Positions 1 to 64,000 of a stretch of 64,000 nucleotides of DNA are shown here, in pieces. The notes under the pieces were generated by a model, which saw nothing but the letters and a program-made list of their open reading frames with translations, was not told where the DNA came from and searched no databases. The stretch's first letter is position 1. The number at the start of each line of letters is the position of its first letter. The stretch is from Gemmatimonas sp. (GTDB lineage Bacteria > Gemmatimonadota > Gemmatimonadetes > Gemmatimonadales > Gemmatimonadaceae), in assembly GCA_021154325.1 (NCBI GenBank), contig JAJKIR010000220.1:1-64000 (forward strand). Reading direction: 5' to 3'. Made by a program: the position numbers and the translations under genes.

Positions 1-272
1 TGCACCGGCGTCGTGACGTGCCGGCGCGTCTCGACGACCTGCGCCATCCGCTTCCAGAACTCCACGTCGCGCTCCATGTCGCCGCGCTTCACGGCGGCTT
101 CCGGGAGCTCGCCATCGAGCCAGGCGTGTATGGCCGGCGAGAGGACGCGCGCCGTATCCGGCTGGGGAAGCGGGACCTCGCGATCGCTGAGGGGGCGCTC
201 GACTGGCACGCGCCGCTCCTGTTTTCGGCCGTCGATCTTCTGGCCGTCGTTCGAGCGAATATCGTCAAACAT
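1..272 (-). CDS. Partial putative anti-sigma or sigma-regulator protein
   Basis: This gene runs off the left edge of the window, so only about 90 N-terminal residues are visible. Its ATG lies one base past the TAA stop of the ECF sigma gene, so the two are almost certainly co-transcribed and translationally coupled. That position is where anti-sigma factors usually sit. The visible protein is hydrophilic, with the segment LSPAIHAWLDGELPEAAV followed by an acidic/basic helix. No zinc-binding His/Cys cluster and no membrane segment appear in the visible part, so the anti-sigma role is inferred from context only. Confidence 0.6.
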   Translation of the reverse strand, partial: MFDDIRSNDGQKIDGRKQERRVPVERPLSDREVPLPQPDTARVLSPAIHAWLDGELPEAAVKRGDMERDVEFWKRMAQVVETRRHVTTPV

Positions 273-273
273 G

Positions 274-927
274 TTAGGCGTACTTCTCCTCGAGTAAGGC
301 CTGGAGTGCCTCACGAGCGCGGTGCACGCGCATCTTGAGCGCTCCAACCGTGGTGCCGAGCAAGTCGGCCATCTCCTCGTACGAGCGTCCCTCGACGTGC
401 TTCATGATGAACGCTTCGCGCAGCGACGATGGTAGGGTCGCCAACGCCTTGTCCAGATCCGTGCGCAGCTCGCTGCGATCCAACTCCTCGTCAGGCGTCG
501 CGTACGACGACGGCTGATCGTCTTCGTCGTAGCTGAGGTGCGAGCGGCGGATGTTCTTTAGCCAATCCTTGCAGCCGTTCGCCACGATGCGGAAGACCCA
601 CGCGTCGAAGCGGCCGCGCACCTCGGCAAGGTGCTGATAGGCCTTGATGAAGCTCAGTTGAAGGATGTCTTCCGCGACGTCGGGGCTTCCCGTCATGCAG
701 AGCGCGTGTCGATACAGAGGATCACTGTATCGTGTAATCAGCGTCTGGAATGCGTCGCGTTGTCCCGCGAGAACGCGTTGAATGATGAGCTGATCGGTAT
801 CCTGATCGGCAATCGGTGCGGGCTGCTCCGTCGTCTTCACGACAACAGAGTAACGCGAATCCCGCGCTTCGGACAGGGCCGCGGGCGCGCTCCCGCAGGC
901 GGTCCTTGGTTTCACGGCTGTCGCCAC
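274..927 (-). CDS. ECF-type RNA polymerase sigma-70 factor
   Basis: An extracytoplasmic-function sigma factor that would direct RNA polymerase to a small regulon. Sigma region 2 covers residues about 45-115, with the core-binding helix containing DAFQTLITRYSDPLYRHAL and DVAEDILQLSFIKAYQHL. Region 4 covers about 150-210 and ends in the helix-turn-helix RSYEEMADLLGTTVGALKMR. The chosen start is a GTG at 927; no clear Shine-Dalgarno lies in front of it. An in-frame GTG about 27 codons further in is an alternative, so the first 27 residues are doubtful. The stop codon lies within a copy of the dispersed CGTTAGGC-type motif (273-279). A likely regulator follows one base downstream. Confidence 0.93.
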   Translation of the reverse strand: MATAVKPRTACGSAPAALSEARDSRYSVVVKTTEQPAPIADQDTDQLIIQRVLAGQRDAFQTLITRYSDPLYRHALCMTGSPDVAEDILQLSFIKAYQHLAEVRGRFDAWVFRIVANGCKDWLKNIRRSHLSYDEDDQPSSYATPDEELDRSELRTDLDKALATLPSSLREAFIMKHVEGRSYEEMADLLGTTVGALKMRVHRAREALQALLEEKYA

Positions 928-1031
928 GGTGTAGGGGACGAGGAAGGGTGAATTGAGGTAACAACAAACACGGAGCGAGCGTTCTAGGTCGCTCGATCCG
1001 ACTAATCACGATGCGATTCGTCTCTTTGACC

Positions 1032-2147
1032 TCAGCGTCCGTCGGTTTGCCCGAACGTCGCATCAAAGACGCGCCAACCGCTGTGACGTATCACACCCCC
1101 GTGTTCATCGAGCCGCGGCGGTGGAAATCGAAGGCTTTTCTCGCCGCTGATGCTCGGCGGCATCCCGGTCACGGGTGAGGCTTCGACTTCCATAGTGACC
1201 TCGCGCACCGTTTTCACGACTCCCGCGGGTACGCCGGCGGCGTGCAGGCGCTCGAGCCAGGCCGCGGCCGACGCTCCAGCCAGTGTCGATGAGAACTCTT
1301 TAATGATTCGCTCTCGCTGCGCGAGGCGGCCTGCGTTCGTCGCGAGCGCGGGGTCGGCCGCGAGCGAGGCGAGTCCCAGCGCGCGTGCGCAGCTCAGCCA
1401 TTGCGCATCGCTGCCGACGGCGATCACGAGCGGACGGTCGGCGGCGTCGAAGAGCTGGTACGGCACGAGATTCGGATGCGAGTTGCCCCATCGTGAGGCA
1501 TCGTGCCCACTCACGAGCACATTCTGCGCGACGTTCACGAGAGCCGCTCGCGCACTCTCGATGAGCGATATGAAGAGTCGGCGTCCCTTGCCATCTCGGG
1601 ATCGGGCGACGAGCGCGGCCAGAATGGCAGCGAGCGCGTCCTTGCCGGCTACGACATCCGCCAGCGCGACTCCAATCTTCATCGGAGCGCCCGCCGGCTC
1701 GCCGGTGATCGCCATCCAGCCACTCTCGGCCTGCGTGACGAAGTCGTAGCCGGGCCGGCGGCTGCCACTCCCAAAGCCCGTGATCGTGCACCAGACCAGG
1801 CGCGGATTGCGGCGCATCAGGAGATCCGGGTCGAGACCGCGGCTCTCCAGCGTCCCGCGCCGAAAGTTGTCGACCACGACGTCGGCATCGAGCGCCAGCC
1901 GTTCGATGACCTCACGATCGCTGGACTGCTCCAGGTCGAGCGCGGCGCTCAGCTTGTTTCGATTGACCGACAGATAGTAGGCGCTCTCACCCCGTGCGTC
2001 GAACGGCGGTCCCCACCCGCGGGTCTCGTCACCGGAGCCAGGACGCTCGACTTTGATGACGTCGGCGCCGAGGTCTCCGAGCATCATGGTGCAGAGCGGG
2101 CCGGCGAGAACACGCGTGAGGTCGAGGACTCGAATGCCATTGAGCAT
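1032..2147 (-). CDS. Family III CoA-transferase (CaiB/BaiF type)
   Basis: A 371-residue acyl-CoA:carboxylate CoA-transferase of the CaiB/BaiF (formyl-CoA transferase) family, cytoplasmic. The N-terminus MLNGIRVLDLTRVLAGPL is the family signature, followed by LGDLGADVIKVERPGSGDE and RNKLSAALDL. The central GYDFVTQAESGWMAITGE and GVALADVVAGKDALAAILAAL segments also match the family. Length is slightly under the usual 380-410 residues. The substrate cannot be read from the sequence. The gene is transcribed away from the phasin-like gene at 2370 and lies upstream of the sigma gene on the same strand, with about 100 bases between them. Confidence 0.93.
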   Translation of the reverse strand: MLNGIRVLDLTRVLAGPLCTMMLGDLGADVIKVERPGSGDETRGWGPPFDARGESAYYLSVNRNKLSAALDLEQSSDREVIERLALDADVVVDNFRRGTLESRGLDPDLLMRRNPRLVWCTITGFGSGSRRPGYDFVTQAESGWMAITGEPAGAPMKIGVALADVVAGKDALAAILAALVARSRDGKGRRLFISLIESARAALVNVAQNVLVSGHDASRWGNSHPNLVPYQLFDAADRPLVIAVGSDAQWLSCARALGLASLAADPALATNAGRLAQRERIIKEFSSTLAGASAAAWLERLHAAGVPAGVVKTVREVTMEVEASPVTGMPPSISGEKSLRFPPPRLDEHGGVIRHSGWRVFDATFGQTDGR

Positions 2148-2369
2148 AGTCTTGCGTTATGGTGGCTCGATCGTGACACCGGTCACCTGCGATATGGCGC
2201 CGGATGCGTGAATGCCGCGTGGTGCCGGTGCGCGCTTGCGCAGGAGCACCCGTCATCTATACTTCCGCCACGACGAGCCGGCCCTGGCGCGCGAAGATAG
2301 CGCGGCTTACCAACACTCGAAAAGCGCGTCGTTTGGACGATCCTCCCTCCCGCGAATTTCGACTCTCCC

Positions 2370-2984
2370 ATGGCGGATAAGCCGCACCCAGCCTCCGGTT
2401 TCGCCTCCACGCCTGGCCAATCGCCGGCCACCGGTGGCGACGCCAAACCCGTAACGAGCGAATCGGCACCTGGGGGAGCGTCACCTCGCGCGATGGCTCA
2501 GCGCGGCTCCGACGCCCGCGACGCAATGGCGGAAATGGCGGAGCGGGCGCAGCTGATCAGCCAGGAAGCAGGGACCAAGATCGCAGCCGCGATGAAGGAC
2601 GTGATCGGCACGGCCGCGGGGATCGCCGGCTTCGCCGTCGAGAGTGCGCGCGATCTCGTGCAGTACATGGTGCGCCGCGGCCAGATCACCCAGGACGAAG
2701 CCGAGAAGCTGATCAGGCAGGCCGAGGACGCCCACGGTCGGCAAGCGCGTTCCGCGGGCGGGGGCGGAGCCGGCACCAAAGCGGGGGCGGACCGATCGCA
2801 ACCGAAGGCGGAGCGCCCCTCGCGCGAAGTCGCACGCGAGGAGACGAAGCCGGCCGCGAGCGCGGCGAAGCGCGCCTCCGGGGCAACGGCCGCGGCGAAG
2901 CCGGAGAAGAAGCAGCCTGCGAAGCGTTCCGGCGGCGCGAAGAAAAGCGCGGCCAAGCCCTCCGCGCCGAAAAAGAAGCGCTGA
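2370..2984 (+). CDS. Phasin-like protein with histone H1-like Lys/Ala/Pro tail
   Basis: A 204-residue protein in three parts. Residues 1-45 are a disordered leader rich in Ser, Pro and Gly. Residues about 48-125 are an amphipathic helical region resembling phasin / poly(hydroxyalkanoate) granule proteins, with ARDLVQYMVRRGQITQDEAE and AEKLIRQAED. Residues about 130-204 are a very basic AAKP/KKPA-type tail like those of PhaF and bacterial histone H1-like proteins, which bind DNA. No PHA synthase is in the window, so a granule role is inferred from the fold pattern alone. A nucleoid-associated role is the alternative. It converges on otsB, whose stop is only 7 bases away. Confidence 0.75.
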   Translation: MADKPHPASGFASTPGQSPATGGDAKPVTSESAPGGASPRAMAQRGSDARDAMAEMAERAQLISQEAGTKIAAAMKDVIGTAAGIAGFAVESARDLVQYMVRRGQITQDEAEKLIRQAEDAHGRQARSAGGGGAGTKAGADRSQPKAERPSREVAREETKPAASAAKRASGATAAAKPEKKQPAKRSGGAKKSAAKPSAPKKKR

Positions 2985-2991
2985 CCGCTCG

Positions 2992-3831
2992 TTAGGCGCG
3001 CGCGAGCGCCTGCTCGCGACTCGTCGCCAGCCATTCCAGAAAGTCGTGCACAGCGTCGGGATCGTCGAGCAGGAGCTCGGCGATCGTGCGCTGGCCGTCG
3101 GGCAGCTCCGCGCTTCCAACGTGGACCGTAACGGCGTGCGCGGGAGGTGCCGGCAGGACGCGGAAGGCATCTTCGTCCGTCCGATCGTCCCCCGCATAGA
3201 GCAGAGAGCCCGTCATGACGTCGCCGTGAACGACGCCAAGCGATGCGGCGAGATCGAGCAGCGCGATGCCTTTGTGGATGGCAATCGGCGGACGCAGCTC
3301 GAAGATCTTTTTCCCTTGCAGCTCCCGCAGGCCGAGCTCGCGCGCCATTGCCGCGACTTCGCGCTCGACGTTAGGCACCACGTCGTCCTCCGCGAGCCGG
3401 ACGTGAACACTCACCGTCCACGTCTTGTCCTCGACGAGCACGCCTCGGTAAGCTGCCAGACGATCGCGCAGGAGCTCGACGGCGCGCGCCACCGCGGGCC
3501 CGTAGGCTTCGGCCGCGGCGTTGACTCGTAAGGCGCCGTCCGGATCGACGAGCTCCACGCCGTGATTGCCGATCGTCCAGCTGTTCGGGACGGCGACGAG
3601 CCGTCGGCCGTCGGCCGCCGCTCGTCCCGTGACGAAGGCAACGTGCACGTTAGGCAGTCGCGTCAGCCGCTCGAGAGTGCGGCGCGTGGCAGGTGGAACC
3701 GCCGCAGCGTCTGGGGTGGGCGCGATTGGCGCGAGCGTGCCGTCGATGTCGAGCGCGACGAGGAAGGGCGAATGCGAGAGCCGATCGGCGATGGCCTCAC
3801 GCATCGGACCCGAGAGCGAGGCCGCGCTCAC
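2992..3831 (-). CDS. otsB: Trehalose-6-phosphate phosphatase
   Basis: A HAD-superfamily phosphatase that removes phosphate from trehalose 6-phosphate, the second step of OtsAB trehalose synthesis in the cytoplasm. Motif I is LDIDGTLAPI (DxDGT), motif II lies in VAFVTGRAA, motif III includes the Lys of IAIHKGIALL, and motif IV is YAGDDRTDEDAF. The GTG start at 3831 overlaps the otsA stop (GTGTGAG), giving tight coupling; the ATG at 3804 is an alternative that would shorten the protein by nine residues. A longer frame extends upstream inside otsA but is not supported. The stop codon is part of a CGTTAGGC copy (2991-2997). Confidence 0.95.
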   Translation of the reverse strand: MSAASLSGPMREAIADRLSHSPFLVALDIDGTLAPIAPTPDAAAVPPATRRTLERLTRLPNVHVAFVTGRAAADGRRLVAVPNSWTIGNHGVELVDPDGALRVNAAAEAYGPAVARAVELLRDRLAAYRGVLVEDKTWTVSVHVRLAEDDVVPNVEREVAAMARELGLRELQGKKIFELRPPIAIHKGIALLDLAASLGVVHGDVMTGSLLYAGDDRTDEDAFRVLPAPPAHAVTVHVGSAELPDGQRTIAELLLDDPDAVHDFLEWLATSREQALARA

Positions 3832-5309
3832 ACCGTCGCGTGCTGCTGCGACATGATCGCCGTCGCCCGCGCGAGGATGGAATCCAGCCAGTCGAAGATC
3901 GTCGAGTTGTGCAGCTGGCGGCGCATCCGGCGCATCCGGCGCCGGCGTTCGTCCGGCGACATGTCGAGCGACGTGCGGATGGCGCTCACGAAGCCGTCCA
4001 CGTTGAACGGATTGATGAGGCACGCGCCCTCGATCTCTTCCGCGGACCCGGTGAAGCGGCTCAGCATCAGCACGCCCCGCTCATCCACCTGACACGCGAC
4101 GAATTCCTTCGCCACGAGATTCATCCCGTCCTGGAGCGACGACACGATACAGAGATCGCCCGCGCGATAGACCGCCGCGAGGAGATCGGCGTCGACGTTC
4201 TCATTGATCAGAACGATCGGCGTCCAGTCGCGCGAGCCATACTTCTTGTTGACGGCGATCGTCGTCTCCACCACCTCGCGCTCGAGGGTGTTGTACGCCG
4301 GCACGTTCGATCGCGACGGCGTCGCCACGAAGATGAAGGTGAAGCGGCCACGCAGCTCCGGCGATTCGTCCCACAGCGTGTCCAGCGCCCGCAGGCGTTC
4401 GGGGATTCCCTTCGTGTAGTCGATCCGGTCCACACACACGCCCAACTGGCGTCCGTCGCGCGCGTACCGCTCGCGCAGGGTGCGCACGCGGTCCACCGTT
4501 TCGGGCATGCGCGCCATCGCCTCGTAGCGCTCGACGTCGATGCTGATCGCGAACGCGCCAACGTGAATCACCCGATCGCGGAAGGTGATCATCTGCCTAA
4601 CGGGATCCACCCGCGCCTCGGGGATGAACTGCTCCACGCAGTCCATGAAGTTCTCGGCGTAGCGGTCGATCTGGAACTCGGCGAGGTCGTTGCCGAGCAT
4701 CCCGCGCAGCAGCGACTCGTGCGTCCCCGTCGGCAGGAGTCTCAGGATGTCCGGCGGCGGAAACGGGATGTGCCAGAATTGATGGATGAAGAGCGATGGC
4801 CGCATCGCGCGGAGAAACTCCGACGCCAGGGCGAAGTGGTAGTCCTGAATCCAGGCCATCGACCGGCCCGTGCACCGCTCCGCTTCGTCCGCGACTGCAT
4901 GCGCGAAGCGCAGGTTCACGGCCCGGTAACGCTCCCAGTATTCGGTACGAAACTCGAAATGCTGGATGAGCATGTGACAGAGCGGCCACAGCGCGCGATT
5001 CGAGAAGCCGTGGTAGTAGCCTTCGATGTCCGCGTCATCGAGCCACACGCGGTGAATCGTGTACTGCGGATCCTCCGGCGGCACCTGAACGCGACCCGCC
5101 TCGTCGCTCACGTCGCGGTCCGCGGAGCCCGATCCCCAGGCCACCCACGTGCCGTGCGTGTGGCGCATCGTGGGATCGAGCGCGGACACGAGTCCACCCG
5201 GCGGCTGCTTGATCTCGATCCCGTGCGCGCCGCGCATGTGCTCGTACGGCTCGCGATTCGAGACGAGGATGAACTTGCAATCGTTCAGATAATGAACAAA
5301 GTCGAGCAT
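3828..5309 (-). CDS. otsA: Trehalose-6-phosphate synthase (GT20)
   Basis: A 493-residue retaining glycosyltransferase of family GT20 that transfers glucose from a nucleotide sugar to glucose 6-phosphate. Family motifs are clear: FILVSNREPYEHMRG near the N-terminus, WIQDYHFALASEFLR, FWHIPFPPPDILRLLP, VDRIDYTKGIPERLRAL, and near the C-terminus SLQDGMNLVAKEFVACQ. The length is normal for the family. It is first in a two-gene operon with otsB. Trehalose made here would serve as a compatible solute and stress protectant. The long overlapping frame on the other strand is a high-GC shadow. Confidence 0.97.
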   Translation of the reverse strand: MLDFVHYLNDCKFILVSNREPYEHMRGAHGIEIKQPPGGLVSALDPTMRHTHGTWVAWGSGSADRDVSDEAGRVQVPPEDPQYTIHRVWLDDADIEGYYHGFSNRALWPLCHMLIQHFEFRTEYWERYRAVNLRFAHAVADEAERCTGRSMAWIQDYHFALASEFLRAMRPSLFIHQFWHIPFPPPDILRLLPTGTHESLLRGMLGNDLAEFQIDRYAENFMDCVEQFIPEARVDPVRQMITFRDRVIHVGAFAISIDVERYEAMARMPETVDRVRTLRERYARDGRQLGVCVDRIDYTKGIPERLRALDTLWDESPELRGRFTFIFVATPSRSNVPAYNTLEREVVETTIAVNKKYGSRDWTPIVLINENVDADLLAAVYRAGDLCIVSSLQDGMNLVAKEFVACQVDERGVLMLSRFTGSAEEIEGACLINPFNVDGFVSAIRTSLDMSPDERRRRMRRMRRQLHNSTIFDWLDSILARATAIMSQQHATV

Positions 5310-5418
5310 GGCGTCTCGATGCTGGCAACTGGTATGCCCCGTCGGTACGTTACCGTCTCGTGCAAGCTAGCCCACTCCCACCTTCCATCGCCCCATCCAT
5401 CTGACGCGCGTCGCGACG

Positions 5419-6396
5419 ATGGCCCGTACGATCGTGCACTCCGGCACACGAGCGCCGACACGAATCGACTTCGGAGGCGGATGGACCGACGTGCCGCCGT
5501 ATTCCGAGCGTGAGGGCGGCTTCGTCTGCAATCTCGCGATCACGCGTTATGCAACCGTCCTCGTCGCCCCCGCCGCGCGCAGTGACGACTTCACGCTCTC
5601 CGCGGATCGAGCTCGCGACCAGCCGCTCGTAGAAGCCGCGGTTCGGCGCGCCGCCGTCTCCGGAGCCGATGTCGCACTATATAATGATTTCCCGATCGGT
5701 GCCGGCCTCGGCGGCTCGTCCGCCGCTGGCGTCGCCCTCGCCGACGCGCTGAGTCGATGCTGCGGCGAGGCCCTCGATCCAGCGACCCTCGCAGAGCGCA
5801 GCCGAGCGACGGAGGTGGAGGAGCTCGGAGTTGCCGGCGGCCGACAGGACCACTACGCGTCCGCGTTCGGTGGCGCCCTCGCGCTCCGCTTCTCCGATCG
5901 AGGAACCGAGGTGCGACAGATCCCGCTCACTCGTGAGGCGGTTGAGGAGATCGAGCGGCGATGCCTCGTCGTCTACACCGGCGAATCGCGCATCTCTGGC
6001 GACACGATCACGGCGGTCACGAGCGCGTACGAGCGCCGCGACACGAAGGTCCTTTTCGCGCTGCAGCGAATGAAGCAGCTCGCGGAGGGAATGGCGCGCG
6101 CCATCGAGATGGGGAACGTCGACGAGCTCGCGGCGCTCGTCGGAGAACACTGGGCCCATCAGCGCTCTCTGCATCCGGCGATTCCGACGAGCCGCATCGA
6201 CGCGATTATAGAAAAATCGCGCCGGGCCGGCGCGCTCGGAGCCAAGGCACTCGGCGCGTCAGGCGGAGGCTGCGTCCTCGTCATCGCGCGACGCGGCCAG
6301 GAGTCGAGCGTCGCTGAGGCAGTGTCTTCGCTCGGGCCACTCCTTCCCTTCACCATTGCGGAGCGCGGCGTCGAGACGATGCGGGGAGACGAATAG
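5419..6396 (+). CDS. GHMP-family sugar kinase (heptose-7-phosphate kinase-like)
   Basis: A 325-residue GHMP kinase. The N-terminal substrate motif APTRIDFGGGWTDVPPYSE is typical of D-glycero-D-manno-heptose 7-phosphate kinase (HddA) and fucokinase-type enzymes. The ATP loop is PIGAGLGGSSAAGVALADAL, and the C-terminal GHMP motif is KALGASGGGCVLVIA. It would phosphorylate a sugar or sugar phosphate for nucleotide-sugar or surface polysaccharide synthesis, but no other heptose genes are nearby, so the exact substrate is open. It starts the rightward run of genes and is followed three bases later by an M20 peptidase, so they share a transcript. Confidence 0.9.
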   Translation: MARTIVHSGTRAPTRIDFGGGWTDVPPYSEREGGFVCNLAITRYATVLVAPAARSDDFTLSADRARDQPLVEAAVRRAAVSGADVALYNDFPIGAGLGGSSAAGVALADALSRCCGEALDPATLAERSRATEVEELGVAGGRQDHYASAFGGALALRFSDRGTEVRQIPLTREAVEEIERRCLVVYTGESRISGDTITAVTSAYERRDTKVLFALQRMKQLAEGMARAIEMGNVDELAALVGEHWAHQRSLHPAIPTSRIDAIIEKSRRAGALGAKALGASGGGCVLVIARRGQESSVAEAVSSLGPLLPFTIAERGVETMRGDE

Positions 6397-6399
6397 CTC

Positions 6400-7569
6400 G
6401 TGAGTATCGCGATTGGTGACGCCGTTGCCCTGACGCGCGAGCTCGTACGCGTCGACTCGCGCAATCCCACGCTCGTCGCCGGCGCGCCGGGCGAAGGCCG
6501 CGTGGCGCGCGTGCTCGCCGACGTCCTCGAGGCATGGGGTTTCGACGTCACGGTCCGTGAAGCGGCGCCCGGACGGCCGAACGTCGTCGCGCGACTTGGG
6601 GGCCGTGCCGGCGGACGTTCATTGATGCTAAACGGCCACATCGACGTCGTCGGCGTCGAAGGGATGACGCACGCGCCGTGGGATCCCGTCGTGCGCGAGG
6701 GACGCATCTACGGTCGCGGATCCTCGGACATGAAGGCAGGCGTCTCCGCGATGTGCGCCGCGGCGGCCCGTGCCGCGGCCGCGAGCGGCGGCGCGCTCGA
6801 TGGCGAGATAATCATCACCGCTGTCGTCGACGAGGAGTACTCCAGCCTTGGCACCCGTGCGCTCATCACGGAGGGCGTGCGCGCGGACGCCGCGATCGTC
6901 ACCGAGCCCACCGGCCTCAGGATCATGCCGGCGCACAAAGGATTCGTGTGGGTCGACGTGCTCGTTCACGGGCGCGCCGCACATGGCAGCCGATGGGATG
7001 TCGGCGTCGATGCGATTCGCAACGCCGGTCTGCTGCTCGCCGCTCTCGATGCCCTGGACGCGGAGCTGCTTCCGTCACGCGAGCATGCGCTGCTCGGACG
7101 GCCGTCGCTCCACGCGTCGACCATCGAAGGGGGAATTGGTTTGTCGACCTACCCCGACAAGTGCCGCTTCACCATCGAACGTCGGACCATTCCCGGCGAG
7201 ACGACAGCCGCGGTGATGGCGGAGATCGAGGAGGCATTCACGCGCGTTCGCGCGCGTCGTCCGTCACTCGACGCCAACGTTTCGATGATCTTCGAGCAGC
7301 CGCCGAGCGACGTCTCGACAGAGTCGCCGATCGTACGTGCGCTCGACGGTGCGCTGCGAGCGTGCGGCGAGGAGGTGAACATCATGGGAATGAGCGCGTG
7401 GACCGATGCGGCGATTCTGAACGAGGCCGGCATCCCCGCGATCTGCTTCGGTCCTGGCGATATTGGATTGGCGCACGCCGCCGAAGAATACGTGCGCGTC
7501 GACGAGATCGAGCGGGCGACACTCGTCCTCGCCGCACTCGCGATGGAGTGGACTCGGAAGGGAGCCTGA
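6400..7569 (+). CDS. M20-family metallopeptidase / deacylase (ArgE/DapE-like)
   Basis: A 389-residue zinc hydrolase of peptidase family M20. The first metal ligand lies in LMLNGHIDVV, the bridging Asp in GRIYGRGSSDMKAG, the catalytic Glu pair in VVDEEYSSLG, and a final ligand region in GLAHAAEEYVRVDE. A dimerisation insert separates the halves of the catalytic domain. Family members remove acyl groups from amino acids or cleave dipeptides, and the sequence does not fix the substrate. Translation begins at a GTG three bases after the kinase stop. A 71-residue protein follows directly. Confidence 0.92.
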   Translation: MSIAIGDAVALTRELVRVDSRNPTLVAGAPGEGRVARVLADVLEAWGFDVTVREAAPGRPNVVARLGGRAGGRSLMLNGHIDVVGVEGMTHAPWDPVVREGRIYGRGSSDMKAGVSAMCAAAARAAAASGGALDGEIIITAVVDEEYSSLGTRALITEGVRADAAIVTEPTGLRIMPAHKGFVWVDVLVHGRAAHGSRWDVGVDAIRNAGLLLAALDALDAELLPSREHALLGRPSLHASTIEGGIGLSTYPDKCRFTIERRTIPGETTAAVMAEIEEAFTRVRARRPSLDANVSMIFEQPPSDVSTESPIVRALDGALRACGEEVNIMGMSAWTDAAILNEAGIPAICFGPGDIGLAHAAEEYVRVDEIERATLVLAALAMEWTRKGA

Positions 7570-7570
7570 G

Positions 7571-7786
7571 TTGGCCTATCTCTCACATAGCGACTACGAC
7601 GCGATCGAGCACGCGATCCGCATCGGTCAACGGATCATCGTCTGGCGTCGCGGCGTCGAGTACGTCGTCATTCCCGTTGAGCTGCACCTGCGCGGCGGCC
7701 GCGAGGCTATCGAGGCGCGTCGCCCGACCGGCGATTCCTTGACGCTCTTCCTCGACGAGATCGATACGATCGAGATCGTCGCATGA
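7571..7786 (+). CDS. Conserved-looking small protein of unknown function
   Basis: A 71-residue protein starting at TTG, one base after the M20 peptidase stop, with a GGGAG ribosome-binding sequence just upstream. The sequence (AYLSHSDYDAIEHAIRIGQR onward) is mixed alpha/beta and soluble, with a basic centre (IIVWRRGVEYVVIPVE) and an acidic end (FLDEIDTIEIVA). It overlaps the RNase H-like gene by four bases (ATGA), so the three genes are translationally coupled. I do not recognise a family; the tight packing is the main evidence that it is real. Confidence 0.7.
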   Translation: MAYLSHSDYDAIEHAIRIGQRIIVWRRGVEYVVIPVELHLRGGREAIEARRPTGDSLTLFLDEIDTIEIVA

Positions 7787-8433
7787 GTGACGCTGGTCAC
7801 ACCGAGCGGCCGTTGATCGCGATCTTCGCCGACGAGTCGTGCTTGGGAAACGGTCGCGAGGGGAGCAACCCTGGTGGCGCTGCCGGTGTAATCGAGTACT
7901 GGAACCCGGCGACGGAGCGTTTGACTCGTTTCGATTACTGGGTTTCGGAGCCGGCGACGACGAATAACCGGATGGCGCTGCGAAGCGTGATCGAGGCGTT
8001 CAACGCGATCTCTCGCAAGGGAACGCGGTTTCGCGTCGTGTTCACGACGGACTCGCAGTACCTCGTGAAGGGGATGACAGAGTGGGTGCACGGGTGGAGC
8101 GCGCGAGGCTGGAGGCGAAAGGGTGGCGAGATCGAGAACCTCGAGCTTTGGCATGGTGCCGTGTCCGCCGCGTCGGGGCACTCAGTCGAGTGGCGCTGGG
8201 TTCGTGGTCATGGGGGCCACCCGCAGAACGAGTTCGCGAACTTTCTCGCGATCCGGGCTGCCCGGGAGCAGACTTCCTCGAACGGTGTCGTGGCTTCGGG
8301 GTTCGACGAGTGGCTCGCGACGGAACGTGCCAAGGGACGCATGTCCGCCGAGCCGGACCCGTTCCCGCTGCAGCGCCCGTTTCGACCGGCCCGCGCCTTG
8401 CCAGTCGTGACCAAAGCTTCACTCACGTCGTGA
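7783..8433 (+). CDS. RNase HI-fold protein lacking two of four catalytic acids
   Basis: A 216-residue protein whose first 165 residues align by eye along the whole of bacterial RNase HI, the enzyme that cuts RNA in RNA:DNA hybrids. Conserved blocks are FADESCLGN, TTNNRMALR, TDSQYLVKGMTEWVHGW and VRGHGGHPQNE. The first catalytic Asp (D17) and third (D90) are present. The Glu of the usual NNRMEL is Ala (A65), and the fourth acid of the usual CDELA is Asn (N153). In Escherichia coli RNase HI the equivalent Glu is essential, so this copy is probably inactive or altered, perhaps a hybrid-binding protein. About 50 extra C-terminal residues are Pro/Arg-rich. Confidence 0.88.
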   Translation: MSDAGHTERPLIAIFADESCLGNGREGSNPGGAAGVIEYWNPATERLTRFDYWVSEPATTNNRMALRSVIEAFNAISRKGTRFRVVFTTDSQYLVKGMTEWVHGWSARGWRRKGGEIENLELWHGAVSAASGHSVEWRWVRGHGGHPQNEFANFLAIRAAREQTSSNGVVASGFDEWLATERAKGRMSAEPDPFPLQRPFRPARALPVVTKASLTS

Positions 8434-8460
8434 TAAGGGGAAACGTGAGCGAGAGTAAAT

Positions 8461-8643
8461 ATGAAGCCCCTTATCGCAGGTCTGTTACTCGGTCTCGCCG
8501 TCGGCTACTGGCAGGGATTCGGCGACGGGAGAACCGGCAAAGACAATGTGGCAGTTCGAGCGCTGAACGCATTCGGCGTCAGCAAGATCAAAGCAGCGGA
8601 AGAGTCGCGGGCGCGAAGCAGAGACGAGGCAGCGCGGCCCTGA
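8461..8643 (+). CDS. Small single-pass membrane protein
   Basis: A 60-residue protein with an N-terminal hydrophobic helix (residues about 4-20, LIAGLLLGLAVGYWQGF) followed by a charged tail with EESRARSRDEAARP. It begins at an ATG preceded by a purine-rich GAGAG sequence. Its topology suggests a membrane anchor or signal-anchored tail. No family is recognised. It lies 27 bases after the RNase H-like gene and 34 before the zinc-ribbon gene, so it probably belongs to the same transcript. Small size leaves some doubt. Confidence 0.55.
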   Translation: MKPLIAGLLLGLAVGYWQGFGDGRTGKDNVAVRALNAFGVSKIKAAEESRARSRDEAARP

Positions 8644-8677
8644 GACGTCCGCGCTAGCCCTGGAGCAACGCCCAACG

Positions 8678-9481
8678 ATGGACGCACTCGATCGCACATT
8701 CAGACATCTCCTACAGACGATCCAGGCGCGTTATCCAGCGTACCTCACTCAGCCGTTCGAGGTCGCGGAGCTCTATCAGAATATCCTGCCGTACCGCCAC
8801 CACCGGCGCGAGCTCGGGCTCGATACCAATCAGGACTACGAGCTCGTATTGCTCCAGCTCCTGTCCGGCGCGCGGGATTATCTCGTCGTGGGCGACGAGA
8901 TGCGTGAACGGTTGGCGCGCGAGCTGGCCTCGCCGAACCCCGACCCTGGGGTGTTTCGCGAGTACTCAACTTCCCAGATCGCTCTCTCGCCTTCGGCGGT
9001 CCGACGATTCCAGAGCGGCGTGGCCGACACCGAGCCGGCCCTCGCCACCGCCGGATCCGTGACGAGCGCCGAAACGACCGCACGTGCGACATCGCAGCGG
9101 GCGTCGGCCGCACCGGTGACAACGTCGCCGCGAAGCAGCTCCTCGGCCGCCACGGCGCCGAGCTTGATGGCGCAACCCGCGCCGCGGCGTCCGGCCGGTG
9201 CCGCGCCGGCCGCCTCGACAACGACTGCCTCCGCGACGCCAACGCCGACGCCCCGCGCGCCGGCCGCTCCCGCCTCCGCACGGCCAACCCAGACGATCGT
9301 TCCGCAGGCGGGCGAGCACTGTCGCTACTGCAATGGCGCGCTGCCGGGCGGCCGCCGGATCACCTACTGTCCGCACTGCGGCCAGAACCTCACTGTCGTC
9401 AACTGTCTCGCTTGCGGCACCGAGCTCGAGCTCGGGTGGAAGTTCTGCACCACGTGCGGTCGTCCTGTGACCACGCCCTGA
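8678..9481 (+). CDS. Double zinc-ribbon protein with helical N-terminus
   Basis: A 267-residue soluble protein. Residues 1-90 form a predicted helical domain (ALDRTFRHLLQTIQARYPAY onward). Residues about 110-205 are a low-complexity Ala/Thr/Ser/Pro linker. Residues about 208-265 carry four Cys-x-x-Cys knuckles (CRYC, CPHC, CLAC, CTTC), a double zinc ribbon. Such ribbons usually mediate protein or nucleic-acid contact. The N-terminal domain belongs to no family I can name. Function unknown; the tripartite architecture is clear. Confidence 0.82.
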   Translation: MDALDRTFRHLLQTIQARYPAYLTQPFEVAELYQNILPYRHHRRELGLDTNQDYELVLLQLLSGARDYLVVGDEMRERLARELASPNPDPGVFREYSTSQIALSPSAVRRFQSGVADTEPALATAGSVTSAETTARATSQRASAAPVTTSPRSSSSAATAPSLMAQPAPRRPAGAAPAASTTTASATPTPTPRAPAAPASARPTQTIVPQAGEHCRYCNGALPGGRRITYCPHCGQNLTVVNCLACGTELELGWKFCTTCGRPVTTP

Positions 9482-9524
9482 CGTCGCGCGATTCGCTCGT
9501 TAGGCACTCCACGTTGGGAAAACC

Positions 9525-10640
9525 ATGACGACGTCCACATCCTCGGTCGCGCGCCGGGCGCTGGCGGCGGCGCTCTGCACCGCCCTCGCCGCGTGCGCCA
9601 CCACGATGGGCCAGTCGGCGAGCGGCAGCCCGGCCGCACCCGGCAGCATCTCCCCGGACGACAGCTGGCCGGTCAGCACCCGCGAGCACGTCGATCTCTG
9701 GCTGCATGGGTATGCGCTGCTCACCGGCGACACCGCGCGCGTTCCATTCTTCCGGCGCGGCTATCGCCAGACCATGCGCCAGGTAAAGAGCTCGCGCGGC
9801 GCCTACACCCAGCTGGACGCGAACGCCGACCAGCTCTCCGCGCGCTTTCGCGTGAATCCGGGGCTCGTGAACGGGCAGTTCCTCCCGTTCTATTTCTCAT
9901 CCTTCCAGCAGATGCAGCAGGTCACCGATCTGTTCCTCCAGACAGGTGGTGATCCGCGCGCGACGAACGATCCGCTGACGCGACAGCTCCTCGCAGTCCT
10001 CGGCAGCACCTTCGCAAGCGGGCCCGATCGGGACTGGCTGCGACTCTTCGTCCAATCGCTCGCGGACGAGAACACCCGCTTCTACCAGGCGTACTGGACG
10101 TCGGAGCAGACGAGCCGCGCCCCCACGCGCCAGGCCGTCGACTCCATCTGGCAGCGGGTCTACCGGCCGAAACTTCAGCGTTTTCTAAACAACAGCCAGC
10201 AGAACAACGGGGAGCTCATCCTTTCCCTCCCGCTCGACGGGGAGGGACGTACGATTGCGTACTCAAAGCAGCAGAATTCCGTCGCGGTGGAATTCCCCGA
10301 CACTCCGGCTCAGGCGATTGAGGCCGTGTACGTGCTCGCCCACGAAACTGTCAACGCGATCACGACCACCGCCATCAACGACAACATCACGCCGACGCAG
10401 CAGCGCAGCGGCGTCGGCGCCGCCTACGCCGCAAACGCGAACGTGCGCGCCGGCGCCGTCCTGCTCCAGCGAGCCGCCCCGGAGCTTGCCGCCGGCTACA
10501 TGCGGTACTATCTCCGCTCCGCGGGGATCACGCCGCCCGCCGGTGATCCGTCCGCGCTCTTCACGTCGACGTTTGCCATCCCGGACGCCATTCGCGACGC
10601 CTTCACCCGGCAGCTCGAGGTCGTGCTCGGCGGAATCTGA
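9525..10640 (+). CDS. Putative exported lipoprotein of unknown function
   Basis: A 371-residue protein with a signal peptide ending in a lipobox (ALCTALAACATT, acylated Cys about residue 24), so it is expected to be anchored in a membrane on the outside. A short Gly/Ser/Pro linker leads into a helical globular domain with many Gln/Asn residues (FYFSSFQQMQQVTDLFLQTG). The segment AHETVNAI resembles the start of a zinc-protease helix but lacks the second His of HExxH, so I do not call it a protease. No family recognised. A CGTTAGGC copy lies just upstream at 9499. Confidence 0.8.
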   Translation: MTTSTSSVARRALAAALCTALAACATTMGQSASGSPAAPGSISPDDSWPVSTREHVDLWLHGYALLTGDTARVPFFRRGYRQTMRQVKSSRGAYTQLDANADQLSARFRVNPGLVNGQFLPFYFSSFQQMQQVTDLFLQTGGDPRATNDPLTRQLLAVLGSTFASGPDRDWLRLFVQSLADENTRFYQAYWTSEQTSRAPTRQAVDSIWQRVYRPKLQRFLNNSQQNNGELILSLPLDGEGRTIAYSKQQNSVAVEFPDTPAQAIEAVYVLAHETVNAITTTAINDNITPTQQRSGVGAAYAANANVRAGAVLLQRAAPELAAGYMRYYLRSAGITPPAGDPSALFTSTFAIPDAIRDAFTRQLEVVLGGI

Positions 10641-10669
10641 TCGCGGCGTGTGGTCGTATATTTCGCCGT

Positions 10670-11506
10670 ATGGCTGGCGAATCGAATCTTCCATCACAAC
10701 CGCCCACATCGGGGCTGGACCGCGGCGCGCTCGAGCGCGTGCTCGCGCGCGCCGCCGAGCTGCAGGTGGGCACGGGCGAGCCGGAAGAGGTCCTCACCGA
10801 AGAGCAGATCCTCGAGCTTGGAAAGGAGGTCGGTCTCTCGCCGCAGCACCTTCGTCAGGCGCTCGCGGAGGAGCGCACGCGCGTCGCGCTGCCGCCCGAC
10901 GAGGGCGGCGTCAGCGCCAGGCTTCTCGGCGGGGCGCGTGTCGGCGCGAGTCGCACCGTTCCCGGCAAGCCGCGCGACGTCCTCGAGGCTGTCGACCAAT
11001 GGATGCAGCGCCAGGAATGCTTGCAGGTGAAGCGTCAGTTCTCCGATCGCATCGTCTGGGAAGCGCGGCGTGATCTCCTGGGCACCGTGCGTCGGGCGTT
11101 CAACGTCGGCGGCCGAGGCTACGCCCTCTCACGCGCGCACGAGGTCGCGGCGACTGCGGTGGCGGTTGACGGGAACCGCACACTCGTCCGCATCGATGCC
11201 GACCTCGCCCCGTTTCGCACGACCCTCGCCCGGCAGTCGGCGGGCGCGACCGCGTTAGGCGTTGCCGCCGTTCCGGCCCTCATCGCGCTGCACTTCGCCG
11301 CCGCGATCGCCGTCGCGCCCGCCCTGCTCGTCGGAGCCGGCGCGTTCTACGTGGCCCGCGGCGTCAACGCACGCACGGCGAACGCGGCGCAGCTCGCCCT
11401 CGAGCAACTGCTCGACCGGCTCGAGCGCGGTGAGGTGGCGAAGGGCCAGCCGTCACTCCTGAGCGCGCTCGCGGCCGCGGCTGCGGCGCTCCCTCGGAAG
11501 TACTGA
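10670..11506 (+). CDS. Membrane protein of unknown function
   Basis: A 278-residue protein. The N-terminal third is soluble and acidic (EEVLTEEQILELGKEVGLSP, a helix-rich regulator-like segment). The middle resembles a beta-sandwich (FSDRIVWEARRDLLGTVRRA onward). Residues about 188-222 are strongly hydrophobic (ALGVAAVPALIALHFAAAIA and following), enough for two close membrane helices. The tail is helical with ALEQLLDRLERGEV. I recognise no named family. It sits 29 bases after the lipoprotein gene, on the same strand. Confidence 0.78.
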   Translation: MAGESNLPSQPPTSGLDRGALERVLARAAELQVGTGEPEEVLTEEQILELGKEVGLSPQHLRQALAEERTRVALPPDEGGVSARLLGGARVGASRTVPGKPRDVLEAVDQWMQRQECLQVKRQFSDRIVWEARRDLLGTVRRAFNVGGRGYALSRAHEVAATAVAVDGNRTLVRIDADLAPFRTTLARQSAGATALGVAAVPALIALHFAAAIAVAPALLVGAGAFYVARGVNARTANAAQLALEQLLDRLERGEVAKGQPSLLSALAAAAAALPRKY

Positions 11507-11548
11507 CGGCGCCCGCCGCCTAACGACAACAGACGCCCGCCGCCCCTC

Positions 11549-13189
11549 GTGCCCCTCTCGCCACCGCCTGGCTTCCGCGGCGTCTTCCGCACCGATGACG
11601 GCGCACGCGCCGTGTACTCCGAGGCGGCGGGCATCGCGCGTGTTCTTCCCCGCGCCGTCGCCGTGCCGAGCAATGAAGCCGACGTCGCGGCGCTCGTCCG
11701 CTGGGCGCGCGAGTCGTCGACGCCTCTCATTCCGCGCGGCTCCGGCAGCAGCATGCCCGGTGGCGCCGTCGGCGATGGGGTGATCCTCGACCTGAGTCGG
11801 CTCCGTGACATCGAGAGCGTGAGCGTCGCCGAGCGCGCGATCGTCGTCCAACCGGGCGTGCTGCGGGCCGAGGTGAACCAGGCCGTGGCCGCGCACGGGC
11901 TCCGCTTCCCCGTCGATCCATCGAGCGGCGCTTTCTGCACGGTCGGCGGAATGGTGTCGACCAATGCCGCGGGATCGCATTCTCTTGCTTTCGGTGCTAC
12001 GCGGCCGTGGGTGCGCTCGCTGCGCTGCGTCTTCGACGACGGAACGATCGCTCTCGTGCGGCGGGGCATCGAGCCGCCTCGTCACGTTCCCGCGATCGAG
12101 CGATTTCTCTCCGGTGCGCATCCGGCCATCGTTGCCGCCGAGGAGGTCGATCGCGCCCGTCACCGCGGAGTGCGCAAGGAATCGTCGGGCTACGCGACCT
12201 TCGAGTATGCACGCTCGTACGACCTCGTCGATCTGCTCGTGGGGAGTGAGGGTACGCTCGCCATCATCGTCGGCGTCGAGCTGTCGCTGACGACGACAGC
12301 GGAAGCGACGAGCAGCGTGCTCGGCGCGTTCGCATCGCTCGAGCGCGCTGTCGACGCCGCCGTGCGCGCGCGAGAGAGTGGTGCCGTTGCTTGTGAGCTA
12401 CTCGACCGAACATTTCTCGACGTCGCGCGCGCGGGCGGCACTCACGATGTTCCCGCGGACGCCGAGGCCGTCCTGCTCGCCGAAGTCGAGGGGCAGAGCG
12501 CATCACAAGCCGCGGACGCCGCCCGCGAGATCGCGTCGCTCTTCGAGCGCGCCGGCGCGACGATCGTGCGCGTCGCACTCGACGAGCCGACGGAGACGGA
12601 GCTCTGGGAGCTTCGCCACGCGGCGAGTCCGATTCTCTCCCGCTTGGACCCATCGCTTCGCTCGATGCAGTTCATCGAGGACGGAGCGGTTCCGCCCGAC
12701 CGTCTCGCCGATTACGTGAGGGGCGTGCGCGAGAGTCTCGCGCGCAATGGGATCCGCGGCGTCATCTTCGGGCATGCCGGCGACGCACATGTGCACGTGA
12801 ATCCGCTCATCGACGTCGCCATCGCCGATTGGCGCGATCGCGTCGGCCGCATCCTCGACGAAGTCACGACTCTCGTGTCGAGCCTCGGCGGCACGCTCAC
12901 GGGCGAGCACGGCGACGGCCGGCTGCGTACGCCGCTGCTCGAGCGCGTCTGGTCGGACGAAGTGCGCGAGCGATTCGCCCTCGTGAAGCGCTGCTTCGAC
13001 CCCACGGGGATTTTCAATCCCGGCGTGAAGGTGCCGAGCCGCGGCGAGCGCGCGCTCGGCGAGATCAAGTACGATCCGTCGCTCGCTCCGCTGCCCGCGG
13101 CGGCACGCGCCGCGCTCGCGCGGGTGGAGCGAGAGCGAGCATACGCGCGCTCCCGTCTCGAGCTGCTCGACGAGGCATCGCTCGAGTAG
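11549..13189 (+). CDS. FAD-binding oxidoreductase, GlcD / D-lactate dehydrogenase type
   Basis: A 546-residue flavoprotein of the vanillyl-alcohol-oxidase fold. The FAD domain has PLIPRGSGSSMPGGAVGDGV and FCTVGGMVSTNAAGSHSLAF. The C-terminal FAD-linked oxidase cap has IFGHAGDAHVHVNPLIDVAI and SLGGTLTGEHGDGRLRTPLL, typical of glycolate oxidase subunit GlcD and D-lactate dehydrogenases. It would oxidise a 2-hydroxy acid to a 2-oxo acid and pass electrons to a carrier. No iron-sulphur partner (GlcF) is adjacent, so a stand-alone enzyme is likely. The start is a GTG at 11549. Confidence 0.92.
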   Translation: MPLSPPPGFRGVFRTDDGARAVYSEAAGIARVLPRAVAVPSNEADVAALVRWARESSTPLIPRGSGSSMPGGAVGDGVILDLSRLRDIESVSVAERAIVVQPGVLRAEVNQAVAAHGLRFPVDPSSGAFCTVGGMVSTNAAGSHSLAFGATRPWVRSLRCVFDDGTIALVRRGIEPPRHVPAIERFLSGAHPAIVAAEEVDRARHRGVRKESSGYATFEYARSYDLVDLLVGSEGTLAIIVGVELSLTTTAEATSSVLGAFASLERAVDAAVRARESGAVACELLDRTFLDVARAGGTHDVPADAEAVLLAEVEGQSASQAADAAREIASLFERAGATIVRVALDEPTETELWELRHAASPILSRLDPSLRSMQFIEDGAVPPDRLADYVRGVRESLARNGIRGVIFGHAGDAHVHVNPLIDVAIADWRDRVGRILDEVTTLVSSLGGTLTGEHGDGRLRTPLLERVWSDEVRERFALVKRCFDPTGIFNPGVKVPSRGERALGEIKYDPSLAPLPAAARAALARVERERAYARSRLELLDEASLE

Positions 13190-13269
13190 CTGCCCTGGGT
13201 TGACGCCTCTCCTCGACGCGTCTTGCTTTGTCTGGCGCCGTCGTCGACTCGCTTCCCGCATCTCCCACC

Positions 13270-14025
13270 ATGTCGCACTTCTTCTACGAGCCCACGGTCA
13301 CGCTGCTCGCCCGGCCGACCTTCACGACGCCCGAGCATCTGCCGGTGAACTACATCGGTGACAGCACCGACGGCGAGCGTCTCGCCGAGTTCGCGGGCCG
13401 CGTCTGCTACATGAGCCAGCACAATCCGGCGAAGCGCTCGACGCGCGAATATCTGGACAACATCAAGAAGCAGGGGCATGGCTCCGTGCTCGAGCATGCG
13501 AACTACACGCTGCTGCTCGAGGGCGTGAGCCGGTCGCTGACGCACGAGCTGGTGCGACATCGGGCGGGCTTCGCGTACTCGCAGCTCTCTCAGCGCTACG
13601 TCGACGAGTCCGAGGCGAGCTTCGTCATTCCGCCGGCGGTGATCGGCGACGAGGGTCTCGAAGGTCAGTGGCGCGAGCAGATCGAGCAGGCGCAGCGCGC
13701 GTACGTGGCGCTGGTCGAGAAGCTGATGGAGCGCTATGGCTGGGTCGCGGACCGCGTGCATCGGCGGAAGATGGCGCGCGAGGCGGCGCGGGCCGTTCTT
13801 CCGAATGCAACGGAGACGAAGATCGTCGTGACCGCGAACGCGCGCGCGTGGCGAACGATGCTGGAGCTGCGTGCGAGCGAGGGCGCCGAGCTAGAGATCC
13901 GTCGCGCCGCCGTCGCGATTCTCCGTCTTCTCCAGTGTGAAGCGCCAGGATTCTTCTCCGACTTCGAGATCTACTCCGCCGACGATCGGCGTGAGGCGGC
14001 GCGGGTGATCTACCACAAGGTGTGA
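13270..14025 (+). CDS. thyX: Flavin-dependent thymidylate synthase
   Basis: A 251-residue ThyX, which makes dTMP from dUMP using methylene-tetrahydrofolate and FAD. The signature region LVRHRAGFAYSQLSQRYVDE contains the RHR flavin motif and the downstream Ser/Arg/Tyr. Other conserved parts are GHGSVLEHANYTLLLEGVSR and RRKMAREAARAVLPNATETK. I chose the ATG at 13270, where the conserved sequence begins; a frame start 14 codons upstream is not supported. Its TGA stop is the first part of a seven-base repeat run, and an intrinsic terminator follows at 14056. Confidence 0.96.
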   Translation: MSHFFYEPTVTLLARPTFTTPEHLPVNYIGDSTDGERLAEFAGRVCYMSQHNPAKRSTREYLDNIKKQGHGSVLEHANYTLLLEGVSRSLTHELVRHRAGFAYSQLSQRYVDESEASFVIPPAVIGDEGLEGQWREQIEQAQRAYVALVEKLMERYGWVADRVHRRKMAREAARAVLPNATETKIVVTANARAWRTMLELRASEGAELEIRRAAVAILRLLQCEAPGFFSDFEIYSADDRREAARVIYHKV

Positions 14026-14120
14026 GCGGTGGTCGGTCGTCGGTGAATTCTGATTGCGACGAGCTGCGCTCGTCGCTTTTTCTTTTCACCGCTCACCGTT
14101 CACGGTCCACCGTTCACCGA
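14023..14120. repeat. Heptamer-repeat arms flanking a terminator
   Basis: Seven-base units run from the thyX stop codon: TGAGCGG, TGGTCGG, TCGTCGG, TGAATTC (14023-14050). After the terminator hairpin, five more units on the opposite strand sense follow: TCACCGC, TCACCGT, TCACGGT, CCACCGT, TCACCGA (14086-14120). The two arms are partly complementary, so they can extend the terminator hairpin. This is the same unit family as at 18349, 35299 and 45863. Confidence 0.75.
14056..14086 (+). terminator. Intrinsic terminator after thyX
   Basis: A perfect 8-bp stem (GCGACGAG with CTCGTCGC) around a 5-base loop, followed by a run TTTTTCTTTT. It lies 31 bases past the thyX stop and separates thyX from the ATP-grasp/KamA operon. 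Confidence 0.9.
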
Positions 14121-14134
14121 TCCGAAAATTTTCA

Positions 14135-14163
14135 TTGCGCGAAAAATTCGCAGTTTGTATTTT
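14135..14163 (+). promoter_or_regulatory. Candidate sigma-70 promoter for the ATP-grasp/KamA operon
   Basis: A -35-like TTGCGC (14135-14140), a 17-base spacer and a -10-like TATTTT (14158-14163), inside the most AT-rich stretch of this region. A perfect palindrome GAAAATTTTC lies just upstream (14124-14133), and a GCGAA/TTCGC dyad lies in the spacer (14139-14151), either of which could bind a regulator. Transcription would begin about 130 bases before the first gene. Confidence 0.5.
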
Positions 14164-14299
14164 GCGCCCGACTCGTACATGGCACCGCTCTTGCGCGACT
14201 CATGAGCGCAGCGTCGACCAACAACGAGTGACGTGATGCACGCAGGACTCGGCACACAAGAGCGGCGACTCCGCGCCGTGGTCGACACAACGAGATCGG

Positions 14300-15502
14300 A
14301 TGACGCGCATCGGATTCGCGTACAATCAGAAGCCTGAGCAGACCGCGGCGCTCGCGATCGACGAGAGCGAGACACCGCGTCCGGAAGAGGACCCTCCCAG
14401 TACGGGCCGGGACGACGCGTCCCGGATCACACAAGCGCCGACGGCTGCTGCCGCCGCCAGCGCCGCGTCTTCGACCGATGATCTCTATGCCGAATGGGAT
14501 TCCGCGCAGACGATCGATGCGATCGCCGGCGCGCTCGCCGCATATGGCGAAGTCATTCGACTCGAGGCGTCGCCCGATTTCCCCGAGCGGCTCCGCGCCA
14601 CGCGCCCGGACATCGTCTTCAACATCGCCGAGGGACTCGAGGGCGTGAATCGCGAGTCGCACATCCCAGCCATCTGCGAATTCCTCGGCGTGCCGTACTC
14701 GGGGAGCGATCCGCTCACGCTCTCACTCTGCCTCGACAAGTCGCGCGCGAAAGAGATTCTCACCTATCATCGCGTGCCGACCGCGCCATTCCTTCTAGTC
14801 GACTCGGCAAAGGATCTCGACCATCTCCTCGCTGGCGCGCTGCCGCTCTCGCCGCCGTCCGAGATCGTGCCGCTCTTCGTGAAGCCGGTGCATGAGGGCT
14901 CGTCGAAGGGAATCACCGAGCGCAACTTCGTGAAGAACGCCGACGAGCTCGAGGCGCAGGTGCTCTTTCTCCTCGAGACGTATCAGCAGCCGGTGCTCGT
15001 GGAAGAATTCCTCCCGGGCGCGGAGTTCACCTGCGGCGTGCTCGGGAATGGAACGGATGCGCGCGTGCTTCCGATCGTCGGAATGAATTTCAGTGCGCTC
15101 CCCGGCGGCGCCGTTCCGATCTACGGCTACGAAGCGAAGTGGATCTGGGACCGTCCCGAGCAGCCGCTCGACATCTTCGCCTGCCCCGCACCGGTGAGCG
15201 ACGCGATGCGCGTCGCCATCGAGCGTGTCGTCCTCCGCGCGTATCGAGTGCTCGGCTGCCGCGATTGGGCGCGTGTCGACGTGCGCCTCGACGCCGACGG
15301 CGTGCCCAACGTCGTCGAAGTAAATCCGCTCCCCGGCATTCTTCCGGATCCGGCGGACAACTCCTGCTTGCCGAAGGCGGCGCGCGCCGCGGGCCTGTCG
15401 TACGACGAGCTCATTCAGAGCTGTCTTCTCCACGCGGCCGAGCGCAACGGCATCTCGATGCGCCGGCGCTCCGCGCGCTCGCGACGTCAGGCGGTCGCGT
15501 GA
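14300..15502 (+). CDS. ATP-grasp ligase, D-Ala-D-Ala ligase-like (first of pair)
   Basis: A 400-residue ATP-grasp enzyme. Residues after about 60 match D-alanine-D-alanine ligase folds: IVFNIAEGLEGVNRESHIPA, VPYSGSDPLTLSLCLDKSRA, LFVKPVHEGSSKGIT, VLVEEFLPGAEFTCGVLGNG, and the metal/ATP end VVEVNPLPGILPDPADNSCL. Residues about 14-60 are an Ala/Thr/Pro-rich, probably disordered insert within the N-terminal lobe. It would join a carboxylate to an amine via an acyl phosphate. The partner genes (second ATP-grasp, GNAT, lysine 2,3-aminomutase) argue against cell-wall D-Ala-D-Ala and for a specialised amino-acid conjugate. It overlaps the next gene by four bases. Confidence 0.92.
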   Translation: MTRIGFAYNQKPEQTAALAIDESETPRPEEDPPSTGRDDASRITQAPTAAAAASAASSTDDLYAEWDSAQTIDAIAGALAAYGEVIRLEASPDFPERLRATRPDIVFNIAEGLEGVNRESHIPAICEFLGVPYSGSDPLTLSLCLDKSRAKEILTYHRVPTAPFLLVDSAKDLDHLLAGALPLSPPSEIVPLFVKPVHEGSSKGITERNFVKNADELEAQVLFLLETYQQPVLVEEFLPGAEFTCGVLGNGTDARVLPIVGMNFSALPGGAVPIYGYEAKWIWDRPEQPLDIFACPAPVSDAMRVAIERVVLRAYRVLGCRDWARVDVRLDADGVPNVVEVNPLPGILPDPADNSCLPKAARAAGLSYDELIQSCLLHAAERNGISMRRRSARSRRQAVA

Positions 15503-16656
15503 AGATCGCCATTCTCTTCGACGGCGCCTCGGCGCTCGCTCGCTCACCGGACCTGCTCATTCTCGGTACGGTCGAAGCGATCGAGCGCACGCTCGTCGCC
15601 GAGGGGAATCACGTCGTCCGCATTCCGGTCTTCCTCGACGGGCGCTGGATCGAACGCATCCGCCGTGGAAAGTTCGACCTGGCCTTCAACGTTTGCGAGG
15701 GCATCGACGGCGTCGCGAACTACGAGCCTCCGGTCATCGGCGTGCTCGAGCTCTTCGGTGTGCCCTACACGGGAAGCTCGAGCTACACGACCTCGCTCTG
15801 CCTGCGCAAGCATGTCGTGAACGGGCTGCTCGAGCGGGCCGGTCTTCCGATTCCCCAGTGGGCAACGGTCCGGCGGGGTGGCGCGCTCACGTCCGTTGGT
15901 TTCCCGAGCATCTGCAAGCCCGCGGCGGAGGACGCCTCGCTCGGCGTGGAGCAGCGATCCGTCGTGCGAACGATGCGCGCCCTAACGACGCGCGTCGACG
16001 CGATGCTCGAGCGCTGGGACGAGGTCCTCGTTCAGCGGTATGTCAATGGCCGCGAGATCAACGTCGGCATCCTCGGCGACACCGTGCTCCCGATCTCGGA
16101 GATCGATTTCGGCGCGATGCCGCGAGGAAAGTGGCGCATCGTGACGTACCAATCGAAGTGGCTCGTCGGCAGCGAGGAGGACGTCGGCGCCGCGCCGCGA
16201 TGTCCCGCGGATCTGCCACCGAAGCTCGCGGCGGAAGTGCGCCGCATCGCACTCAGCGCATGGAAGCTCGTCGGTGGTCATGGCTATGGCCGTGTCGACA
16301 TGCGCATCGACTCGGCAGGAAGGCCGTGGATTCTCGAGGTGAACGCGAATCCCGATATCGCGCCTGACGCTGGTCTCGCGCGGATGGCTGGCGTCGCCGG
16401 CATCGAGTATCCCGCTCTTATTCGCGGGCTGTGCGAGCTCGGACTCGATCGCACTCGCGAGAAGATCTCGATCGAGGAGGGCTGGGCGCTGGCGCAGCGG
16501 CTCTCCGGTGTCACGGAAGACGAGTTGCATCCAACTCCGGCGCTCGATCTTTTCGGTACTGCGCTCGAGGACGGCGGCGAACGCACGGGACGCGCTCCAT
16601 ACAATCGCAGGGCGCGATCCGGCGAGCCGACCCAGCAAGCTGTCGGCGACCACTGA
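15499..16656 (+). CDS. ATP-grasp ligase, D-Ala-D-Ala ligase-like (second of pair)
   Basis: A 385-residue ATP-grasp paralogue starting at a GTG that overlaps the previous stop (GTGA). Motifs are FNVCEGIDGVANYEPPVIGV, VPYTGSSSYTTSLCLRKHVV, SICKPAAEDASLGVE, VLVQRYVNGREINVGILGD and WILEVNANPDIAPDAGLARM. It is diverged from its neighbour, so the pair is probably two sequential ligations or a heteromer rather than a recent duplication. The last 50 residues are Arg/Gly-rich and poorly ordered. Substrate unknown; context suggests lysine or beta-lysine chemistry. Confidence 0.92.
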   Translation: MKIAILFDGASALARSPDLLILGTVEAIERTLVAEGNHVVRIPVFLDGRWIERIRRGKFDLAFNVCEGIDGVANYEPPVIGVLELFGVPYTGSSSYTTSLCLRKHVVNGLLERAGLPIPQWATVRRGGALTSVGFPSICKPAAEDASLGVEQRSVVRTMRALTTRVDAMLERWDEVLVQRYVNGREINVGILGDTVLPISEIDFGAMPRGKWRIVTYQSKWLVGSEEDVGAAPRCPADLPPKLAAEVRRIALSAWKLVGGHGYGRVDMRIDSAGRPWILEVNANPDIAPDAGLARMAGVAGIEYPALIRGLCELGLDRTREKISIEEGWALAQRLSGVTEDELHPTPALDLFGTALEDGGERTGRAPYNRRARSGEPTQQAVGDH

Positions 16657-16670
16657 ATCAGGTGACCGGA

Positions 16671-17180
16671 ATGCGGCTCGGCGCGCTGCAGCGATCTCAC
16701 CGCGAACGTCTGCGGGAGATCCTCGACGCCACCGCCGTCTTCCGCCCCGCCGAAGTAGCGGTTGCGCTCGAGCTGTTCGATGACGCGCAATCCGGAGACT
16801 ACGAGTTCCTCGGCGGATTCGACAGCGAGGATCTCATCGCCTATGCCTGCTTCGGCGCGACGCCGGGAACGGATCGAACGTTCGATCTCTATTGGATCGC
16901 CGTGCATCCGAGCGCTCAGGGCAACGGCGCGGGCTCTCGTGTGCTTTCCGGAGTGGAGGAGCAGCTGCGCGCGCGCGGAGCGCGGCTGCTCGTCGTCGAA
17001 ACCTCTTCCCGCGCCGAGTACGCACCAACGCGGCGGTTCTATACGGGTCGCGGATACCGTGAGGTTGCGCGCATGCGGGATTTTTACGCGCCGTGCGACG
17101 ATCGCGTGATCTACACCAAGTCTCTTCTTCCGTCCCCCAGGTCTTCGTACCCCGACCCTAGCCCATCTCGCCATGAGTGA
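16671..17180 (+). CDS. GNAT-family N-acetyltransferase
   Basis: A 169-residue acetyltransferase. The acetyl-CoA loop is HPSAQGNGAGSRVLSGVEEQ, preceded by the strand DLYWIAVHPS and followed by LLVVETSSRAEYAPTRRFYT and the RGYREVAR strand. The ATG at 16671 follows an AGGTGA ribosome-binding sequence; a GTG nine bases earlier is possible. The stop overlaps the KamA start by eight bases. In methanogens and some bacilli a lysine 2,3-aminomutase (AblA) is paired with a beta-lysine acetyltransferase (AblB) to make the osmolyte N-epsilon-acetyl-beta-lysine. This enzyme is shorter than AblB, so the parallel is a hypothesis. Confidence 0.88.
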   Translation: MRLGALQRSHRERLREILDATAVFRPAEVAVALELFDDAQSGDYEFLGGFDSEDLIAYACFGATPGTDRTFDLYWIAVHPSAQGNGAGSRVLSGVEEQLRARGARLLVVETSSRAEYAPTRRFYTGRGYREVARMRDFYAPCDDRVIYTKSLLPSPRSSYPDPSPSRHE

Positions 17181-18345
17181 CTGGCAGAAGATCCTGCACG
17201 AGAGCATCGACTCGCTGGACAAGCTCGCGACCAAGTTCGGCACGGACGCGATCGATGTTGACGGCCTGAAGCCGGCATTCGACAATTTTCAGATGCGCAT
17301 CACGCCGGCGGCACTCGCGCAGATCAAGGAAGTCGGCGATCCGATGTGGAATCAGTACGTGCCGACCGTGCAGGAGCTCGATATCGTCGATGGCGTCATC
17401 GACTCCCTCGATGAAGACGGAGACTCACCGGTCCCGAACATCACCCACCGGTACCCCGACCGCGCGCTCTTTCTCGTGAGCCCGGTCTGCGCCTCGTACT
17501 GCCGCTTCTGCACGCGCCGCCGCAAGGTCGGTGATCCTGAGAAGATCCCGCTCAACCAGTACGACTCGGCGTTCGAGTACCTCGCCGCGCACCCCGAGAT
17601 CCGCGACGTCATCCTGTCGGGCGGCGATCCGATGATGCTCTCGGACCGTCGACTCGAGTACATCTTCCAGCGGCTGCGCGCGATCCCGCACATCGAGATC
17701 ATCCGCATCGGAAGCCGCATCACCTCTCATCTGCCGGAGCGCATCACGGACGAGTTCTGCCAGATGGTGCGGAAGTACCATCCGGTGTACATGAACACTC
17801 ATTTCAATCACCCGAGCGAGCTCACGCCTGCCGCGGTCGCGGCGCTATCGCGACTCGCGGACGCCGGCGTCCCGCTCGGCTGCCAGACCGTGCTGTTGCG
17901 CGGCGTGAACGACGATCCGCAGGTGATGAAGGAGTTGATGCAGAAGCTGCTCAAGGCGCGCGTGCGGCCGTACTACATCTACATGGCCGATCAGGTCGCG
18001 GGCGGCGAGCACTTCCGCACACAGGTCGAGAAGGGACTCGAGATCGTGAAGGCGCTGCGCGGGTGGACCTCCGGGCTCGCCGTTCCGCATTTCGTGATCG
18101 ACGCGCCCGGGGGCGGCGGCAAGGTGCCACTCCTTCCGGAGTACGTCGAGGAGATCAACGAGGACGAGGTGGTCTTCCGGAATTACGAGGGGAAGCGCTT
18201 CGTCTACAAGCAGCCGCGTCAGCCGATCACGGTTTCCGGCTGCGGTGACCCGCTCGCCCCCGCGGCGCAGAACGACGTCGTCCCCATTCAGATCGGGAAG
18301 AAGGCCGCCGCGCGGCCGCGCCGGCGTCGGAAGACCGGATCGTAG
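17173..18345 (+). CDS. Lysine 2,3-aminomutase, radical SAM (KamA/AblA family)
   Basis: A 390-residue radical S-adenosylmethionine enzyme. The cluster motif CASYCRFC (C106, C110, C113) binds the iron-sulphur cluster, GGDPMMLSD follows, and the PLP-lysine lies in DAPGGGGKVPLLPEY (K317). Two Asp residues that hold the substrate lysine side chain in the clostridial enzyme appear conserved (D273 in MADQVAGGEHF and D310 before PGGGGK), which favours lysine over glutamate as substrate. The product would be beta-lysine. It is longer than EpmB-type enzymes and ends in a basic tail. It is the last gene of the operon and ends just before a large inverted-repeat terminator. Confidence 0.93.
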   Translation: MSDWQKILHESIDSLDKLATKFGTDAIDVDGLKPAFDNFQMRITPAALAQIKEVGDPMWNQYVPTVQELDIVDGVIDSLDEDGDSPVPNITHRYPDRALFLVSPVCASYCRFCTRRRKVGDPEKIPLNQYDSAFEYLAAHPEIRDVILSGGDPMMLSDRRLEYIFQRLRAIPHIEIIRIGSRITSHLPERITDEFCQMVRKYHPVYMNTHFNHPSELTPAAVAALSRLADAGVPLGCQTVLLRGVNDDPQVMKELMQKLLKARVRPYYIYMADQVAGGEHFRTQVEKGLEIVKALRGWTSGLAVPHFVIDAPGGGGKVPLLPEYVEEINEDEVVFRNYEGKRFVYKQPRQPITVSGCGDPLAPAAQNDVVPIQIGKKAAARPRRRRKTGS

Positions 18346-18348
18346 CCA

Positions 18349-18505
18349 TGAACCGTTGTCGGTGAACCGTGAACGGTGAACCGTTGGCGGTGAACGGTGG
18401 ACGGTGAACGCTGATGGGGTGGCGAGAGCATTAGAGCTCCGCCACCCCATCAACGTTTATTCCCAATTCACCATCAACCGTCAACGGCCAACCGTCAACG
18501 GTTCA
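18349..18505. repeat. Heptamer arrays and long hairpin between convergent genes
   Basis: Nine consecutive seven-base units fill 18349-18411 (TGAACCG, TTGTCGG, TGAACCG, TGAACGG, TGAACCG, TTGGCGG, TGAACGG, TGGACGG, TGAACGC). A strong hairpin follows (18411-18452), with GATGGGGTGGCG paired to CGCCACCCCATC around a short AT-containing loop. Complementary units such as TCAACCG, TCAACGG and CCAACCG then run to the stop codon of the minus-strand gene, which is itself the TGA of a TGAACCG unit. It would act as a bidirectional terminator. Confidence 0.85.
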
Positions 18506-18925
18506 CTTGCGGATGACGATGATCACGCCCGAGCCGTGTCCGGTTCCGTAGCGCTGTGTTGCGTCCGTTCCGCTTAGATGCTGGATCTCCTTCACGTCCG
18601 TGATCGGAATCTGCGAGAGGGTGCTCGGTCCTCCCATTTTCGTCTGATCGACGTAGACGACCACGTCCTGGGGACCTTGGGTGATCGACGAAGACGCACC
18701 GCCGCGGTTCTGCAGGAAGCTCGGGCGCAGCCGCTGCACCGCCTGCAACGCGTTCTGGACATCGATCGTCGCCAGCTCTTCCTGGCTGATACGATCGGGA
18801 GAGCCCCGATGCTGCGACGCCTGCGACGCCTGCTGGCTCGCGCCCGCGCCGGAAGTCGATGAGGCACAGCCCGGCGCGGCCAGGGTGACGAGCGCGGCGA
18901 CGAGATGGAACGAGCGAATCTTCAT
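18503..18925 (-). CDS. Small plug-domain lipoprotein, copy 1
   Basis: A 140-residue exported protein with a signal peptide and lipobox (LVTLAAPGCASS, Cys about residue 20). The mature part looks like the plug domain of TonB-dependent receptors without a barrel: ISQEELATIDVQNALQAVQR, RLRPSFLQNRGG, DVVVYVDQTKMGG, IPITDVKEIQHLSGTDATQR and GTGHGSGVIIVI. I chose the ATG at 18925 at the signal peptide. It is a clear paralogue of the gene at 18985. Such proteins may bind partners at the outer membrane; the role is unknown. Its TGA stop is supplied by the adjacent heptamer array. Confidence 0.85.
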   Translation of the reverse strand: MKIRSFHLVAALVTLAAPGCASSTSGAGASQQASQASQHRGSPDRISQEELATIDVQNALQAVQRLRPSFLQNRGGASSSITQGPQDVVVYVDQTKMGGPSTLSQIPITDVKEIQHLSGTDATQRYGTGHGSGVIIVIRK

Positions 18926-18984
18926 GGTACCCTCTGCGAGCGACTGTAAGGTTGAGAAATTGATAAACTTCGTCCCGGCGCGCT

Positions 18985-19389
18985 TCAGCGCGAGACGACC
19001 TGGATCGCACCGGCGCTGTGGCCCGTGCCCCACTTCGTCGTCGCTTCCGACGAGTTGAAGTAGCGGATCTCTCGGATATCGGTCGTGGAGATCTGGCGCA
19101 GCTGATCGCTGCCCCCCAACCGATTCTCGTTGAGATACACCACGAGGTCCACCATCTCCATCGCGTTCGTCGCGCCCGGCGTGCCGTGGACGGCGCCGCG
19201 AGTGCGCAGGAAGTTCGGGCGGAGCCGCTGGATCACCTCGTACGCATTCGACGCAGAGCTCTCCACGATCTCTTCCGTCGAGATCAGGTTCGGGTTCTGC
19301 GTTGCGGCCGAAGGACCCCCACCGCCGGAAGCACAGGCAGTGAAGGCGACCAGCGTCGTGGCGAGAACTCGACGTGAGAATTGGTGCAT
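18985..19389 (-). CDS. Small plug-domain lipoprotein, copy 2
   Basis: A 134-residue paralogue of the neighbouring gene, with a lipobox-type signal peptide (TLVAFTACASGGGG). Shared blocks are ISTEEIVESSASNAYEVIQR, RLRPNFLRTRGA, DLVVYLNENRLGG, STTDIREIRYFNSSEATTKW and GTGHSAGAIQV, the same order as the plug of TonB-dependent receptors. The ATG at 19389 has a good GGAGG ribosome-binding site five bases upstream. It is the upstream member of a probable two-gene unit; spacing to copy 1 is about 60 bases. Confidence 0.85.
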   Translation of the reverse strand: MHQFSRRVLATTLVAFTACASGGGGPSAATQNPNLISTEEIVESSASNAYEVIQRLRPNFLRTRGAVHGTPGATNAMEMVDLVVYLNENRLGGSDQLRQISTTDIREIRYFNSSEATTKWGTGHSAGAIQVVSR

Positions 19390-19510
19390 GTCGCCTCCGT
19401 GTCTGAGCGATCTGGCATTCGCGACCAGACAATTCTGGGCCGCGTGCCCATGCACGGCAAGTGGAGGGACGAGCCGGCGCCGCGCTGTCGCACGGCGCCG
19501 CTCCGATCGC

Positions 19511-21628
19511 TCAGTGTACCGCTGCCTCCTCCTGCTCCTTCGAGGCTTCGTCGATCACGCGCTGCGCGACTTCGTTTGGAACTTCCTCGTAGCCCTTGAA
19601 GCGTTTGGTGAACGTCGCCCTCCCCTGCGTCATCGACTGCAGCGTGCCCGCGTAGCTGTGCAGCTCCGCCTCCGGCACGATCGCGTGCACTCGCGTCCCG
19701 CTCGCTGGTGTTTCCGAGTCGATCGCTTCGGTGCCGAGGATATGGCCGCGACGCGACGAGAGATCGCCGAGCACGTCACCCAGGTACTCGTCCGGTGTCA
19801 CGACGTCGATCTCGGCTAGCGGCTCGAGAAGCACGGGCTTGCACTTTGGCGCCACTGTCTTGAAGGCCTGAATTCCGGCCATCTTGAAAGATTGCTCATT
19901 GGAGTCGACGGTATGGAACGAACCGTCGAACACTTCCACCTTGAAGTCGACGACCGGAAAGCCGGCGAGCACGCCGCGCACACACGCCTCCTGAATGCCG
20001 CGGTCCACCGCCGGGATGTACTGCCGGGGAATCGCGCCACCCACGATCTTGTCGATGAACTCGTAGCCGCCGCCGCGCGGCGCCGGTGCGATGCGCACCC
20101 AGCAGTCGCCGAACTGGCCGCGCCCGCCCGTCTGCTTCTTGTGCTTGCCCTGCCCCTCGGCGCGTCCCTTCAGCGTTTCTCGATACGCGATCTTCGGGCG
20201 CGTCAGCTGCGCCTGGACACCATACTTTCGCCGCAGCTTGGCGAGTGAGATCTCGAGATGCCGCTCGCCGACGCCGCTGATAATCGTCTCGTGCGTCTCG
20301 GAGTTGTAGTGTGTCTGAAAGGTCGGGTCTTCCTCATGCAGCTTGTGCAGACCGGCCTGGAGCTTCTCCTCGTCCGCGCGCGCCGCGGCGTGCACCGCCA
20401 TCTCGATGATCGGCTCCGGGAAGTTGATCTGCGGTAGCCGCACCGGATGCTCTCGCGTGGAGAGGGTGTCGTTCGTGTGCGTGCTCTTGAGCTTCGCCAC
20501 GCAGCCGATGTCGCCCGCGCAGAGGCGATTCACCTCGATGCGTTCCTTGCCCTGGGCGATGGAGAGGTGATTGACCTTCTCCGGCGTGTCACGCGTCGCG
20601 TTGAACACTTCCTGTCCGTTCAGCACGCAACCCGAGTAGACGCGGAAGAAGCTCACATCACCCACATGCGGCTCGGACATCGTCTTGAAGACGAGCGCGG
20701 TGAACGGCTTCGTGTCCTCGGCGTGGATCTCGACCGTGGCGTTTCCCTCCGCGCCCTTGAACGCGTGCACTTCCTCCATCTCGAATGCATTCGGCAGCAG
20801 CTCGACGATGGTGTTGAGTACGGCCTGGACGCCGTAATTGAGCTCGCTCGAAACGCAGAAAAGCGGGAAGAGCTCCATCCGCTTCATCGCTTCTTTCATT
20901 CCGGCGATTGCTTCGTCGCGACCGATCTCGCCGCCCTCGAGATAGCGCTCGAGCAGCGTGTCGTCCGTGGAGGAGATCGATTCGATCAGCTCCTGGTAGT
21001 AGCGGTCGAACTGCGTGCGATAGTCCGCCGGAATATCGACTTCCTGGAATTCCCCGCTCTTCGAACCCTGCTTGAAGAGCAACGCTTTCTTCGTGAAGAG
21101 ATTGATGACGCCGTGGAAGTCCGGGCCCTCGCCCAGTGGAACCTCGACCGGAATCACCTTCGCCGTGAGCCGCGTCTTCACCTGCTGATAGATGCGATCG
21201 AAGTCGGCGTGCTCCTTGTCCATCATCGAGACGACAAAGAGGACGGGGTCGCGTCGCTTCACGGCCTCGCGGAACATCCGCTCCGTGCCGACCTCGACTC
21301 CGCTGGCCGCGCTCACCACGCAGAGGGCGCCGTCAGCCGCGGCCAAGCCCGCGACCGAGTCGCCCTGGAAGTCGAGGAACCCCGGCGTGTCGATGATGTT
21401 GATCTTCGTGCCCTGCCACTCGGCGAATGCGAGGCCGAGGTTGATGGAGTACCCACGCTCGATCTCTTCGGGTGCGGTATCGGTGAGGGACGTTCCCTCC
21501 TTCACCGCTCCGTGACGCTTGCTGGCACCTGACACGAAGGCGAGCGCATCGACCAGACTGGTCTTGCCGCTCGCCCCGTGTCCCACCACCGCGATGTTGC
21601 GGATCTCTGAGCCCTTGAACTCCTTCAT
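19511..21628 (-). CDS. Elongation factor G paralogue (EF-G-like GTPase)
   Basis: A 705-residue translational GTPase. The P-loop is VVGHGASGKTSLVDAL, different from the AHIDAGKT loop of canonical EF-G, and this marks the FusA2/EF-G-like paralogue group. G3 is NIIDTPGFLDFQGD. Domain IV is present (GGRGQFGDCWVRIAPAPRGG) with GAIPRQYIPAVDRGIQEACV, and domain V ends in SMTQGRATFTKRFKGYEEVP. The position usually holding NKxD reads SMMDKEHADF. Such paralogues are often stress- or growth-phase-linked rather than the main translocase. A GGAAGGAG ribosome-binding sequence precedes the ATG, and a small gene lies 18 bases upstream. Confidence 0.95.
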   Translation of the reverse strand: MKEFKGSEIRNIAVVGHGASGKTSLVDALAFVSGASKRHGAVKEGTSLTDTAPEEIERGYSINLGLAFAEWQGTKINIIDTPGFLDFQGDSVAGLAAADGALCVVSAASGVEVGTERMFREAVKRRDPVLFVVSMMDKEHADFDRIYQQVKTRLTAKVIPVEVPLGEGPDFHGVINLFTKKALLFKQGSKSGEFQEVDIPADYRTQFDRYYQELIESISSTDDTLLERYLEGGEIGRDEAIAGMKEAMKRMELFPLFCVSSELNYGVQAVLNTIVELLPNAFEMEEVHAFKGAEGNATVEIHAEDTKPFTALVFKTMSEPHVGDVSFFRVYSGCVLNGQEVFNATRDTPEKVNHLSIAQGKERIEVNRLCAGDIGCVAKLKSTHTNDTLSTREHPVRLPQINFPEPIIEMAVHAAARADEEKLQAGLHKLHEEDPTFQTHYNSETHETIISGVGERHLEISLAKLRRKYGVQAQLTRPKIAYRETLKGRAEGQGKHKKQTGGRGQFGDCWVRIAPAPRGGGYEFIDKIVGGAIPRQYIPAVDRGIQEACVRGVLAGFPVVDFKVEVFDGSFHTVDSNEQSFKMAGIQAFKTVAPKCKPVLLEPLAEIDVVTPDEYLGDVLGDLSSRRGHILGTEAIDSETPASGTRVHAIVPEAELHSYAGTLQSMTQGRATFTKRFKGYEEVPNEVAQRVIDEASKEQEEAAVH

Positions 21629-21646
21629 GAGTCGCGCTCCTTCCGC

Positions 21647-21895
21647 CTAGCTGAGTGAACCGATTCTGGGCGCGGCGCCGAGCCACGCCCGGAGAGTTTC
21701 ATCTCCCGTCTCATCCTCTCGCACGGTGTCTTCGATCGCGAGGGCGCGCCCTGACTGTCGCGCGTCATTGATGCACGTGAAGACAATGGCGCCCGGTGCG
21801 CGGACGGCGCTCCACAGTCGGCCCGCGTCATCCGAGAAGACGCGGGCTTCTGCTGGAATTGATTTGGCCGGGCGGCGAGTGGACTGCCGTGACAT
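21647..21895 (-). CDS. Small hypothetical protein upstream of EF-G paralogue
   Basis: An 82-residue soluble protein (MSRQSTRRPAKSIPAEARVF onward) with a beta-rich centre (GRLWSAVRAPGAIVFTCIND) and an acidic linker before WLGAAPRIGS. The ATG at 21895 has a GAGGGGGAG ribosome-binding sequence; a longer frame to 21946 is unlikely. It ends 18 bases before the EF-G-like gene on the same strand, so the two are probably co-transcribed. I do not recognise the family. Confidence 0.7.
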   Translation of the reverse strand: MSRQSTRRPAKSIPAEARVFSDDAGRLWSAVRAPGAIVFTCINDARQSGRALAIEDTVREDETGDETLRAWLGAAPRIGSLS

Positions 21896-21972
21896 GCTCC
21901 CCCTCTCTCTTGTCGATAGCCTCGCGTTCGGAGCGATTCGAGTCAAGAGGGGAAAGGGCGGACTCGAGCGGA

Positions 21973-22085
21973 GGGTTGCGGGTTGCGGGTTGCGGGTTGC
22001 GGGTTGCGGGTGAACGCAAAAAGGGCCGACGGTTTTCGTCGACCCTCTACTCTCTACTCTCTACTCTCTACTCTCTACTGTCTGC
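21973..22085. repeat. Two different heptamer arrays around a hairpin
   Basis: Five exact copies of GGGTTGC (21973-22007) are followed by GGGTGAA. After a terminator hairpin, four exact copies of TCTCTAC run from 22051 to 22078, followed by TGTCTGC. The TCTCTAC array and its CTGCCCG flank reappear at 57358. Unlike the convergent loci, the two arrays here are not complementary to each other. Confidence 0.85.
22016..22046 (-). terminator. Intrinsic terminator for the gene ending at 22107
   Basis: Read on the minus strand, a stem GGGTCGACG / CGTCGGCCC (one G-U pair) around a short A-rich loop is followed by CTTTTTGCG. It lies about 60 bases past the stop of the minus-strand gene and between two heptamer arrays. 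Confidence 0.75.
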
Positions 22086-22106
22086 CCGCGACCCTCTACC
22101 CGAAGT

Positions 22107-22682
22107 TCAGTCTCCTTCCGCCTCGAACGTGAGGCCTTCCGCCTCGCGCATGCGGTCGAGCATGGTCTCGAGCGGTGCGAAGACTGGCGCGGTAAGCCCG
22201 ACGATGGGACCGATGGAGACCGTGATCGCGCGGCGAGCACCTTCTGGCCAATCGGGCATCGACAGCCCAGCCACAAGACGCCGAATCAACTGACCGCACT
22301 CGGCGAGCAGCCGTCCAGCGGTCGAGTTCAGAATCTCGAGTGGTATCTCGAGGTCTCGCGTCATGAGCTGACCCGTGGTCACATCGCGCCACGCCGCGTC
22401 ACCAATGGCGCCGCGTTCCGGCCAGACGCCGAGATGGCGAATGGATTCCATGTTGGCATCGGTCGAACGATGACACTCCACCGCAGCCGCAAGCGCGAGC
22501 GCGAGCGATTCGGCACTGGGCGCTCCGTAAAGAGTCACGATGTCGCGCGACGGGCGCTCCGCGGAATTCAGCGGAGACGGCACCGAGTTGACGTGCGCGA
22601 GCACCGGTGAGTGATCAGGGTTTTCCTCGAGCATGACGAGAACGTCCATGCCCTCCTCCTGAAGATGGTACTGCTCGATCAT
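22107..22682 (-). CDS. Hypothetical protein
   Basis: A 191-residue soluble protein starting MIEQYHLQEEGMDVLVMLEE, with an acidic N-terminus, central helices (SAESLALALAAAVECHRSTD) and a hydrophobic amphipathic end (AITVSIGPIVGLTAPVFAPL). The ATG at 22682 is preceded by GGGGAGGGGAG, a strong ribosome-binding sequence, which is why I reject the longer frame to 22814. No family recognised. It has its own terminator downstream, so it is likely a single-gene unit. Confidence 0.75.
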   Translation of the reverse strand: MIEQYHLQEEGMDVLVMLEENPDHSPVLAHVNSVPSPLNSAERPSRDIVTLYGAPSAESLALALAAAVECHRSTDANMESIRHLGVWPERGAIGDAAWRDVTTGQLMTRDLEIPLEILNSTAGRLLAECGQLIRRLVAGLSMPDWPEGARRAITVSIGPIVGLTAPVFAPLETMLDRMREAEGLTFEAEGD

Positions 22683-22858
22683 CGCGTCTCCCCTCCCCAC
22701 AGCCTCACGACACTGTGCAGCATGACTCCGGTGCGCGAGCAGAGCGACACCAGATCGAACCCGCTGACCTTCGCGATGTTCCAGTGAAACTGCTGATGAT
22801 ACGTTTGCAGTCACATCGCGGTTGCAACTCTGTCACGTTGCAAGTGCGGTCAGGTCTT

Positions 22859-23329
22859 TTACAGACGGGTAGGGGCAAAGCGCATGCCGATCGGCAGCGT
22901 TATGGCGATGACCACGCCGATCGCGATCAGATTGCCCGGCGTGAGCACTAGGGCGATCGAGCCGGCGACGGTGCGCACGACGAGAAATGCGATTGCCGAC
23001 GCCGCGGCGCCGATCGCGATCGCCCACGCAATGCGATGATCCTCGCCCTCTCGCGCGAACGCGGCGTAGGCAACGCCGCAGGCCAGTGTAGCGACAACGT
23101 GTAGCACGATGCCGACACTGATCGCCATCGCCGACGACTGGCCGCTCGCGCTGTCGCCCGCGCTGCCGAGCAGCACCGAGCCAATTGCCTGGAAGACGCG
23201 AGACGCCGCGCCGAGCCGAATCCCGTAGCCAAACAACATCCCCGTCGTCGCCGCGGCGGGGATGATGCCCGTGGTGATTCCCGTTACAAGTCGCGGTCGC
23301 CGCACGGCACAAAGGAAGCCGCGTATCAA
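22859..23329 (-). CDS. Four-helix integral membrane protein of unknown function
   Basis: About 156 residues, nearly all in hydrophobic helices: GITTGIIPAAATTGMLFGYG, AISVGIVLHVVATLACGVAY, AWAIAIGAAASAIAFLVV and LTPGNLIAIGVVIAITLPIG. I take the TTG at 23329 as start because the recognisable protein begins there; the frame stays open to an ATG at 23449, whose extra 40 residues are Arg-rich and unlikely to be translated. It is divergent from the response regulator at 23502. No family assigned. Confidence 0.7.
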   Translation of the reverse strand: MIRGFLCAVRRPRLVTGITTGIIPAAATTGMLFGYGIRLGAASRVFQAIGSVLLGSAGDSASGQSSAMAISVGIVLHVVATLACGVAYAAFAREGEDHRIAWAIAIGAAASAIAFLVVRTVAGSIALVLTPGNLIAIGVVIAITLPIGMRFAPTRL

Positions 23330-23501
23330 GGTCCACTCAAGTGGTGAGCGGCATCTTCCGTCGCAGAGAGCGGGCGCGCCGCGTAAAACGCGAGAGTCCT
23401 TCCGACCCGTGTCGCGCGTGCTTTCTCCTCGCGGCCGCCCGAGCCTCACGCGAAGATTGGTCGCGGTCCCTTGCCCCCGCTTGAGTCAGAACTAATTTGG
23501 C

Positions 23502-24227
23502 GTGGCGATGTTCGCCGTCGTGCAGGCTTCGAAAATTCTCATCATCGAGGACAGCGCCGAGGTTGTCTCCCTCCTCGAGCGGGTTCTCGGAGAGCAGGGC
23601 TATGATGTCACGGCGGCGATGGACGGCGAATCGGGCCTCACGCGCGCGCTCGACCAGCAGCCCGATCTCGTCATTCTCGATCTCGGGCTTCCCGGCCGCG
23701 ACGGACTGCAGATCGCGATGGAACTGCGGCGCGGCGGTCTCACCGCGCCGCTGCTGATGCTCACCGCTCGCGGTGCCGTCGCCGATCGGGTCTCGGGACT
23801 CGAGGCCGGTGCCGACGATTACCTGGCGAAGCCGTTCGATGCCGAGGAGCTGCTCGCTCGTGTTCGCGCACTGCTGCGGCGCTCGGCGCTGCGCACGCGC
23901 GCGGCGCAGCTGAAGGTTGGCGACGTCGTGCTCGATCCCCTCACGCGTGAGGTGTGGCGTGACGGACGACCGATCTCCCTCAGTCCACGCGAGTTCGCGC
24001 TGCTCGAGTACCTGATGCGGAACCCCGGGCGCACGTTGACGCGTTCGGCGATCGTGGCGCAGGTCTGGAAGCACGGCCCCGAAGATCCGGACGCGACGAA
24101 CATAGTCGACGTCTACATGGCGTATCTGCGGAAGAAGCTGGAGGCCGAGGGCGGGTCGTCGATGATCCGTACGATTCGGGGCGTCGGGTACGTCTTTCAA
24201 GCCTCGGATCACACTGCGAACGAGTGA
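23502..24227 (+). CDS. OmpR/PhoB-family response regulator (orphan)
   Basis: A 241-residue two-component regulator. The receiver has the acidic pocket IIEDSAE and phospho-acceptor D60 in LVILDLGLPGRDGLQ, with KPFDAEELLARVRALLRR closing the domain. The C-terminal winged helix (LSPREFALLEYLMRNPGRTL, then DVYMAYLRKKLEAEG and IRTIRGVGYVF) binds DNA. No histidine kinase is adjacent, so its partner lies elsewhere. The start is GTG 23502 or ATG 23508. Confidence 0.94.
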   Translation: MAMFAVVQASKILIIEDSAEVVSLLERVLGEQGYDVTAAMDGESGLTRALDQQPDLVILDLGLPGRDGLQIAMELRRGGLTAPLLMLTARGAVADRVSGLEAGADDYLAKPFDAEELLARVRALLRRSALRTRAAQLKVGDVVLDPLTREVWRDGRPISLSPREFALLEYLMRNPGRTLTRSAIVAQVWKHGPEDPDATNIVDVYMAYLRKKLEAEGGSSMIRTIRGVGYVFQASDHTANE

Positions 24228-24247
24228 GTCCGTCCGGCACGAACACA

Positions 24248-24276
24248 AACGGGGCGCCGCATTGCGGCGCCCCGTT
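24248..24276. terminator. Bidirectional terminator between regulator and lipoprotein genes
   Basis: A perfect 13-bp stem (AACGGGGCGCCGC with GCGGCGCCCCGTT) around ATT, placed between the convergent stops at 24227 and 24303. Neither side has a long U tract, so termination may depend on stem strength or Rho. Confidence 0.75.
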
Positions 24277-24302
24277 CGTGTCTTGCACAACCTTGACGAT
24301 GT

Positions 24303-25112
24303 CTACGGCGTCGTCGTCGAATCGTTAGGCGTCACGATCACCGTCGAGAGCGAGAATCCGCCGATCATGAGGAAGTTCGAGCTGCCGCCAACCACGGTTC
24401 CAGTGCCGCCCAATCCACCGTCGTCGACCTGACACGCGCCGTCGATGCCGGTGACCGTCGGATCGCACTTCGCACCGAGGTTCACGATATATCCGCTGAA
24501 ATGCTTCACGCGGCGCCATACGAGCCCGGTGCCCAGATCCACATGCGTCAGGAGAGACTGATCGCCGGTCGAGCGGAACTCGTTCAGCGATCGGCCACCG
24601 CCCGTAGGGGCGTACTGAATCGAGAAATTCTCGAAGAACCCGGATCGAGGAGAGAGCTGACGGACTGCGGGGCTGGTGAGCAGCGTGCTGAATGCATTCG
24701 TCTGGATGACCACCCATCCGGAGGCTGGCCGGAATCGAAGATCGGGCTGGAAATCCACGCTGACGCCATTGCCCTGCTTCTTGGCAATCACGTTCACAGT
24801 GACGCTGCTCGCCGCGGGAGTGCAGTCATCGTCCCAGTGGCGCGCACCGTACTTCGTCGTGGCGGGATCGCAAACGGCTCCCGCGGGCATCACGATTTCG
24901 AAGTCACCGACATGATACGTGCCCCCGTTAGGCGAGAGCTCGATCGTGCCGATCAACGTCCGGTTCTGATTGTTTCCGCCCGCGGAAAGCGACGGAGAGG
25001 CTGCAGCAGAGAGAGAAGTGGCACTGCGTGCTGGAGCAACTGACGAGTCCCGGCACGCGACAGCGAGCGCCGCCACTGCACCCACGAGCAGATAGAGGGT
25101 ATTACGTCGCAT
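24303..25112 (-). CDS. Putative lipoprotein of unknown function
   Basis: A 269-residue exported protein. The signal peptide RRNTLYLLVGAVAALAVAC ends in a lipobox with Cys at residue 20. The mature part is beta-rich and resembles repeats seen in surface proteins, with GTYHVGDFEIVMPAGAVCD, SSVTVNVIAKKQGNGVSVDF and FRPASGWVVIQTNAFSTLL. The C-terminus is Gly/Thr-rich and low in complexity. The ATG at 25112 sits at the signal peptide; the longer frame lacks one. Two CGTTAGGC copies lie in the gene. Function unknown. Confidence 0.8.
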   Translation of the reverse strand: MRRNTLYLLVGAVAALAVACRDSSVAPARSATSLSAAASPSLSAGGNNQNRTLIGTIELSPNGGTYHVGDFEIVMPAGAVCDPATTKYGARHWDDDCTPAASSVTVNVIAKKQGNGVSVDFQPDLRFRPASGWVVIQTNAFSTLLTSPAVRQLSPRSGFFENFSIQYAPTGGGRSLNEFRSTGDQSLLTHVDLGTGLVWRRVKHFSGYIVNLGAKCDPTVTGIDGACQVDDGGLGGTGTVVGGSSNFLMIGGFSLSTVIVTPNDSTTTP

Positions 25113-25244
25113 AGTCGTCGTCGACCAATGTGGGTGAGCCCGCCCCACTGATAGGGCGAGGGTAACCTTGGGCGCCAGCATCGACACCAAGCTAAGGTGA
25201 CGTCACAACCTTCGCCAGAGTCCAGACGAGCGCCGTGAGGTGTG

Positions 25245-28200
25245 TCACCCCGCCACTAACTCATTGAACCGCTTCGCAATACCGGCGTAACCGAATTCTT
25301 CGACGTGTGACCTGAATCGCTCGATCCACGTGCGCATCTGCTTGGGAGCATGCGGCAGCAAGGTCTGTCCGCAAATGGCCGTAAGCCACGCTGCTGTATA
25401 GAGATCAGACGACTCAGCGAACGAAGCGGCCTTTTCGTACTGATCAATCGCGTCGGCGCTCTCTCCATCCGCAACCAGGAGCGCGACGCTCAAGGCGACG
25501 GCGAACTCGCGCCCTTGGAACCAGTCCGACCGTTTCTTCAGCAGCTCCTGAATCTGCTCGCTCGCCTCGCGGGCCTTCTCGACGTTGTTTCCTTCGAGGT
25601 GGCAGAGCCCGACGGCCGCGATCGCGCCGATCTGCACATCCGACGCACCGATGCGCTGGGCAAGGGATGCAGTTGCCTCATATAGCTCAGCCGCTGATTC
25701 CCAGCGGTCGTTCTCCCACTCGATGTGTGCCAGGTTGTAGAGCGCGTAGAGCTGGATCTCGCTGTTCTTGACCGCGGCAACAAGCGCCAGCGCCTCACCG
25801 AGCAGCTCGCGGGCGCGATCGTACTCGCCGGTGCGGTGGTGGGTGACGCCAAGGTTCAGCGCCGCCACCCCCCAGATATCAGGTATGCCGGCGCCTCGCG
25901 CCAACGCGATGGCGTTCCGAAACGACGTTCGCGCCTTTTGCCAATCATTCCGGCGAATCGCGATGTTGCCAAGATTGTTGTGCGAGCGCGCCTGTACCGC
26001 GGCATCACCTGTCTGTTGGCCGATCTCGAGAGTTCTGAAGTAAATCTCCCCGGCGCGATCGGGATCATCGATCTGCAACGTTACGGCGAGCCTGGTGAGT
26101 GCCTGAGTCAGAAGCATGAGATCGCCATGTCGCTCCGCCGTCTCGACACACTCCTTCGCCGTCCGCTTCGCCTCTTCGAGATCGCCCAAACGGCCATAGG
26201 TCTGCGACAGCATCATCATGATCTCGATTCGCTCGCTCACGAAGCCAAGTGAACGGGCTTCCTGCTCGAGCTGCAACAAGGTCTCGAGGCTGAGATGAGG
26301 CGGCCGTCCCAGTTCCTTGCGCGCCCGCTCCCGCATACGACGGAGCGTCAGCGCACGCTTTACGTCGCCTTTGCCGACGAACCATTCGATTGCGAGATCG
26401 CAAAGCTCTTCCGCCTCATCGAATCGGCCGGTCACTTCTGCCAGCGTCGCGAGGCGAAGTCGCACTTCGGCGAGCTCGGCGGGCGTTGACGCGTTCCGTC
26501 CAGCGACGTTCAGAAATCCGCTTGTCGCCGCATATGCGTAGACACGCTCGGCATGTTCGGCGGCGATGAGCGCGTAGAGATAAGCCGGCGCTGCACTGCC
26601 CGCGGCATCATAGTGGAGCGCAATCTCGGCGATTCGTGTCTTGTCGCGCAGCTCCAACGCCTCCGCAACGCGCTGGTGCGTCTGTCGTAGCCGGTCTTGC
26701 GCGAGTGATTGCACGAGCGCGTCGACGATATGGGCGTGGCTGAACGCATAGCCGCGCCCGCCACGCTCGTACGATGGCTTGAGGACGCCGGCCGCGAGGC
26801 CTTCGGAAAGCGCGAGCTGCACGGCAGCCTCGCTCCCGGCGCCTGCTGCCACCGCCAGACCCACGTCGAACTCACCGCCGATCACCGCGGCAATGCTCAA
26901 CACGGCTTGCGTGCTTGAAGAGAGCCGGCCCAACCGGCGGGCGATGAGCGCGGGTAGACCGATCGGGAGCCGTAGCTCGGAGACCGGCGTCCACTGCCAA
27001 CGCCCCTCCGCATGCCACAGAGCACCCTCCTCGACGAGGGTTCGCAGGAGCTGCGCGATGAAGAAGGGATTCCCCTCCGTGTGACGGTAGAGGAACGCCA
27101 ACAGCTCGCGGCCAACCTCCTGCCCGTGCATTGCGCCCTCGAGCCACCGCTTGGCTTCGTCCCGCGTCAGGCGCGACAGGGCGACCTCGCGGTAGACCGC
27201 GCTTCTTGTCAGCGCCTGCCGGCGCTCCGCGGCTTCGGCATACGCGGCCTCCGTTCGGAACGTCAGCGCGATCAGTAAACGCTCATCAACGAGCTGCTGG
27301 CACAGATGTTCGAGAACGTCCCACGCCGCGGTGTCGGCCCACTGCATCTCGTCGAGGAGGAGAACGAGGGGGCGCTTTTGCGCCACGACGCGGATGTACT
27401 GGCCCACTTCATCGAGGAGACGATATTTGCTCCCCCAAGGCGTGGTCGTCGTTGACGCATCCGTGCCGACGGCGCGCACGAGATGATGTAGCTCCCGCCA
27501 GGGACCCGACGGAGCAGCGGGCAGCCGGTGCAAGGCCGCGATAAGGGAAGCCCACACGCCGTACGGTTCCCGCACGCGTTGCTCGCGCGACCGACCGACC
27601 ACGAGCGATCCCCCCCGCAGCCGCACCTCGGGCTCGAGTCGCCGCACCAACGTCGCCGTTCCCGCGCCCGCCTCGCCGAGAATGGCAACGGCCCGGGGTG
27701 AACCGGCGACCGCTTCGTCGAGATGGCGGACGAGAGTGCGAAACTCCTCCACGCGTCCGGCGAATCGATCGATGTCGAGGGCCCGTCGAGGAACCTCGTG
27801 GCCCGGAAGCGGAGCGACAGCGACACCATCGCGGCCTTTGGTCTTGAGTCGCACCCGGGCGCCGTCGGCCGCGGCGTGAAGAACCTGATAGCTCAACCCG
27901 TGGTCCGGCGCGCTGGCAACGCCGATGGAGATCGTGACGCGCGGCGCCGGTCCGCGGTCCGTCTCGGGAAAGAGGTGCCCACGAACCGCGGCGCAGAGCC
28001 GCTCGGCGACGTCCCGCGCCGCCGACGTCGACGCGCGGAGCAACGCCACCAGCTCGTCTCCTCCAGGATGCGCGACCAGCTCTCCTTCCCGGAGATTGGC
28101 GCGTGCGAGATCGAAGATGGTGCGCAGCACACGCTCGGCATACGCCTCACCGTAGTCATCGGCGAGGTGCCGGTAGTGGTCGACGTCCGCGACGAGAAGG

Positions 28201-28379
28201 GCTATTGGCCGCTTGACGGCGCTCGCCTCGGCCACCGAGACCGTGGCCGTGTCGACGAAGGCGTCGTAGCTAGCGAGCCGCCGCTGTTGATCGAGAAGAA
28301 TGGGATGCTCCTGCGGGCAGGAGCCACCGGCGATCTGGTGGCTCGGACAACCGTAAGATCGAGGGGCCGAATGGCGCAA
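25245..28379 (-). CDS. GGDEF-like / ATPase / TPR signalling protein
   Basis: A 1044-residue protein. Residues about 58-195 are a diguanylate-cyclase-type domain with LLVADVDHYRHLADDYGEAY and the signature degenerate to GGDEL (106-110). Residues about 205-560 are a STAND/AAA ATPase like those of adenylate-cyclase-linked and LuxR-type regulators. Walker B is intact (PLVLLLDEMQWAD), but the P-loop reads GEAGAGTATL (235-244), with the invariant Lys replaced by Thr. Residues about 600-1040 are tetratricopeptide repeats. A helix-turn-helix is not visible. It is probably a cytoplasmic sensor whose ATPase module binds or scaffolds rather than hydrolyses. Confidence 0.88.
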   Translation of the reverse strand: MRHSAPRSYGCPSHQIAGGSCPQEHPILLDQQRRLASYDAFVDTATVSVAEASAVKRPIALLVADVDHYRHLADDYGEAYAERVLRTIFDLARANLREGELVAHPGGDELVALLRASTSAARDVAERLCAAVRGHLFPETDRGPAPRVTISIGVASAPDHGLSYQVLHAAADGARVRLKTKGRDGVAVAPLPGHEVPRRALDIDRFAGRVEEFRTLVRHLDEAVAGSPRAVAILGEAGAGTATLVRRLEPEVRLRGGSLVVGRSREQRVREPYGVWASLIAALHRLPAAPSGPWRELHHLVRAVGTDASTTTTPWGSKYRLLDEVGQYIRVVAQKRPLVLLLDEMQWADTAAWDVLEHLCQQLVDERLLIALTFRTEAAYAEAAERRQALTRSAVYREVALSRLTRDEAKRWLEGAMHGQEVGRELLAFLYRHTEGNPFFIAQLLRTLVEEGALWHAEGRWQWTPVSELRLPIGLPALIARRLGRLSSSTQAVLSIAAVIGGEFDVGLAVAAGAGSEAAVQLALSEGLAAGVLKPSYERGGRGYAFSHAHIVDALVQSLAQDRLRQTHQRVAEALELRDKTRIAEIALHYDAAGSAAPAYLYALIAAEHAERVYAYAATSGFLNVAGRNASTPAELAEVRLRLATLAEVTGRFDEAEELCDLAIEWFVGKGDVKRALTLRRMRERARKELGRPPHLSLETLLQLEQEARSLGFVSERIEIMMMLSQTYGRLGDLEEAKRTAKECVETAERHGDLMLLTQALTRLAVTLQIDDPDRAGEIYFRTLEIGQQTGDAAVQARSHNNLGNIAIRRNDWQKARTSFRNAIALARGAGIPDIWGVAALNLGVTHHRTGEYDRARELLGEALALVAAVKNSEIQLYALYNLAHIEWENDRWESAAELYEATASLAQRIGASDVQIGAIAAVGLCHLEGNNVEKAREASEQIQELLKKRSDWFQGREFAVALSVALLVADGESADAIDQYEKAASFAESSDLYTAAWLTAICGQTLLPHAPKQMRTWIERFRSHVEEFGYAGIAKRFNELVAG

Positions 28380-28509
28380 GAGAGAACGCCAAGTTCCCGC
28401 CGCAAAAGCCGATACGAGCCAGCAAAGGCAAGCTGACGAGCCTTAACGGCTGCCCCACCGCTTCGTCTACCAATGGCACGTTCCAAACCTCCCTGCCTGG
28501 TGTTCTCTG

Positions 28510-30372
28510 ATGCGTTCATCGCTTTCCATCACGCTCGTCGCTCTGGTCGTGGCCGGATGCTCGGCCGCAGTGCCCGCATCGACTCAGACGCGCTCGGCGC
28601 CGGTCGCCCAGGCGGCGTTTGCCGTGTCCGAGCCTCGCGAGCTGCTGCCGGACGAACAGGTGCAGCAAGTCCTCAATCGCCTGGCGTTCGGAGCTCGGCC
28701 GGGTGATGCGGAGAAGGTTCGAGCGATGGGCGTGGATCGGTGGATCGCTCTGCAGCTCACGCCCGATCGCATCGGTGACGAGGCCGCGGAGCAGTTGACC
28801 GGCCATTATGAAACCCTCAATGCCAGGACTACGGATCTGATCGAAACGTACCGGCAGGTACAGCAGGCGCGTCGGCGAGAACAGATGCAGCTGCGCGCCG
28901 ATGGCGATACCACGGCGAGCAAACAGGACGCGCGCCGCGATGCGCTCGCCGCGGACCCGCAGCTCCGTGATCTCGCGCGGCGTGCGCAGCGGATCGTCGG
29001 TGACGTGCAGTCGGCAAAGCTGGCGCGCGCGGTGGTCAGCGAGCGGCAGCTCGACGAGGTGATGGTCGACTTCTGGGAGAACCACTTCTCGGTGTATTCC
29101 GGAAAGGGGCAGACGCGGCTCTTTCTCGCGTCGTATGACCGGGACGTGATCCGGCCCTACGCGTTAGGCAAGTTCCGCGATCTGCTCGGCGCTGTGGCGA
29201 AGAGCCCGGCAATGTTGTTCTTCCTCGACAACTGGCAGAGCGCCGCCGACAGCACGCATCCCACGCTCGCGACGGCGCGAGGAGCGCAGCGGCGCTTCGG
29301 GCTCGCACGGCGGCCCGCGCAGCAGCAGCGCCGCGCGCGAGGGCTCAACGAGAACTACGCGCGCGAGTTGATGGAGCTCCACACCCTTGGCGTCGATGGC
29401 GGCTACTCACAAAGGGATGTCATCGAGGTTGCGCGCGCGCTCACGGGTTGGACGATGAATCCGCGCGAGGGCGCGTTCGTCTTCCGACCGGAGATGCACG
29501 ATGCGGGAACCAAGGTCGTGCTCGGCCACACGCTGGCCGCGGGTCGCGGGATCGAGGACGGCGAGGACGTCCTCGACCTCGTCGCACGGCATCCGTCGAC
29601 CGCGCGTTTCATCACGACCAAGCTCGTGAGGCATTTCGTGAGCGACAGCGCGTCGCCGGCGCTCGTGAGCCGGTGCGCGGGCGTTTTCACCAAGACCGAC
29701 GGCGACATTCGCGAGACCATGCGGTGCATCGTCACATCCCCGGAGTTCTTCAGTCGAGCCGCGTACCGCGCAAAGGTGAAGACGCCGTTCGAGGTCGTGG
29801 CGAGCGCGCTCAGGGCCATGAACGCGCAGCCAGACACGACGCCGAGGACGGCGCAGCTCGTGGCCCGGCTCGGCCAACCGATCTTCGGACGACAGACGCC
29901 GGACGGGTGGCCCGATCGTGGCGACGCGTGGATGAACACGGGCTCGATCCTGAATCGCATCAATTTCGGACTCGCGGTGGCGGCCGGCCGCGTGCCGGGC
30001 GCGTCGCTCGCGAGCTGGCCGGCCGCGGCGTCGCTGCGGGCAGTTGGCCGTGAGGAGCAGGTGGACGGTGTCATCAAGGCGATTCTCGGCGGCCAATCGT
30101 CGCCGGAGACCCGGTCGATCCTGCTCTCCGGTGAGAATCCGTTGCTCGACAAGCTGGGGAGCGCCGATTCGTCAAGCATGGCGATGGACGACAGCGTGCC
30201 GACGGACGAGATGATGGCTCCACCACGTGCGCGCCAGGCCGGCGCGGTGGTCGCGAAGAACGGGCGGCCGCGCGCGAACGCCGTGTCGGTCCTCAATCGT
30301 CCGCTGCGGCTCGAAGGGCTGGCGCAAGTCGTCGGCCTCGCGCTCGGCTCGCCGGAGTTTCAACGTCGTTAG
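28510..30372 (+). CDS. DUF1800-family exported lipoprotein
   Basis: A 620-residue protein with a lipobox signal peptide (SITLVALVVAGCSAA). It carries the DUF1800 fold: QQVLNRLAFGARPGDAEKVR, DEVMVDFWENHFSVYSGKGQ, LNENYARELMELHTLGVDGG, VARALTGWTMN, ARFITTKLVRHFVSDSASPA and MRCIVTSPEFFSR. DUF1800 genes almost always lie next to a DUF1501 gene, as here (45 bases). The biochemical role of the pair is unknown. The last third has Met/Ala/Pro-rich disorder. The stop TAG lies inside a CGTTAGGC copy (30368-30374). Confidence 0.93.
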   Translation: MRSSLSITLVALVVAGCSAAVPASTQTRSAPVAQAAFAVSEPRELLPDEQVQQVLNRLAFGARPGDAEKVRAMGVDRWIALQLTPDRIGDEAAEQLTGHYETLNARTTDLIETYRQVQQARRREQMQLRADGDTTASKQDARRDALAADPQLRDLARRAQRIVGDVQSAKLARAVVSERQLDEVMVDFWENHFSVYSGKGQTRLFLASYDRDVIRPYALGKFRDLLGAVAKSPAMLFFLDNWQSAADSTHPTLATARGAQRRFGLARRPAQQQRRARGLNENYARELMELHTLGVDGGYSQRDVIEVARALTGWTMNPREGAFVFRPEMHDAGTKVVLGHTLAAGRGIEDGEDVLDLVARHPSTARFITTKLVRHFVSDSASPALVSRCAGVFTKTDGDIRETMRCIVTSPEFFSRAAYRAKVKTPFEVVASALRAMNAQPDTTPRTAQLVARLGQPIFGRQTPDGWPDRGDAWMNTGSILNRINFGLAVAAGRVPGASLASWPAAASLRAVGREEQVDGVIKAILGGQSSPETRSILLSGENPLLDKLGSADSSSMAMDDSVPTDEMMAPPRARQAGAVVAKNGRPRANAVSVLNRPLRLEGLAQVVGLALGSPEFQRR

Positions 30373-30416
30373 GCAGCGGCGGCGTGCTGCCGCGGCTCAT
30401 TCGAGGTAGGGTTCGT

Positions 30417-31742
30417 ATGAATCGTCGTGTGTTCATGAAATCCGGCGCGCTCGCGATGGTGACGATGGGGCTCAGCCCGAGCTTTCTTCGCCGCAGCGTG
30501 TACGGCATGGAGCTCCTTCGTGGAGCGTCCACGCATGGCAATCGCCGGGGAAAGGTCTTGATCTGTCTCTTCCAGCGCGGCGCGGCCGACGCGTTGAACG
30601 TCGTCGTGCCGCACGGCGAAGCCGCGTACTATCGGATGCGGCCGTCCATCGCCATTCCGCGGCCCGTGTCGGGGGCCGCGCAGGCTGCCGTCGATCTCGA
30701 CGGCTTCTTCGGCCTGCATCCTTCGCTCCAGCCAATGAAGGAGCTGTGGGATCGCGGCATTCTCGCCCCGGTGCACGCCGTCGGTAGTCCGAGCAACACG
30801 CGATCGCACTTCGATGCGCAGGACTACATGGAGAGCGGGACGCCGGACAACAAGGGCACTCCCGACGGCTGGTTGAATCGGTATCTGGCGACGCGCGGCA
30901 CGTGCGAGGAGTGCGCCACCGGCGCGCGACAGGCCGGTCATCAGCCGTCGCCTAACGGGGCGAAGCCGCAGCCCTCACCGTTCGAGGCGGTGGCAATGAC
31001 GCCGCAGACGCCGCGCATCCTCGAGGGGCCGGCCCCGGTGATCGCGATGAACGGTCTCGACGAGTTCTCCATCCGCACCAATGGCAGCGAGGCCCAACGG
31101 ATCGAGGCGCTCTACCGGACCGGCTCCGCTGACGTCGTGCATGCGGCCGGCGGGGAGATGTTCGAGGCGATGAAGATCCTCCGTTCAGCAAACCCTCAAC
31201 AGTACGTGCCGGAGCACAGCGCCGAGTATCCCCGCTCGCCGTTCGGCCAGCACCTGCGGCAGATCGCGCAGCTCATCAAGGCCGACATCGGTCTCGAGGT
31301 CGCGTTCGCCGACGTGGGCGGCTGGGATACGCACGTGAACCAGGGCGGCGCTACGGGTCAGCTCGCGGCGCGCCTCGACGACTTCTCAAAGTCGATTCAT
31401 GCGCTCGTCACCGATCTCGGCGATCGCATGGCGGACGTCGTGATCATGACCATGTCGGAGTTCGGCCGCACGGCGCGGCAGAATGGGAACGGCGGCACCG
31501 ATCACGGCCACGCCACCGCGCTGTTCGTGATCGGCGGTGACGTCCACGGTGGCAAGAAGGTGTTCGGTCGCTGGCCTGGGCTCGAGCCGGAGCAGCTGAA
31601 TGAGGGTCGGGATCTCGCCCTCACCACGGATTTCCGCGCGGTGTTCAGCGAGGTCATCTCGAAGCACCTCGGCGCGCAGAAGCTGGATGCGGTGTTCCCG
31701 GGGTTCGAGAACGACAAGGCGCGGTGGCTGGGACTGATTTAG
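30417..31742 (+). CDS. DUF1501-family Tat-exported protein
   Basis: A 441-residue protein with a twin-arginine type signal at the N-terminus (NRRVFMKSGALAMVTMG), suggesting export in a folded state. DUF1501 is a sulphatase-like, alkaline-phosphatase-superfamily fold. Visible blocks are VLICLFQRGAADALNVVVPH, HPSLQPMKELWDRG, HFDAQDYMESGTPD, FADVGGWDTHVNQGG, IMTMSEFGRTARQNG and GTDHGHATALFVIGG, which would hold metal ligands. The ATG at 30417 follows a GAGGTAGGG ribosome-binding sequence. It forms an operon with the DUF1800 gene and ends just before a repeat hairpin. Confidence 0.92.
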   Translation: MNRRVFMKSGALAMVTMGLSPSFLRRSVYGMELLRGASTHGNRRGKVLICLFQRGAADALNVVVPHGEAAYYRMRPSIAIPRPVSGAAQAAVDLDGFFGLHPSLQPMKELWDRGILAPVHAVGSPSNTRSHFDAQDYMESGTPDNKGTPDGWLNRYLATRGTCEECATGARQAGHQPSPNGAKPQPSPFEAVAMTPQTPRILEGPAPVIAMNGLDEFSIRTNGSEAQRIEALYRTGSADVVHAAGGEMFEAMKILRSANPQQYVPEHSAEYPRSPFGQHLRQIAQLIKADIGLEVAFADVGGWDTHVNQGGATGQLAARLDDFSKSIHALVTDLGDRMADVVIMTMSEFGRTARQNGNGGTDHGHATALFVIGGDVHGGKKVFGRWPGLEPEQLNEGRDLALTTDFRAVFSEVISKHLGAQKLDAVFPGFENDKARWLGLI

Positions 31743-31746
31743 CGGC

Positions 31747-31915
31747 AGCTATCAGTTATCAGTCCATAGTTATCAGGGGGTTCGGAACGAAGCGTTAATT
31801 GGGTGAGAGCGACTCGACGCACACTCAACCACAAACGCTTCGTTCCGAGATCCCTGATAACTATGGACTATGGACTGATAGCTCTCGGAAACGGACTATG
31901 GACTGATAGCTCTCA
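31747..31915. repeat. Inverted-repeat element built of heptamers, copy 1
   Basis: The left arm is TATCAGT, TATCAGT, CCATAGT, TATCAGG (31750-31777), then a GAACGAAGCGTT block. The right arm starts with AACGCTTCGTTC (about 31834-31845), then CCTGATA, ACTATGG, ACTATGG, ACTGATA, GCTCTCG, GAAACGG, ACTATGG, ACTGATA, GCTCTCA (31853-31915). The arms are complementary over about 45 bases. It lies between convergent stops at 31742 and 31928. A second copy with different central DNA is at 53195. Confidence 0.88.
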
Positions 31916-31927
31916 GAAACACTCTCT

Positions 31928-34108
31928 TCAAAAACGAAATATCTTCTTCAGCTTTCCGATCCCTTTGCCGATCGATTGGATGATGTTGTCCACCTGCGGC
32001 ATCGTCTCGCCGTTGTCGACCGTCTGCGACTGGAACGGCTCCTCGTGCATCGAGCAGGGTAACTGAGGCTCACGGCCGGGCTTGAAGAACTCGCGCTGTC
32101 GACGGGGACAGAACTCGGTAGCCAGCATCCCGGACTCGGGATCGATCACGCGCATCACCATGCCGTCGGGCACGGGGAAGTCGGCGCCCGAGCGCTCCTT
32201 CCATCCGTTCAGATAGAAGTCGGCCCACGCCGGTGCCGCGAAGTGGCCGCCTGACGCGCCATACGCGATCGGGCGCGGCGTGTCGTAGCCGAACCAGACG
32301 CCGGCAAGCAGAGACGGCGTGTAGCCAACGAACCAGACGTCGTTCCCCTCGTTCGTCGTGCCTGTCTTGCCGGCGACTGGACCTGTGACACCGAGATCGC
32401 GCAGCGTTCGGCCGGTGCCGTAGTCCACGACAGAACGAAGCATCGACGTGATCTCATAAGAATCCCGGGGGTCGAGGACGGGCGCGGTCTCGACCTCGGT
32501 GCTCCAGAGCAGCGTGCCGTCGGGTGCCTCGATGCGCGTCACGAGCCGCGGGCGCACCTTGCGACCGCCGTTCGCGAACGGAGCGTAGGCGGTGACGAGC
32601 TCCAGCGGCGTGACGTCGACAGCGCCTAACGCGATGGCTGGAACGGCGAGAATGGGACTGACGATCCCGTTCCGGCGCGCCGCCGCGATCACCGATTGCT
32701 CGCCGATCGTGCGGCTCACGCGCACTGTCGCGGCATTGGCCGAAAGCGTGAGCGCGCGCCGCAGAGTGATCTGACCCGCGTAGTTGTCGTTGTAGTTCGC
32801 AGGCCGCCACACTGTACGCCCGCTCACGACCTCGACAGGATCGTCGTCGACCATCGATGCCGGAGAGAGACCCGCGAGCAAGGCAGCTTCGTAGACGAAT
32901 GGCTTGAATGCCGAACCGGGTTGTCGCTTCGCGAACAGGGCCCGGTTGAAGCCGCCGCGAACGGTTTTGTTGGTTTTGCGTCCGGGTACGAGCGCGCGGA
33001 TGTCGCCGCTGGACGGGTCCATGGCCACGAGCGCTCCCTGCGCGGGCTCACTTACGCGGCCATAGGAGTCGATCGTCTCGCGCGTGATCGCGGCTGCCTG
33101 ACGAGCAACCGCGCGATCGGCGGAACGTTGGAGTCCGAAATCGAGCGTCGTGTGAACGGTGACATCCCCATCCTTCAGGACGTCCGGGAGCACGGAATCA
33201 ACTATCGCGCGCACCGCATCCAGGGCGGACGGCTCTTCGGCGGCAGACGGGCGCCATTCGTTCTCGGCGATCCGGAGCGGCTGCTGCTCGGCTGCCGCGG
33301 CAGCGGCGGTGGTGATGTAACCCTGGTCCGCCATCAATCCGAGCACGAGGTCCCGGCGGCTCTGAGCCGTCCGTGGATTTCGCCGTGGAGTGTAGGCGGA
33401 GGGGGCCTTCGGCAGCGCTGCGAGCATGGCGCCCTCGGCGACGGTGAGCTGGCCCACGTGCTTGCCGAAGAGGTCGCGACTCGCTGCCTCGACGCCATTC
33501 ATCCCGTTGCCGAGGTAGATGACATTTAGGTAATGCTCAAGGATCTGATTCTTCGTCAGTTCGCGCTCGACGAGCCGGGTGATGCGGAGCTCGACCAGCT
33601 TCCGCCGAAAAGACCGGCCGTGGTAGCGTTCGGCGAGGAAGCTGTTGTGCACCACCTGCATCGTGATCGTGCTGAATCCCTCGCGCACACCGAGGGAGCC
33701 AACGTTGCGAACGAGAGCGCGCATGAAGCCACGCCAGTCCAGTCCATTGTGATCGTAGAAGCGCCGGTCCTCCGTGGCGATGAACGCCTGCTGCACGTAC
33801 ATCGGCACTTCGCGCAGCTCGACGTTTACGCGGCGCACGATGGCGAGGCGTCCGATGAGACGGCCGTTCTCGTCGACGATCCGCCCACCCTCGCTTGGAT
33901 GGAAGGCGCGGATCTCGGAAGGACTCGGGCAGCCCGCGAAGCCACAAGTGAGGAGCCAGGCGTCGGTAGCGAACACAGCGACCGTCGCGCCGGCAAGCAG
34001 TGAAAGTCCGATCCAGTGACGCCGGAGGAGTGTAGTAAATGACAGCTTCGGCGCCTCACGCAGGCGCTGCCGAAGGGTCGTTACCAGGACGCGGGGAGAG
34101 AGTCTCAC
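31928..34108 (-). CDS. Bifunctional class A penicillin-binding protein
   Basis: A 726-residue peptidoglycan synthase. A membrane anchor lies at about 31-50. The GT51 glycosyltransferase domain has the catalytic Glu in AFIATEDRRFYDHNG (E113), the lipid-binding GFSTITMQVVHN and ILEHYLNVIYLGNGMNGVEA. The transpeptidase has SxxK in RQPGSAFKPF (S399/K402), SAN at 456-458 and KTGT at 581-584. The order fits PBP1A-type enzymes. It would polymerise and cross-link glycan strands outside the inner membrane. The last 50 residues are basic and Gln-rich. It is transcribed divergently from the deacetylase at 34240, another cell-envelope gene. Confidence 0.96.
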   Translation of the reverse strand: MRLSPRVLVTTLRQRLREAPKLSFTTLLRRHWIGLSLLAGATVAVFATDAWLLTCGFAGCPSPSEIRAFHPSEGGRIVDENGRLIGRLAIVRRVNVELREVPMYVQQAFIATEDRRFYDHNGLDWRGFMRALVRNVGSLGVREGFSTITMQVVHNSFLAERYHGRSFRRKLVELRITRLVERELTKNQILEHYLNVIYLGNGMNGVEAASRDLFGKHVGQLTVAEGAMLAALPKAPSAYTPRRNPRTAQSRRDLVLGLMADQGYITTAAAAAAEQQPLRIAENEWRPSAAEEPSALDAVRAIVDSVLPDVLKDGDVTVHTTLDFGLQRSADRAVARQAAAITRETIDSYGRVSEPAQGALVAMDPSSGDIRALVPGRKTNKTVRGGFNRALFAKRQPGSAFKPFVYEAALLAGLSPASMVDDDPVEVVSGRTVWRPANYNDNYAGQITLRRALTLSANAATVRVSRTIGEQSVIAAARRNGIVSPILAVPAIALGAVDVTPLELVTAYAPFANGGRKVRPRLVTRIEAPDGTLLWSTEVETAPVLDPRDSYEITSMLRSVVDYGTGRTLRDLGVTGPVAGKTGTTNEGNDVWFVGYTPSLLAGVWFGYDTPRPIAYGASGGHFAAPAWADFYLNGWKERSGADFPVPDGMVMRVIDPESGMLATEFCPRRQREFFKPGREPQLPCSMHEEPFQSQTVDNGETMPQVDNIIQSIGKGIGKLKKIFRF

Positions 34109-34180
34109 GCGTATTGCGCGCTTTCAGCGCGACGTTCGAGGCATGACATTCCTACGTCGACGCGCGTCCCGGGTTCCGGT

Positions 34181-34209
34181 TTGATTTCCTGCATCGAGCT
34201 TCGAATCAT
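34181..34209 (+). promoter_or_regulatory. Candidate promoter for the deacetylase gene
   Basis: TTGATT (34181-34186), a 17-base spacer and AATCAT (34204-34209), four of six matches to each sigma-70 box, 30 bases before the ATG at 34240. Weak; offered only because spacing is ideal and the region is AT-richer than its surroundings. Confidence 0.3.
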
Positions 34210-34239
34210 CATTCTGAGAGATATAGGCGGCAGCACGCT

Positions 34240-35301
34240 ATGACATATCGCACGAACCGCACGTCGATCATCGTCGCCCTCGCGCTCGGCGCCGCTGGCG
34301 CCTGCGGCCGCGAAGGCAATGGCGCCACCGTTACGAGCAGGACCGGTGCCCTGGCGCAGACCCGCGCTGGCGGGGCGGAGGGCGTGGCGAGCACCGGCTC
34401 GTCCCCCGTCGGCAGCACGACGGCGTCCTCGGCCGGCGACATCGCCAAACGCGCAGGCCGTCTCGACCCGAATCACCTCGGCCGCATCCCGATCCTCGAG
34501 TACCACGTCATCGGCGGTACGAAGAACGCGCTCTACACCCGAACCGTGGAGAGCTTCCGCAAGGACCTCGAGGACGTGTACGCGCGCGGCTACCGGCCGA
34601 TTACTGTTTCGCAAATGCTCGACAAGGACTTCCGCGACGTTCCCACGGGGATGTCACCGGTGATCTTCGTCTTCGACGATGCGTCTGCGGAGCAGTTCAG
34701 CTACATCGAGAACAACGGCTCGCTCGAGATCGATCCCACGAGCGGCGTGGGAATCTGGCTGGACTTCAAGAAGGCGCATCCGGATTGGAAGAATCGCGCG
34801 ACGTTCTGCATGCTGAACGGTGGTGCGGCGGGCCACAACTTCTTCGGCGACGGTCCGAGATGGCGCGGACAGCACAAGCAGTGGCGGCTACAAAAGGTGA
34901 AATGGCTCGCCGACAACGGATTCGAGCTCTGCGGCCACACGCTCTGGCACGCCATGCTCAACAAGTACTCGGACGCGGTGGTCCAGGAGCAGATCGCGCG
35001 CAACATCATGGGCATCGATTCCGCCGTCGCGGGCTATCGCGTGCGGACCTTCGCGCTTCCGTATGGCATCTGGCCGAAGAATCGCGAGCTCGCGTGGCAT
35101 GGCTCGTGGACGAATCCGAAGACGGGCAAGACGCAGAGCTACAGCTTCGACGCCGTGCTCGAGGTCTCCGGCGGACCCGCGCGCAGCCCGTTCGATCCGC
35201 AGTTCAATCCGCGGAGCATAACGAGAATCGAAGCGATCGGTGACGACATCAAGCACCAGCTCGATCGGCTGGACGCGACGAAGACACGATTCGTCTGGTG
35301 A
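34240..35301 (+). CDS. Polysaccharide deacetylase family lipoprotein
   Basis: A 353-residue exported protein with a signal peptide ending in a lipobox (ALALGAAGACGRE). A Thr/Ser/Gly-rich linker leads to a carbohydrate esterase 4 (NodB) domain. It has IPILEYHVIG at its start, the metal Asp pair in VIFVFDDASAEQF, the zinc His motif in LCGHTLWHAML and the later strand VRTFALPYGIWPKN. It would remove N-acetyl groups from peptidoglycan or another cell-surface glycan. The conserved TFDD motif reads VFDD. Its TGA stop is the first codon of a heptamer array that runs to the stop of the next gene. Confidence 0.88.
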   Translation: MTYRTNRTSIIVALALGAAGACGREGNGATVTSRTGALAQTRAGGAEGVASTGSSPVGSTTASSAGDIAKRAGRLDPNHLGRIPILEYHVIGGTKNALYTRTVESFRKDLEDVYARGYRPITVSQMLDKDFRDVPTGMSPVIFVFDDASAEQFSYIENNGSLEIDPTSGVGIWLDFKKAHPDWKNRATFCMLNGGAAGHNFFGDGPRWRGQHKQWRLQKVKWLADNGFELCGHTLWHAMLNKYSDAVVQEQIARNIMGIDSAVAGYRVRTFALPYGIWPKNRELAWHGSWTNPKTGKTQSYSFDAVLEVSGGPARSPFDPQFNPRSITRIEAIGDDIKHQLDRLDATKTRFVW

Positions 35302-35407
35302 TTGGTGGTTGGTGATTGGTGAACGTTGAACGGTGAACGGTGAACGGTGAACGGTGAACGGTGAACGGTGAACCGATCACCGTCCGGGGACCACGGACTG
35401 CCGATCA
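35299..35407. repeat. Heptamer array bridging two convergent stop codons
   Basis: From the stop of the deacetylase gene: TGATTGG, TGGTTGG, TGATTGG, TGAACGT, six copies of TGAACGG (35327-35368), then TGAACCG, ATCACCG, TCCGGGG, ACCACGG, ACTGCCG. From the other side, the TGA stop of the minus-strand gene at 35405 opens TGATCGG, CAGTCCG, TGGTCCC, CGGACGG, TGATCGG. The whole intergenic space is array, with no other sequence. Confidence 0.9.
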
Positions 35408-35992
35408 CGCTTTTCGCAAGGCCTGGAGCGTCGACTCGAGTGCGAAGCGGTGCTCGGGGCGAGTGGCTTCCGCAAGCAGACTCTCGTACGTGACGATTGC
35501 GAGATCGAGCGCCGCGGGATCGTCTTCGGCGCCGGCGAGGCTGGCGGCGTTGTCGGCGAGCGCGGCGCGCGCCAGCTGATCCTGCGGAAAGCGGCGCGCG
35601 ACCTGGCGCCAGCGCTCGACGCGCGCGCGGAGGTTCGATTCGGAGAGCGCCCACAGGTGCCAGGCACCGCGATTCCGCTCGTCCGCCTGCTTCGCGCGCG
35701 CCGCGAGCGCGCCGACCACCTCGGCGCCACGTCCGGTGAGCCAGTACGCATTCGCGAGGATCACCATCGCCTGTGCGTCGTTGGGGCGCCTGGCAACGAT
35801 GGCCTCGTACGCTGGGATGATGACCTCGGGCATGTCGGCATACGCGCGCGCGGAATGCCCGAGCTGTTCGGGATCGCTCCGTGCCGCGAGGGCGCGCACG
35901 CGATCGACGAGCGTACCGATGTTGGCGGTCACCCGATACTCTTCCACGATCTGCGCGAGATCGAGATCTGGCGCGGGAGCACTCGATTCCAT
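35405..35992 (-). CDS. TPR-like helical repeat protein
   Basis: A 195-residue soluble protein of paired helices with tetratricopeptide spacing: IPAYEAIVARRPNDAQAMVI, LANAYWLTGRGAEVVGALAA, RWRQVARRFPQDQLARAALA and LAIVTYESLLAEATRPEHRF. No signal peptide or membrane segment. It is a protein-interaction module; no partner can be named. It is transcribed divergently from the receiver-DHp gene, 48 bases apart, so the two may share regulation. Confidence 0.82.
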   Translation of the reverse strand: MESSAPAPDLDLAQIVEEYRVTANIGTLVDRVRALAARSDPEQLGHSARAYADMPEVIIPAYEAIVARRPNDAQAMVILANAYWLTGRGAEVVGALAARAKQADERNRGAWHLWALSESNLRARVERWRQVARRFPQDQLARAALADNAASLAGAEDDPAALDLAIVTYESLLAEATRPEHRFALESTLQALRKA

Positions 35993-36040
35993 GCAGAAAT
36001 ACTACTCGCCGAGTGTCGTGGAGTCAGTCCGAGCGCACTG

Positions 36041-36661
36041 ATGACGCCCGAAACGGAAAGCTTCGTACTTTTGCTGGTCGTGGAAGACGACAGTCGCGCC
36101 GAAGCACTTCCGCCGCGCCTGTCGATGGTTCTGCCACGGGCTTCGACGGTGACGGCAAACGTCGCCATGCTGGCCGAGGAGAAGCTTCCTCGGGCTGACG
36201 CGACGCTGGTCGATGGAGGAGCGAGCGCCAAGGCGACGGTCGACACGCTGCGGACACTGCGCGCGCGAGGATTCGAGGCACCGATTCTCGTCGTCACACC
36301 GGTGCCTGACGATGTCGCCTTACGAGCGGCGATGAACTCGTTGGGCGCGCGCGCGGTGTCGCGAGAGCTCGTCGATCGCTCGCCAGCGGAGTTGGCGGTG
36401 GCGATCACGGCCGCTCTCGATAGCGCCCCGGGCGTGACCGCGGAGCTCCGTCAGGCGCGACGGATCTTCGCCGCGGGACAGGCCGCACTGTCGCTGCAAC
36501 ACGCGATCAACAATCCGCTCGCGGCACTCCTGGCCGAAGCGCAACTGCTCCAGCTGGAAGAGCTGTCGGCGGAGCAGCGCGGCTCGGTGGACAGAATGGT
36601 CGAGTTGTGCAGACGGGTCGTCGCTCTCGTTAGACGCCTGGACGCTCTGACGGAGAGCTGA
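36041..36661 (+). CDS. Degenerate receiver fused to histidine-kinase DHp, no ATPase domain
   Basis: A 206-residue protein. Residues about 5-125 look like a response-regulator receiver (LLVVEDDSRAEAL, ATLVDGGAS with D58 at the usual phospho-site, ILVVTPVP, and a final helix). Residues about 140-205 are a histidine-kinase dimerisation helix pair with H154 in SLQHAINNPLAALLAEAQLL, the HEINNPL box with Ala for Glu. No catalytic ATP-binding domain follows; the protein stops after the second helix. It could be a phosphotransfer or dimerisation partner for a kinase encoded elsewhere. The ATG at 36041 is chosen at the receiver start. Confidence 0.82.
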   Translation: MTPETESFVLLLVVEDDSRAEALPPRLSMVLPRASTVTANVAMLAEEKLPRADATLVDGGASAKATVDTLRTLRARGFEAPILVVTPVPDDVALRAAMNSLGARAVSRELVDRSPAELAVAITAALDSAPGVTAELRQARRIFAAGQAALSLQHAINNPLAALLAEAQLLQLEELSAEQRGSVDRMVELCRRVVALVRRLDALTES

Positions 36662-37163
36662 CGTGACGAAGCGCACGCTTCTCTGTCCAACATGGGAAGG
36701 AATTGCATGAACCAGGGTTCGGCACGAAGTTCGCAGCGGGGTTGTTGCAGTGGGGGAGTAACTTCAGGGTTGCGCGGCACTGAGTAAGTGGCGATACTCG
36801 TAGGCGTCCGCCGGTACGACTGCGACGTCGTCCGCTCGGTCGCTCTGATGGTGGCGTGGCTGCCCGGATCCGCGCTCGAGCGATACTCCGGTTGGCTGAG
36901 CGCCGCGCCGCAATACAATCGCCGGCACCGCGTGAGCCGACCACGCTCCTCGCGGCAAGAGCACGCGTCGCATCGATCCCGCCACATAGCGTCGATTCCG
37001 CACTGAGAGTCCATACGGGATTCAGAGCGGTTCCGGCTGCGCGCTTTGCGCGATGTCGCGCAGCATTGGCACACAAGCTTGATCCGCGTTTTCCGCAGGT
37101 TGCAGTCAGCCCCATGGTCGGGCGAGCAGGCGGAGCATTTCACCTTTACTCAACTATTGCAGC
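36662..37163 (+). promoter_or_regulatory. Gene-free rho leader region with candidate promoter
   Basis: About 500 bases without a credible gene; the short frames here are compositionally unconvincing. A candidate promoter is TTGCGC (36770-36775), a 17-base spacer and GATACT (36793-36798), which would give rho a leader of about 360 bases. Long rho leaders are the site of autogenous control in several bacteria; whether this one is attenuated by Rho is an inference. No T-box, riboswitch or clear hairpin was recognised. Confidence 0.4.
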
Positions 37164-38864
37164 ATGAACGAACGTCGACGTCCCCCTCGTCGCGGCCGCG
37201 GCCAGCGCCCGCAGGACCGTCCCGCCGCCGAAGGAACGGGCGAGCCGAACCCCTACCGCGACGAGCCGATCGACAGCAACGGTGTCGATGCCCCCACTCC
37301 CAGCAACGACGCCAGCGACGAGCAGCCTGCCACCCCGCGCGCCGTCACGACCACTGCCAATACCGAAAGGGCGCAACCCACCGATGCCGATGCGGCCCCG
37401 GAGAGTCGCCCGGCCATGGTAGCACCGCGTGATCCCGACGAGGGCACAGCACGCGCCGGCGGCGATGATGTCGGGGAAAGCCACCGCGATCTGTCTCGGC
37501 CGGAGGCGCTTCCCCGCTCGGACAACGGCTCCGCCGATGACGGTGCGTCCGGCACGACCACGATGAACGGCGCGTCCTCGCAGCCGATGTCACAGGGCTA
37601 TGGGCCGCCGGGCCAGCCGCGACACGACGGCGGCGGTTATCCGCCGCGAGAGCATCGCAATGGTCGGCGACGGCGCCGCGGACGCGACCGCGGCGGTCCC
37701 CGCCGCGAGCATCAGCCGCAACCGCAGCCCCAGGCCGCGCTCGTGCCCAGCGGCGATACGAAAGGATGGTTCGACCCATCGCGCGACGGCGGATTCATTC
37801 GGCGGCCCGCGAACAGCTATCTCGCCGAAGCCGGCGACGCGTGGGTGCCACCGCTGATGGTCCGCCAACTGGGCCTCCGAAAGAGCGACCTCGTCGACGC
37901 GTCAGTCGGCCGCGACCAGCGTGGCCGAATCACTGCTATGGAGGTTCGCTCGATTAATGAGATGGACCCCGCCACCGCGACCCGCCGCGCTGAGTTCAAT
38001 GCCCTTCCCGCCTCCTACCCCGAGCGGAAGCTGACGCTCGAGACGGGTCGCCCAGCACGCGGCGGCGCTGAGCTGATCCGACGTGCGATCGACCTGATCG
38101 CTCCCATCGGATATGGACAACGCGCACTGATCGTCGCGCCGGCGCGGGCAGGCAAGACCACCCTCCTCCACGGCATCACGGAAGGCGTCGCGCTGAATCA
38201 TCCGAATGCGTCGCTGATCATCCTCCTGGTCGACGAGCGGCCCGAGGAGGTGAGCGAAGCCATTTCGTGGGGAGTCGGCGAGGTGGTCGCGTCCAGCTTC
38301 GATCAGCCCGCGGAGCGGCACGTCGAAGTCACGGAGATGGTGCTCGAGCGGGCGCGCCGTCTGGTCGAGATCGGCAAGGACGTGGTGATCGTGCTCGATT
38401 CCCTCACCCGCATGGCACGCGCGCACAACACGGCCGAGCGAGGTACGGGGCGCACTCTTTCCGGTGGTCTCGACGCGACCGCGATGGCCAAGCCAAAGGC
38501 GTTCTTCGGCTCCGCGCGCGCCATCCCGGCGTCGGCCGGCGGCGGCTCGCTCACCATCATCGCGACGGCGCTCGTGGAAACCGGGTCGCGGATGGACGAC
38601 GTGATCTTCGAGGAGTTCAAAGGCACCGGCAACTGTGAGATCAAGCTCGATCGGCCATTGGCCGAGAAGCGCATCTATCCCGCGATCGATATCGGGACGA
38701 GTGGGACGCGCCGTGAGGAAAAGCTGTTCCGCCCCGAGCAGCTGGACGGCGTATACACCCTGCGTCGCGGCTTGAGTCAGATGCCGCCCCAGTCCGCGAT
38801 GGAGTGGCTGATCAAGCGCATTGGCGGCACGCCTTCCAACGACGCCCTGCTGGCGGGCCTGTAG
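37164..38864 (+). CDS. rho: Transcription termination factor Rho with long disordered N-terminus
   Basis: A 566-residue Rho helicase; the usual length is about 420. Residues 1-195 are low complexity, first acidic/Pro/Thr-rich and then Arg/Gly/Gln-rich (NGRRRRRGRDRGGPRREHQP), replacing the normal N-terminal helix bundle. The primary RNA-binding domain (about 198-262) starts GWFDPSRDGGFIRRPANSYL. The motor has Walker A APARAGKTT (K331), LLVDERPEEVSEAI, Walker B and Q-loop VIVLDSLTRMARAHNTAERG, and the R-loop IGTSGTRREEKL. Rho terminates untranslated RNA; an Arg-rich extension may bind RNA or drive condensates. A strong terminator follows. Confidence 0.97.
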   Translation: MNERRRPPRRGRGQRPQDRPAAEGTGEPNPYRDEPIDSNGVDAPTPSNDASDEQPATPRAVTTTANTERAQPTDADAAPESRPAMVAPRDPDEGTARAGGDDVGESHRDLSRPEALPRSDNGSADDGASGTTTMNGASSQPMSQGYGPPGQPRHDGGGYPPREHRNGRRRRRGRDRGGPRREHQPQPQPQAALVPSGDTKGWFDPSRDGGFIRRPANSYLAEAGDAWVPPLMVRQLGLRKSDLVDASVGRDQRGRITAMEVRSINEMDPATATRRAEFNALPASYPERKLTLETGRPARGGAELIRRAIDLIAPIGYGQRALIVAPARAGKTTLLHGITEGVALNHPNASLIILLVDERPEEVSEAISWGVGEVVASSFDQPAERHVEVTEMVLERARRLVEIGKDVVIVLDSLTRMARAHNTAERGTGRTLSGGLDATAMAKPKAFFGSARAIPASAGGGSLTIIATALVETGSRMDDVIFEEFKGTGNCEIKLDRPLAEKRIYPAIDIGTSGTRREEKLFRPEQLDGVYTLRRGLSQMPPQSAMEWLIKRIGGTPSNDALLAGL

Positions 38865-38888
38865 GACCGGTTCAGGACAAGCAAATCG

Positions 38889-38921
38889 AAGGGCCGCGGC
38901 GCATTCGCGCCGCGGTCCTTT
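38889..38921 (+). terminator. Intrinsic terminator after rho
   Basis: The stem GGGCCGCGGCGC / GCGCCGCGGTCC with loop ATTC (38891-38918) is followed by TTTCTG. It ends 55 bases past the rho stop and lies before tamA. Confidence 0.85.
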
Positions 38922-38956
38922 CTGTCGGCGCGAGCTTTGCTTGTCTCTCCGCCGTC

Positions 38957-41236
38957 ATGTGCTCCTCGCATCCCGAGCGCGCCTCAGTAGCGCGCGTCCT
39001 GTCGTGGCACACGCTCGAGGCGTTGCTTCTCCTCGCCTTGTGCGCGGTGCCCTCGCGCGCTCAATCGCGATCGCCGGCGAAAGATCCATCGCCGGAGGTC
39101 GTGCAGCTCACGATGAAGGGGGTGAAGCACGTCGACCAGCACGATCTCGAAAAGAGCATCAACACGCAGCCGTCGAAGTGCATCAGCTTCTTCGTTCAGC
39201 CTTTCTGCTGGATGAGCCACTCGCCGGTGCTCTGGCACAAGTATTACCTCGATCGGGACGAATTCCGCCGCGACGTGCTGCGCATCCGCGTCTACTACTG
39301 GAAGCGCGGCTTCCGCGAAGCCACGGTCGATACCGCGATCACCGCGAAGGGACGGGGCGTCGCGGTCGCATTCGACGTCCACGAGGGCGAGCCGACGATC
39401 GTCACCGCGCTGCGCATCGACTACGACACGACCCTGATGACGGTGAAGCAGAAGAACAAGCTCACCCTTCTTCGCGTCGGCCAGCCGCTGAATCTCCTGA
39501 CGCTCGATTCGACGCGACTGAATTTCCAGAGCGAGATGTGGCAGCGCGGGTTCGCGGACGCGATCGTCGATACGGCCATCGCGGTGAACGACTCGGCGCG
39601 CCGCGCTGCCGTCGCGCTGCGCGTCTACCCCAACTGGCCGACGACTGTCGGCAACATCATCGTCCTCGGCAACAAGGAAGTGGCGACGCAGACGATCCTC
39701 GACATGCTGCTGCTGCGTCCGGGCCGGCCGTTCATCCGGAACGACATGCTGGAGAGCCAGCGCACGCTGTACACGTCGAATCTCTTCCGGCTCGCGAGCA
39801 TCCTGCCGCCGACCGGCGACAGCATCAAGCGCATCGAGATTCAGGTCGTGGAAGCACCACTGCACAGCGCGCGCGTCGGCAGCGCGACGGACAACGTGAA
39901 CTACGTGCAGCTCGAAGCCGGCTTCTCCGCGCACAATCTGCTTGGCGGCGCGCGTCGGCTGGATCTCAATGCTTCGCTTGGCAATCTCTTTTCGAGCACG
40001 CTGAATGGCTGGGGTCCGTTCGCGCTGGACACGCGACTGAAAGACCTCGACAACGCGAACGTCTTTCTGCAGCCGACGTGGTCGGCGAGTCTCGACTTCA
40101 ATCAGCCCGCCTTCCTGCGGCGGCCCGCGAACCAGGCGGGATTCGGCATCTTCGCGCATCGGCGCTCAGAGCCGTCGATCTTCATCGACCGTGGCTATGG
40201 CGCCACGGCGACCTTCACGCGGCAGTTGGCGTCGCGCGCGCCGGCGAGCATCAACTACCGGTACGAGGTTACGCGCGTTGAAGCCGGAGACATCTACTTC
40301 TGCGTGAACTACGGCGTCTGCGACACGACGACAATCCAGACGTTGCGGACGCACCAGAATCTCTCGCCCCTGTCGCTCACCGCATTCATAGATCGCAGCG
40401 ATCAGGCGTTCACACCGACGAAGGGCTACGTCGCGCGCATCGACGCCGAGCATGCCTCGCGGTACACGCTGTCGGACTACCGATACAATCGCGCCTTTTT
40501 CGATGCGGCCGCGTACTGGCACCCGAGCCTGCGTCCGCAGGTGGTCGCGAGTCATCTGCGACTCGGGATCGTGCGCGCGATGACGAGCTCCACGGGCGAC
40601 ACGGTGCTCCATCCGCGAACTCGCTTCTATGCGGGCGGTGCGATGTCGGTGCGTGGCTACGGCGAGAACCAACTCGGACCGCGCGTGCTCACGATCTCCC
40701 CGGACTCGCTACGCGCACCAAAGGGGACGCCTTTGCCTGGTGGCGGTATAGACACGACCTCGCGGTGTCCTGCCAACATCCCGATTCAGCAGTGCGATCC
40801 AAATCTCCTAAGCCTGAAAGACCGGTATTTCATTCCGCGCCCCACGGGCGGTACGTCCCTCATCGAGGGCAGCGTCGAAGTGCGCTTCCCGACGGGCGTG
40901 CGCCATCTCGACGCCGCCGTCTTCGTGGACGGCGCGATCGTCGGCAACTCGGCGCTCAAGGCATTAAGCGATTTGAAGAGCATCGCCGACTTCGCGCGCG
41001 GCACCAGCGCGATCACGCCGGGTGCGGGGATTCGCTACAACTCGCCAGTTGGACCAGTTCGGGTGGATCTCGGCTATAACCCGAGGCTGATCGAGGATCT
41101 CCCCGTTGTCACCAACACGAAGGTGGGTGGAGAGGACAAGCTCGTCGCGCTTCAGACAGCACGCACCTACACGTCAGGGAAGAACACCTTCCTTGGGCGG
41201 CTCGTGCTTCACCTCTCGATCGGGCAGGCATACTGA
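38957..41236 (+). CDS. Outer-membrane Omp85 protein, TamA/BamA-like
   Basis: A 759-residue outer-membrane assembly protein. A signal peptide (LEALLLLALCAVPSRAQS) ends near residue 37. POTRA domains follow (VVQLTMKGVKHVDQHDLEKS; REATVDTAITAKGRGVAVAF; NIIVLGNKEVATQTILDMLL). The C-terminal half is a 16-strand-type barrel with the family VRGY motif in AMSVRGYGENQLGPR and an aromatic end (LVLHLSIGQAY). The TamB-like gene follows with a one-base overlap, so TamA is the better label than BamA. It would insert or transport outer-membrane components. The start at 38957 is the ATG before the signal peptide. Confidence 0.93.
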   Translation: MCSSHPERASVARVLSWHTLEALLLLALCAVPSRAQSRSPAKDPSPEVVQLTMKGVKHVDQHDLEKSINTQPSKCISFFVQPFCWMSHSPVLWHKYYLDRDEFRRDVLRIRVYYWKRGFREATVDTAITAKGRGVAVAFDVHEGEPTIVTALRIDYDTTLMTVKQKNKLTLLRVGQPLNLLTLDSTRLNFQSEMWQRGFADAIVDTAIAVNDSARRAAVALRVYPNWPTTVGNIIVLGNKEVATQTILDMLLLRPGRPFIRNDMLESQRTLYTSNLFRLASILPPTGDSIKRIEIQVVEAPLHSARVGSATDNVNYVQLEAGFSAHNLLGGARRLDLNASLGNLFSSTLNGWGPFALDTRLKDLDNANVFLQPTWSASLDFNQPAFLRRPANQAGFGIFAHRRSEPSIFIDRGYGATATFTRQLASRAPASINYRYEVTRVEAGDIYFCVNYGVCDTTTIQTLRTHQNLSPLSLTAFIDRSDQAFTPTKGYVARIDAEHASRYTLSDYRYNRAFFDAAAYWHPSLRPQVVASHLRLGIVRAMTSSTGDTVLHPRTRFYAGGAMSVRGYGENQLGPRVLTISPDSLRAPKGTPLPGGGIDTTSRCPANIPIQQCDPNLLSLKDRYFIPRPTGGTSLIEGSVEVRFPTGVRHLDAAVFVDGAIVGNSALKALSDLKSIADFARGTSAITPGAGIRYNSPVGPVRVDLGYNPRLIEDLPVVTNTKVGGEDKLVALQTARTYTSGKNTFLGRLVLHLSIGQAY

Positions 41237-44200
41237 TGAATCCGGTCGTGCGCCGCATCGGGCGGGTGCTCCTCGGCATCGTGACGGTACTCCTCGGGAT
41301 CGTCGCGCTCGCGGGAATCGTCGTCGTCGTGTTGACGTCTACGGAGTGGGGGCACGAGCGCGTGCGGCGGATCGCGCTGTCGCAGCTCCAGAGCCGCATC
41401 CACGGGAAGGCGACGATCGGGCGGCTGTCGGGCAATCTCCTCAGCGGCCTAACGATTCACGACTTCGCGATCAGTGACAGTAGCGGCGAGCCGTTCATCG
41501 CCGCGCAGGAGGTGAGCGCGCGGTACGCTCTCGGCGCATTGATCGGGAAGAAGATCTGGCTCGAGGACGTGCGGCTCGTGCGGCCGTTGATCGTGCTGGA
41601 TCGGCCGCCGGGTGGGAAGTGGAACTATCAGCGGATCTTCGTCAGCGACACGACGTCACAGCAGAGCACCGGCCCGGGATTCGGCAGCTGGATCCGGTTC
41701 GAGAACGTGACAGTGGTGGACGGCGATGTCGTCGTGCGGACGCCGTGGTCGCCGGGGACGAGTCTCAGCCCGTCGTCGCGCGACTCATTGATTCGCGAAG
41801 CGCTCGGTGGCCACGGGCGCGCGATGGTCGTGCAGGCTGCGCACAGCTACGGCGGCGCTCCGCCCTACCAGAAGGTGGTCGAGTTGCGATCGCTGAACGC
41901 GTCGCTGCCGATGCTCCGGCTGGCCGATCCTAACGAGAAGAATCGGTACGCGCAGGTTGCGTCGCTGCAGATGACGGCGCTGCCGTTCCGGCCACCGGCG
42001 GCGGTTGTCACGGACATGAAGGGGAACTTCAACTTCAACAACGATTCGCTCTGGTGGCGCGGTGTGCGCGCGGCCATGCCAGCGTCGCGGGTGAGCGGCG
42101 ACGGCAGCTACGCCTTCAGCTCCGGCGACATGCTGCTCACCCTGCGCGGCGCGCCGGCCGCCCTCGCGGATCTCCGGTGGCTCTATCCGCGATTGCCGGC
42201 AGAAGGCGGCGGCACACTGGAGTTCGCGATGCGGTGGAAGGGTGAGGTGCAGGACTACACCGCGCGAAACGCCGATGTCGCGGTTGGTGCGACGACCGTG
42301 AAGGGTGACTTCGGCATCACGATGTCCGACACCTTCGCGCTGCACGACACCAATCTGCGGTTCGCGAACTTCGACACGCGTCTCGCGGAGCAGCTCATCG
42401 CTGGGTTCAAGTCGCCGCGCCGTGGATCGCTGAGCGGGCGTGCGGCGCTGAATGGCGGTAAGAACGCATTGCGCGTCGACGCCGACGTCGCCTTCGCCGA
42501 CGTCACGACCGGCACGAGTCAGGTTGCCGCGCTCGGCGTCGTCGGATTCGGGAATGGCGCGGTGCGCGCCAACAATCTGCGTCTGCGGCTTCACCCGGTG
42601 CAGGTGGAGCTCGCGAAGGCGCTCGCCGGAAATGGGCTGCAACTGCCAGTCTCCGGCGTCGTGACGGGAACGGCGACGGTCTCCGGCGATACGCGGACGC
42701 GGCTTGCCGGCAACCTCGACATCGCGCACGACGATCGCGGCTACCATTCGCAGCTCACGGGCACGGCAGCTCTGCGCCTTGCACGAAACGGCACCGCGCC
42801 ATGGATGGACGTCAACGTGATCGCGCGACCGGTTTCACTCGCCGAGATTGGCCGCTTCGCGCCCGCGATCGGACTGCAGGGGAGCGCGGTGGGGCCGGTG
42901 CGACTCACCGGATCGCTCGCGAATCTCGCCGTCTCGACGGACCTGCGCCTGCCTGATCGGGGCCGGCTGGTGGCGCGTGGGAACGTCGGTCTCACAGGGC
43001 CGACGAAGCGGTACGATCTCGCGGTGGGTATGTACGTCTTCAACGTCCACACCGTGCTCGCGAGTGGTCCGGTGACGTCATTGACGCTGACGGCGCGTGC
43101 TCAGGGCAGCGGGTTCAGCCCGGCGACGATGAACGCGACGTTCATGGCCGACCTGGCGGCTGGCTCGCGATGGGACAGCCTAGCGGTGGATACGGGCTCG
43201 GTGCGGGTTGCCGTCGCGAATGGACTTGCAACTTTCCAGAAGCTGCAGCTGAGCGGCGCACACACGAACATCGACGTGCACGGATCGTTCGGCCTCGTGG
43301 CAAATCGCACCGGTACCCTCTCATACATCGTGCAGATCGATTCGCTGAGCGCGCTCGATCGCCTGTTGCCGCACACTGGTCCCGATACCGGATCGTATCG
43401 ACCGCGGCCAGCGGTCGTCGCCCGCGCCGTTAGGCGTGCGCGCGCGGATTCGGCGCGCATTGCCCGTCGAACGGAGGTCGAACGTCTAGCGACGGGACGT
43501 CCATTGCCAACGCTCGTCGTCGACACCCCGAAGGCCACACCGATTGCTCTCAAAGGCAACGTACGTCTCGCTGGGGAGTTGACGGGGAATCTCCAGCGGT
43601 TCGACACGCGCGGGCGTCTTGGCGCCAGCGGATTGGACGTGCATGGAATTGCGGCCGATACAATCATGGCGATGTTCGCGTGGACCAATGCACGCACCCC
43701 AACGTCCGCAATCGCCGTCGGACTCGCAGGCAAGAACGTCGCCGCCGGGGGCTTCGCCTTCGACAGCCTGCGAACGAACGCGACGTTTCGGTTCCAAGAC
43801 CGTGGTGGCCGCGTCGAGCTTGCCGTGCGTCAAGGCGACGAGCGCGACTACGGCTTCAAGGGTGATTTCTTCGTACGCCCCGACAATCGCGAGCTGCGCA
43901 TCGCGAACATGCAGCTCCGATTCGATACGACGGTCTGGCAGGCGACACATCCGGCGAGCATTCAGATGCGACCGCAGGGAATCGCGGTGCAGAACCTCGA
44001 GCTGCGCAGCGGCCCGACGAGCCGCATTTACGCGAATGGGCTGCTGCCGTCGAGCGGCGTCGGCAACTTCGAGGTCGCGGTCGACAACTTCCAGGTCGGC
44101 GACCTGCTCGACATTCTGCAGAGCGACGTCGATCTCCAGGGATTCGTGACGTTGCACGGGAGCATGCAAGGCACCATGGCAGCGCCGCGGCTGCGAGGCG

Positions 44201-45858
44201 CGTTAGGTCTGGTCGGAGCCGTGTACAAGGGAGATACGGTTCCCGAGCTGCACGGCACATTCGGCTATGAGCGCCGCGCTCTGACCACGCACCTCGACCT
44301 CCTCCGGCGCGGCGGCGCCCCAATGGCGACGCTCGCGGCGAATTTGCCCATCAACCTCGGGCTCAGCGGCGTCACAGGATCGCGACTCTTGCACGGGCCG
44401 ATATCCGCCGACCTCACAGCGGACAGCTTGCCACTCGGGCTCATTCCAGCCTTCACGGGCATCGTCAGCGACGTGCACGGCCAGGCCGCCGCGCAGGTGG
44501 CGCTGCGCGGAACGTTCGATAACCCGAGAGTCGCCGGCGGCCTGATGATCAACCGCGGCACCGTTCGGCTCAATCCGACGGGGATGTATCTCGACAACCT
44601 CGCCGGATCGGTGCGGATGGCGAACGACTCCGTGCGCATCGACTCGCTCGTCGGTCGCTCCGGCCGCGGCACGGTGAGCCTAACGGGAGGGATCCGCGTC
44701 GCGAGCATTCGCGATCCGAGCTTCAACCTCTTTCTCGTGGCGCACAACGCCGAGGTCCTGGACAACGACCGCGGACGCCTCAACGCCGATGCGGGACTGC
44801 GATTCACCGGACCGCTGGCGCGGCCGTATCTCAGTGGGCAGGTGCAGGTAACGAGTGGCGTCATCCAGTTCGAACCCTCGAGCCAACATGTCATCGGCGC
44901 GGGTGATCCGGACCTCTTCAACGCCGTCAAGGACACGGCGCTGATGCAGGACGATCAGCTCTTTCCAACGCCGTCGCCCATCCTCAAGAACATGCGCGTG
45001 GAAGTCGCGCTCGGCATCAGCCGTGATACGTGGGTTCGCAGCACCGACGCGAACGTCGAGATCTACACCGACTATCCGATCGAGATACACGTCGCCCAGG
45101 GGCAACCGGTGTTGACGGGCGCGGTCGGCACCGATCGAGGCGATTATACATTCCTCAGCAAACGCTTTCAGATCACCCGTGGATCGGCGACGTTCGTTGG
45201 CACGTCGGAATTGAATCCGACGCTCCAGGCGACGGGAGAATATCAGGTTCAGCTCGCGGGCGGCCCGGCGATGAACATTCAGGTGCTCATCGGTGGCACT
45301 CTCAAGAGGCCGAAGCTCACCTTGCAGAGCGACGCGCAACCGCCGCGGACACAGTCGGAGCTTTTGACGCTCCTCGCCTTCGGCTCTCCGGCCACTGACC
45401 TCATGCAGACGGAAGGGTCGAGCCTAACGACCAGCGGACCGGGCGGTCTCGTCGGACGAGGCGCGCAGGTGGCCATGACTCGTCTCGAGGGCGTGGCGGT
45501 CGGTGTGCTCTTCGAGCAGATTCAGGCGCAGGCGGGACGCGCCCTGGGTGCGGATCAGTTTTACATCTCGCCGGGAGATGCGCCCGAGCTCGTGAGCGGC
45601 ACGTCGTCCGGGTTCTCGCAGTTCATTCAGGGGACGCGAGTCGAAGGAGGCAAGTACCTCAACTCGCGCACCTTCCTCGCCGTACAGGAGTACAGCTATC
45701 TGCCCGGCGCGCGACTCGACTACCGCACCGGGACGGGCTGGCTGTACTCGGTATACACGCAACCGCAGGTGTTGCTGAACCAGCCGACGCTCGAGAGCCA
45801 GCCGTTCTTCCGGCGTCAGTCGGTTGGCGCCCGGGTGATTCGCGAGTGGAGATTCTAG
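41236..45858 (+). CDS. tamB: TamB-family translocation/assembly protein
   Basis: A 1540-residue AsmA/TamB-type protein. A single N-terminal membrane anchor (residues about 10-33) leads to a very long beta-rich groove of repeated segments, with the TamB/DUF490 domain at the C-terminal end (GDYTFLSKRFQITRGSATFV, QPPRTQSELLTLLAFGS, GRALGADQFYISPGD). Such proteins span the periplasm and work with TamA to move lipids or outer-membrane proteins. The start ATG overlaps the tamA stop (TGATG), so the two are coupled. It contains four exact CGTTAGGC copies. The C-terminus ends in aromatic RVIREWRF. Confidence 0.94.
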   Translation: MNPVVRRIGRVLLGIVTVLLGIVALAGIVVVVLTSTEWGHERVRRIALSQLQSRIHGKATIGRLSGNLLSGLTIHDFAISDSSGEPFIAAQEVSARYALGALIGKKIWLEDVRLVRPLIVLDRPPGGKWNYQRIFVSDTTSQQSTGPGFGSWIRFENVTVVDGDVVVRTPWSPGTSLSPSSRDSLIREALGGHGRAMVVQAAHSYGGAPPYQKVVELRSLNASLPMLRLADPNEKNRYAQVASLQMTALPFRPPAAVVTDMKGNFNFNNDSLWWRGVRAAMPASRVSGDGSYAFSSGDMLLTLRGAPAALADLRWLYPRLPAEGGGTLEFAMRWKGEVQDYTARNADVAVGATTVKGDFGITMSDTFALHDTNLRFANFDTRLAEQLIAGFKSPRRGSLSGRAALNGGKNALRVDADVAFADVTTGTSQVAALGVVGFGNGAVRANNLRLRLHPVQVELAKALAGNGLQLPVSGVVTGTATVSGDTRTRLAGNLDIAHDDRGYHSQLTGTAALRLARNGTAPWMDVNVIARPVSLAEIGRFAPAIGLQGSAVGPVRLTGSLANLAVSTDLRLPDRGRLVARGNVGLTGPTKRYDLAVGMYVFNVHTVLASGPVTSLTLTARAQGSGFSPATMNATFMADLAAGSRWDSLAVDTGSVRVAVANGLATFQKLQLSGAHTNIDVHGSFGLVANRTGTLSYIVQIDSLSALDRLLPHTGPDTGSYRPRPAVVARAVRRARADSARIARRTEVERLATGRPLPTLVVDTPKATPIALKGNVRLAGELTGNLQRFDTRGRLGASGLDVHGIAADTIMAMFAWTNARTPTSAIAVGLAGKNVAAGGFAFDSLRTNATFRFQDRGGRVELAVRQGDERDYGFKGDFFVRPDNRELRIANMQLRFDTTVWQATHPASIQMRPQGIAVQNLELRSGPTSRIYANGLLPSSGVGNFEVAVDNFQVGDLLDILQSDVDLQGFVTLHGSMQGTMAAPRLRGALGLVGAVYKGDTVPELHGTFGYERRALTTHLDLLRRGGAPMATLAANLPINLGLSGVTGSRLLHGPISADLTADSLPLGLIPAFTGIVSDVHGQAAAQVALRGTFDNPRVAGGLMINRGTVRLNPTGMYLDNLAGSVRMANDSVRIDSLVGRSGRGTVSLTGGIRVASIRDPSFNLFLVAHNAEVLDNDRGRLNADAGLRFTGPLARPYLSGQVQVTSGVIQFEPSSQHVIGAGDPDLFNAVKDTALMQDDQLFPTPSPILKNMRVEVALGISRDTWVRSTDANVEIYTDYPIEIHVAQGQPVLTGAVGTDRGDYTFLSKRFQITRGSATFVGTSELNPTLQATGEYQVQLAGGPAMNIQVLIGGTLKRPKLTLQSDAQPPRTQSELLTLLAFGSPATDLMQTEGSSLTTSGPGGLVGRGAQVAMTRLEGVAVGVLFEQIQAQAGRALGADQFYISPGDAPELVSGTSSGFSQFIQGTRVEGGKYLNSRTFLAVQEYSYLPGARLDYRTGTGWLYSVYTQPQVLLNQPTLESQPFFRRQSVGARVIREWRF

Positions 45859-45939
45859 TCGGTGAACGGTGATCCGTGATCCGTGATCCGTGAGCGGTAG
45901 TTGTCCACGGTCCACGGTCCACCGTTTACCCGTTCACGG
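45856..45939. repeat. Heptamer array bridging tamB and dipeptidase stops
   Basis: After the tamB TAG: TGAACGG, three copies of TGATCCG (45870-45890), TGAGCGG, TAGTTGT, two copies of CCACGGT, CCACCGT, TTACCCG, TTCACGG. The TAA stop of the minus-strand gene lies in the TTACCCG unit. Left and right halves are partly complementary. Confidence 0.85.
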
Positions 45940-47323
45940 CCAGCTCCTGGTACAGCATCGCCACCGCGCGCAGCCCGCGCGTGAAGTTCTCCTCGCTCAT
46001 CCACTCGTTAGGTGCGTGGGCGTTCTCGCCGGGAAGTCCAAAGCCCATCAGCAGCACCGGCGCGCCGAGGATGCGCTGGAAATCGCCGACCACGGGGATG
46101 GAGCCACCCTCACCGGTGATGACGGGCTCGCGACCGAACGCCGCGGCGAGGGCGCGACGCGCCGCGTCGAAGAGCGGGCCGTCGAGATTGGCGCGCCATG
46201 GGCGCCCGCCGTGGAGGTGCGTGACGGTGACGGAGACGCCCTTCGGCGCATAGCGCTCGACATGCGCGCGCAGCAGGCGCTCGATCTCCTGCGGATCCTG
46301 GTCGGGAACGAGGCGGCAACTGACCTTGGCCATCGCCTTGGATGGGAGCACGGTCTTGGCCCCCTCGCCCGTGTAGCCGCTGAGCAAGCCGTTTATCTCA
46401 CAGGTCGGGCGCATCCACAGCCGCTCGAGCGTACTGAAGCCGGCCTCACCGCCTAACGAGGGCGACCCCGTCTCGACGCGAAAATGCTCCTCGTCGAAGG
46501 GGAGAGCGCGGATCTCGTCGCGCGCCGCGGCGCCCCAGTCCACCACCTTGTCGTAGAATCCCTCGATCGCCACGTGGCCGGAGCCATCGTGCATGGTCGC
46601 GAGAATGCGCGCGAGCGCCATCGCCGGATTCACGACCGCGCCACCGTAGCTCCCCGAGTGCAGATCGACGGACGGGCCCTGCACGTCGATCTGGAAGTAC
46701 GCCATACCGCGGAGCGAGGAGAGAATCGAGGGAAGACCCGGCGCGAACATCGCCGAGTCGGAGATCACGACGGCGTCTGCGCGGAGGAGCTGCGCGTTCG
46801 CCTCGATGAAGCTCGAGAGATGCTCGCTCCCGACCTCTTCCTCGCCCTCGACGAGCAGCACCACGTTGACCGGGAGCGCCCCACGCGTGCGCAGCAGCGC
46901 CTCCAGTGCCTTCACGTGCAGGAAGAGCTGCCCCTTATCGTCGACGGACCCACGCGCGTAGATGCGGCCGTCGCGAATCGTTGGCTCGAAGGGTGGGCTC
47001 GCCCAGAGCTCGAGCGGCTCGGCCGGCTGCACGTCGTAATGGCCGTACGCGAGCACCGTCGGCGCGGTGCTCCCCGCCCCGCGCCACTCACCGACGACGA
47101 TAGGATGTCCGGGGGTGCGATGAACGGTCGCCTGGAGCCCCGCATCCCGCATGCTGCGCGCGACCCATTCCGCCGTGCGCGCGGTGTCCTCGTTATGCTC
47201 GGACCGGGCGCTGACGCTGGGGATTCGGAGCAGATCGAAGAGCTCGCCGCGGATGCGGGGCTCGTTCTCGGTGAAGAACTGATCGATGTCGGCGGGGACG
47301 GCGGTCGGGGAAGCAGTCAGCAT
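45926..47323 (-). CDS. M20-family dipeptidase
   Basis: A 465-residue zinc dipeptidase of the carnosinase/PepV-like M20 group. Metal ligands lie in TVLAYGHYDVQPAEP and GRIYARGSVDDKGQ, the catalytic Glu in VVLLVEGEEEVGSEHLSSFI, then ADAVVISDSAMF, and a final His in GLPGENAHAPNEWMSEENF. The lid-domain residues VDLHSGSYGGAVVNPA match dipeptidases. It probably acts in the cytoplasm on short peptides. Its stop is formed by the neighbouring heptamer array. A TetR regulator lies just downstream of this gene's upstream side (47358-48014), same strand, with a 34-base gap. Confidence 0.95.
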   Translation of the reverse strand: MLTASPTAVPADIDQFFTENEPRIRGELFDLLRIPSVSARSEHNEDTARTAEWVARSMRDAGLQATVHRTPGHPIVVGEWRGAGSTAPTVLAYGHYDVQPAEPLELWASPPFEPTIRDGRIYARGSVDDKGQLFLHVKALEALLRTRGALPVNVVLLVEGEEEVGSEHLSSFIEANAQLLRADAVVISDSAMFAPGLPSILSSLRGMAYFQIDVQGPSVDLHSGSYGGAVVNPAMALARILATMHDGSGHVAIEGFYDKVVDWGAAARDEIRALPFDEEHFRVETGSPSLGGEAGFSTLERLWMRPTCEINGLLSGYTGEGAKTVLPSKAMAKVSCRLVPDQDPQEIERLLRAHVERYAPKGVSVTVTHLHGGRPWRANLDGPLFDAARRALAAAFGREPVITGEGGSIPVVGDFQRILGAPVLLMGFGLPGENAHAPNEWMSEENFTRGLRAVAMLYQELAVNG

Positions 47324-47357
47324 TGCGGGATGTGAGTGATGAGCAAACGTGAATACA

Positions 47358-48014
47358 TCAGCGCGGCGGCGGCGCGCCGTGGACGCCGAGATACGCGAGG
47401 TACAGCCGCGCCATCTCGTCGCCGAGATCCTTCCCGACGAGCTGATCGTGATCGGGCCAGACCTCGCCGAAGACGGTCGTCTCGCGCAACGCGCCGAAGA
47501 ACATCATGAAACCGAGCGCGATGGCGCGGTCGGGATCCGGGTGCGTAACCTCGGCTCGTCGGCTCGGGTCGAGGAGCAGCGCGCGCAGCCGCTCGATGTA
47601 CTGCGCGTTCACCCGGCGCGCCGTGGCCTGGATGACAGGATCGACGCGGGCGCGGAGGAAGACACTCCGCGCGACGCCGCGCTTGGCCGTGTACACTTGC
47701 ACCGCCGTCCGGGCGATCTGGGTGAGAATCTCCCCGACTGACGCCGAGTGCCAGTGCGCCGGATCCAGCAGCTCGTCGCCGCGCTCCTGCAGCTCGCGGA
47801 AGAAACGTTCGTCGAGCAGATGCAGCAACGCGTCCTTGTCGGGAAAGCGGCGGTAAAAGGCGCCGACCGTGACGCCCGCTCGCTCCATGATTTCGGCGAG
47901 GGTGGCCTCGGTGAAGCTCTTCTCTTCGAGCACGCGCTCGGCCGCGTCGAGAATCCGATCGAGCGTCTCCTGACTGCGCGTCTGCTGCGGAGGACGGAAT
48001 CTCGGGATTGTCAT
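47358..48014 (-). CDS. TetR-family transcriptional regulator
   Basis: A 218-residue repressor. The N-terminal helix-turn-helix is clear (RILDAAERVLEEKSFTEATL, then AEIMERAGVTVGAFYRRFPD and KDALLHLLDERF). The C-terminal ligand-binding domain is helical with ALGFMMFFGALRETTVFGEV. The ATG at 48014 is chosen because the TetR fold begins there. It is the gene immediately upstream of the dipeptidase on the same strand, so it may autoregulate a two-gene unit; the ligand is unknown. Confidence 0.93.
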   Translation of the reverse strand: MTIPRFRPPQQTRSQETLDRILDAAERVLEEKSFTEATLAEIMERAGVTVGAFYRRFPDKDALLHLLDERFFRELQERGDELLDPAHWHSASVGEILTQIARTAVQVYTAKRGVARSVFLRARVDPVIQATARRVNAQYIERLRALLLDPSRRAEVTHPDPDRAIALGFMMFFGALRETTVFGEVWPDHDQLVGKDLGDEMARLYLAYLGVHGAPPPR

Positions 48015-48112
48015 CGGACGGGCATCCGCTGGTTCGCCGCGTTGCCGCGGTCGGTGCCAGCCGCGGCCCTCCCTTAACAAGCAGTGCGCGGAGCCATCTC
48101 GCAAGCGCGGCG

Positions 48113-49639
48113 TCATGAGCGTGAGGGCCAGCCACCGAGCCATCGGCGCATGATCCAGATGCGGCGTCGCGTAATGAGACCGTGGCGGTTCCGAAGGTCG
48201 ACCAGGCTGTCGCGCGCGTAAGTCTCGAAGTGCGGTGCGAGTCGAAGGATGATCGGATTCGTATCGGCGGTCTCGTCGACGGCGACAACGAGATCGTCGC
48301 CCAGGCGTGCAGTCTCAGCGAAGCCCGGCCAGAGATCGAATTGATTGCTCCGGCCAGAAAGATTGAGCGAGAACGTGGTTGGATGATTGACGAAATGGAA
48401 CGCGAGCTCGGATGCGTCCTGATACCGGTCCGCGGCGAACCGTGATGTCGTCTGGTCGGACATCGACGGCGCGCGTCTGGCTGCGACATCGAGGGCACCA
48501 GCGAGCTCTCCCCAGCCCGCGGACCGTGCGAGAGGATCCTTTCGCGCCGGGAGTGGAAGGATCTCGAAAGCCGCGTGGAGATAGATGACCGCGGAGAGCA
48601 CAGCGGCGAGCCAGATGCCGGCACGAAGCCATCGGTCGAGCCGCGCGCTGCCGCCGAGGGCGCCGAGGAGTGGAATCGCGGCGATGTAGGCCGGCGCTGG
48701 CCAGTTTGCCTCCACGCGCTGGCGCGTCGCGCTGTAACAGAAGAAGAGGAAGGTGAACGCCGCGATCGTCGCCAGAACGAACGCGGCATCCGAGCTGGCG
48801 CGGCGAAGCCCGCGAACGACCGCGATCCCGAGGAGCACGAACAGAATGGGTGAGACGAGGCCTGCCTGGCCACCGATCATGTCACCCAGCCGCTTGAGCG
48901 GGGCGAGGAGATCTCGTCGCGCCGGCGTCGCGAGTCCGTGATGGACCTGAAAGCCGAAGGAGACCCAGTCGTGTTGAGCGTTCCAGTGGAGCACGGGGAG
49001 AAAGATCACCGTCGCGATGATACAGGCCGCGTATGGGCCGGGCTCACGGAGCCGCACCCGAAGACTCTTGCGCGCGAGGATCGCGATCGTGACGCCGATC
49101 GGCATCAGGATCGACGTGTACTTCGACGAGAACGCGAATCCGAGCGCGACGCCGCTCACGCACCACCAGCCGAGCGATGCCCGTGAGCCGGGCGGGGACT
49201 GGACGGCGCGAACCACCCCGTACACGCCTAACGATACAGTCGCGAGGAGCGGCGCGTCGGGCGTGGCCAGGACGAGCCCTGCCGCCGCCAGGGGCATACA
49301 GGTGATGATCAGCGCGGCCCGGAGCGCGCCGAGCTCACCGGCGAGGCGGAGCGCGACGCCGGCGGTGGCGACCGCCGCGACCAGGCCGGCGACCACGGGC
49401 AGGAAGCGCACGCCTAACGCGACGGAGCCGAAGACGGCCGTGCCGCCGCGCACGAGCACAGCGATGCCCGGCGGGTGGTCGAAGTAGCCCGCGGCGAGGC
49501 GTCGGGACCACTCCCAGTAGTATGCCTCGTCACCGAACAGCGGGATGAGCGCGGCGAAGACGAGACGAATGACGAATCCGGCGCCGAGCACGCCGGCCAC
49601 CATCTGCCAGCGAGCGCGAGCAGGCGCGATGTCGCGCAC
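48113..49639 (-). CDS. Membrane glycosyltransferase family 39 protein
   Basis: A 508-residue polytopic glycosyltransferase (GT39/ArnT-like). The catalytic loop follows the first membrane helix: LFGDEAYYWEWSRRLAAGYF, then DHPPGIAVLVRGG. About ten hydrophobic helices follow (VVAGLVAAVATAGVAL, GVTIAILARKS, PILFVLLGIAVVRGL, TIAAFTFLFFCYSATR). It ends in a soluble periplasmic domain (residues about 385-508). It would move a sugar from a lipid carrier to a protein or lipid outside the inner membrane. Two CGTTAGGC copies occur here. It follows the PHP gene by five bases. Confidence 0.92.
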   Translation of the reverse strand: MRDIAPARARWQMVAGVLGAGFVIRLVFAALIPLFGDEAYYWEWSRRLAAGYFDHPPGIAVLVRGGTAVFGSVALGVRFLPVVAGLVAAVATAGVALRLAGELGALRAALIITCMPLAAAGLVLATPDAPLLATVSLGVYGVVRAVQSPPGSRASLGWWCVSGVALGFAFSSKYTSILMPIGVTIAILARKSLRVRLREPGPYAACIIATVIFLPVLHWNAQHDWVSFGFQVHHGLATPARRDLLAPLKRLGDMIGGQAGLVSPILFVLLGIAVVRGLRRASSDAAFVLATIAAFTFLFFCYSATRQRVEANWPAPAYIAAIPLLGALGGSARLDRWLRAGIWLAAVLSAVIYLHAAFEILPLPARKDPLARSAGWGELAGALDVAARRAPSMSDQTTSRFAADRYQDASELAFHFVNHPTTFSLNLSGRSNQFDLWPGFAETARLGDDLVVAVDETADTNPIILRLAPHFETYARDSLVDLRNRHGLITRRRIWIMRRWLGGWPSRS

Positions 49640-49644
49640 TGCGG

Positions 49645-51048
49645 TCAGGCGATGCGCCGGCGGCGCCGGGCGCGCCAGCCGCTCGTTAGGCGCCAGACCA
49701 GCACCACGCCCCAGGTCCAGACCAGCCAGATGACGCGCTCGTCGACGGAAAGCGTCGTGAACATGCCCCAGACCACGATCGGAAGGGTGAGCGTGAGCTC
49801 GAGGGCGTTGCCACCATTCAGCTCACCGGGAATCCGCCGCTCCGCGACCCGGGTCGCCTCGCGTCCGCCACGAAGCGACTGCTCGATCGACGCCGCCAGC
49901 GAGTCGGTCTTCATTCCCCGCCAGCCGGGCACGATCAGCAGCGTCCATCCTGGCGCCGCGTAGCCCCAGCCATGATTGTCGCTACCGGCGACCATCGCGA
50001 TGTTCGCGCTATCGGCGAGATGTACGATGCGCGACCTGAGGATGCGCGTCTGATCGATCCCGCGCGGCGCGCCGTCGATGACCTCGATCGCCCGGATTCC
50101 AGCAGTCTGCGGTCCCTTCGCGAGCGGCAGGCTGTCGAGACGCCCTGGGAAAGTCTGGATGACGATCGGCTCGCGACCAGGCAGCAGGCTCGCGAGCCGG
50201 AGCGCCTGGTCGTCGACGTCCCGGAGATCGGCGGTGGTCACGCCTTTGTAAAAGCGATTTGCGCCGAGGATGTTCACATGCTCGCCGTGCCAGCCCGCCT
50301 CTATGGCCTGCAGGATCATCTCGCCCTGGCCAGCCACGGGTGGATTGTCGACGATGCCGAGCTCCGCGCCTTCCACCGTTCGATGATCCGAGATGTAGGC
50401 AGCGTCGAAGCCCGCGGCGCGATGCCACGCGCGAACGTCGCCAGGATCCCAGCCCGGTCGGCCGTCGTGGGAGTAACGGGTGTGGGCGTGAAAGTCGGCG
50501 ATGAGAATGACGTCGTTCGGCTGAGTCACCAGCGCCGCCATCGGCCGCGGCAAAACGGCGGCGGCCGCGTACGCAAGAACGATCGCCGCGAGCAAGAGTC
50601 CGGCGAAGCCGAGCTCGCGAAGGGCACGCCGCATCGGAGGATGCACGACTCCACCACGTCGCCGAGCGAGCCGCGCACGCCACACACGAACGAGTGCGTA
50701 GAGGATGATGACGCTAAGCAGGACGACGATGTGTTGCCGAGCGCCGAGGAGCGTCAGCGTGTCGAGGACATTCGAGAGTGGCGCGACCGCCAGATAACCG
50801 GCCGAAAGCTCGAGGTGAGCCTCCGGCACGGGCCCGAGGGTGATCGCGTCGCGAATGGGCTCTTCCGGCAACGCCGCAGCGATCAGCACCAACAGCGAGA
50901 TGACGACCGCGGTCCACGGGATGCGGCGATGGAGCGGTATGGCTGGAGCTTCGGGAACGGGCTCGAGCCGGGCTCCGGCGTGCTTGTGCGAATGAGGTCT
51001 GGACGAGTGCGCCACGAGAGCAGGAGGATGAGCGAGAGCGAGCGGCAC
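49645..51048 (-). CDS. PHP-domain phosphoesterase-like membrane protein
   Basis: A 467-residue membrane protein. Hydrophobic helices lie at about 46-62, 104-122, 147-167 and near the C-terminus, enclosing a PHP (polymerase and histidinol phosphatase) domain. Its metal motifs are visible: [30 protein letters not shown] and [14 protein letters not shown] proteins cleave phosphoesters with a metal cluster; the substrate here is unknown. The gene overlaps no neighbour but lies five bases from the glycosyltransferase gene, suggesting a joint envelope function. Confidence 0.88.
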
Positions 51049-51147
51049 GCCGCGGTCGAGGCATATAACCTTCTCTCGGCGCGCGTCTACGACAAGTCGT
51101 CACGACGAGAACTTCGATCGGCTCACGGCCGTCACGCTGGATCGCAC

Positions 51148-53194
<2,047 letters not shown>

Positions 53195-53208
<14 letters not shown>

Positions 53209-53391
53209 TCCATAGTTATCAGGTAAGAAGGAACGAAACGTTGATGGGATGAGGTGCAGATTCCTCGTCGCTTCGCTCCTCGGAATGACACCCTCCCTGT
53301 CATCCCGAGCGGACGCGAGGGATCTGCTCTTCATCCAATCAACGCTTCGTTCCGAACTCCCTGATAACTATGGACTATGGACTGATAGCTG
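53195..53391. repeat. Inverted-repeat element built of heptamers, copy 2, with nested insert
   Basis: The left arm is TTATCAG, TCCATAG, TCCATAG, TTATCAG (53195-53222) and GAACGAAACGTT. The right arm is AACGCTTCGTTCCGA (from 53341), then CTGATAA, CTATGGA, CTATGGA, CTGATAG (53361-53388). The arms match copy 1 at 31747. The middle (about 53255-53335) differs: it holds a second palindrome with GCTCCTCGGAATGACA and TGTCATCCCGAGCG facing each other and CGAGGGATCTGC beside it. The element sits between convergent stops at 53208 and 53395. Confidence 0.88.
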
Positions 53392-53394
53392 ACC

Positions 53395-53787
53395 CTAAAC
53401 TGTTCTTCGCTCGACATCGGCGCGGAGCACCTCGAGCACTTCACACGCCTTTGCGAACGCTCCGCCAAGAGTGGTGACGAGGGGCGCGAGCACGGACACC
53501 GCAGCGCCCGCGGTGCCCCGACGTTCGATCTCGGCGGCGCACTGGCCTAACGGCTTGGCTCCGAGATTGCCCGCGCTCGATTTCAGCGCGTGCGCCGCGG
53601 CGACGACGGCAGTTACGTCCCCTTCGGCAATTCCCTGCTCGGCCGCCGTCAGGCGCTCACGACCCTGGGCGATGAAGATGTCGATGAGCTCGATGACGAA
53701 GTGGGCACCGAAGCGCGTCGCCAATCGCTCGAGGTGCCCGCGGTCCACGGGCGCCACCGACTCCCCTAACGAATCCGCGGCGGCCAA
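53395..53787 (-). CDS. Histidine phosphotransfer (Hpt) domain protein
   Basis: A 130-residue, one-domain phosphotransfer protein: four-helix bundle with the phospho-His in VVAAAHALKSSAGNLGAKPL (H66 from the TTG start). The TTG at 53787 lies four bases past the previous stop, which argues for coupled translation; the longer frame to 53862 overlaps that gene and is unlikely. Hpt proteins shuttle phosphate between hybrid kinases and regulators. The kinase upstream is not a hybrid, so its partner is unclear. It is the last gene of a four-gene unit and ends at the repeat element. Confidence 0.87.
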   Translation of the reverse strand: MAAADSLGESVAPVDRGHLERLATRFGAHFVIELIDIFIAQGRERLTAAEQGIAEGDVTAVVAAAHALKSSAGNLGAKPLGQCAAEIERRGTAGAAVSVLAPLVTTLGGAFAKACEVLEVLRADVERRTV

Positions 53788-53791
53788 CCGG

Positions 53792-54631
53792 TCACCGCCG
53801 GTACCAGGGGGTGAACGTCGCGTACTGCTTCGGATCGAAGGTCGCGTCGTCGAGCGGGACATTCACTCGCACGTTGGCATACACCTCATGCAGGCTCGGC
53901 TTGCCGTCGCGCAGTCCCACGACCTCCTCTGAAACCCAGGCATTCCCGTGCGGCACGTACTTGAGAAAACGATAATCGACGCGCCGCGCACCGGCCGGTG
54001 TCGTTACCGTCTCGACGAGACGCACGAACAGCAGCCGCTCGGCGTCGATCCAGAACTGTTTCGAGACCGTGTCGCCAGCGGTAGCGCCGACGACGAATAC
54101 GGGCCGTCCTTCCCACGTCGCGCGTGAGATTTTCGACAAATCGATCCCCCGGCCGCGTAGCACCTCCACCGTGCGCGTCACCGGCTGGGCGTAGACGTCG
54201 AACCCGAGAATGAGCAGCTCGTTCATGTCCGCGGTCGCGGCCGCGAGCTTGCCGTTGGTAAAGCGGTAGACCGTGTCTCCGGCGTAGATCACGCCGCTCC
54301 GATTCGCCGTATCCGTATCGATGCGGAGCCGACCGGGAAACTTCCCTGCCTCCAGCCACTGCTGCTGGAGCGTCCCGCCGTTGGGCAGCGTGATCGTCGT
54401 TGTCTGCGAGAAGCTGAGCGTCCGGTACCACACAGCCGCGTACCGATCGTGCATCGCGCTCAGGACGTCGACGCCATTAGTGGGATCGGTCCGTTGTGCC
54501 TGAGTCACGGCGGCGCGACTCGGCGAGACCGCTGCCGGCGATCGAGCGCACGACACCACAGTGATCGAGACGCCAAGCAGTCCAGCGAACGCTCCCCGCA
54601 TGCCCCGGGTACGCATCGTCCTCGGCATCAT
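53792..54631 (-). CDS. Lipoprotein with LolA/LppX-like beta fold
   Basis: A 279-residue exported lipoprotein: a signal peptide with lipobox (LLGVSITVVSCARS), then a Ser/Ala linker. The mature half-barrel type sequence (VWYRTLSFSQTTTITLPNGG, FPGRLRIDTDTANRSGVIYA, DTVYRFTNGKL, RPVFVVGATAGDTVSKQFWI, ERLLFVRLVETVTTPAGARR) recalls LolA-type lipid carriers. It begins at an ATG that overlaps the response-regulator stop (ATGATG). Being inside a two-component operon, it may sense envelope or lipid state for the kinase; that is inference. Confidence 0.8.
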   Translation of the reverse strand: MMPRTMRTRGMRGAFAGLLGVSITVVSCARSPAAVSPSRAAVTQAQRTDPTNGVDVLSAMHDRYAAVWYRTLSFSQTTTITLPNGGTLQQQWLEAGKFPGRLRIDTDTANRSGVIYAGDTVYRFTNGKLAAATADMNELLILGFDVYAQPVTRTVEVLRGRGIDLSKISRATWEGRPVFVVGATAGDTVSKQFWIDAERLLFVRLVETVTTPAGARRVDYRFLKYVPHGNAWVSEEVVGLRDGKPSLHEVYANVRVNVPLDDATFDPKQYATFTPWYRR

Positions 54632-55335
54632 GGCTCCAGCCGGTAGCCGGCCTTCCATACGGTGAGAATGTGCCGCGGCACCGATGGATCCTCCTCGAGC
54701 TTCCGCCGCAGCTCGGCAATATGAATGTCCACCGTTCGGGTCATGACTTCAACTCGATGCCCCCAGACTTCGCGGAGGAGCTCCACACGTGACGCCACCG
54801 CGCCGCGCCGGCGAATGAGCGTGAGAAGAAGATCGAACTCTTTGGGGCTCAGCGCTACCGGCTCGCCCCGGCGTGTCACCGTCCTGGATGCGGGATTGAT
54901 CTCGACGTCCCCGAATCGCTCGACGGCTTCACCCCCGGCATGGACCGCGCGCTCGGACATCCGCGATCGCCGCAGCAGGGCGCCCACACGAGCGAGCAGC
55001 TCCAGAACTCCGCACGGCTTCGTGACATAATCGTCCGCACCAAGGCGAAAGCCGAGCACCTTGTCGGCCTCCTGCCCGCGGGCGGTGAGGATGAGCACGG
55101 GCATCTCCAGGCCGTCGTCACGGAGGCTGCGGAGCACGCGATAGCCGTCCATTCCCGGCAGCATGAGGTCCAGGATCACCAGGTCCGGCAGCCACTGCTT
55201 GGCACGCGCGAGCCCGGTCTCGCCGTCCTCCGCCACGGCGACCTCGTACCCCTCGATCTCGAGGCCCGTGCGAAGCCCGTACGCGAGGTCGGGATTGTCC
55301 TCGACGATGAGAATGTTTCCCAGTTGCACGACCAT
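54628..55335 (-). CDS. OmpR-family response regulator
   Basis: A 235-residue DNA-binding regulator. The receiver has ILIVEDNPDLAYGLRTGLEI and phospho-Asp D56 in LVILDLMLPGMDGYRVL, with TKPCGVLELLARVGALLRR at its end. The winged helix is LSPKEFDLLLTLIRRRGAVA and DIHIAELRRKLEEDPSVPRH. Its start overlaps the kinase stop by one base, a strong sign of a cognate pair. It would control genes in response to the adjacent sensor kinase. Confidence 0.95.
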   Translation of the reverse strand: MVVQLGNILIVEDNPDLAYGLRTGLEIEGYEVAVAEDGETGLARAKQWLPDLVILDLMLPGMDGYRVLRSLRDDGLEMPVLILTARGQEADKVLGFRLGADDYVTKPCGVLELLARVGALLRRSRMSERAVHAGGEAVERFGDVEINPASRTVTRRGEPVALSPKEFDLLLTLIRRRGAVASRVELLREVWGHRVEVMTRTVDIHIAELRRKLEEDPSVPRHILTVWKAGYRLEP

Positions 55336-57128
55336 CAGGGTTCGCTGACCGCTGGTGCATGCTCCTGCTCGCGCGCGGGCGTCGTCGCGGCCTCGGGCGC
55401 GACTCGCGCGGGCAGCTCGATGACGACGCGGGCGCCGCCGCCCGCGCCCGCCGCTTCGATCCAGCTCGCTCCATGCTGCAGTTCGACGAGCTCCCGCACG
55501 ACCGACAGTCCGATCCCACTCCCTCCCGTTGCAGACTCCGCGGCCCGATTCAGTCGGACGTACGGCTCCCAGACGCGAACGCGATCGCTCGATGGAATGC
55601 CCGGCCCCTCGTCCTCCACCCAGACCCGGACGCGCGATCCGTCCGTCGCCGGCGCCGCCTGGCTCCCGACCGTGATCGTCTGGCCCGCTGGCCCGTACTT
55701 GGCCGCGTTGTCGAGCAGGTTGAGCAGGATCTGACGGAGCGCGTTCCGATCTGCCGTGACGGTGAGTCCGGATGTAACCATCCGGAGCATCATGCGGCGC
55801 GAGCGCGCGAGCGGCGTGAACATCTCCACCGCGTCGCGGATCTCGGTATCGAGATCGAGCGGCTCGGGGGTGACCCGATTCGTTCCTTTCTCGGCACGGG
55901 AGAAGTTGAGTACATTCTCAACGAGGTACGTCAGCCGGCGCGCTTCCTGGTCGATGATCCCCGCCGAGCGCGACCGCTCCTCGTCGGAGCGGAGCTTGCC
56001 GAGATGAAGTAGCTCGGCGAACCAGCGGATCTGGGCCAGCGGCGTTCGCAACTCGTGCGACACGCCGGAGACGAACTCGGTGCGGAGCCGCGCCAGCTCC
56101 TGCTGCCGATAGAGCTGCCGGAGTGCCACCGCGAGAAGCCCGGCCGTGAGCACGAAAACGGCGCCGAGGAGTGGAAGCCGCGACCGCGGCAGCCCACCGA
56201 CGATCAGCTGCGACGCGAGCTCTGGTCGCAGCCCCACGTGCATAACGAGTCGGCCGAAGCGCGGCTCGAGCGTGTCCGCCGCCTGATAGCGCGTCGGAAA
56301 GAACCCAGGCGAGTGGTAGACCTCGCGACCGTCGATGGTGCTCACCGAGATCGCCAGGATCGAGTCCGGCGCCGTGTTCTTGAGGAGCGACGGGGGAAGC
56401 AGCGCGTTCCGCTGATGGATCAACTGCAGCGTCGGACCAAGATAAGTGCGCGGGTCGGTCGCGTAGCCATAGATCACCACCGGATGCCCCGCCGATGGCT
56501 CGCGTACGACGACGAACACCAGAAGCTGCGGCACGGACGTGTCGCCCGGCACATGGGCTCGCGCCGCATCGGCGACGATCATCCCATACGAGTCACTCGT
56601 CACCACGACCGCGAGTGGACGGAGCGCGCCGAAGGCAGCGTCTGGCGACCCGAAGGTCGTTGGCTGAGGGCCGCTGATGGGAGGGAGAGCTTTCGCGTAG
56701 CTCGCGACCGTATCGCGCGCCCAGGCGAGCGCGGCGTCCGGTAGCTCGTTGGCGGTCGTGCGGAAGGTGCCATCCGCCCAGTCGTAGCGAAAGAAATAGT
56801 GCACGCCGCGCATGCACTGGCACCACGACTCGGTGACCGCGCGCGCGTCTGCCTCCGCCTGCTCCGGTGTGACCATCGTCTGGGCGAGGCGCCGCGGATC
56901 GACGCGGGATGCCTGCGCGCTGAGCGAGGTGATCACCGACGACAGCACGCTGCTCTTCGCCTGCTGCGTCAGCTGCCAGTCGGCGAAGGAGGCATAGTCG
57001 TTCAACGTCGCCTCGGCGATGCGCTGCTGCGACCGCGCTGCGTCCTGGGCCTGAAAGACCAGGACGCCCACGAGCACGAGCGCGAGGGCGAGCAGGAGAA
57101 TGGTGCCGAGTGACCGTGGGGCGCGCAT
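55335..57128 (-). CDS. Sensor histidine kinase
   Basis: A 597-residue membrane sensor kinase. Membrane helices are at about 8-26 and 319-338. The 290-residue region between them is periplasmic and unusual, with a CQCM pair (103-106) and no PAS domain I can name. The DHp box is FVSGVSHELRTPLAQIRWFA (H358). The N box is LLNLLDNAAKYG, G1 EDEGPGIP, and G2 GGSGIGLSVVRELVELQHG. It begins a four-gene operon: kinase, regulator, lipoprotein, Hpt. The divergent gene is an acyl-CoA dehydrogenase 279 bases away. Confidence 0.94.
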   Translation of the reverse strand: MRAPRSLGTILLLALALVLVGVLVFQAQDAARSQQRIAEATLNDYASFADWQLTQQAKSSVLSSVITSLSAQASRVDPRRLAQTMVTPEQAEADARAVTESWCQCMRGVHYFFRYDWADGTFRTTANELPDAALAWARDTVASYAKALPPISGPQPTTFGSPDAAFGALRPLAVVVTSDSYGMIVADAARAHVPGDTSVPQLLVFVVVREPSAGHPVVIYGYATDPRTYLGPTLQLIHQRNALLPPSLLKNTAPDSILAISVSTIDGREVYHSPGFFPTRYQAADTLEPRFGRLVMHVGLRPELASQLIVGGLPRSRLPLLGAVFVLTAGLLAVALRQLYRQQELARLRTEFVSGVSHELRTPLAQIRWFAELLHLGKLRSDEERSRSAGIIDQEARRLTYLVENVLNFSRAEKGTNRVTPEPLDLDTEIRDAVEMFTPLARSRRMMLRMVTSGLTVTADRNALRQILLNLLDNAAKYGPAGQTITVGSQAAPATDGSRVRVWVEDEGPGIPSSDRVRVWEPYVRLNRAAESATGGSGIGLSVVRELVELQHGASWIEAAGAGGGARVVIELPARVAPEAATTPAREQEHAPAVSEP

Positions 57129-57192
57129 GCGGACCTAAGGAAATGTCAGACAACGCCCTTGGAAAGCCCACGTTGTCGCCATTACCCATTCC

Positions 57193-57345
57193 TTACAGGC
57201 GCGCGAAGCGCGCCTGTAAGGGTCCTCGCTTCGCTCGGACCGAGTCCATTTGGAGTCGCGCGCGCGTTGCGCGCGGTCCTCGCTGCGCTCGGAGCTGATC
57301 GATTCGGAGTCGCCCGCGCTGCGCACGGGCTCCCGCTCCTCTCGC
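57193..57345. repeat. Three imperfect repeats with GC palindromes
   Basis: A perfect 12-bp stem TTACAGGCGCGC / GCGCGCCTGTAA with loop GAA (57193-57219) opens the region. Then about 55-base units recur at roughly 57200, 57257 and 57311, each a GC palindrome followed in the first two by GGTCCTCGCTTCGCTCGGA or a near copy and then TTTGGAGTC/TTCGGAGTC. The block lies between divergent genes, so it occupies the promoter space of both the kinase operon and the acyl-CoA dehydrogenase. No clean -10/-35 pair is visible in it. Confidence 0.75.
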
Positions 57346-57357
57346 CTGGTGGTTCAC

Positions 57358-57406
57358 GCTCTACTCTCTACTCTCTACTCTCTACTCTCTACTCTCTGCC
57401 CGGTAC
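57358..57406. repeat. TCTCTAC heptamer array ending at a start codon
   Basis: GCTCTAC, four exact TCTCTAC copies (57365-57392), TCTCTGC and CCGGTAC; the ATG of the acyl-CoA dehydrogenase is the next base. The same array with a similar CTGCCCG flank occurs at 22051-22090. Here it lies in the leader, on the translated strand, and leaves no room for a normal ribosome-binding site. Confidence 0.88.
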
Positions 57407-59221
57407 ATGCCTTCCTTCGTTCGCGGGATTTTCGCCGGCGCCCTCCACGATTCCCTGCTCTTCCCGTATCCCGCGCCGCTGGACCGACGCGACGCCGCCG
57501 AAGCGCGGGTCGTCCGGCGGCTGATCGACGATTTGCGGCAGATGCAGCACGAAGGGCTCATCGACTCCGCGCGATTTGACGAGGAGGAGACGATCGGCGA
57601 AGACGTCATTCGCGCCCTGGCCCGCACCGGCTTTCTCGCCCTTTCGATTCCGAAAGAATACGGCGGTCTCGGTCTCTCGATGACGGGCTACGCCCGCATC
57701 TTCGGCGAGCTGTCACGGACTGACGCGTCGCTCGCCGTGCTCGTCGGCGTGCACTGCGGGCTAGGCTCCAAAGCGATCGTGCTCTTTGGCAACGCCGAGC
57801 AGAAGGCCCGATACCTCCCGATGCTCGCCCGCGGCGAGACGCTCGCCGCCTACGCGCTCACGGAGCCCGAGACCGGCTCCGACGCGCAGCACGTCAGGAC
57901 GACAGCACGGCTGAGCCCCGATGGATCCCGCTGGATTCTGAACGGACGCAAGCTCTGGATCGGCAATGGGCAGCGCGCCGGTGTCATCGCCACCTTTGCC
58001 CAGACCGATGTCGAGCGCGGTGGCAAGATCGTTCAGCGGCCGACAGCGTTCATCATTCGGCCCGACATGCCTGGCTTTCGTGTCGATCGCCTCATTCGCA
58101 AGATGGGCATTCGGGGGTCGACGCAGGCGGAGCTCGTGTATGAGGAGCTCGAAGTCCCGGCCGATCACGTGCTCGGCGTCGTTGGAAAGGGATTCGGCGT
58201 GGCCGTACACGTGCTCAACGGCGGCCGCCTAACGCTGGCCGCCGGATGCACCGCCGGCACGAAGCAGGTAGCGGCGGAGATGACCGAGTTCGCCGAGCAG
58301 CGCGTGCAGTTCGGCCGCCCGATCGCCGATTTCGAGATTACTCAACGGAAGCTCGCGCGCGTCGCGTCCGACATCTACGCCGCGGACGCGATGCTCGGCA
58401 TTCTCGCGGAGCTCGCATCATCATCGGTGGTGGGTGACGACGCGGAGGATTGGGCGTTGGAGGCCGCCTGCTGCAAGGTCTTCACGAGCGAGATGATCTG
58501 GCGAGCCGCGGACGAGCTGGTCCAGGTCGCGGGCGGGCGCGGCTTCGTGAAGCCATACCCCTACGAGCGGTGGCTGCGCGATTCGCGCATCAACCGGATC
58601 TTCGAGGGGACGAACGAGATTCTGCGTCTGTTCATCGCGCTCAATGGCATCCAGGGGCCCGCCGAGCGGCTCAAGGAGATCGGCTCCGCGCTACGCAGAC
58701 CAGTACGAAATCTCGGCCTCATCAGCGGCTTCGCGGCCTCGCGCCTCCGGAGTGCGCTCGGTGCCACGCCGACGCTCGACGTCGCCGTCGACGAGCGTCT
58801 CGCGACACACAAGCGCTACTTCGAGAAGCATGTCGCTGAGCTGCGCACCGTCGCCGAGCGCGTGATCCAGCATTATCGAGCCGACATCGTCGAGCGACAG
58901 CAGGAGCTCGAGCGGTTGGCGGATATGGCCGTCGAGCTCTTCGCTACCGGTTGCGTGCTCGCGCGGACGCAACGACTCATCGAAGAGCGTGGTGTCGCGC
59001 TCGCCGAGCACGAGATCGAGCTCTGCGATCTGTTCGTCATCGAGTCGGGTCGTCGGTTTCGCGCGAGCCGCGAATCGGTCCAGTCCGCGCAGGATGAGCT
59101 GCGGCGAAACGTCGCGCACACCGTGCGCGCGGCCGGCGGATACTTCGTCGCCGACTCCATTCTCGAGGCTGGCACACCGGCCGAGATCGCCGAAGAGGAC
59201 ACGAGATCGCCGCGCGTGTGA
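57407..59221 (+). CDS. Acyl-CoA dehydrogenase (VLCAD/ACAD9-like)
   Basis: A 604-residue flavoenzyme that oxidises an acyl-CoA to the trans-2-enoyl form. The N-terminal helical domain has RTGFLALSIPKEYGGLGLSM. FAD/substrate motifs are AAYALTEPETGSDAQHVRTT and LNGRKLWIGNGQRAG. The catalytic Glu is E400 in INRIFEGTNEILRLF. An extra C-terminal helical domain (about 440-604) marks the long-chain VLCAD/ACAD9 type over the 380-residue short forms. No ribosome-binding site is visible; the start codon abuts a TCTCTAC array, so another ATG downstream is possible. Confidence 0.95.
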   Translation: MPSFVRGIFAGALHDSLLFPYPAPLDRRDAAEARVVRRLIDDLRQMQHEGLIDSARFDEEETIGEDVIRALARTGFLALSIPKEYGGLGLSMTGYARIFGELSRTDASLAVLVGVHCGLGSKAIVLFGNAEQKARYLPMLARGETLAAYALTEPETGSDAQHVRTTARLSPDGSRWILNGRKLWIGNGQRAGVIATFAQTDVERGGKIVQRPTAFIIRPDMPGFRVDRLIRKMGIRGSTQAELVYEELEVPADHVLGVVGKGFGVAVHVLNGGRLTLAAGCTAGTKQVAAEMTEFAEQRVQFGRPIADFEITQRKLARVASDIYAADAMLGILAELASSSVVGDDAEDWALEAACCKVFTSEMIWRAADELVQVAGGRGFVKPYPYERWLRDSRINRIFEGTNEILRLFIALNGIQGPAERLKEIGSALRRPVRNLGLISGFAASRLRSALGATPTLDVAVDERLATHKRYFEKHVAELRTVAERVIQHYRADIVERQQELERLADMAVELFATGCVLARTQRLIEERGVALAEHEIELCDLFVIESGRRFRASRESVQSAQDELRRNVAHTVRAAGGYFVADSILEAGTPAEIAEEDTRSPRV

Positions 59222-59320
59222 GACGACGACAAATGTTCACCGAGGCATGACATCTGCCTGAGACCCCCGCCTCGCCGCCATGTGGCGGCTCCGTTCAACC
59301 GATGGGTGGAGGAGATGTTC

Positions 59321-59731
59321 ATGAGTACGAAAGTGATGAAACTCGCGGCCCGTGTTTACCTGGTGCTGGTTTGTACCGCTGCGCCGGTGGCGATGGTGCA
59401 CGCGCAGACGGGCGCGGCTGGTAGTGGCCAGCCGGGAACGGCAGGTACCGGAACTGGAACCGCCGGCACGACGGCTGGTCAGCCCGGCACAGGCGCCACG
59501 GGCACCGCGACTGCGGGGGCGGGCAACGGAACCGCCGCGGGCGGCCAGGGCGATCTCGGTTACACGCAGACGCAGGACAACAACAACAATCGTGGCGGTG
59601 GCTCCAAGGCCGGATGGCTCGGCCTCCTCGGCTTGCTCGGGCTGCTCGGCATGCGCCGTCGCGACACGCACCACGTGGACGTTCGCGACACCACGCCCAG
59701 CTACGAGACGCCTGGCGCGCGCCGGCCATAA
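59321..59731 (+). CDS. Secreted low-complexity protein with WGxxGxxG-type C-terminal sorting tail
   Basis: A 136-residue secreted protein: signal peptide to VAMVHAQ, then a Gly/Thr/Ala-rich repeat (GTAGTGTGTAGTTAGQPGTG), an Asn run (QDNNNNRGGG), and a Trp/Gly/Leu-rich helix WLGLLGLLGLLG followed by RRR. The last part resembles C-terminal anchoring signals of the MYXO-CTERM/WGxxGxxG class that are cleaved on the cell surface. An extra 22 residues follow the arginines. The ATG at 59321 has GGTGGAGGAG upstream. No partner sorting enzyme is in the window. Confidence 0.8.
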   Translation: MSTKVMKLAARVYLVLVCTAAPVAMVHAQTGAAGSGQPGTAGTGTGTAGTTAGQPGTGATGTATAGAGNGTAAGGQGDLGYTQTQDNNNNRGGGSKAGWLGLLGLLGLLGMRRRDTHHVDVRDTTPSYETPGARRP

Positions 59732-59850
59732 GCAAACCGTTCGTTCTCGACAGACCGCGGTGGGTATGCGCAGGTGCATGCCCACCGCGTTGCTTCGCAT
59801 CGCGGTCCGACCGAACTAGCTTTTCAACGCATCACTCAACGTCTCGACCG

Positions 59851-60483
59851 ATGCCGCGAAAGCTGTTCGACATCTCCGTGCCCGTGAAGAATGGCGGCGT
59901 GGTGTATCCCGGAAACCCCGAGATTCACATCGAGCTGCAGCAGGACATGTCGCGCGGCGGCAGCTCCAACGTCTCCCTGCTCGCGATAGGCTCCCACACG
60001 GGCACGCACGTAGACGCGCCGTTGCACATGATTCCCGGCGGCGTCGGCGTCGATGGGATTCCCCTCGACGCGCTCATCGGGCCGGCGCTCGTCATCGCCT
60101 TCGACGACGACGTGATGGCGGTGACCGAGGCGTATCTCCGCTCGCAGCCGATCGCGGGGTACGAGCGTGTGCTTTTGAAAACACGAAACTCGCGCTTTAT
60201 CCGCGAGCGCGACTTCCATCGCGACTACACATATCTCGCACCCGATGGCGCCGAGTACCTCGTCTCCCTCGGCGTACGGCTGGTGGGCGTCGATTATCTC
60301 TCGATCGAGCAGTTTCACTCCGGCCATCACCGGACGCACAAGACGCTCCTCTCGCGCGGTGTCGTGATCGTTGAGGGCCTCGACCTCTCCGAACCCTCCG
60401 CCGGCGAGTACGAGCTGTACTGCCTCCCCGTGTTGCTCGACGGTGTCGATGGCGCGCCGGCCCGCGCCGTGATCGTCGGATGA
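59851..60483 (+). CDS. Cyclase-family / kynurenine formamidase-like hydrolase
   Basis: A 210-residue metal-dependent hydrolase. The family motif is LAIGSHTGTHVDAPLHMIP, with the His/Asp ligands, preceded by FDISVPVKNGGVVYPGNPE. Members open cyclic amides or cleave N-formylkynurenine. The neighbours are pentose-phosphate genes, not tryptophan genes, so a lactone or amide hydrolase role is equally possible. The ATG at 59851 was chosen over a longer frame. It overlaps the HAD gene by four bases (ATGA). Confidence 0.9.
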   Translation: MPRKLFDISVPVKNGGVVYPGNPEIHIELQQDMSRGGSSNVSLLAIGSHTGTHVDAPLHMIPGGVGVDGIPLDALIGPALVIAFDDDVMAVTEAYLRSQPIAGYERVLLKTRNSRFIRERDFHRDYTYLAPDGAEYLVSLGVRLVGVDYLSIEQFHSGHHRTHKTLLSRGVVIVEGLDLSEPSAGEYELYCLPVLLDGVDGAPARAVIVG

Positions 60484-61106
60484 CGGCGATCAATCAGGTC
60501 TTCTTCGATATCGGAGGCGTGCTGGGCTCGAACGGCTGGGACCACGAGCAGCGCGGCGAAGCGATCAAGCGCTTTCACCTCGACGGCGACGACTTTCAGT
60601 ATCGGCACGAAGAAACCGTCGGCGCGTTCGAGTCCGGACAGATCTCACTCGAGGAGTATCTCGACGTCACTGTCTTCTGGACGGGTCGCGACTTCACCCG
60701 CGAGGATTTCAAGGGATTCATGTTGGGTCTCAGCACGCCATGGCCGGACAGTCTCGACGTCGTGCGTCGGCTGCGGCAGAGCGTGCGCGGGCAGCCCACG
60801 CGCGTCCGAATCGCGACGCTCAACAACGAATCGAGGGAGCTGAACGAGCATCGGATCGACCGCTTCGGGCTCTGCGGCTTGTTCGACGTGTTCTTCAGCT
60901 CCTGCTGGCTCGGCGTTCGCAAGCCGACGCGTCAGATCTACGAGCGCGTGCTCGGCATGACCCAGGCGGAGCCGGTGCGTTGTCTCTTCGTCGACGACCG
61001 CGAGCAGAATCTCGCGCCGGCGCGCGCGCTCGGCATGCAGACGATTCACTTCACCAGCGCGACCGCGCTGGCCCAGTCGCTGGCCGGATTAGGATTCGCT
61101 CTCTGA
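60480..61106 (+). CDS. HAD-like hydrolase
   Basis: A 208-residue haloacid-dehalogenase-superfamily protein. The start motif is VFFDIGGVLGSNGW, with Asp followed by Gly where phosphatases of the family usually have a second Asp. Motif II lies in RVRIATLNNESRELNEHRID, the Lys in WLGVRKPTRQIYERVLG, and motif IV in RCLFVDDREQNLAPARALGM. The cap is a small helical domain (EESGQISLEEY-type region). The lost second Asp is common in HAD_IA members that are still active. Substrate unknown; it lies in the gnd-zwf operon. Confidence 0.88.
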   Translation: MTAINQVFFDIGGVLGSNGWDHEQRGEAIKRFHLDGDDFQYRHEETVGAFESGQISLEEYLDVTVFWTGRDFTREDFKGFMLGLSTPWPDSLDVVRRLRQSVRGQPTRVRIATLNNESRELNEHRIDRFGLCGLFDVFFSSCWLGVRKPTRQIYERVLGMTQAEPVRCLFVDDREQNLAPARALGMQTIHFTSATALAQSLAGLGFAL

Positions 61107-61144
61107 TCGGTGGTGACTGCCGGAACGCGATAAGGAGCTACGAC

Positions 61145-62043
<899 letters not shown>

Positions 62044-62047
<4 letters not shown>

Positions 62048-63636
62048 CTGCCAGCGCTGTCGTCACCGCGCGCCCGAGCGTCACGATCAGCGGCCTCGGC
62101 CCCAAGCGCGACCGCGCCGATCCGTGCACGGTCGTGATCTTCGGGGCGATGGGCGATCTCACCAAGCGCAAGCTGATGCCCGCGCTGTACGAGCTCATGA
62201 AGGAGGGGCTCGTCGATCCGGAGTTCGCGGTGCTCGGCGTCGGCCGCGAGTCGTGCGACAACGACGACATGTTTCGCGCGCGCATGCGCGAGTCGATCGA
62301 GCAGTCGGACGAGGTCCATGGCTTCGACCCGGCACTCTGGAACTCGTTATGCGAGCGGCTGCACTACACCTGCGTCGAGCTCACGGACGGCAAGGAGTAC
62401 TCGAAGATCGACGCGCGCCTCAGCGAGATCGAGGCGAAGCGCGCACCCGAGGAGCGCAATCGGCTGTTCTATCTCGCGGTGCCGCCAAGCATCTTCGAGC
62501 CGATCGTGCGCAACCTCTCGGAGAGCGGCCTCGCGCCGCGCACGAGGGATGCGGGCGTGCGGCCGTGGGTGCGCGTCGTCGTCGAGAAGCCGTTCGGCCG
62601 CGACCTCGAGACCGCGACCAACCTGAATCAGCTCGTCCTCAGTCTCTTTGCCGAGCATCAGGTCTTCCGCATCGATCACTACCTCGGCAAGGAGACGGTG
62701 CAGAACGTCCTCGTTCTGCGCTTCGCGAACTCGATCTTCGAGCCGCTCTGGAATCGGCAGTGGATCCACCACGTGCAGATCACCGCGGCCGAGGACGTCG
62801 GCGTGGGGACACGCGGCCGTTACTACGAGGAGGCGGGCGTCGTTCGGGACATGTTCCAGAATCACCTGCTGCAGCTGCTCGCGTTGACGGCGATGGAGCC
62901 GCCCTACACCATGAGCGCGGGTGCGGTGCGTGACGAGAAGGTGAAGGTGCTCAAGTCGGTGCGCTGGCTCGACTCCGAGGCGATCCCGCGGAACGCCGTG
63001 CGGGCGCAGTATCGCGCCGGCCCGATCAATGGAAAGCTCGTCAGCGGATACATCGAGGAAAAGGACGTGGATCCGAGCTCCACGACCCCGACGTACGCCG
63101 CCGTTAGGCTTTACGTCGACAACTGGCGCTGGAACGGCGTGCCGTTCTATCTCCGCTCCGGCAAGCGAATGAAGAAGCGCGTCTCCGAGATCGCGGTGAC
63201 TTTTCGATCACCGCCGCATCTCATGTTCGGCCATCAGACGCGCGGGGTGCTGCAACCGAACACGCTCGTCATGCGCGTGCAGCCTGACGAGGGAGTGAAC
63301 CTCAACTTCGAGGTGAAGGTCCCCGGCGCCGCCGTCGCGCTCACCTCCGAGGTCGAGGTGGCGCCGGTGGACATGGATTTCACCTACGACGAGGTCTTCG
63401 GCGAGACGTCGGCGCCCGCGTACGAGACGCTTCTCCTCGACGTCATGATTGGCGAGGCGACGCTCTTCACACGCAGCGACGAGGTCGAAGCGGCGTGGCG
63501 CGTGATCGATCCGCTCATCCACTACTGGGAGGAGCATCCACCGGATCAGATGCCGACGTACGCCGCCGGCACCTGGGGTCCGCGCGAAGCCGAGGAGCTG
63601 ATCGTGAAGGACGGTGTAAGGTGGAGAGAGCTGTAG
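62044..63636 (+). CDS. zwf: Glucose-6-phosphate 1-dehydrogenase
   Basis: A 530-residue dehydrogenase for the first step of the oxidative pentose phosphate pathway. The NADP loop is CTVVIFGAMGDLTKRKLMPA. The active-site motif is VFRIDHYLGKETVQNVLVLR, preceded by VRVVVEKPFGRDLETATNLN. It continues with EAGVVRDMFQNHLLQLLALT and the beta region FYLRSGKRMKKRVSEIAVTF. It is somewhat longer than usual (about 490-510), mostly at the N-terminus. It is the last gene of the cyclase-HAD-gnd-zwf operon, and its TAG stop abuts a GAGTGGC array. Confidence 0.97.
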
Positions 63637-63720
63637 AGTGGCGAGTAGCGAGTGATGAGTGACGAGTGAAAACTGATGAGTGACTTCTACTCGCCACTCA
63701 TCACTCGCCACTCGCCACTA
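63634..63720. repeat. GAGTGGC heptamer hairpin between convergent stops
   Basis: From the last base of the zwf TAG: GAGTGGC, GAGTAGC, GAGTGAT, GAGTGAC, GAGTGAA, AACTGAT, GAGTGAC (63636-63684). Then, on the other strand sense: TTCTACT, CGCCACT, CATCACT, CGCCACT, CGCCACT, ending at the TAG of the minus-strand gene (63718). The halves are complementary over about 30 bases, so the RNA from either gene would end in a long hairpin. Confidence 0.88.
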
Positions 63721-64000
63721 TTTTGTTCCCGCAAAATCGATCCACCCCTTCTCGGCATCCGTTCCGATCAGCTTTACCTGCACCCGGTCGCCGACGTCCA
63801 TGCCGTGCTCGCCGCGGACGACACGTCCTTCGGCAGGCGGCCGGAGAAGTCGCACATACGTGCCTGACGAGGAGCGGCCCGTCACGATCGCATCGTACTT
63901 CTCGCCAATGTGATCGGCGAGGAGGAGCGCCGCGCCGACCTTGCGCATCGTGCGCTCCACCTTTCGGGCCGCGTCCTCGCGCTCCGTGCAGTGCTGCGCC
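63718..64000 (-). CDS. C-terminal part of an RNase R / RNB-family exoribonuclease
   Basis: The gene enters from the right edge, so only about 93 C-terminal residues are visible. They start HCTEREDAARKVERTMRKVG, the end of the RNB catalytic region, and continue as an S1 RNA-binding domain: ALLLADHIGEKYDAIVTGRS, GTYVRLLRPPAEGRVVRGEH and GDRVQVKLIGTDAEKGWIDF. RNase R digests structured RNA from the 3' end. The frame stays open to the window edge, and an internal Val/Met start would cut the domain, so it is treated as partial. Confidence 0.88.
   Translation of the reverse strand, partial: AQHCTEREDAARKVERTMRKVGAALLLADHIGEKYDAIVTGRSSSGTYVRLLRPPAEGRVVRGEHGMDVGDRVQVKLIGTDAEKGWIDFAGTK

What the first reader, a model, noticed from the sequence alone, without database searches (positions are those of the whole stretch)
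14300..18345. Operon of two ATP-grasp ligases, a GNAT enzyme and lysine 2,3-aminomutase
Four genes overlap or nearly touch (GTGA overlap, 14-base gap, 8-base overlap). KamA keeps the cluster cysteines, the PLP lysine and both Asp residues that bind lysine in the clostridial enzyme. The AblA/AblB pair makes N-epsilon-acetyl-beta-lysine, an osmolyte; here two diverged D-Ala-D-Ala-ligase-like enzymes are added. Inference: beta-lysine is made, acetylated or ligated by the ATP-grasp pair into a dipeptide or conjugate, possibly a new osmolyte or metabolite.
Basis: partly seen in the sequence, partly recalled or inferred. Interest (0 to 1): 0.72.

Follow-up and report, generated by a model that had tools for sequence, protein, structure and literature searches.

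The report
Four-enzyme beta-lysine peptide cassette
Four neighbouring genes that are kept together across distant bacterial groups, and kept as a full set even in genomes where they lie far apart, look like a small undescribed pathway that turns lysine into beta-lysine and builds it into a small acetylated peptide inside the cell.

Summary
Four overlapping or nearly touching genes at 14300-18345 encode two D-Ala-D-Ala-ligase-like ATP-grasp enzymes (P1, P2), a GNAT (P3) and a KamA (P4), with terminator-like stems on both sides. The order is not chance: of 121 loci read (Gemmatimonadota, Candidatus Kryptonia, and the phylum of a Chlorobiaceae MAG), 87 have P1-P2-P3-P4 intact and 13 are cut by contig ends. 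In ten genomes of another clade P1 stands alone, yet all ten keep P2, P3 and KamA at unlinked places, so the link is functional and not mere synteny. P3 is not AblB; KamA misses the AblA cut-off and lacks the zinc cysteines. GNAT was lost from the locus three times and KamA at least twice, so the ligase pair is the fixed core. P1 keeps the Ddl substrate residues that could be mapped except Tyr216 (Trp); P2's pocket is rebuilt, with two new invariant aspartates. EF-P modification is excluded in this genome. Best reading: an intracellular, N-acetylated beta-lysine peptide, perhaps a compatible solute. The product is not shown. No paper in the library searched describes the cassette.

The parts
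14056..14076 (+). terminator-like 9-bp stem-loop with T-run between thyX and the cassette
   Evidence: consensus match only; seen in the sequence
14300..15502 (+). P1: Ddl-like ATP-grasp ligase 1, 400 aa, with a low-confidence, length-variable linker (residues 15-62) inserted after the first strand
   Evidence: (under the Ddl cut-offs)
15499..16656 (+). P2: Ddl-like ATP-grasp ligase 2, 385 aa, GTG start, rebuilt substrate pocket (EDAS, KW, N-x-NPD motifs)
16662..17180 (+). P3: GNAT N-acetyltransferase (start GTG 16662 or ATG 16671); closest solved relative 2r7h
17173..18345 (+). P4: KamA-type radical SAM/PLP lysine 2,3-aminomutase, 390 aa, without the zinc-site cysteines
18407..18457 (+). 18-nt inverted repeat (94% complementary) followed by T-rich sequence, likely terminator after kamA

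Best explanation
The four genes are one biosynthetic cassette for an intracellular, N-acetylated, beta-lysine-containing small peptide. Step 1 (inferred from residues): KamA turns L-lysine into beta-lysine with [4Fe-4S]/SAM and PLP. Step 2 (inferred): P1, a Ddl-like ligase with a nearly standard amino-acid pocket, activates an amino-acid carboxylate as acyl phosphate and joins it to an amine. Step 3 (inferred): P2, its diverged sister with a rebuilt pocket holding two new invariant aspartates, makes the second peptide bond or attaches beta-lysine itself; the aspartates would hold cationic amines. Step 4 (inferred, optional): the GNAT acetylates a free amine and neutralises it. No exporter or regulator travels with the cassette, so the product probably stays in the cell, where a compatible-solute or protectant role is plausible. 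Shown: gene content, order, co-retention, and intact catalytic residues. Not shown: substrates, product and function. Likelihoods: single functional unit 0.95; KamA acts on lysine 0.8; ligases join beta-lysine into a peptide or conjugate 0.5; compatible solute 0.3.
For: Order P1-P2-P3-P4 in 87 of 121 loci, with 13 more cut by contig ends, in different flanking contexts: thyX or thyA/folA in Gemmatimonadota, recG in the L118 group, other genes in Kryptonia. In 60 relatives P1 and KamA co-occur 28 both / 2 / 1 / 29 neither, Fisher p = 1e-13; two of the three exceptions lie at contig ends. Ten genomes with P1 alone all keep P2, P3 and KamA, on other contigs or at least 30 kb away. Gene trees agree, pairwise r 0.81-0.92. 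KamA keeps the lysine-binding Asp pair and the PLP lysine in 23/23. ATP/Mg residues K144, E187, K215, R255, D257, N272 are invariant in P1 (33/33) and P2 (30/30), and E270 nearly so. Both models have the Ddl fold. A separate housekeeping Ddl over the cut-off exists in 55 of 60 genomes, including this one.
Against: KamA is missing from the whole genome in L108, L112 and L116 while P1-P2-P3 stay intact, so the ligases can work without beta-lysine or use another source. GNAT is absent from the cassette in ten loci, so acetylation is not universal (a copy elsewhere was not searched for). Substrates cannot be read from sequence. Kryptonia and soil Gemmatimonadota are not halophiles, which weakens a pure salt role (inference).
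Confidence: 0.5

Rival explanations
1. [quoted passage not shown]
For: KamA residues fit lysine 2,3-aminomutase; GNAT and KamA overlap in the window; N-epsilon-acetyl-beta-lysine from AblA plus AblB is established in methanogens and cited for green sulfur bacteria and Bacillus (PMC12776343; PMC9337991).
Against: The GNAT does not match the AblB model and AblB over the cut-off occurs in 0 of 60 relatives against 3 of 14 controls. Across loci the ligase pair is never lost and GNAT is lost three times, the opposite of what an AblAB core predicts. GNAT without KamA occurs (L108, L112, L116).
Confidence: 0.15
2. The ligase pair makes a lysine-based or other peptide and KamA/GNAT are tailoring options: the core product is a di- or tripeptide without obligatory beta-lysine.
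For: P1+P2 is the invariant core; KamA lost at least twice and GNAT three times independently; P1 keeps the Ddl amino-acid pocket.
Against: KamA is kept in nearly all cassettes and in all ten dispersed genomes, so the beta-lysine step is usually needed; the KamA-less loci could be decaying.
Confidence: 0.2
3. KamA is EpmB and the unit modifies elongation factor P by beta-lysylation.
For: EpmB belongs to the same KamA superfamily (TIGR03821 hit, 229 bits).
Against: TIGR03821 cut-off 369 not met. EpmA over the cut-off in 0 of 60 genomes (the other hits are at the level of LysRS). The EF-P of this genome reads HHTPGNLRAM, with Asn where the modified Lys34 sits.
Confidence: 0.01
4. P1 and P2 are cell-wall ligases (D-Ala-X type) and KamA supplies beta-lysine for a peptidoglycan or envelope modification.
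For: Both are Ddl relatives by sequence and fold.
Against: A separate true Ddl exists. No Mur, VanH/VanX-like or transport gene recurs next to the cassette. P2 has lost Ser150, Gly276 and mostly Ser281 of the D-Ala site.
Confidence: 0.08
5. KamA serves lysine catabolism by the beta-lysine fermentation route.
For: KamA is the first enzyme of that route (general knowledge).
Against: No kamDE, kdd, kce or kal gene was recognised in the window around the cassette and none recurs in the conserved flanks of relatives; two ATP-consuming ligases make no sense in a catabolic unit. The rest of the genome was not searched for that route.
Confidence: 0.03

Closest known systems
AblA/AblB pathway for N-epsilon-acetyl-beta-lysine (methanogens, some bacteria)
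   Same: A KamA-family lysine 2,3-aminomutase next to a GNAT in one operon; likely acetylated, intracellular product.
   Different: The GNAT is not AblB; KamA is below the AblA cut-off; two ATP-grasp ligases form the invariant core; no AblB elsewhere in the relatives.
D-alanine--D-alanine ligases (DdlA/DdlB, VanA-type)
   Same: Fold (Z about 33-34 over 290 residues for P2 against DdlB), ATP/Mg residues, Dala_Dala_lig_C domain.
   Different: Both below every Ddl cut-off; Tyr216 is Trp in both; P2 has Asp for Gly149 and Gly276 and Ala for Ser150; the genome has its own Ddl.
Clostridial lysine 2,3-aminomutase (2a5h)
   Same: Cluster cysteines, PLP lysine, Arg134 equivalent, both substrate Asp residues.
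   Different: Shorter C-terminus; the residue at the zinc-ligand position in 'VND-C' is Asp or another residue, and the C-terminal cysteine cluster is absent (identity of the zinc ligands from general knowledge).
GNAT 2r7h (Desulfovibrio, 'putative D-alanine N-acetyltransferase')
   Same: Best solved relative of P3, E = 1e-30 over 136 residues.
   Different: A structural-genomics entry without known function; its gene neighbourhood could not be read here. Related GNATs on plasmids stand alone.
KamA + Ddl-like ATP-grasp pair on plasmid pTHIMO01 of Thioflavicoccus mobilis
   Same: An independent linkage of a KamA with a Ddl-like ATP-grasp (33% identity to P1).
   Different: One ligase only, divergent orientation, next to SbnA/SbnB-like and diaminobutyrate transaminase genes; no GNAT.

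Membership tests
AblA/AblB pathway | AblA: match to TIGR03820 above its cut-off | tested here: not met
   437.6 bits against 525.4
AblA/AblB pathway | AblB: match to TIGR03827 above its cut-off, here or elsewhere in the genome | tested here: not met
   No hit for P3; 0 of 60 genomes over the cut-off, including this one
[quoted passage not shown]
   Needs metabolomics or enzyme assay
Lysine 2,3-aminomutase (mechanistic class) | CxxxCxxC cluster motif, PLP lysine, two Asp that bind the lysine side chain | tested here: met
   C106, C110, C113, K317, D273, D310 aligned to 2a5h and invariant in 23 sequences
Lysine 2,3-aminomutase (clostridial type) | Zinc-site cysteines | tested here: not met
   VNDD in place of VNDC, and the C-terminal region diverges with no conserved cysteines
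D-alanine--D-alanine ligase | Match to TIGR01205 above its cut-off | tested here: not met
   P1 140.2 and P2 120.9 bits against 245.65; the true Ddl of this genome scores 325.1
D-alanine--D-alanine ligase | Ddl fold and ATP/Mg residues | tested here: met
   Foldseek and VIA-align matches and residue table
D-alanine--D-alanine ligase | D-Ala site residues Ser150, Tyr216, Gly276, Ser281 | tested here: not met
   P1 keeps Ser150, Gly276 and Ser281 but has Trp for Tyr216; P2 lacks Ser150, Tyr216 and Gly276 and mostly Ser281
EpmB/EpmA/EF-P beta-lysylation | Lys34 in EF-P and EpmA in the genome | tested here: not met
   Asn at the Lys34 position; EpmA over the cut-off in 0 of 60 genomes

The most novel reading that the evidence does not exclude
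The cassette defines an undescribed pathway to a new class of intracellular metabolite, an N-acetylated beta-lysyl di- or tripeptide, made by a heterologous pair of Ddl-derived ligases and used as a protectant or signalling compound in Gemmatimonadota, Kryptonia and Chlorobi-side bacteria.
Probability: 0.4. Interest if true: 0.8.

Novelty: new variant of a known kind. Interest (0 to 1): 0.6.

Why it matters
A self-contained four-enzyme unit kept for long evolutionary times in poorly cultured soil, hot-spring and Chlorobi-side bacteria, and co-retained when its genes are scattered, points to a metabolite important to these cells that is not described in the papers searched. It would show how Ddl-type ligases were recruited twice in one pathway to make a beta-peptide bond, give annotators a way to stop calling these genes D-Ala-D-Ala ligase, and hand chemists ready enzymes for beta-lysine peptides. 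It turns the question 'what do widespread KamA genes outside AblAB, EpmB and lysine fermentation do?' into a direct experiment.

Tried and rejected
EF-P modification: rejected. AblAB osmolyte operon as such: AblB not met. Simple Ddl duplication for the cell wall: a separate Ddl exists and the pockets differ. Chance order or lineage synteny: rejected because flanks differ between groups and dispersed genomes keep the full set. Lysine riboswitch or other Rfam element in the window: none at the gathering threshold. Looking for recurrent extra partners (transporter, regulator, peptidase) downstream: none recurs. Plasmid collection for wider spread: no full cassette; only single relatives and the Thioflavicoccus pair. 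Literature: aminomutase with ATP-grasp gave two unrelated papers, KamA with ATP-grasp none, the phrase with D-alanine ligase none, with Gemmatimonadetes one unrelated; subscription papers are not held. The Desulfovibrio neighbourhood of 2r7h could not be reached. Fold searches gave only Ddl-type rows in the tables shown, so no hint at another substrate class.
Full report
OBSERVATION. The four genes are present at the stated coordinates with the stated junctions. P1 (14300-15502) and P2 (15499-16656) carry the D-Ala-D-Ala ligase C-terminal domain, P3 (16662 or 16671-17180) is a GNAT, and P4 (17173-18345) is a KamA-type radical SAM protein. A terminator-like stem at 14056-14076 separates them from thyX, and an 18-nt inverted repeat at 18407-18457 follows kamA. 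No Rfam element lies in the window.

CONSERVATION. In 60 genomes (the window's own and 59 relatives) high-scoring P1 occurs in 30 and cassette-type KamA in 29; 28 have both and 29 have neither (Fisher p = 1e-13). Two of the three exceptions lie at contig ends. A scan of 84,980 species genomes with a P1 alignment gave 513 relatives, of which the best 80 were read. They include Gemmatimonadota, Candidatus Kryptonia (L117, L119, L122, L126) and a Chlorobiaceae MAG (L118). In the phylum of L118's genome, 67 of 395 sampled genomes have P1, and 40 of those loci were read. In total, 121 loci including the window: 87 with P1-P2-P3-P4 in order on one strand, 8 with P1-P2-P4, 3 with P1-P2-P3, 10 with P1 alone, 13 cut by contig ends but consistent. 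Flanking genes differ between groups, and no further gene recurs on the downstream side.

CO-RETENTION WITHOUT LINKAGE. The ten genomes with P1 alone (between a BON-domain-like gene and an rsmB-like gene; names from reading the sequence) all have cassette-type KamA (next to a ybeY-like gene), P2 and P3 elsewhere, on other contigs or at least 30 kb away. Nine of these genomes form one clade in all four gene trees, and pairwise distance correlations among the four genes are 0.81-0.92 (part of this reflects shared species history). Gene order alone could be inherited; keeping all four when dispersed is strong evidence that they act together.

LOSS PATTERN. On a P1+P2 tree of the Gemmatimonadota-side loci the GNAT is missing from the cassette in three separate places (L093/099/100/101/106, L092, L063/065/069/074) with no reading frame for it between P2 and P4. 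KamA is missing from the whole genome in L108 and in the L112/L116 clade, with P3 still open there. The pair P1+P2 is therefore the fixed core. These are MAGs, so absence from a genome is less certain than absence from a fully read locus.

ENZYMES. KamA: C106, C110, C113, R115, D273, D310 and K317 are invariant in 23 sequences and align with the functional residues of 2a5h (functional roles from general knowledge of that structure). The zinc-site cysteines are gone. KamA scores 437.6 against the AblA cut-off of 525.4, 392.6 against the glutamate-mutase cut-off of 650 and 229.4 against the EpmB cut-off of 369.3. P1 and P2 are closer to each other (143 bits) than to the Ddl of this genome (108 and 113 bits), so they are sister paralogues. 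AlphaFold2 models (mean pLDDT 85 and 86) have the Ddl fold (P2 against P. aeruginosa DdlB Z 34.2, rmsd 2.2, 290 residues). Mapped on E. coli DdlB, the ATP/Mg residues are intact in both. P1 keeps Gly149, Ser150, Gly276 and Ser281 but has Trp for Tyr216. P2 has Asp for Gly149, Ala for Ser150, Trp for Tyr216, Asp for Gly276 and Gly for Leu282, each in 30 of 30 sequences. P1 also has a variable, low-confidence linker at residues 15-62, inserted after the first strand. P3 is closest to 2r7h, not to AblB.

WHAT IT IS NOT. EF-P beta-lysylation is excluded for this genome: Asn at the Lys34 position and no EpmA. It is not the cell's Ddl, which lies elsewhere. It is not an AblAB operon by the curated models.

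BEST EXPLANATION. A cassette for an intracellular N-acetylated beta-lysine peptide. The gene set, order, co-retention and intact catalytic residues are shown; substrates, product and function are inferred. The extra aspartates of P2 would suit a cationic substrate such as beta-lysine; this is a hypothesis. The absence of an exporter or regulator favours a retained metabolite. A compatible-solute role has precedent in N-epsilon-acetyl-beta-lysine (PMC12776343; PMC9337991; PMC3543383) but is untested. The KamA-less cassettes are the main evidence against an obligatory beta-lysine.

INDEPENDENT PARALLEL. Plasmid pTHIMO01 pairs a KamA with a single Ddl-like ATP-grasp beside SbnA/SbnB-like genes, which supports the idea that Ddl-like ligases and KamA work on linked chemistry.

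NOVELTY. No paper in the open-access library describes the combination; subscription papers were not searchable. All enzyme families are known; the assembled pathway appears undescribed, so it is graded a new variant of a known kind.

Noticed in passing
window 14085-14119, 18349-18501, 35317-35375, 45860-45876: An intergenic 7-bp-period repeat (CCGTTCA / TGAACGG type) flanks the cassette on both sides and recurs at 35.3 kb and 45.9 kb: 15 matches in the window against 0.03 expected.
   Followed up: partly
window 18503-18934 and 18985-19455, minus strand: Two tandem small secreted or lipoprotein-like genes, 36% identical, with a TonB-plug-like pattern; the family recurs near the cassette in related genomes.
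   Followed up: partly
L143 (plasmid pTHIMO01) 2557-8038: Diaminobutyrate transaminase, SbnA-like, SbnB-like, Ddl-like ATP-grasp, with a divergent KamA: looks like another small peptide pathway built on diaminopropionate and beta-lysine.
   Followed up: partly
window 17173-18345 and relatives: Cassette KamA enzymes lack the zinc-site cysteines of the clostridial lysine 2,3-aminomutase, yet keep all catalytic residues.
   Followed up: partly
L144 (pNGR234a) 6773-9855 and other rhizobial plasmids: Distant P1-like ATP-grasp (34-36% identity) next to a CapA-family gene in Sinorhizobium fredii NGR234; relatives in other rhizobial plasmids.
   Followed up: no
window 14300-15502, P1 residues 15-62: A variable-length, probably disordered linker is inserted after the first strand, at the loop that in Ddl holds the first-substrate glutamate.
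   Followed up: partly

Follow-up and report, generated by a model that had tools for sequence, protein, structure and literature searches.

Heptanucleotide STRR repeats are a feature of heterocystous cyanobacteria, and REP elements, another class of dispersed repeat, combine a conserved sequence with RAYT transposases. Among long simple repeats, heptamers are reported to be the most abundant in many bacteria, for which slippage of the polymerase may be responsible (Mrazek et al. 2007, as relayed in the relevant part of PMC4679880). In Xanthomonas, according to the sections of Rehm et al. 2015 (PMC4692102) drawn on here, GGGAATC heptamers form arrays genome-wide, often as close inverted pairs; they lie near or overlap stop codons with the G-rich strand sense, are rare in divergent gaps and in coding DNA, and occupy loci of which 83% are common to two species. 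The same sections describe Nostoc GGGGA(C/T)T repeats with few paired, invertible sites. In the extracts concerned, the TAACTGA repeats of Beggiatoaceae consist of one unit, lying mostly upstream of starts and with one inverted pair only (PMC4679880), and Chloroflexus aurantiacus carries a single species-typical heptamer, (GATAGRA)n, in 22 satellites (PMC6749651). For heptamers in Gemmatimonadota, a literature search found no paper.

The arrays described here, from a soil bacterium (Gemmatimonas sp.) of the Gemmatimonadaceae, are of the GGGAATC-like kind, which is already known; what sets them apart is the presence of several palindromic dialects in one genome, replaced across species. With the Xanthomonas repeats, as far as those sections characterise them, they share genome-wide dispersal, proximity to and overlap with stops, scarcity in coding and divergent DNA, and close inverted pairs. 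Unlike them, the host has several unit families rather than one unit type, three-G tracts are mostly absent (30/161 arrays have them), and units change or are absent at the small number of orthologous ends compared, as opposed to the 83% of shared loci in Xanthomonas. Period 7, an intergenic position and genome-wide spread are common to the host arrays, cyanobacterial STRR and the Nostoc repeats, whereas the units and the host phylum differ. The likeness to Beggiatoaceae TAACTGA, in the portion of PMC4679880 concerned, lies in the period and in all-frame stops restricting gene overlap; for (GATAGRA)n, the corresponding portion of PMC6749651 mentions no association with stop codons or with hairpins, unlike the situation in the host. 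Like REP/BIME sequences, the arrays are extragenic palindromes at gene 3' ends in many copies, but no RAYT was found in the 79% complete genome, and units and cores are unrelated between copies. Compared with an intrinsic terminator, the GC-rich stem close behind the stop is present and the U-tract is missing. Several palindromic dialects per genome with turnover between species are not described in those parts of the heptamer literature with which we compared them (Xanthomonas, Beggiatoaceae, Chloroflexus). The preliminary description of this stretch knew of no heptamer family tied to convergent gene ends; on this point it is corrected by the Xanthomonas GGGAATC repeats, published near gene ends (PMC4692102).

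The window, i.e. the whole stretch of 64,000 nucleotides analysed, has its flagship locus between two convergent stops (TGA of the + gene at 35299-35301; TCA, or TGA on the - strand, at 35405-35407; 103 bp between). Six exact TGAACGG copies start at 35327, 35334, 35341, 35348, 35355 and 35362, all in phase with the stop at 35299 (offset 28 = 4x7) and accompanied by variants, as stated in the preliminary description. For the right-hand neighbour, the gene caller picked a + ORF (35450-36661), which we rejected, as it is only 50-53% conserved, versus ~75% for the overlapping - ORF 35405-35992. Within the window, 7 is the sole period in excess, with 117 dense positions versus 0-1 for periods 2-6 and 8-13. 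Every other locus at which the design was said to recur does carry it, with period-7 content only partial at 14023, 31747 and 53195 (Table 1). A right half complementary to the left had been claimed for most loci. Judged against the shuffle maximum, inverted repeats are strong at four of them (18345/18503, score 30 vs 12; 63636/63718, 27 vs 11; 31742/31928, 37 vs 13; 53208/53395, 48 vs 12), but weak at 45858/45926 (15 vs 13), at 14025/14132 (13 vs 11) and at the flagship itself (35301/35405, 13 vs 10), which is nearly one-armed, with a weak hairpin. Two further, non-convergent sites had escaped notice: 21973-22083 in a tandem gap, whose two arms carry different, non-complementary units, and 57359-57397 in a divergent gap. 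A longer repeat, made of CTATGGA units and a GGAACGAAGCGTT stem, is common to 31747-31883, 53203-53380 and positions 13292-13445 of locus L041 elsewhere, and the palindrome enclosed at 53203 is REP-like, of the TCATCCCGAGCG... type.

Table 1. Heptamer arrays, arms and neighbouring genes in the window
Feature	Coordinates	Strand	Remarks
Flagship array, ~4 GGTGATT/GGTGGTT then ~7 GGTGAAC, single phase	35296..35373	+	Contains + gene stop TGA 35299-35301
Short, badly matched right side of flagship, CGATCACCGTCC...CCGATCA, ending in - gene stop	35374..35408	.	Stem score 13, z -3.0
Polysaccharide deacetylase-like gene (PF01522; PDA), 3' end bears flagship array	34240..35301	+	Pfam
Convergent gene, no Pfam match, real	35405..35992	-	~75% identity in both same-genus genomes
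Left arm, GGTGAAC-family units, 3 bp past stop of lysine-2,3-aminomutase-like (radical SAM, KamA-like) gene	18349..18411	+	
GC-rich core, terminator-like hairpin TGATGGGGTGGCG...CGCCACCCCATCA between heptamer arms	18412..18452	.	
Right arm, reverse-complement units CAACCGT/CAACGGT, extending to - gene stop	18468..18506	-	
Left arm GGTGAAC/GTGATCC, 3' of TamB-domain gene	45860..45893	+	
Right arm, GTCCACG units, entering end of M20 peptidase gene	45903..45930	-	
Left arm GAGTGGC/GAGTGAC, 3' of glucose-6-phosphate dehydrogenase gene	63636..63669	+	
Right arm, 29/31 positions pairing with left arm 63636..63669	63689..63719	-	
Left arm, CTATGGA-type heptamers and GGAACGAAGCGTT	31747..31807	+	
Right arm of 31747 hairpin	31824..31883	-	
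Left arm, repeat family as at 31747, surrounding TCATCCCGAGC-type palindrome	53203..53290	+	
Right arm of 53203 hairpin	53298..53380	-	
Weak left arm, end of ThyX-like gene	14022..14046	+	
Right array, TTCACCG units	14085..14119	-	
Array GGGTTGC x5.6, tandem gap downstream of - ORF 22107-22814	21973..22011	+	
Array CTCTACT x5.6 (GAGAGTA on -), 23 bp past stop of - ORF 22107-22814	22045..22083	-	
Single array CTCTACT x5.6 (GAGAGTA on -), 9 bp upstream of acyl-CoA dehydrogenase start, divergent gap	57359..57397	-	

The assembly screened beyond the window is a 79% complete Gemmatimonadaceae MAG of 4.74 Mb in 241 contigs; the window itself is assigned to this family by named relatives of its KamA-like protein. 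Our sample of the assembly (1.62 Mb) combined parts taken at even steps with others picked for carrying arrays, and genes were predicted with a home-made codon-model script. The genome-wide excess of period 7 is clear: at one threshold, 121 strong arrays have this period, against 0-9 for every other period excepting the multiple 14, and an unbiased sub-sample of 0.58 Mb gives a density of 53 period-7 arrays per Mb. Contigs C25, C80, C100, C122, C132, C144 and C197 of the assembly (G000) start or stop within heptamer arrays; the arrays therefore interrupt assembly, and the longest are probably missing.

Where do these arrays lie? Of 610 gaps that adjoin a gene 3' end and measure 30 bp or more, 82 (13%) hold one; by gap type, arrays are present in 16.8% of convergent, 12.7% of tandem (p=0.28) and 7.9% of divergent gaps, and arrays per kb are more numerous in gaps containing a gene 3' end than in divergent gaps (p=0.003). 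As convergent and tandem gaps are similar and both exceed divergent ones, the association is with gene ends and not with convergence, and the proposed tie to convergent genes as such is not supported. In tandem gaps, the array starts at a median of 4.5 nt past the stop and ends 42 nt ahead of the next start, and 66% of arrays lie within 10 nt of the stop, versus 36% under uniform placement (maximum 54%, 2000 trials). Arrays lying entirely within genes are few (8/161). They do, however, reach into gene ends: the array overlaps the gene's stop at 50% of junctions if its unit has stops in all frames, and otherwise at 17%. The flagship array is in register with the stop codon because it supplies that stop, and in the relative G007 an M20 peptidase gene finishes within its own GTGACTC array, its last codons and stop being heptamer units. 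A growing repeat can thus give genes new stop codons and C-termini.

The host genome has seven unit families (GGTGAAC, GGTGCTA, GGTGRTT, GCGGGAC, GAGAGTA, GAGTGRC and GGGTTGC), and two dialects are mixed in mosaic arrays at 21/163 loci, often in a single phase as at 35296. Growth in seven-base steps, as proposed in the preliminary description, would fit both the in-phase arrays and these mosaics. Pattern searches spanning up to 40 relatives found the host dialects to be private or genus-level, with few matches in other genera. Match numbers in the host and the two same-genus genomes, respectively, were 63/0/0 for GGTGAAC, 99/9/38 for GGTGCTA, 42/8/0 for GAGAGTA and 44/0/0 for GCGGGAC. The same gene end can carry unlike units: the PDA end bears GGTGAAC in the host, CGGGACT in G018, GGCGCTC in G017 and none in G001, whilst the M20 end bears TGTTGGC in G008, GAGTCGT in G024 and GTGACTC in G007. 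We predicted that units known first from a single such end would be amplified genome-wide, and this was found for GGCTGTT (69 matches in G008) and GTGACTC (127 matches in G007), each with 0-1 in each of 24 other genomes. At 122 orthologous ends, period 7 was found at 8-9 (two being the host's own), versus 0-0.2 in shuffles. A word can also recur, since the kamA end of L143, in another genome, bears the GGTGAAC dialect as in the host. The pattern reaches beyond the phylum, as unlike heptamer arrays (an AGTTAAG hairpin at ~1438-1510 of L178 and ATAATGG at ~4340-4420 of L180) follow what looks like one same gene in Ignavibacteria. Many words thus share one length, layout and place, within a genome and across genera, which makes the role of the period separable from that of the sequence.

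In two-armed loci, a G- or purine-rich 5' arm is followed by its reverse complement as 3' arm; ~40% of loci have a G-rich arm plus a reverse-complement C-rich arm, and many are one-armed. One dialect occupies both strands in 63 family calls, whereas G and C arms are outright different at 3 loci. In the finer order of their unit variants, the two arms of a locus do not mirror each other. We considered and rejected templated copying from arm to arm, locus by locus, as a general rule: the own right arm is the best partner of the left arm in only 7/49 loci, and arms from elsewhere within the dialect pair with it equally well or better.

Such layouts could suggest that the arrays are selected bidirectional terminators or 3'-end protectors, as the preliminary description proposed, the hairpin halting polymerase or blocking 3' exonucleases and heptamer growth extending the stem. 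We consider this possible, though doubtful. The arms do fold into hairpins, with GC-rich stems of 25-45 bp immediately behind stops, and folding in tandem gaps reaches a median z of -4.6 against shuffles with arrays and -0.6 without. Convergent gaps fold strongly with or without arrays (z -6.9 and -5.8, respectively), so heptamer hairpins there replace ordinary ones. Some arms surround a terminator-like hairpin, as at 18412-18452, L055, L040, L065 and the kamA end of L143, and in Xanthomonas, according to part of PMC4692102, starts or ends of transcripts fall within G4-capable GGGAATC repeats more often than within control repeats. However, a U-tract is almost absent 3' of array stems (1.70 T per 8 nt, versus 2.54 for ordinary hairpins and 1.37 in the background), and only 4% of these stems are followed by at least 5 T in 8 nt. 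The excess of G·U over A·C in the genome's ordinary 3' hairpins (38:20) is likewise absent from array stems (53:60; p=0.024, with small counts and pooled cutoffs that differ, at score 14 for tandem and 20 for convergent gaps). Both tests speak against a strong RNA-level role. Many arrays, including most of the flagship, are moreover one-armed, and orthologous ends are often without an array. Once transcribed, a hairpin may nonetheless pose a modest barrier at the RNA 3' end, and gene ends that carry a different array, or none, provide natural replicates for testing the effect of a hairpin on transcript ends.

Mobile elements of the REP or MITE kind, in which whole hairpins would be moved by a transposase such as RAYT, would also account for dozens of palindromic, extragenic copies at 3' ends, and the CTATGGA loci (31747, 53195 and L041 13292) have a common stem sequence. 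Yet Y1_Tnp (PF01797, RAYT) was not found in the 79% complete genome, the cores of the main dialects are non-homologous beyond few cases, and unit number varies freely; we find this origin unlikely. Xanthomonas GGGAATC and Nostoc GGGGATT repeats have been put forward as G-quadruplex elements, and here, as in Xanthomonas, arrays that follow a stop tend to have their G-rich strand in sense orientation (54/76). Four runs of three G are nevertheless confined to 30 of the 161 arrays, with runs of at most 2 in the commonest units (GGTGAAC, GGTGCTA and GAGAGTA), and we rate this idea as very unlikely. Still less is to be expected of the arrays serving a DNA- or RNA-binding protein as its sites: the fixed 7-base spacing and the numerous loci would suit one, but a single recognition sequence does not agree with several unrelated units in one genome, nor with a unit that differs between species at a given gene end. 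That many words share one form makes any single-sequence explanation by G-quadruplex or protein site look unlikely for these arrays. An artefact of metagenome-bin assembly, to which the contigs ending within arrays might point, is scarcely credible, as many independent Gemmatimonadota assemblies show the form, including the complete G018 (four contigs, 100% complete), and so do Ignavibacteria.

On balance, we favour as probable, though far from assured, that the arrays are slippage-driven, species-private heptamer satellites acting at the DNA level, which settle at 3' ends and capture stops. A seven-base word would be multiplied in tandem, probably via replication slippage, and the resulting dialect would spread by copying to the 3' ends of many genes, where copies in both orientations would often enclose a short loop or an existing terminator hairpin. 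Selection against arrays in coding DNA and promoter regions would leave them directly after stops, where tolerance, rather than strong function, would keep them; for words that include a stop, growth of the array into a gene end could provide a new stop codon. Between species the word is replaced, whilst period 7, inverted layout and location are retained. The satellite reading is in keeping with loops that are not homologous between loci. Against it, one dialect recurs behind dozens of genes although its flanking sequence does not travel with it, slippage alone would hardly yield the same dialect on both arms, and the folding of tandem gaps (z -4.6 versus -0.6) could mean selection for RNA hairpins. 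Could the words instead be actively written? A speculative possibility, less likely than not, is a copying process in Gemmatimonadaceae that would set inverted pairs of a private 7-base word behind dozens to hundreds of genes and periodically swap the word. If true, it would amount to concerted evolution of a bacterial satellite system, in which the form – period 7, palindromic, at stops – is inherited and the sequence is not.

Other repeats keep company with the heptamers. GCGGGAC-type heptamer arms enclose a palindromic core of ~130 bp, MITE-like in appearance, at L052 (10134-10327) and, in the opposite orientation, at L037 (15483-15663). Period 8 is enriched in other Gemmatimonadales loci (42.6 per Mb), and period-8 arms flank or replace the terminator after kamA at L130 (11137 onward) and L171 (982 onward). 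Also after kamA, L142 (11194 onward, two-armed) and L183 (765 onward, one-armed) carry CCACAGAGGCACAGAGA-type repeats, which resemble another dispersed repeat kind.
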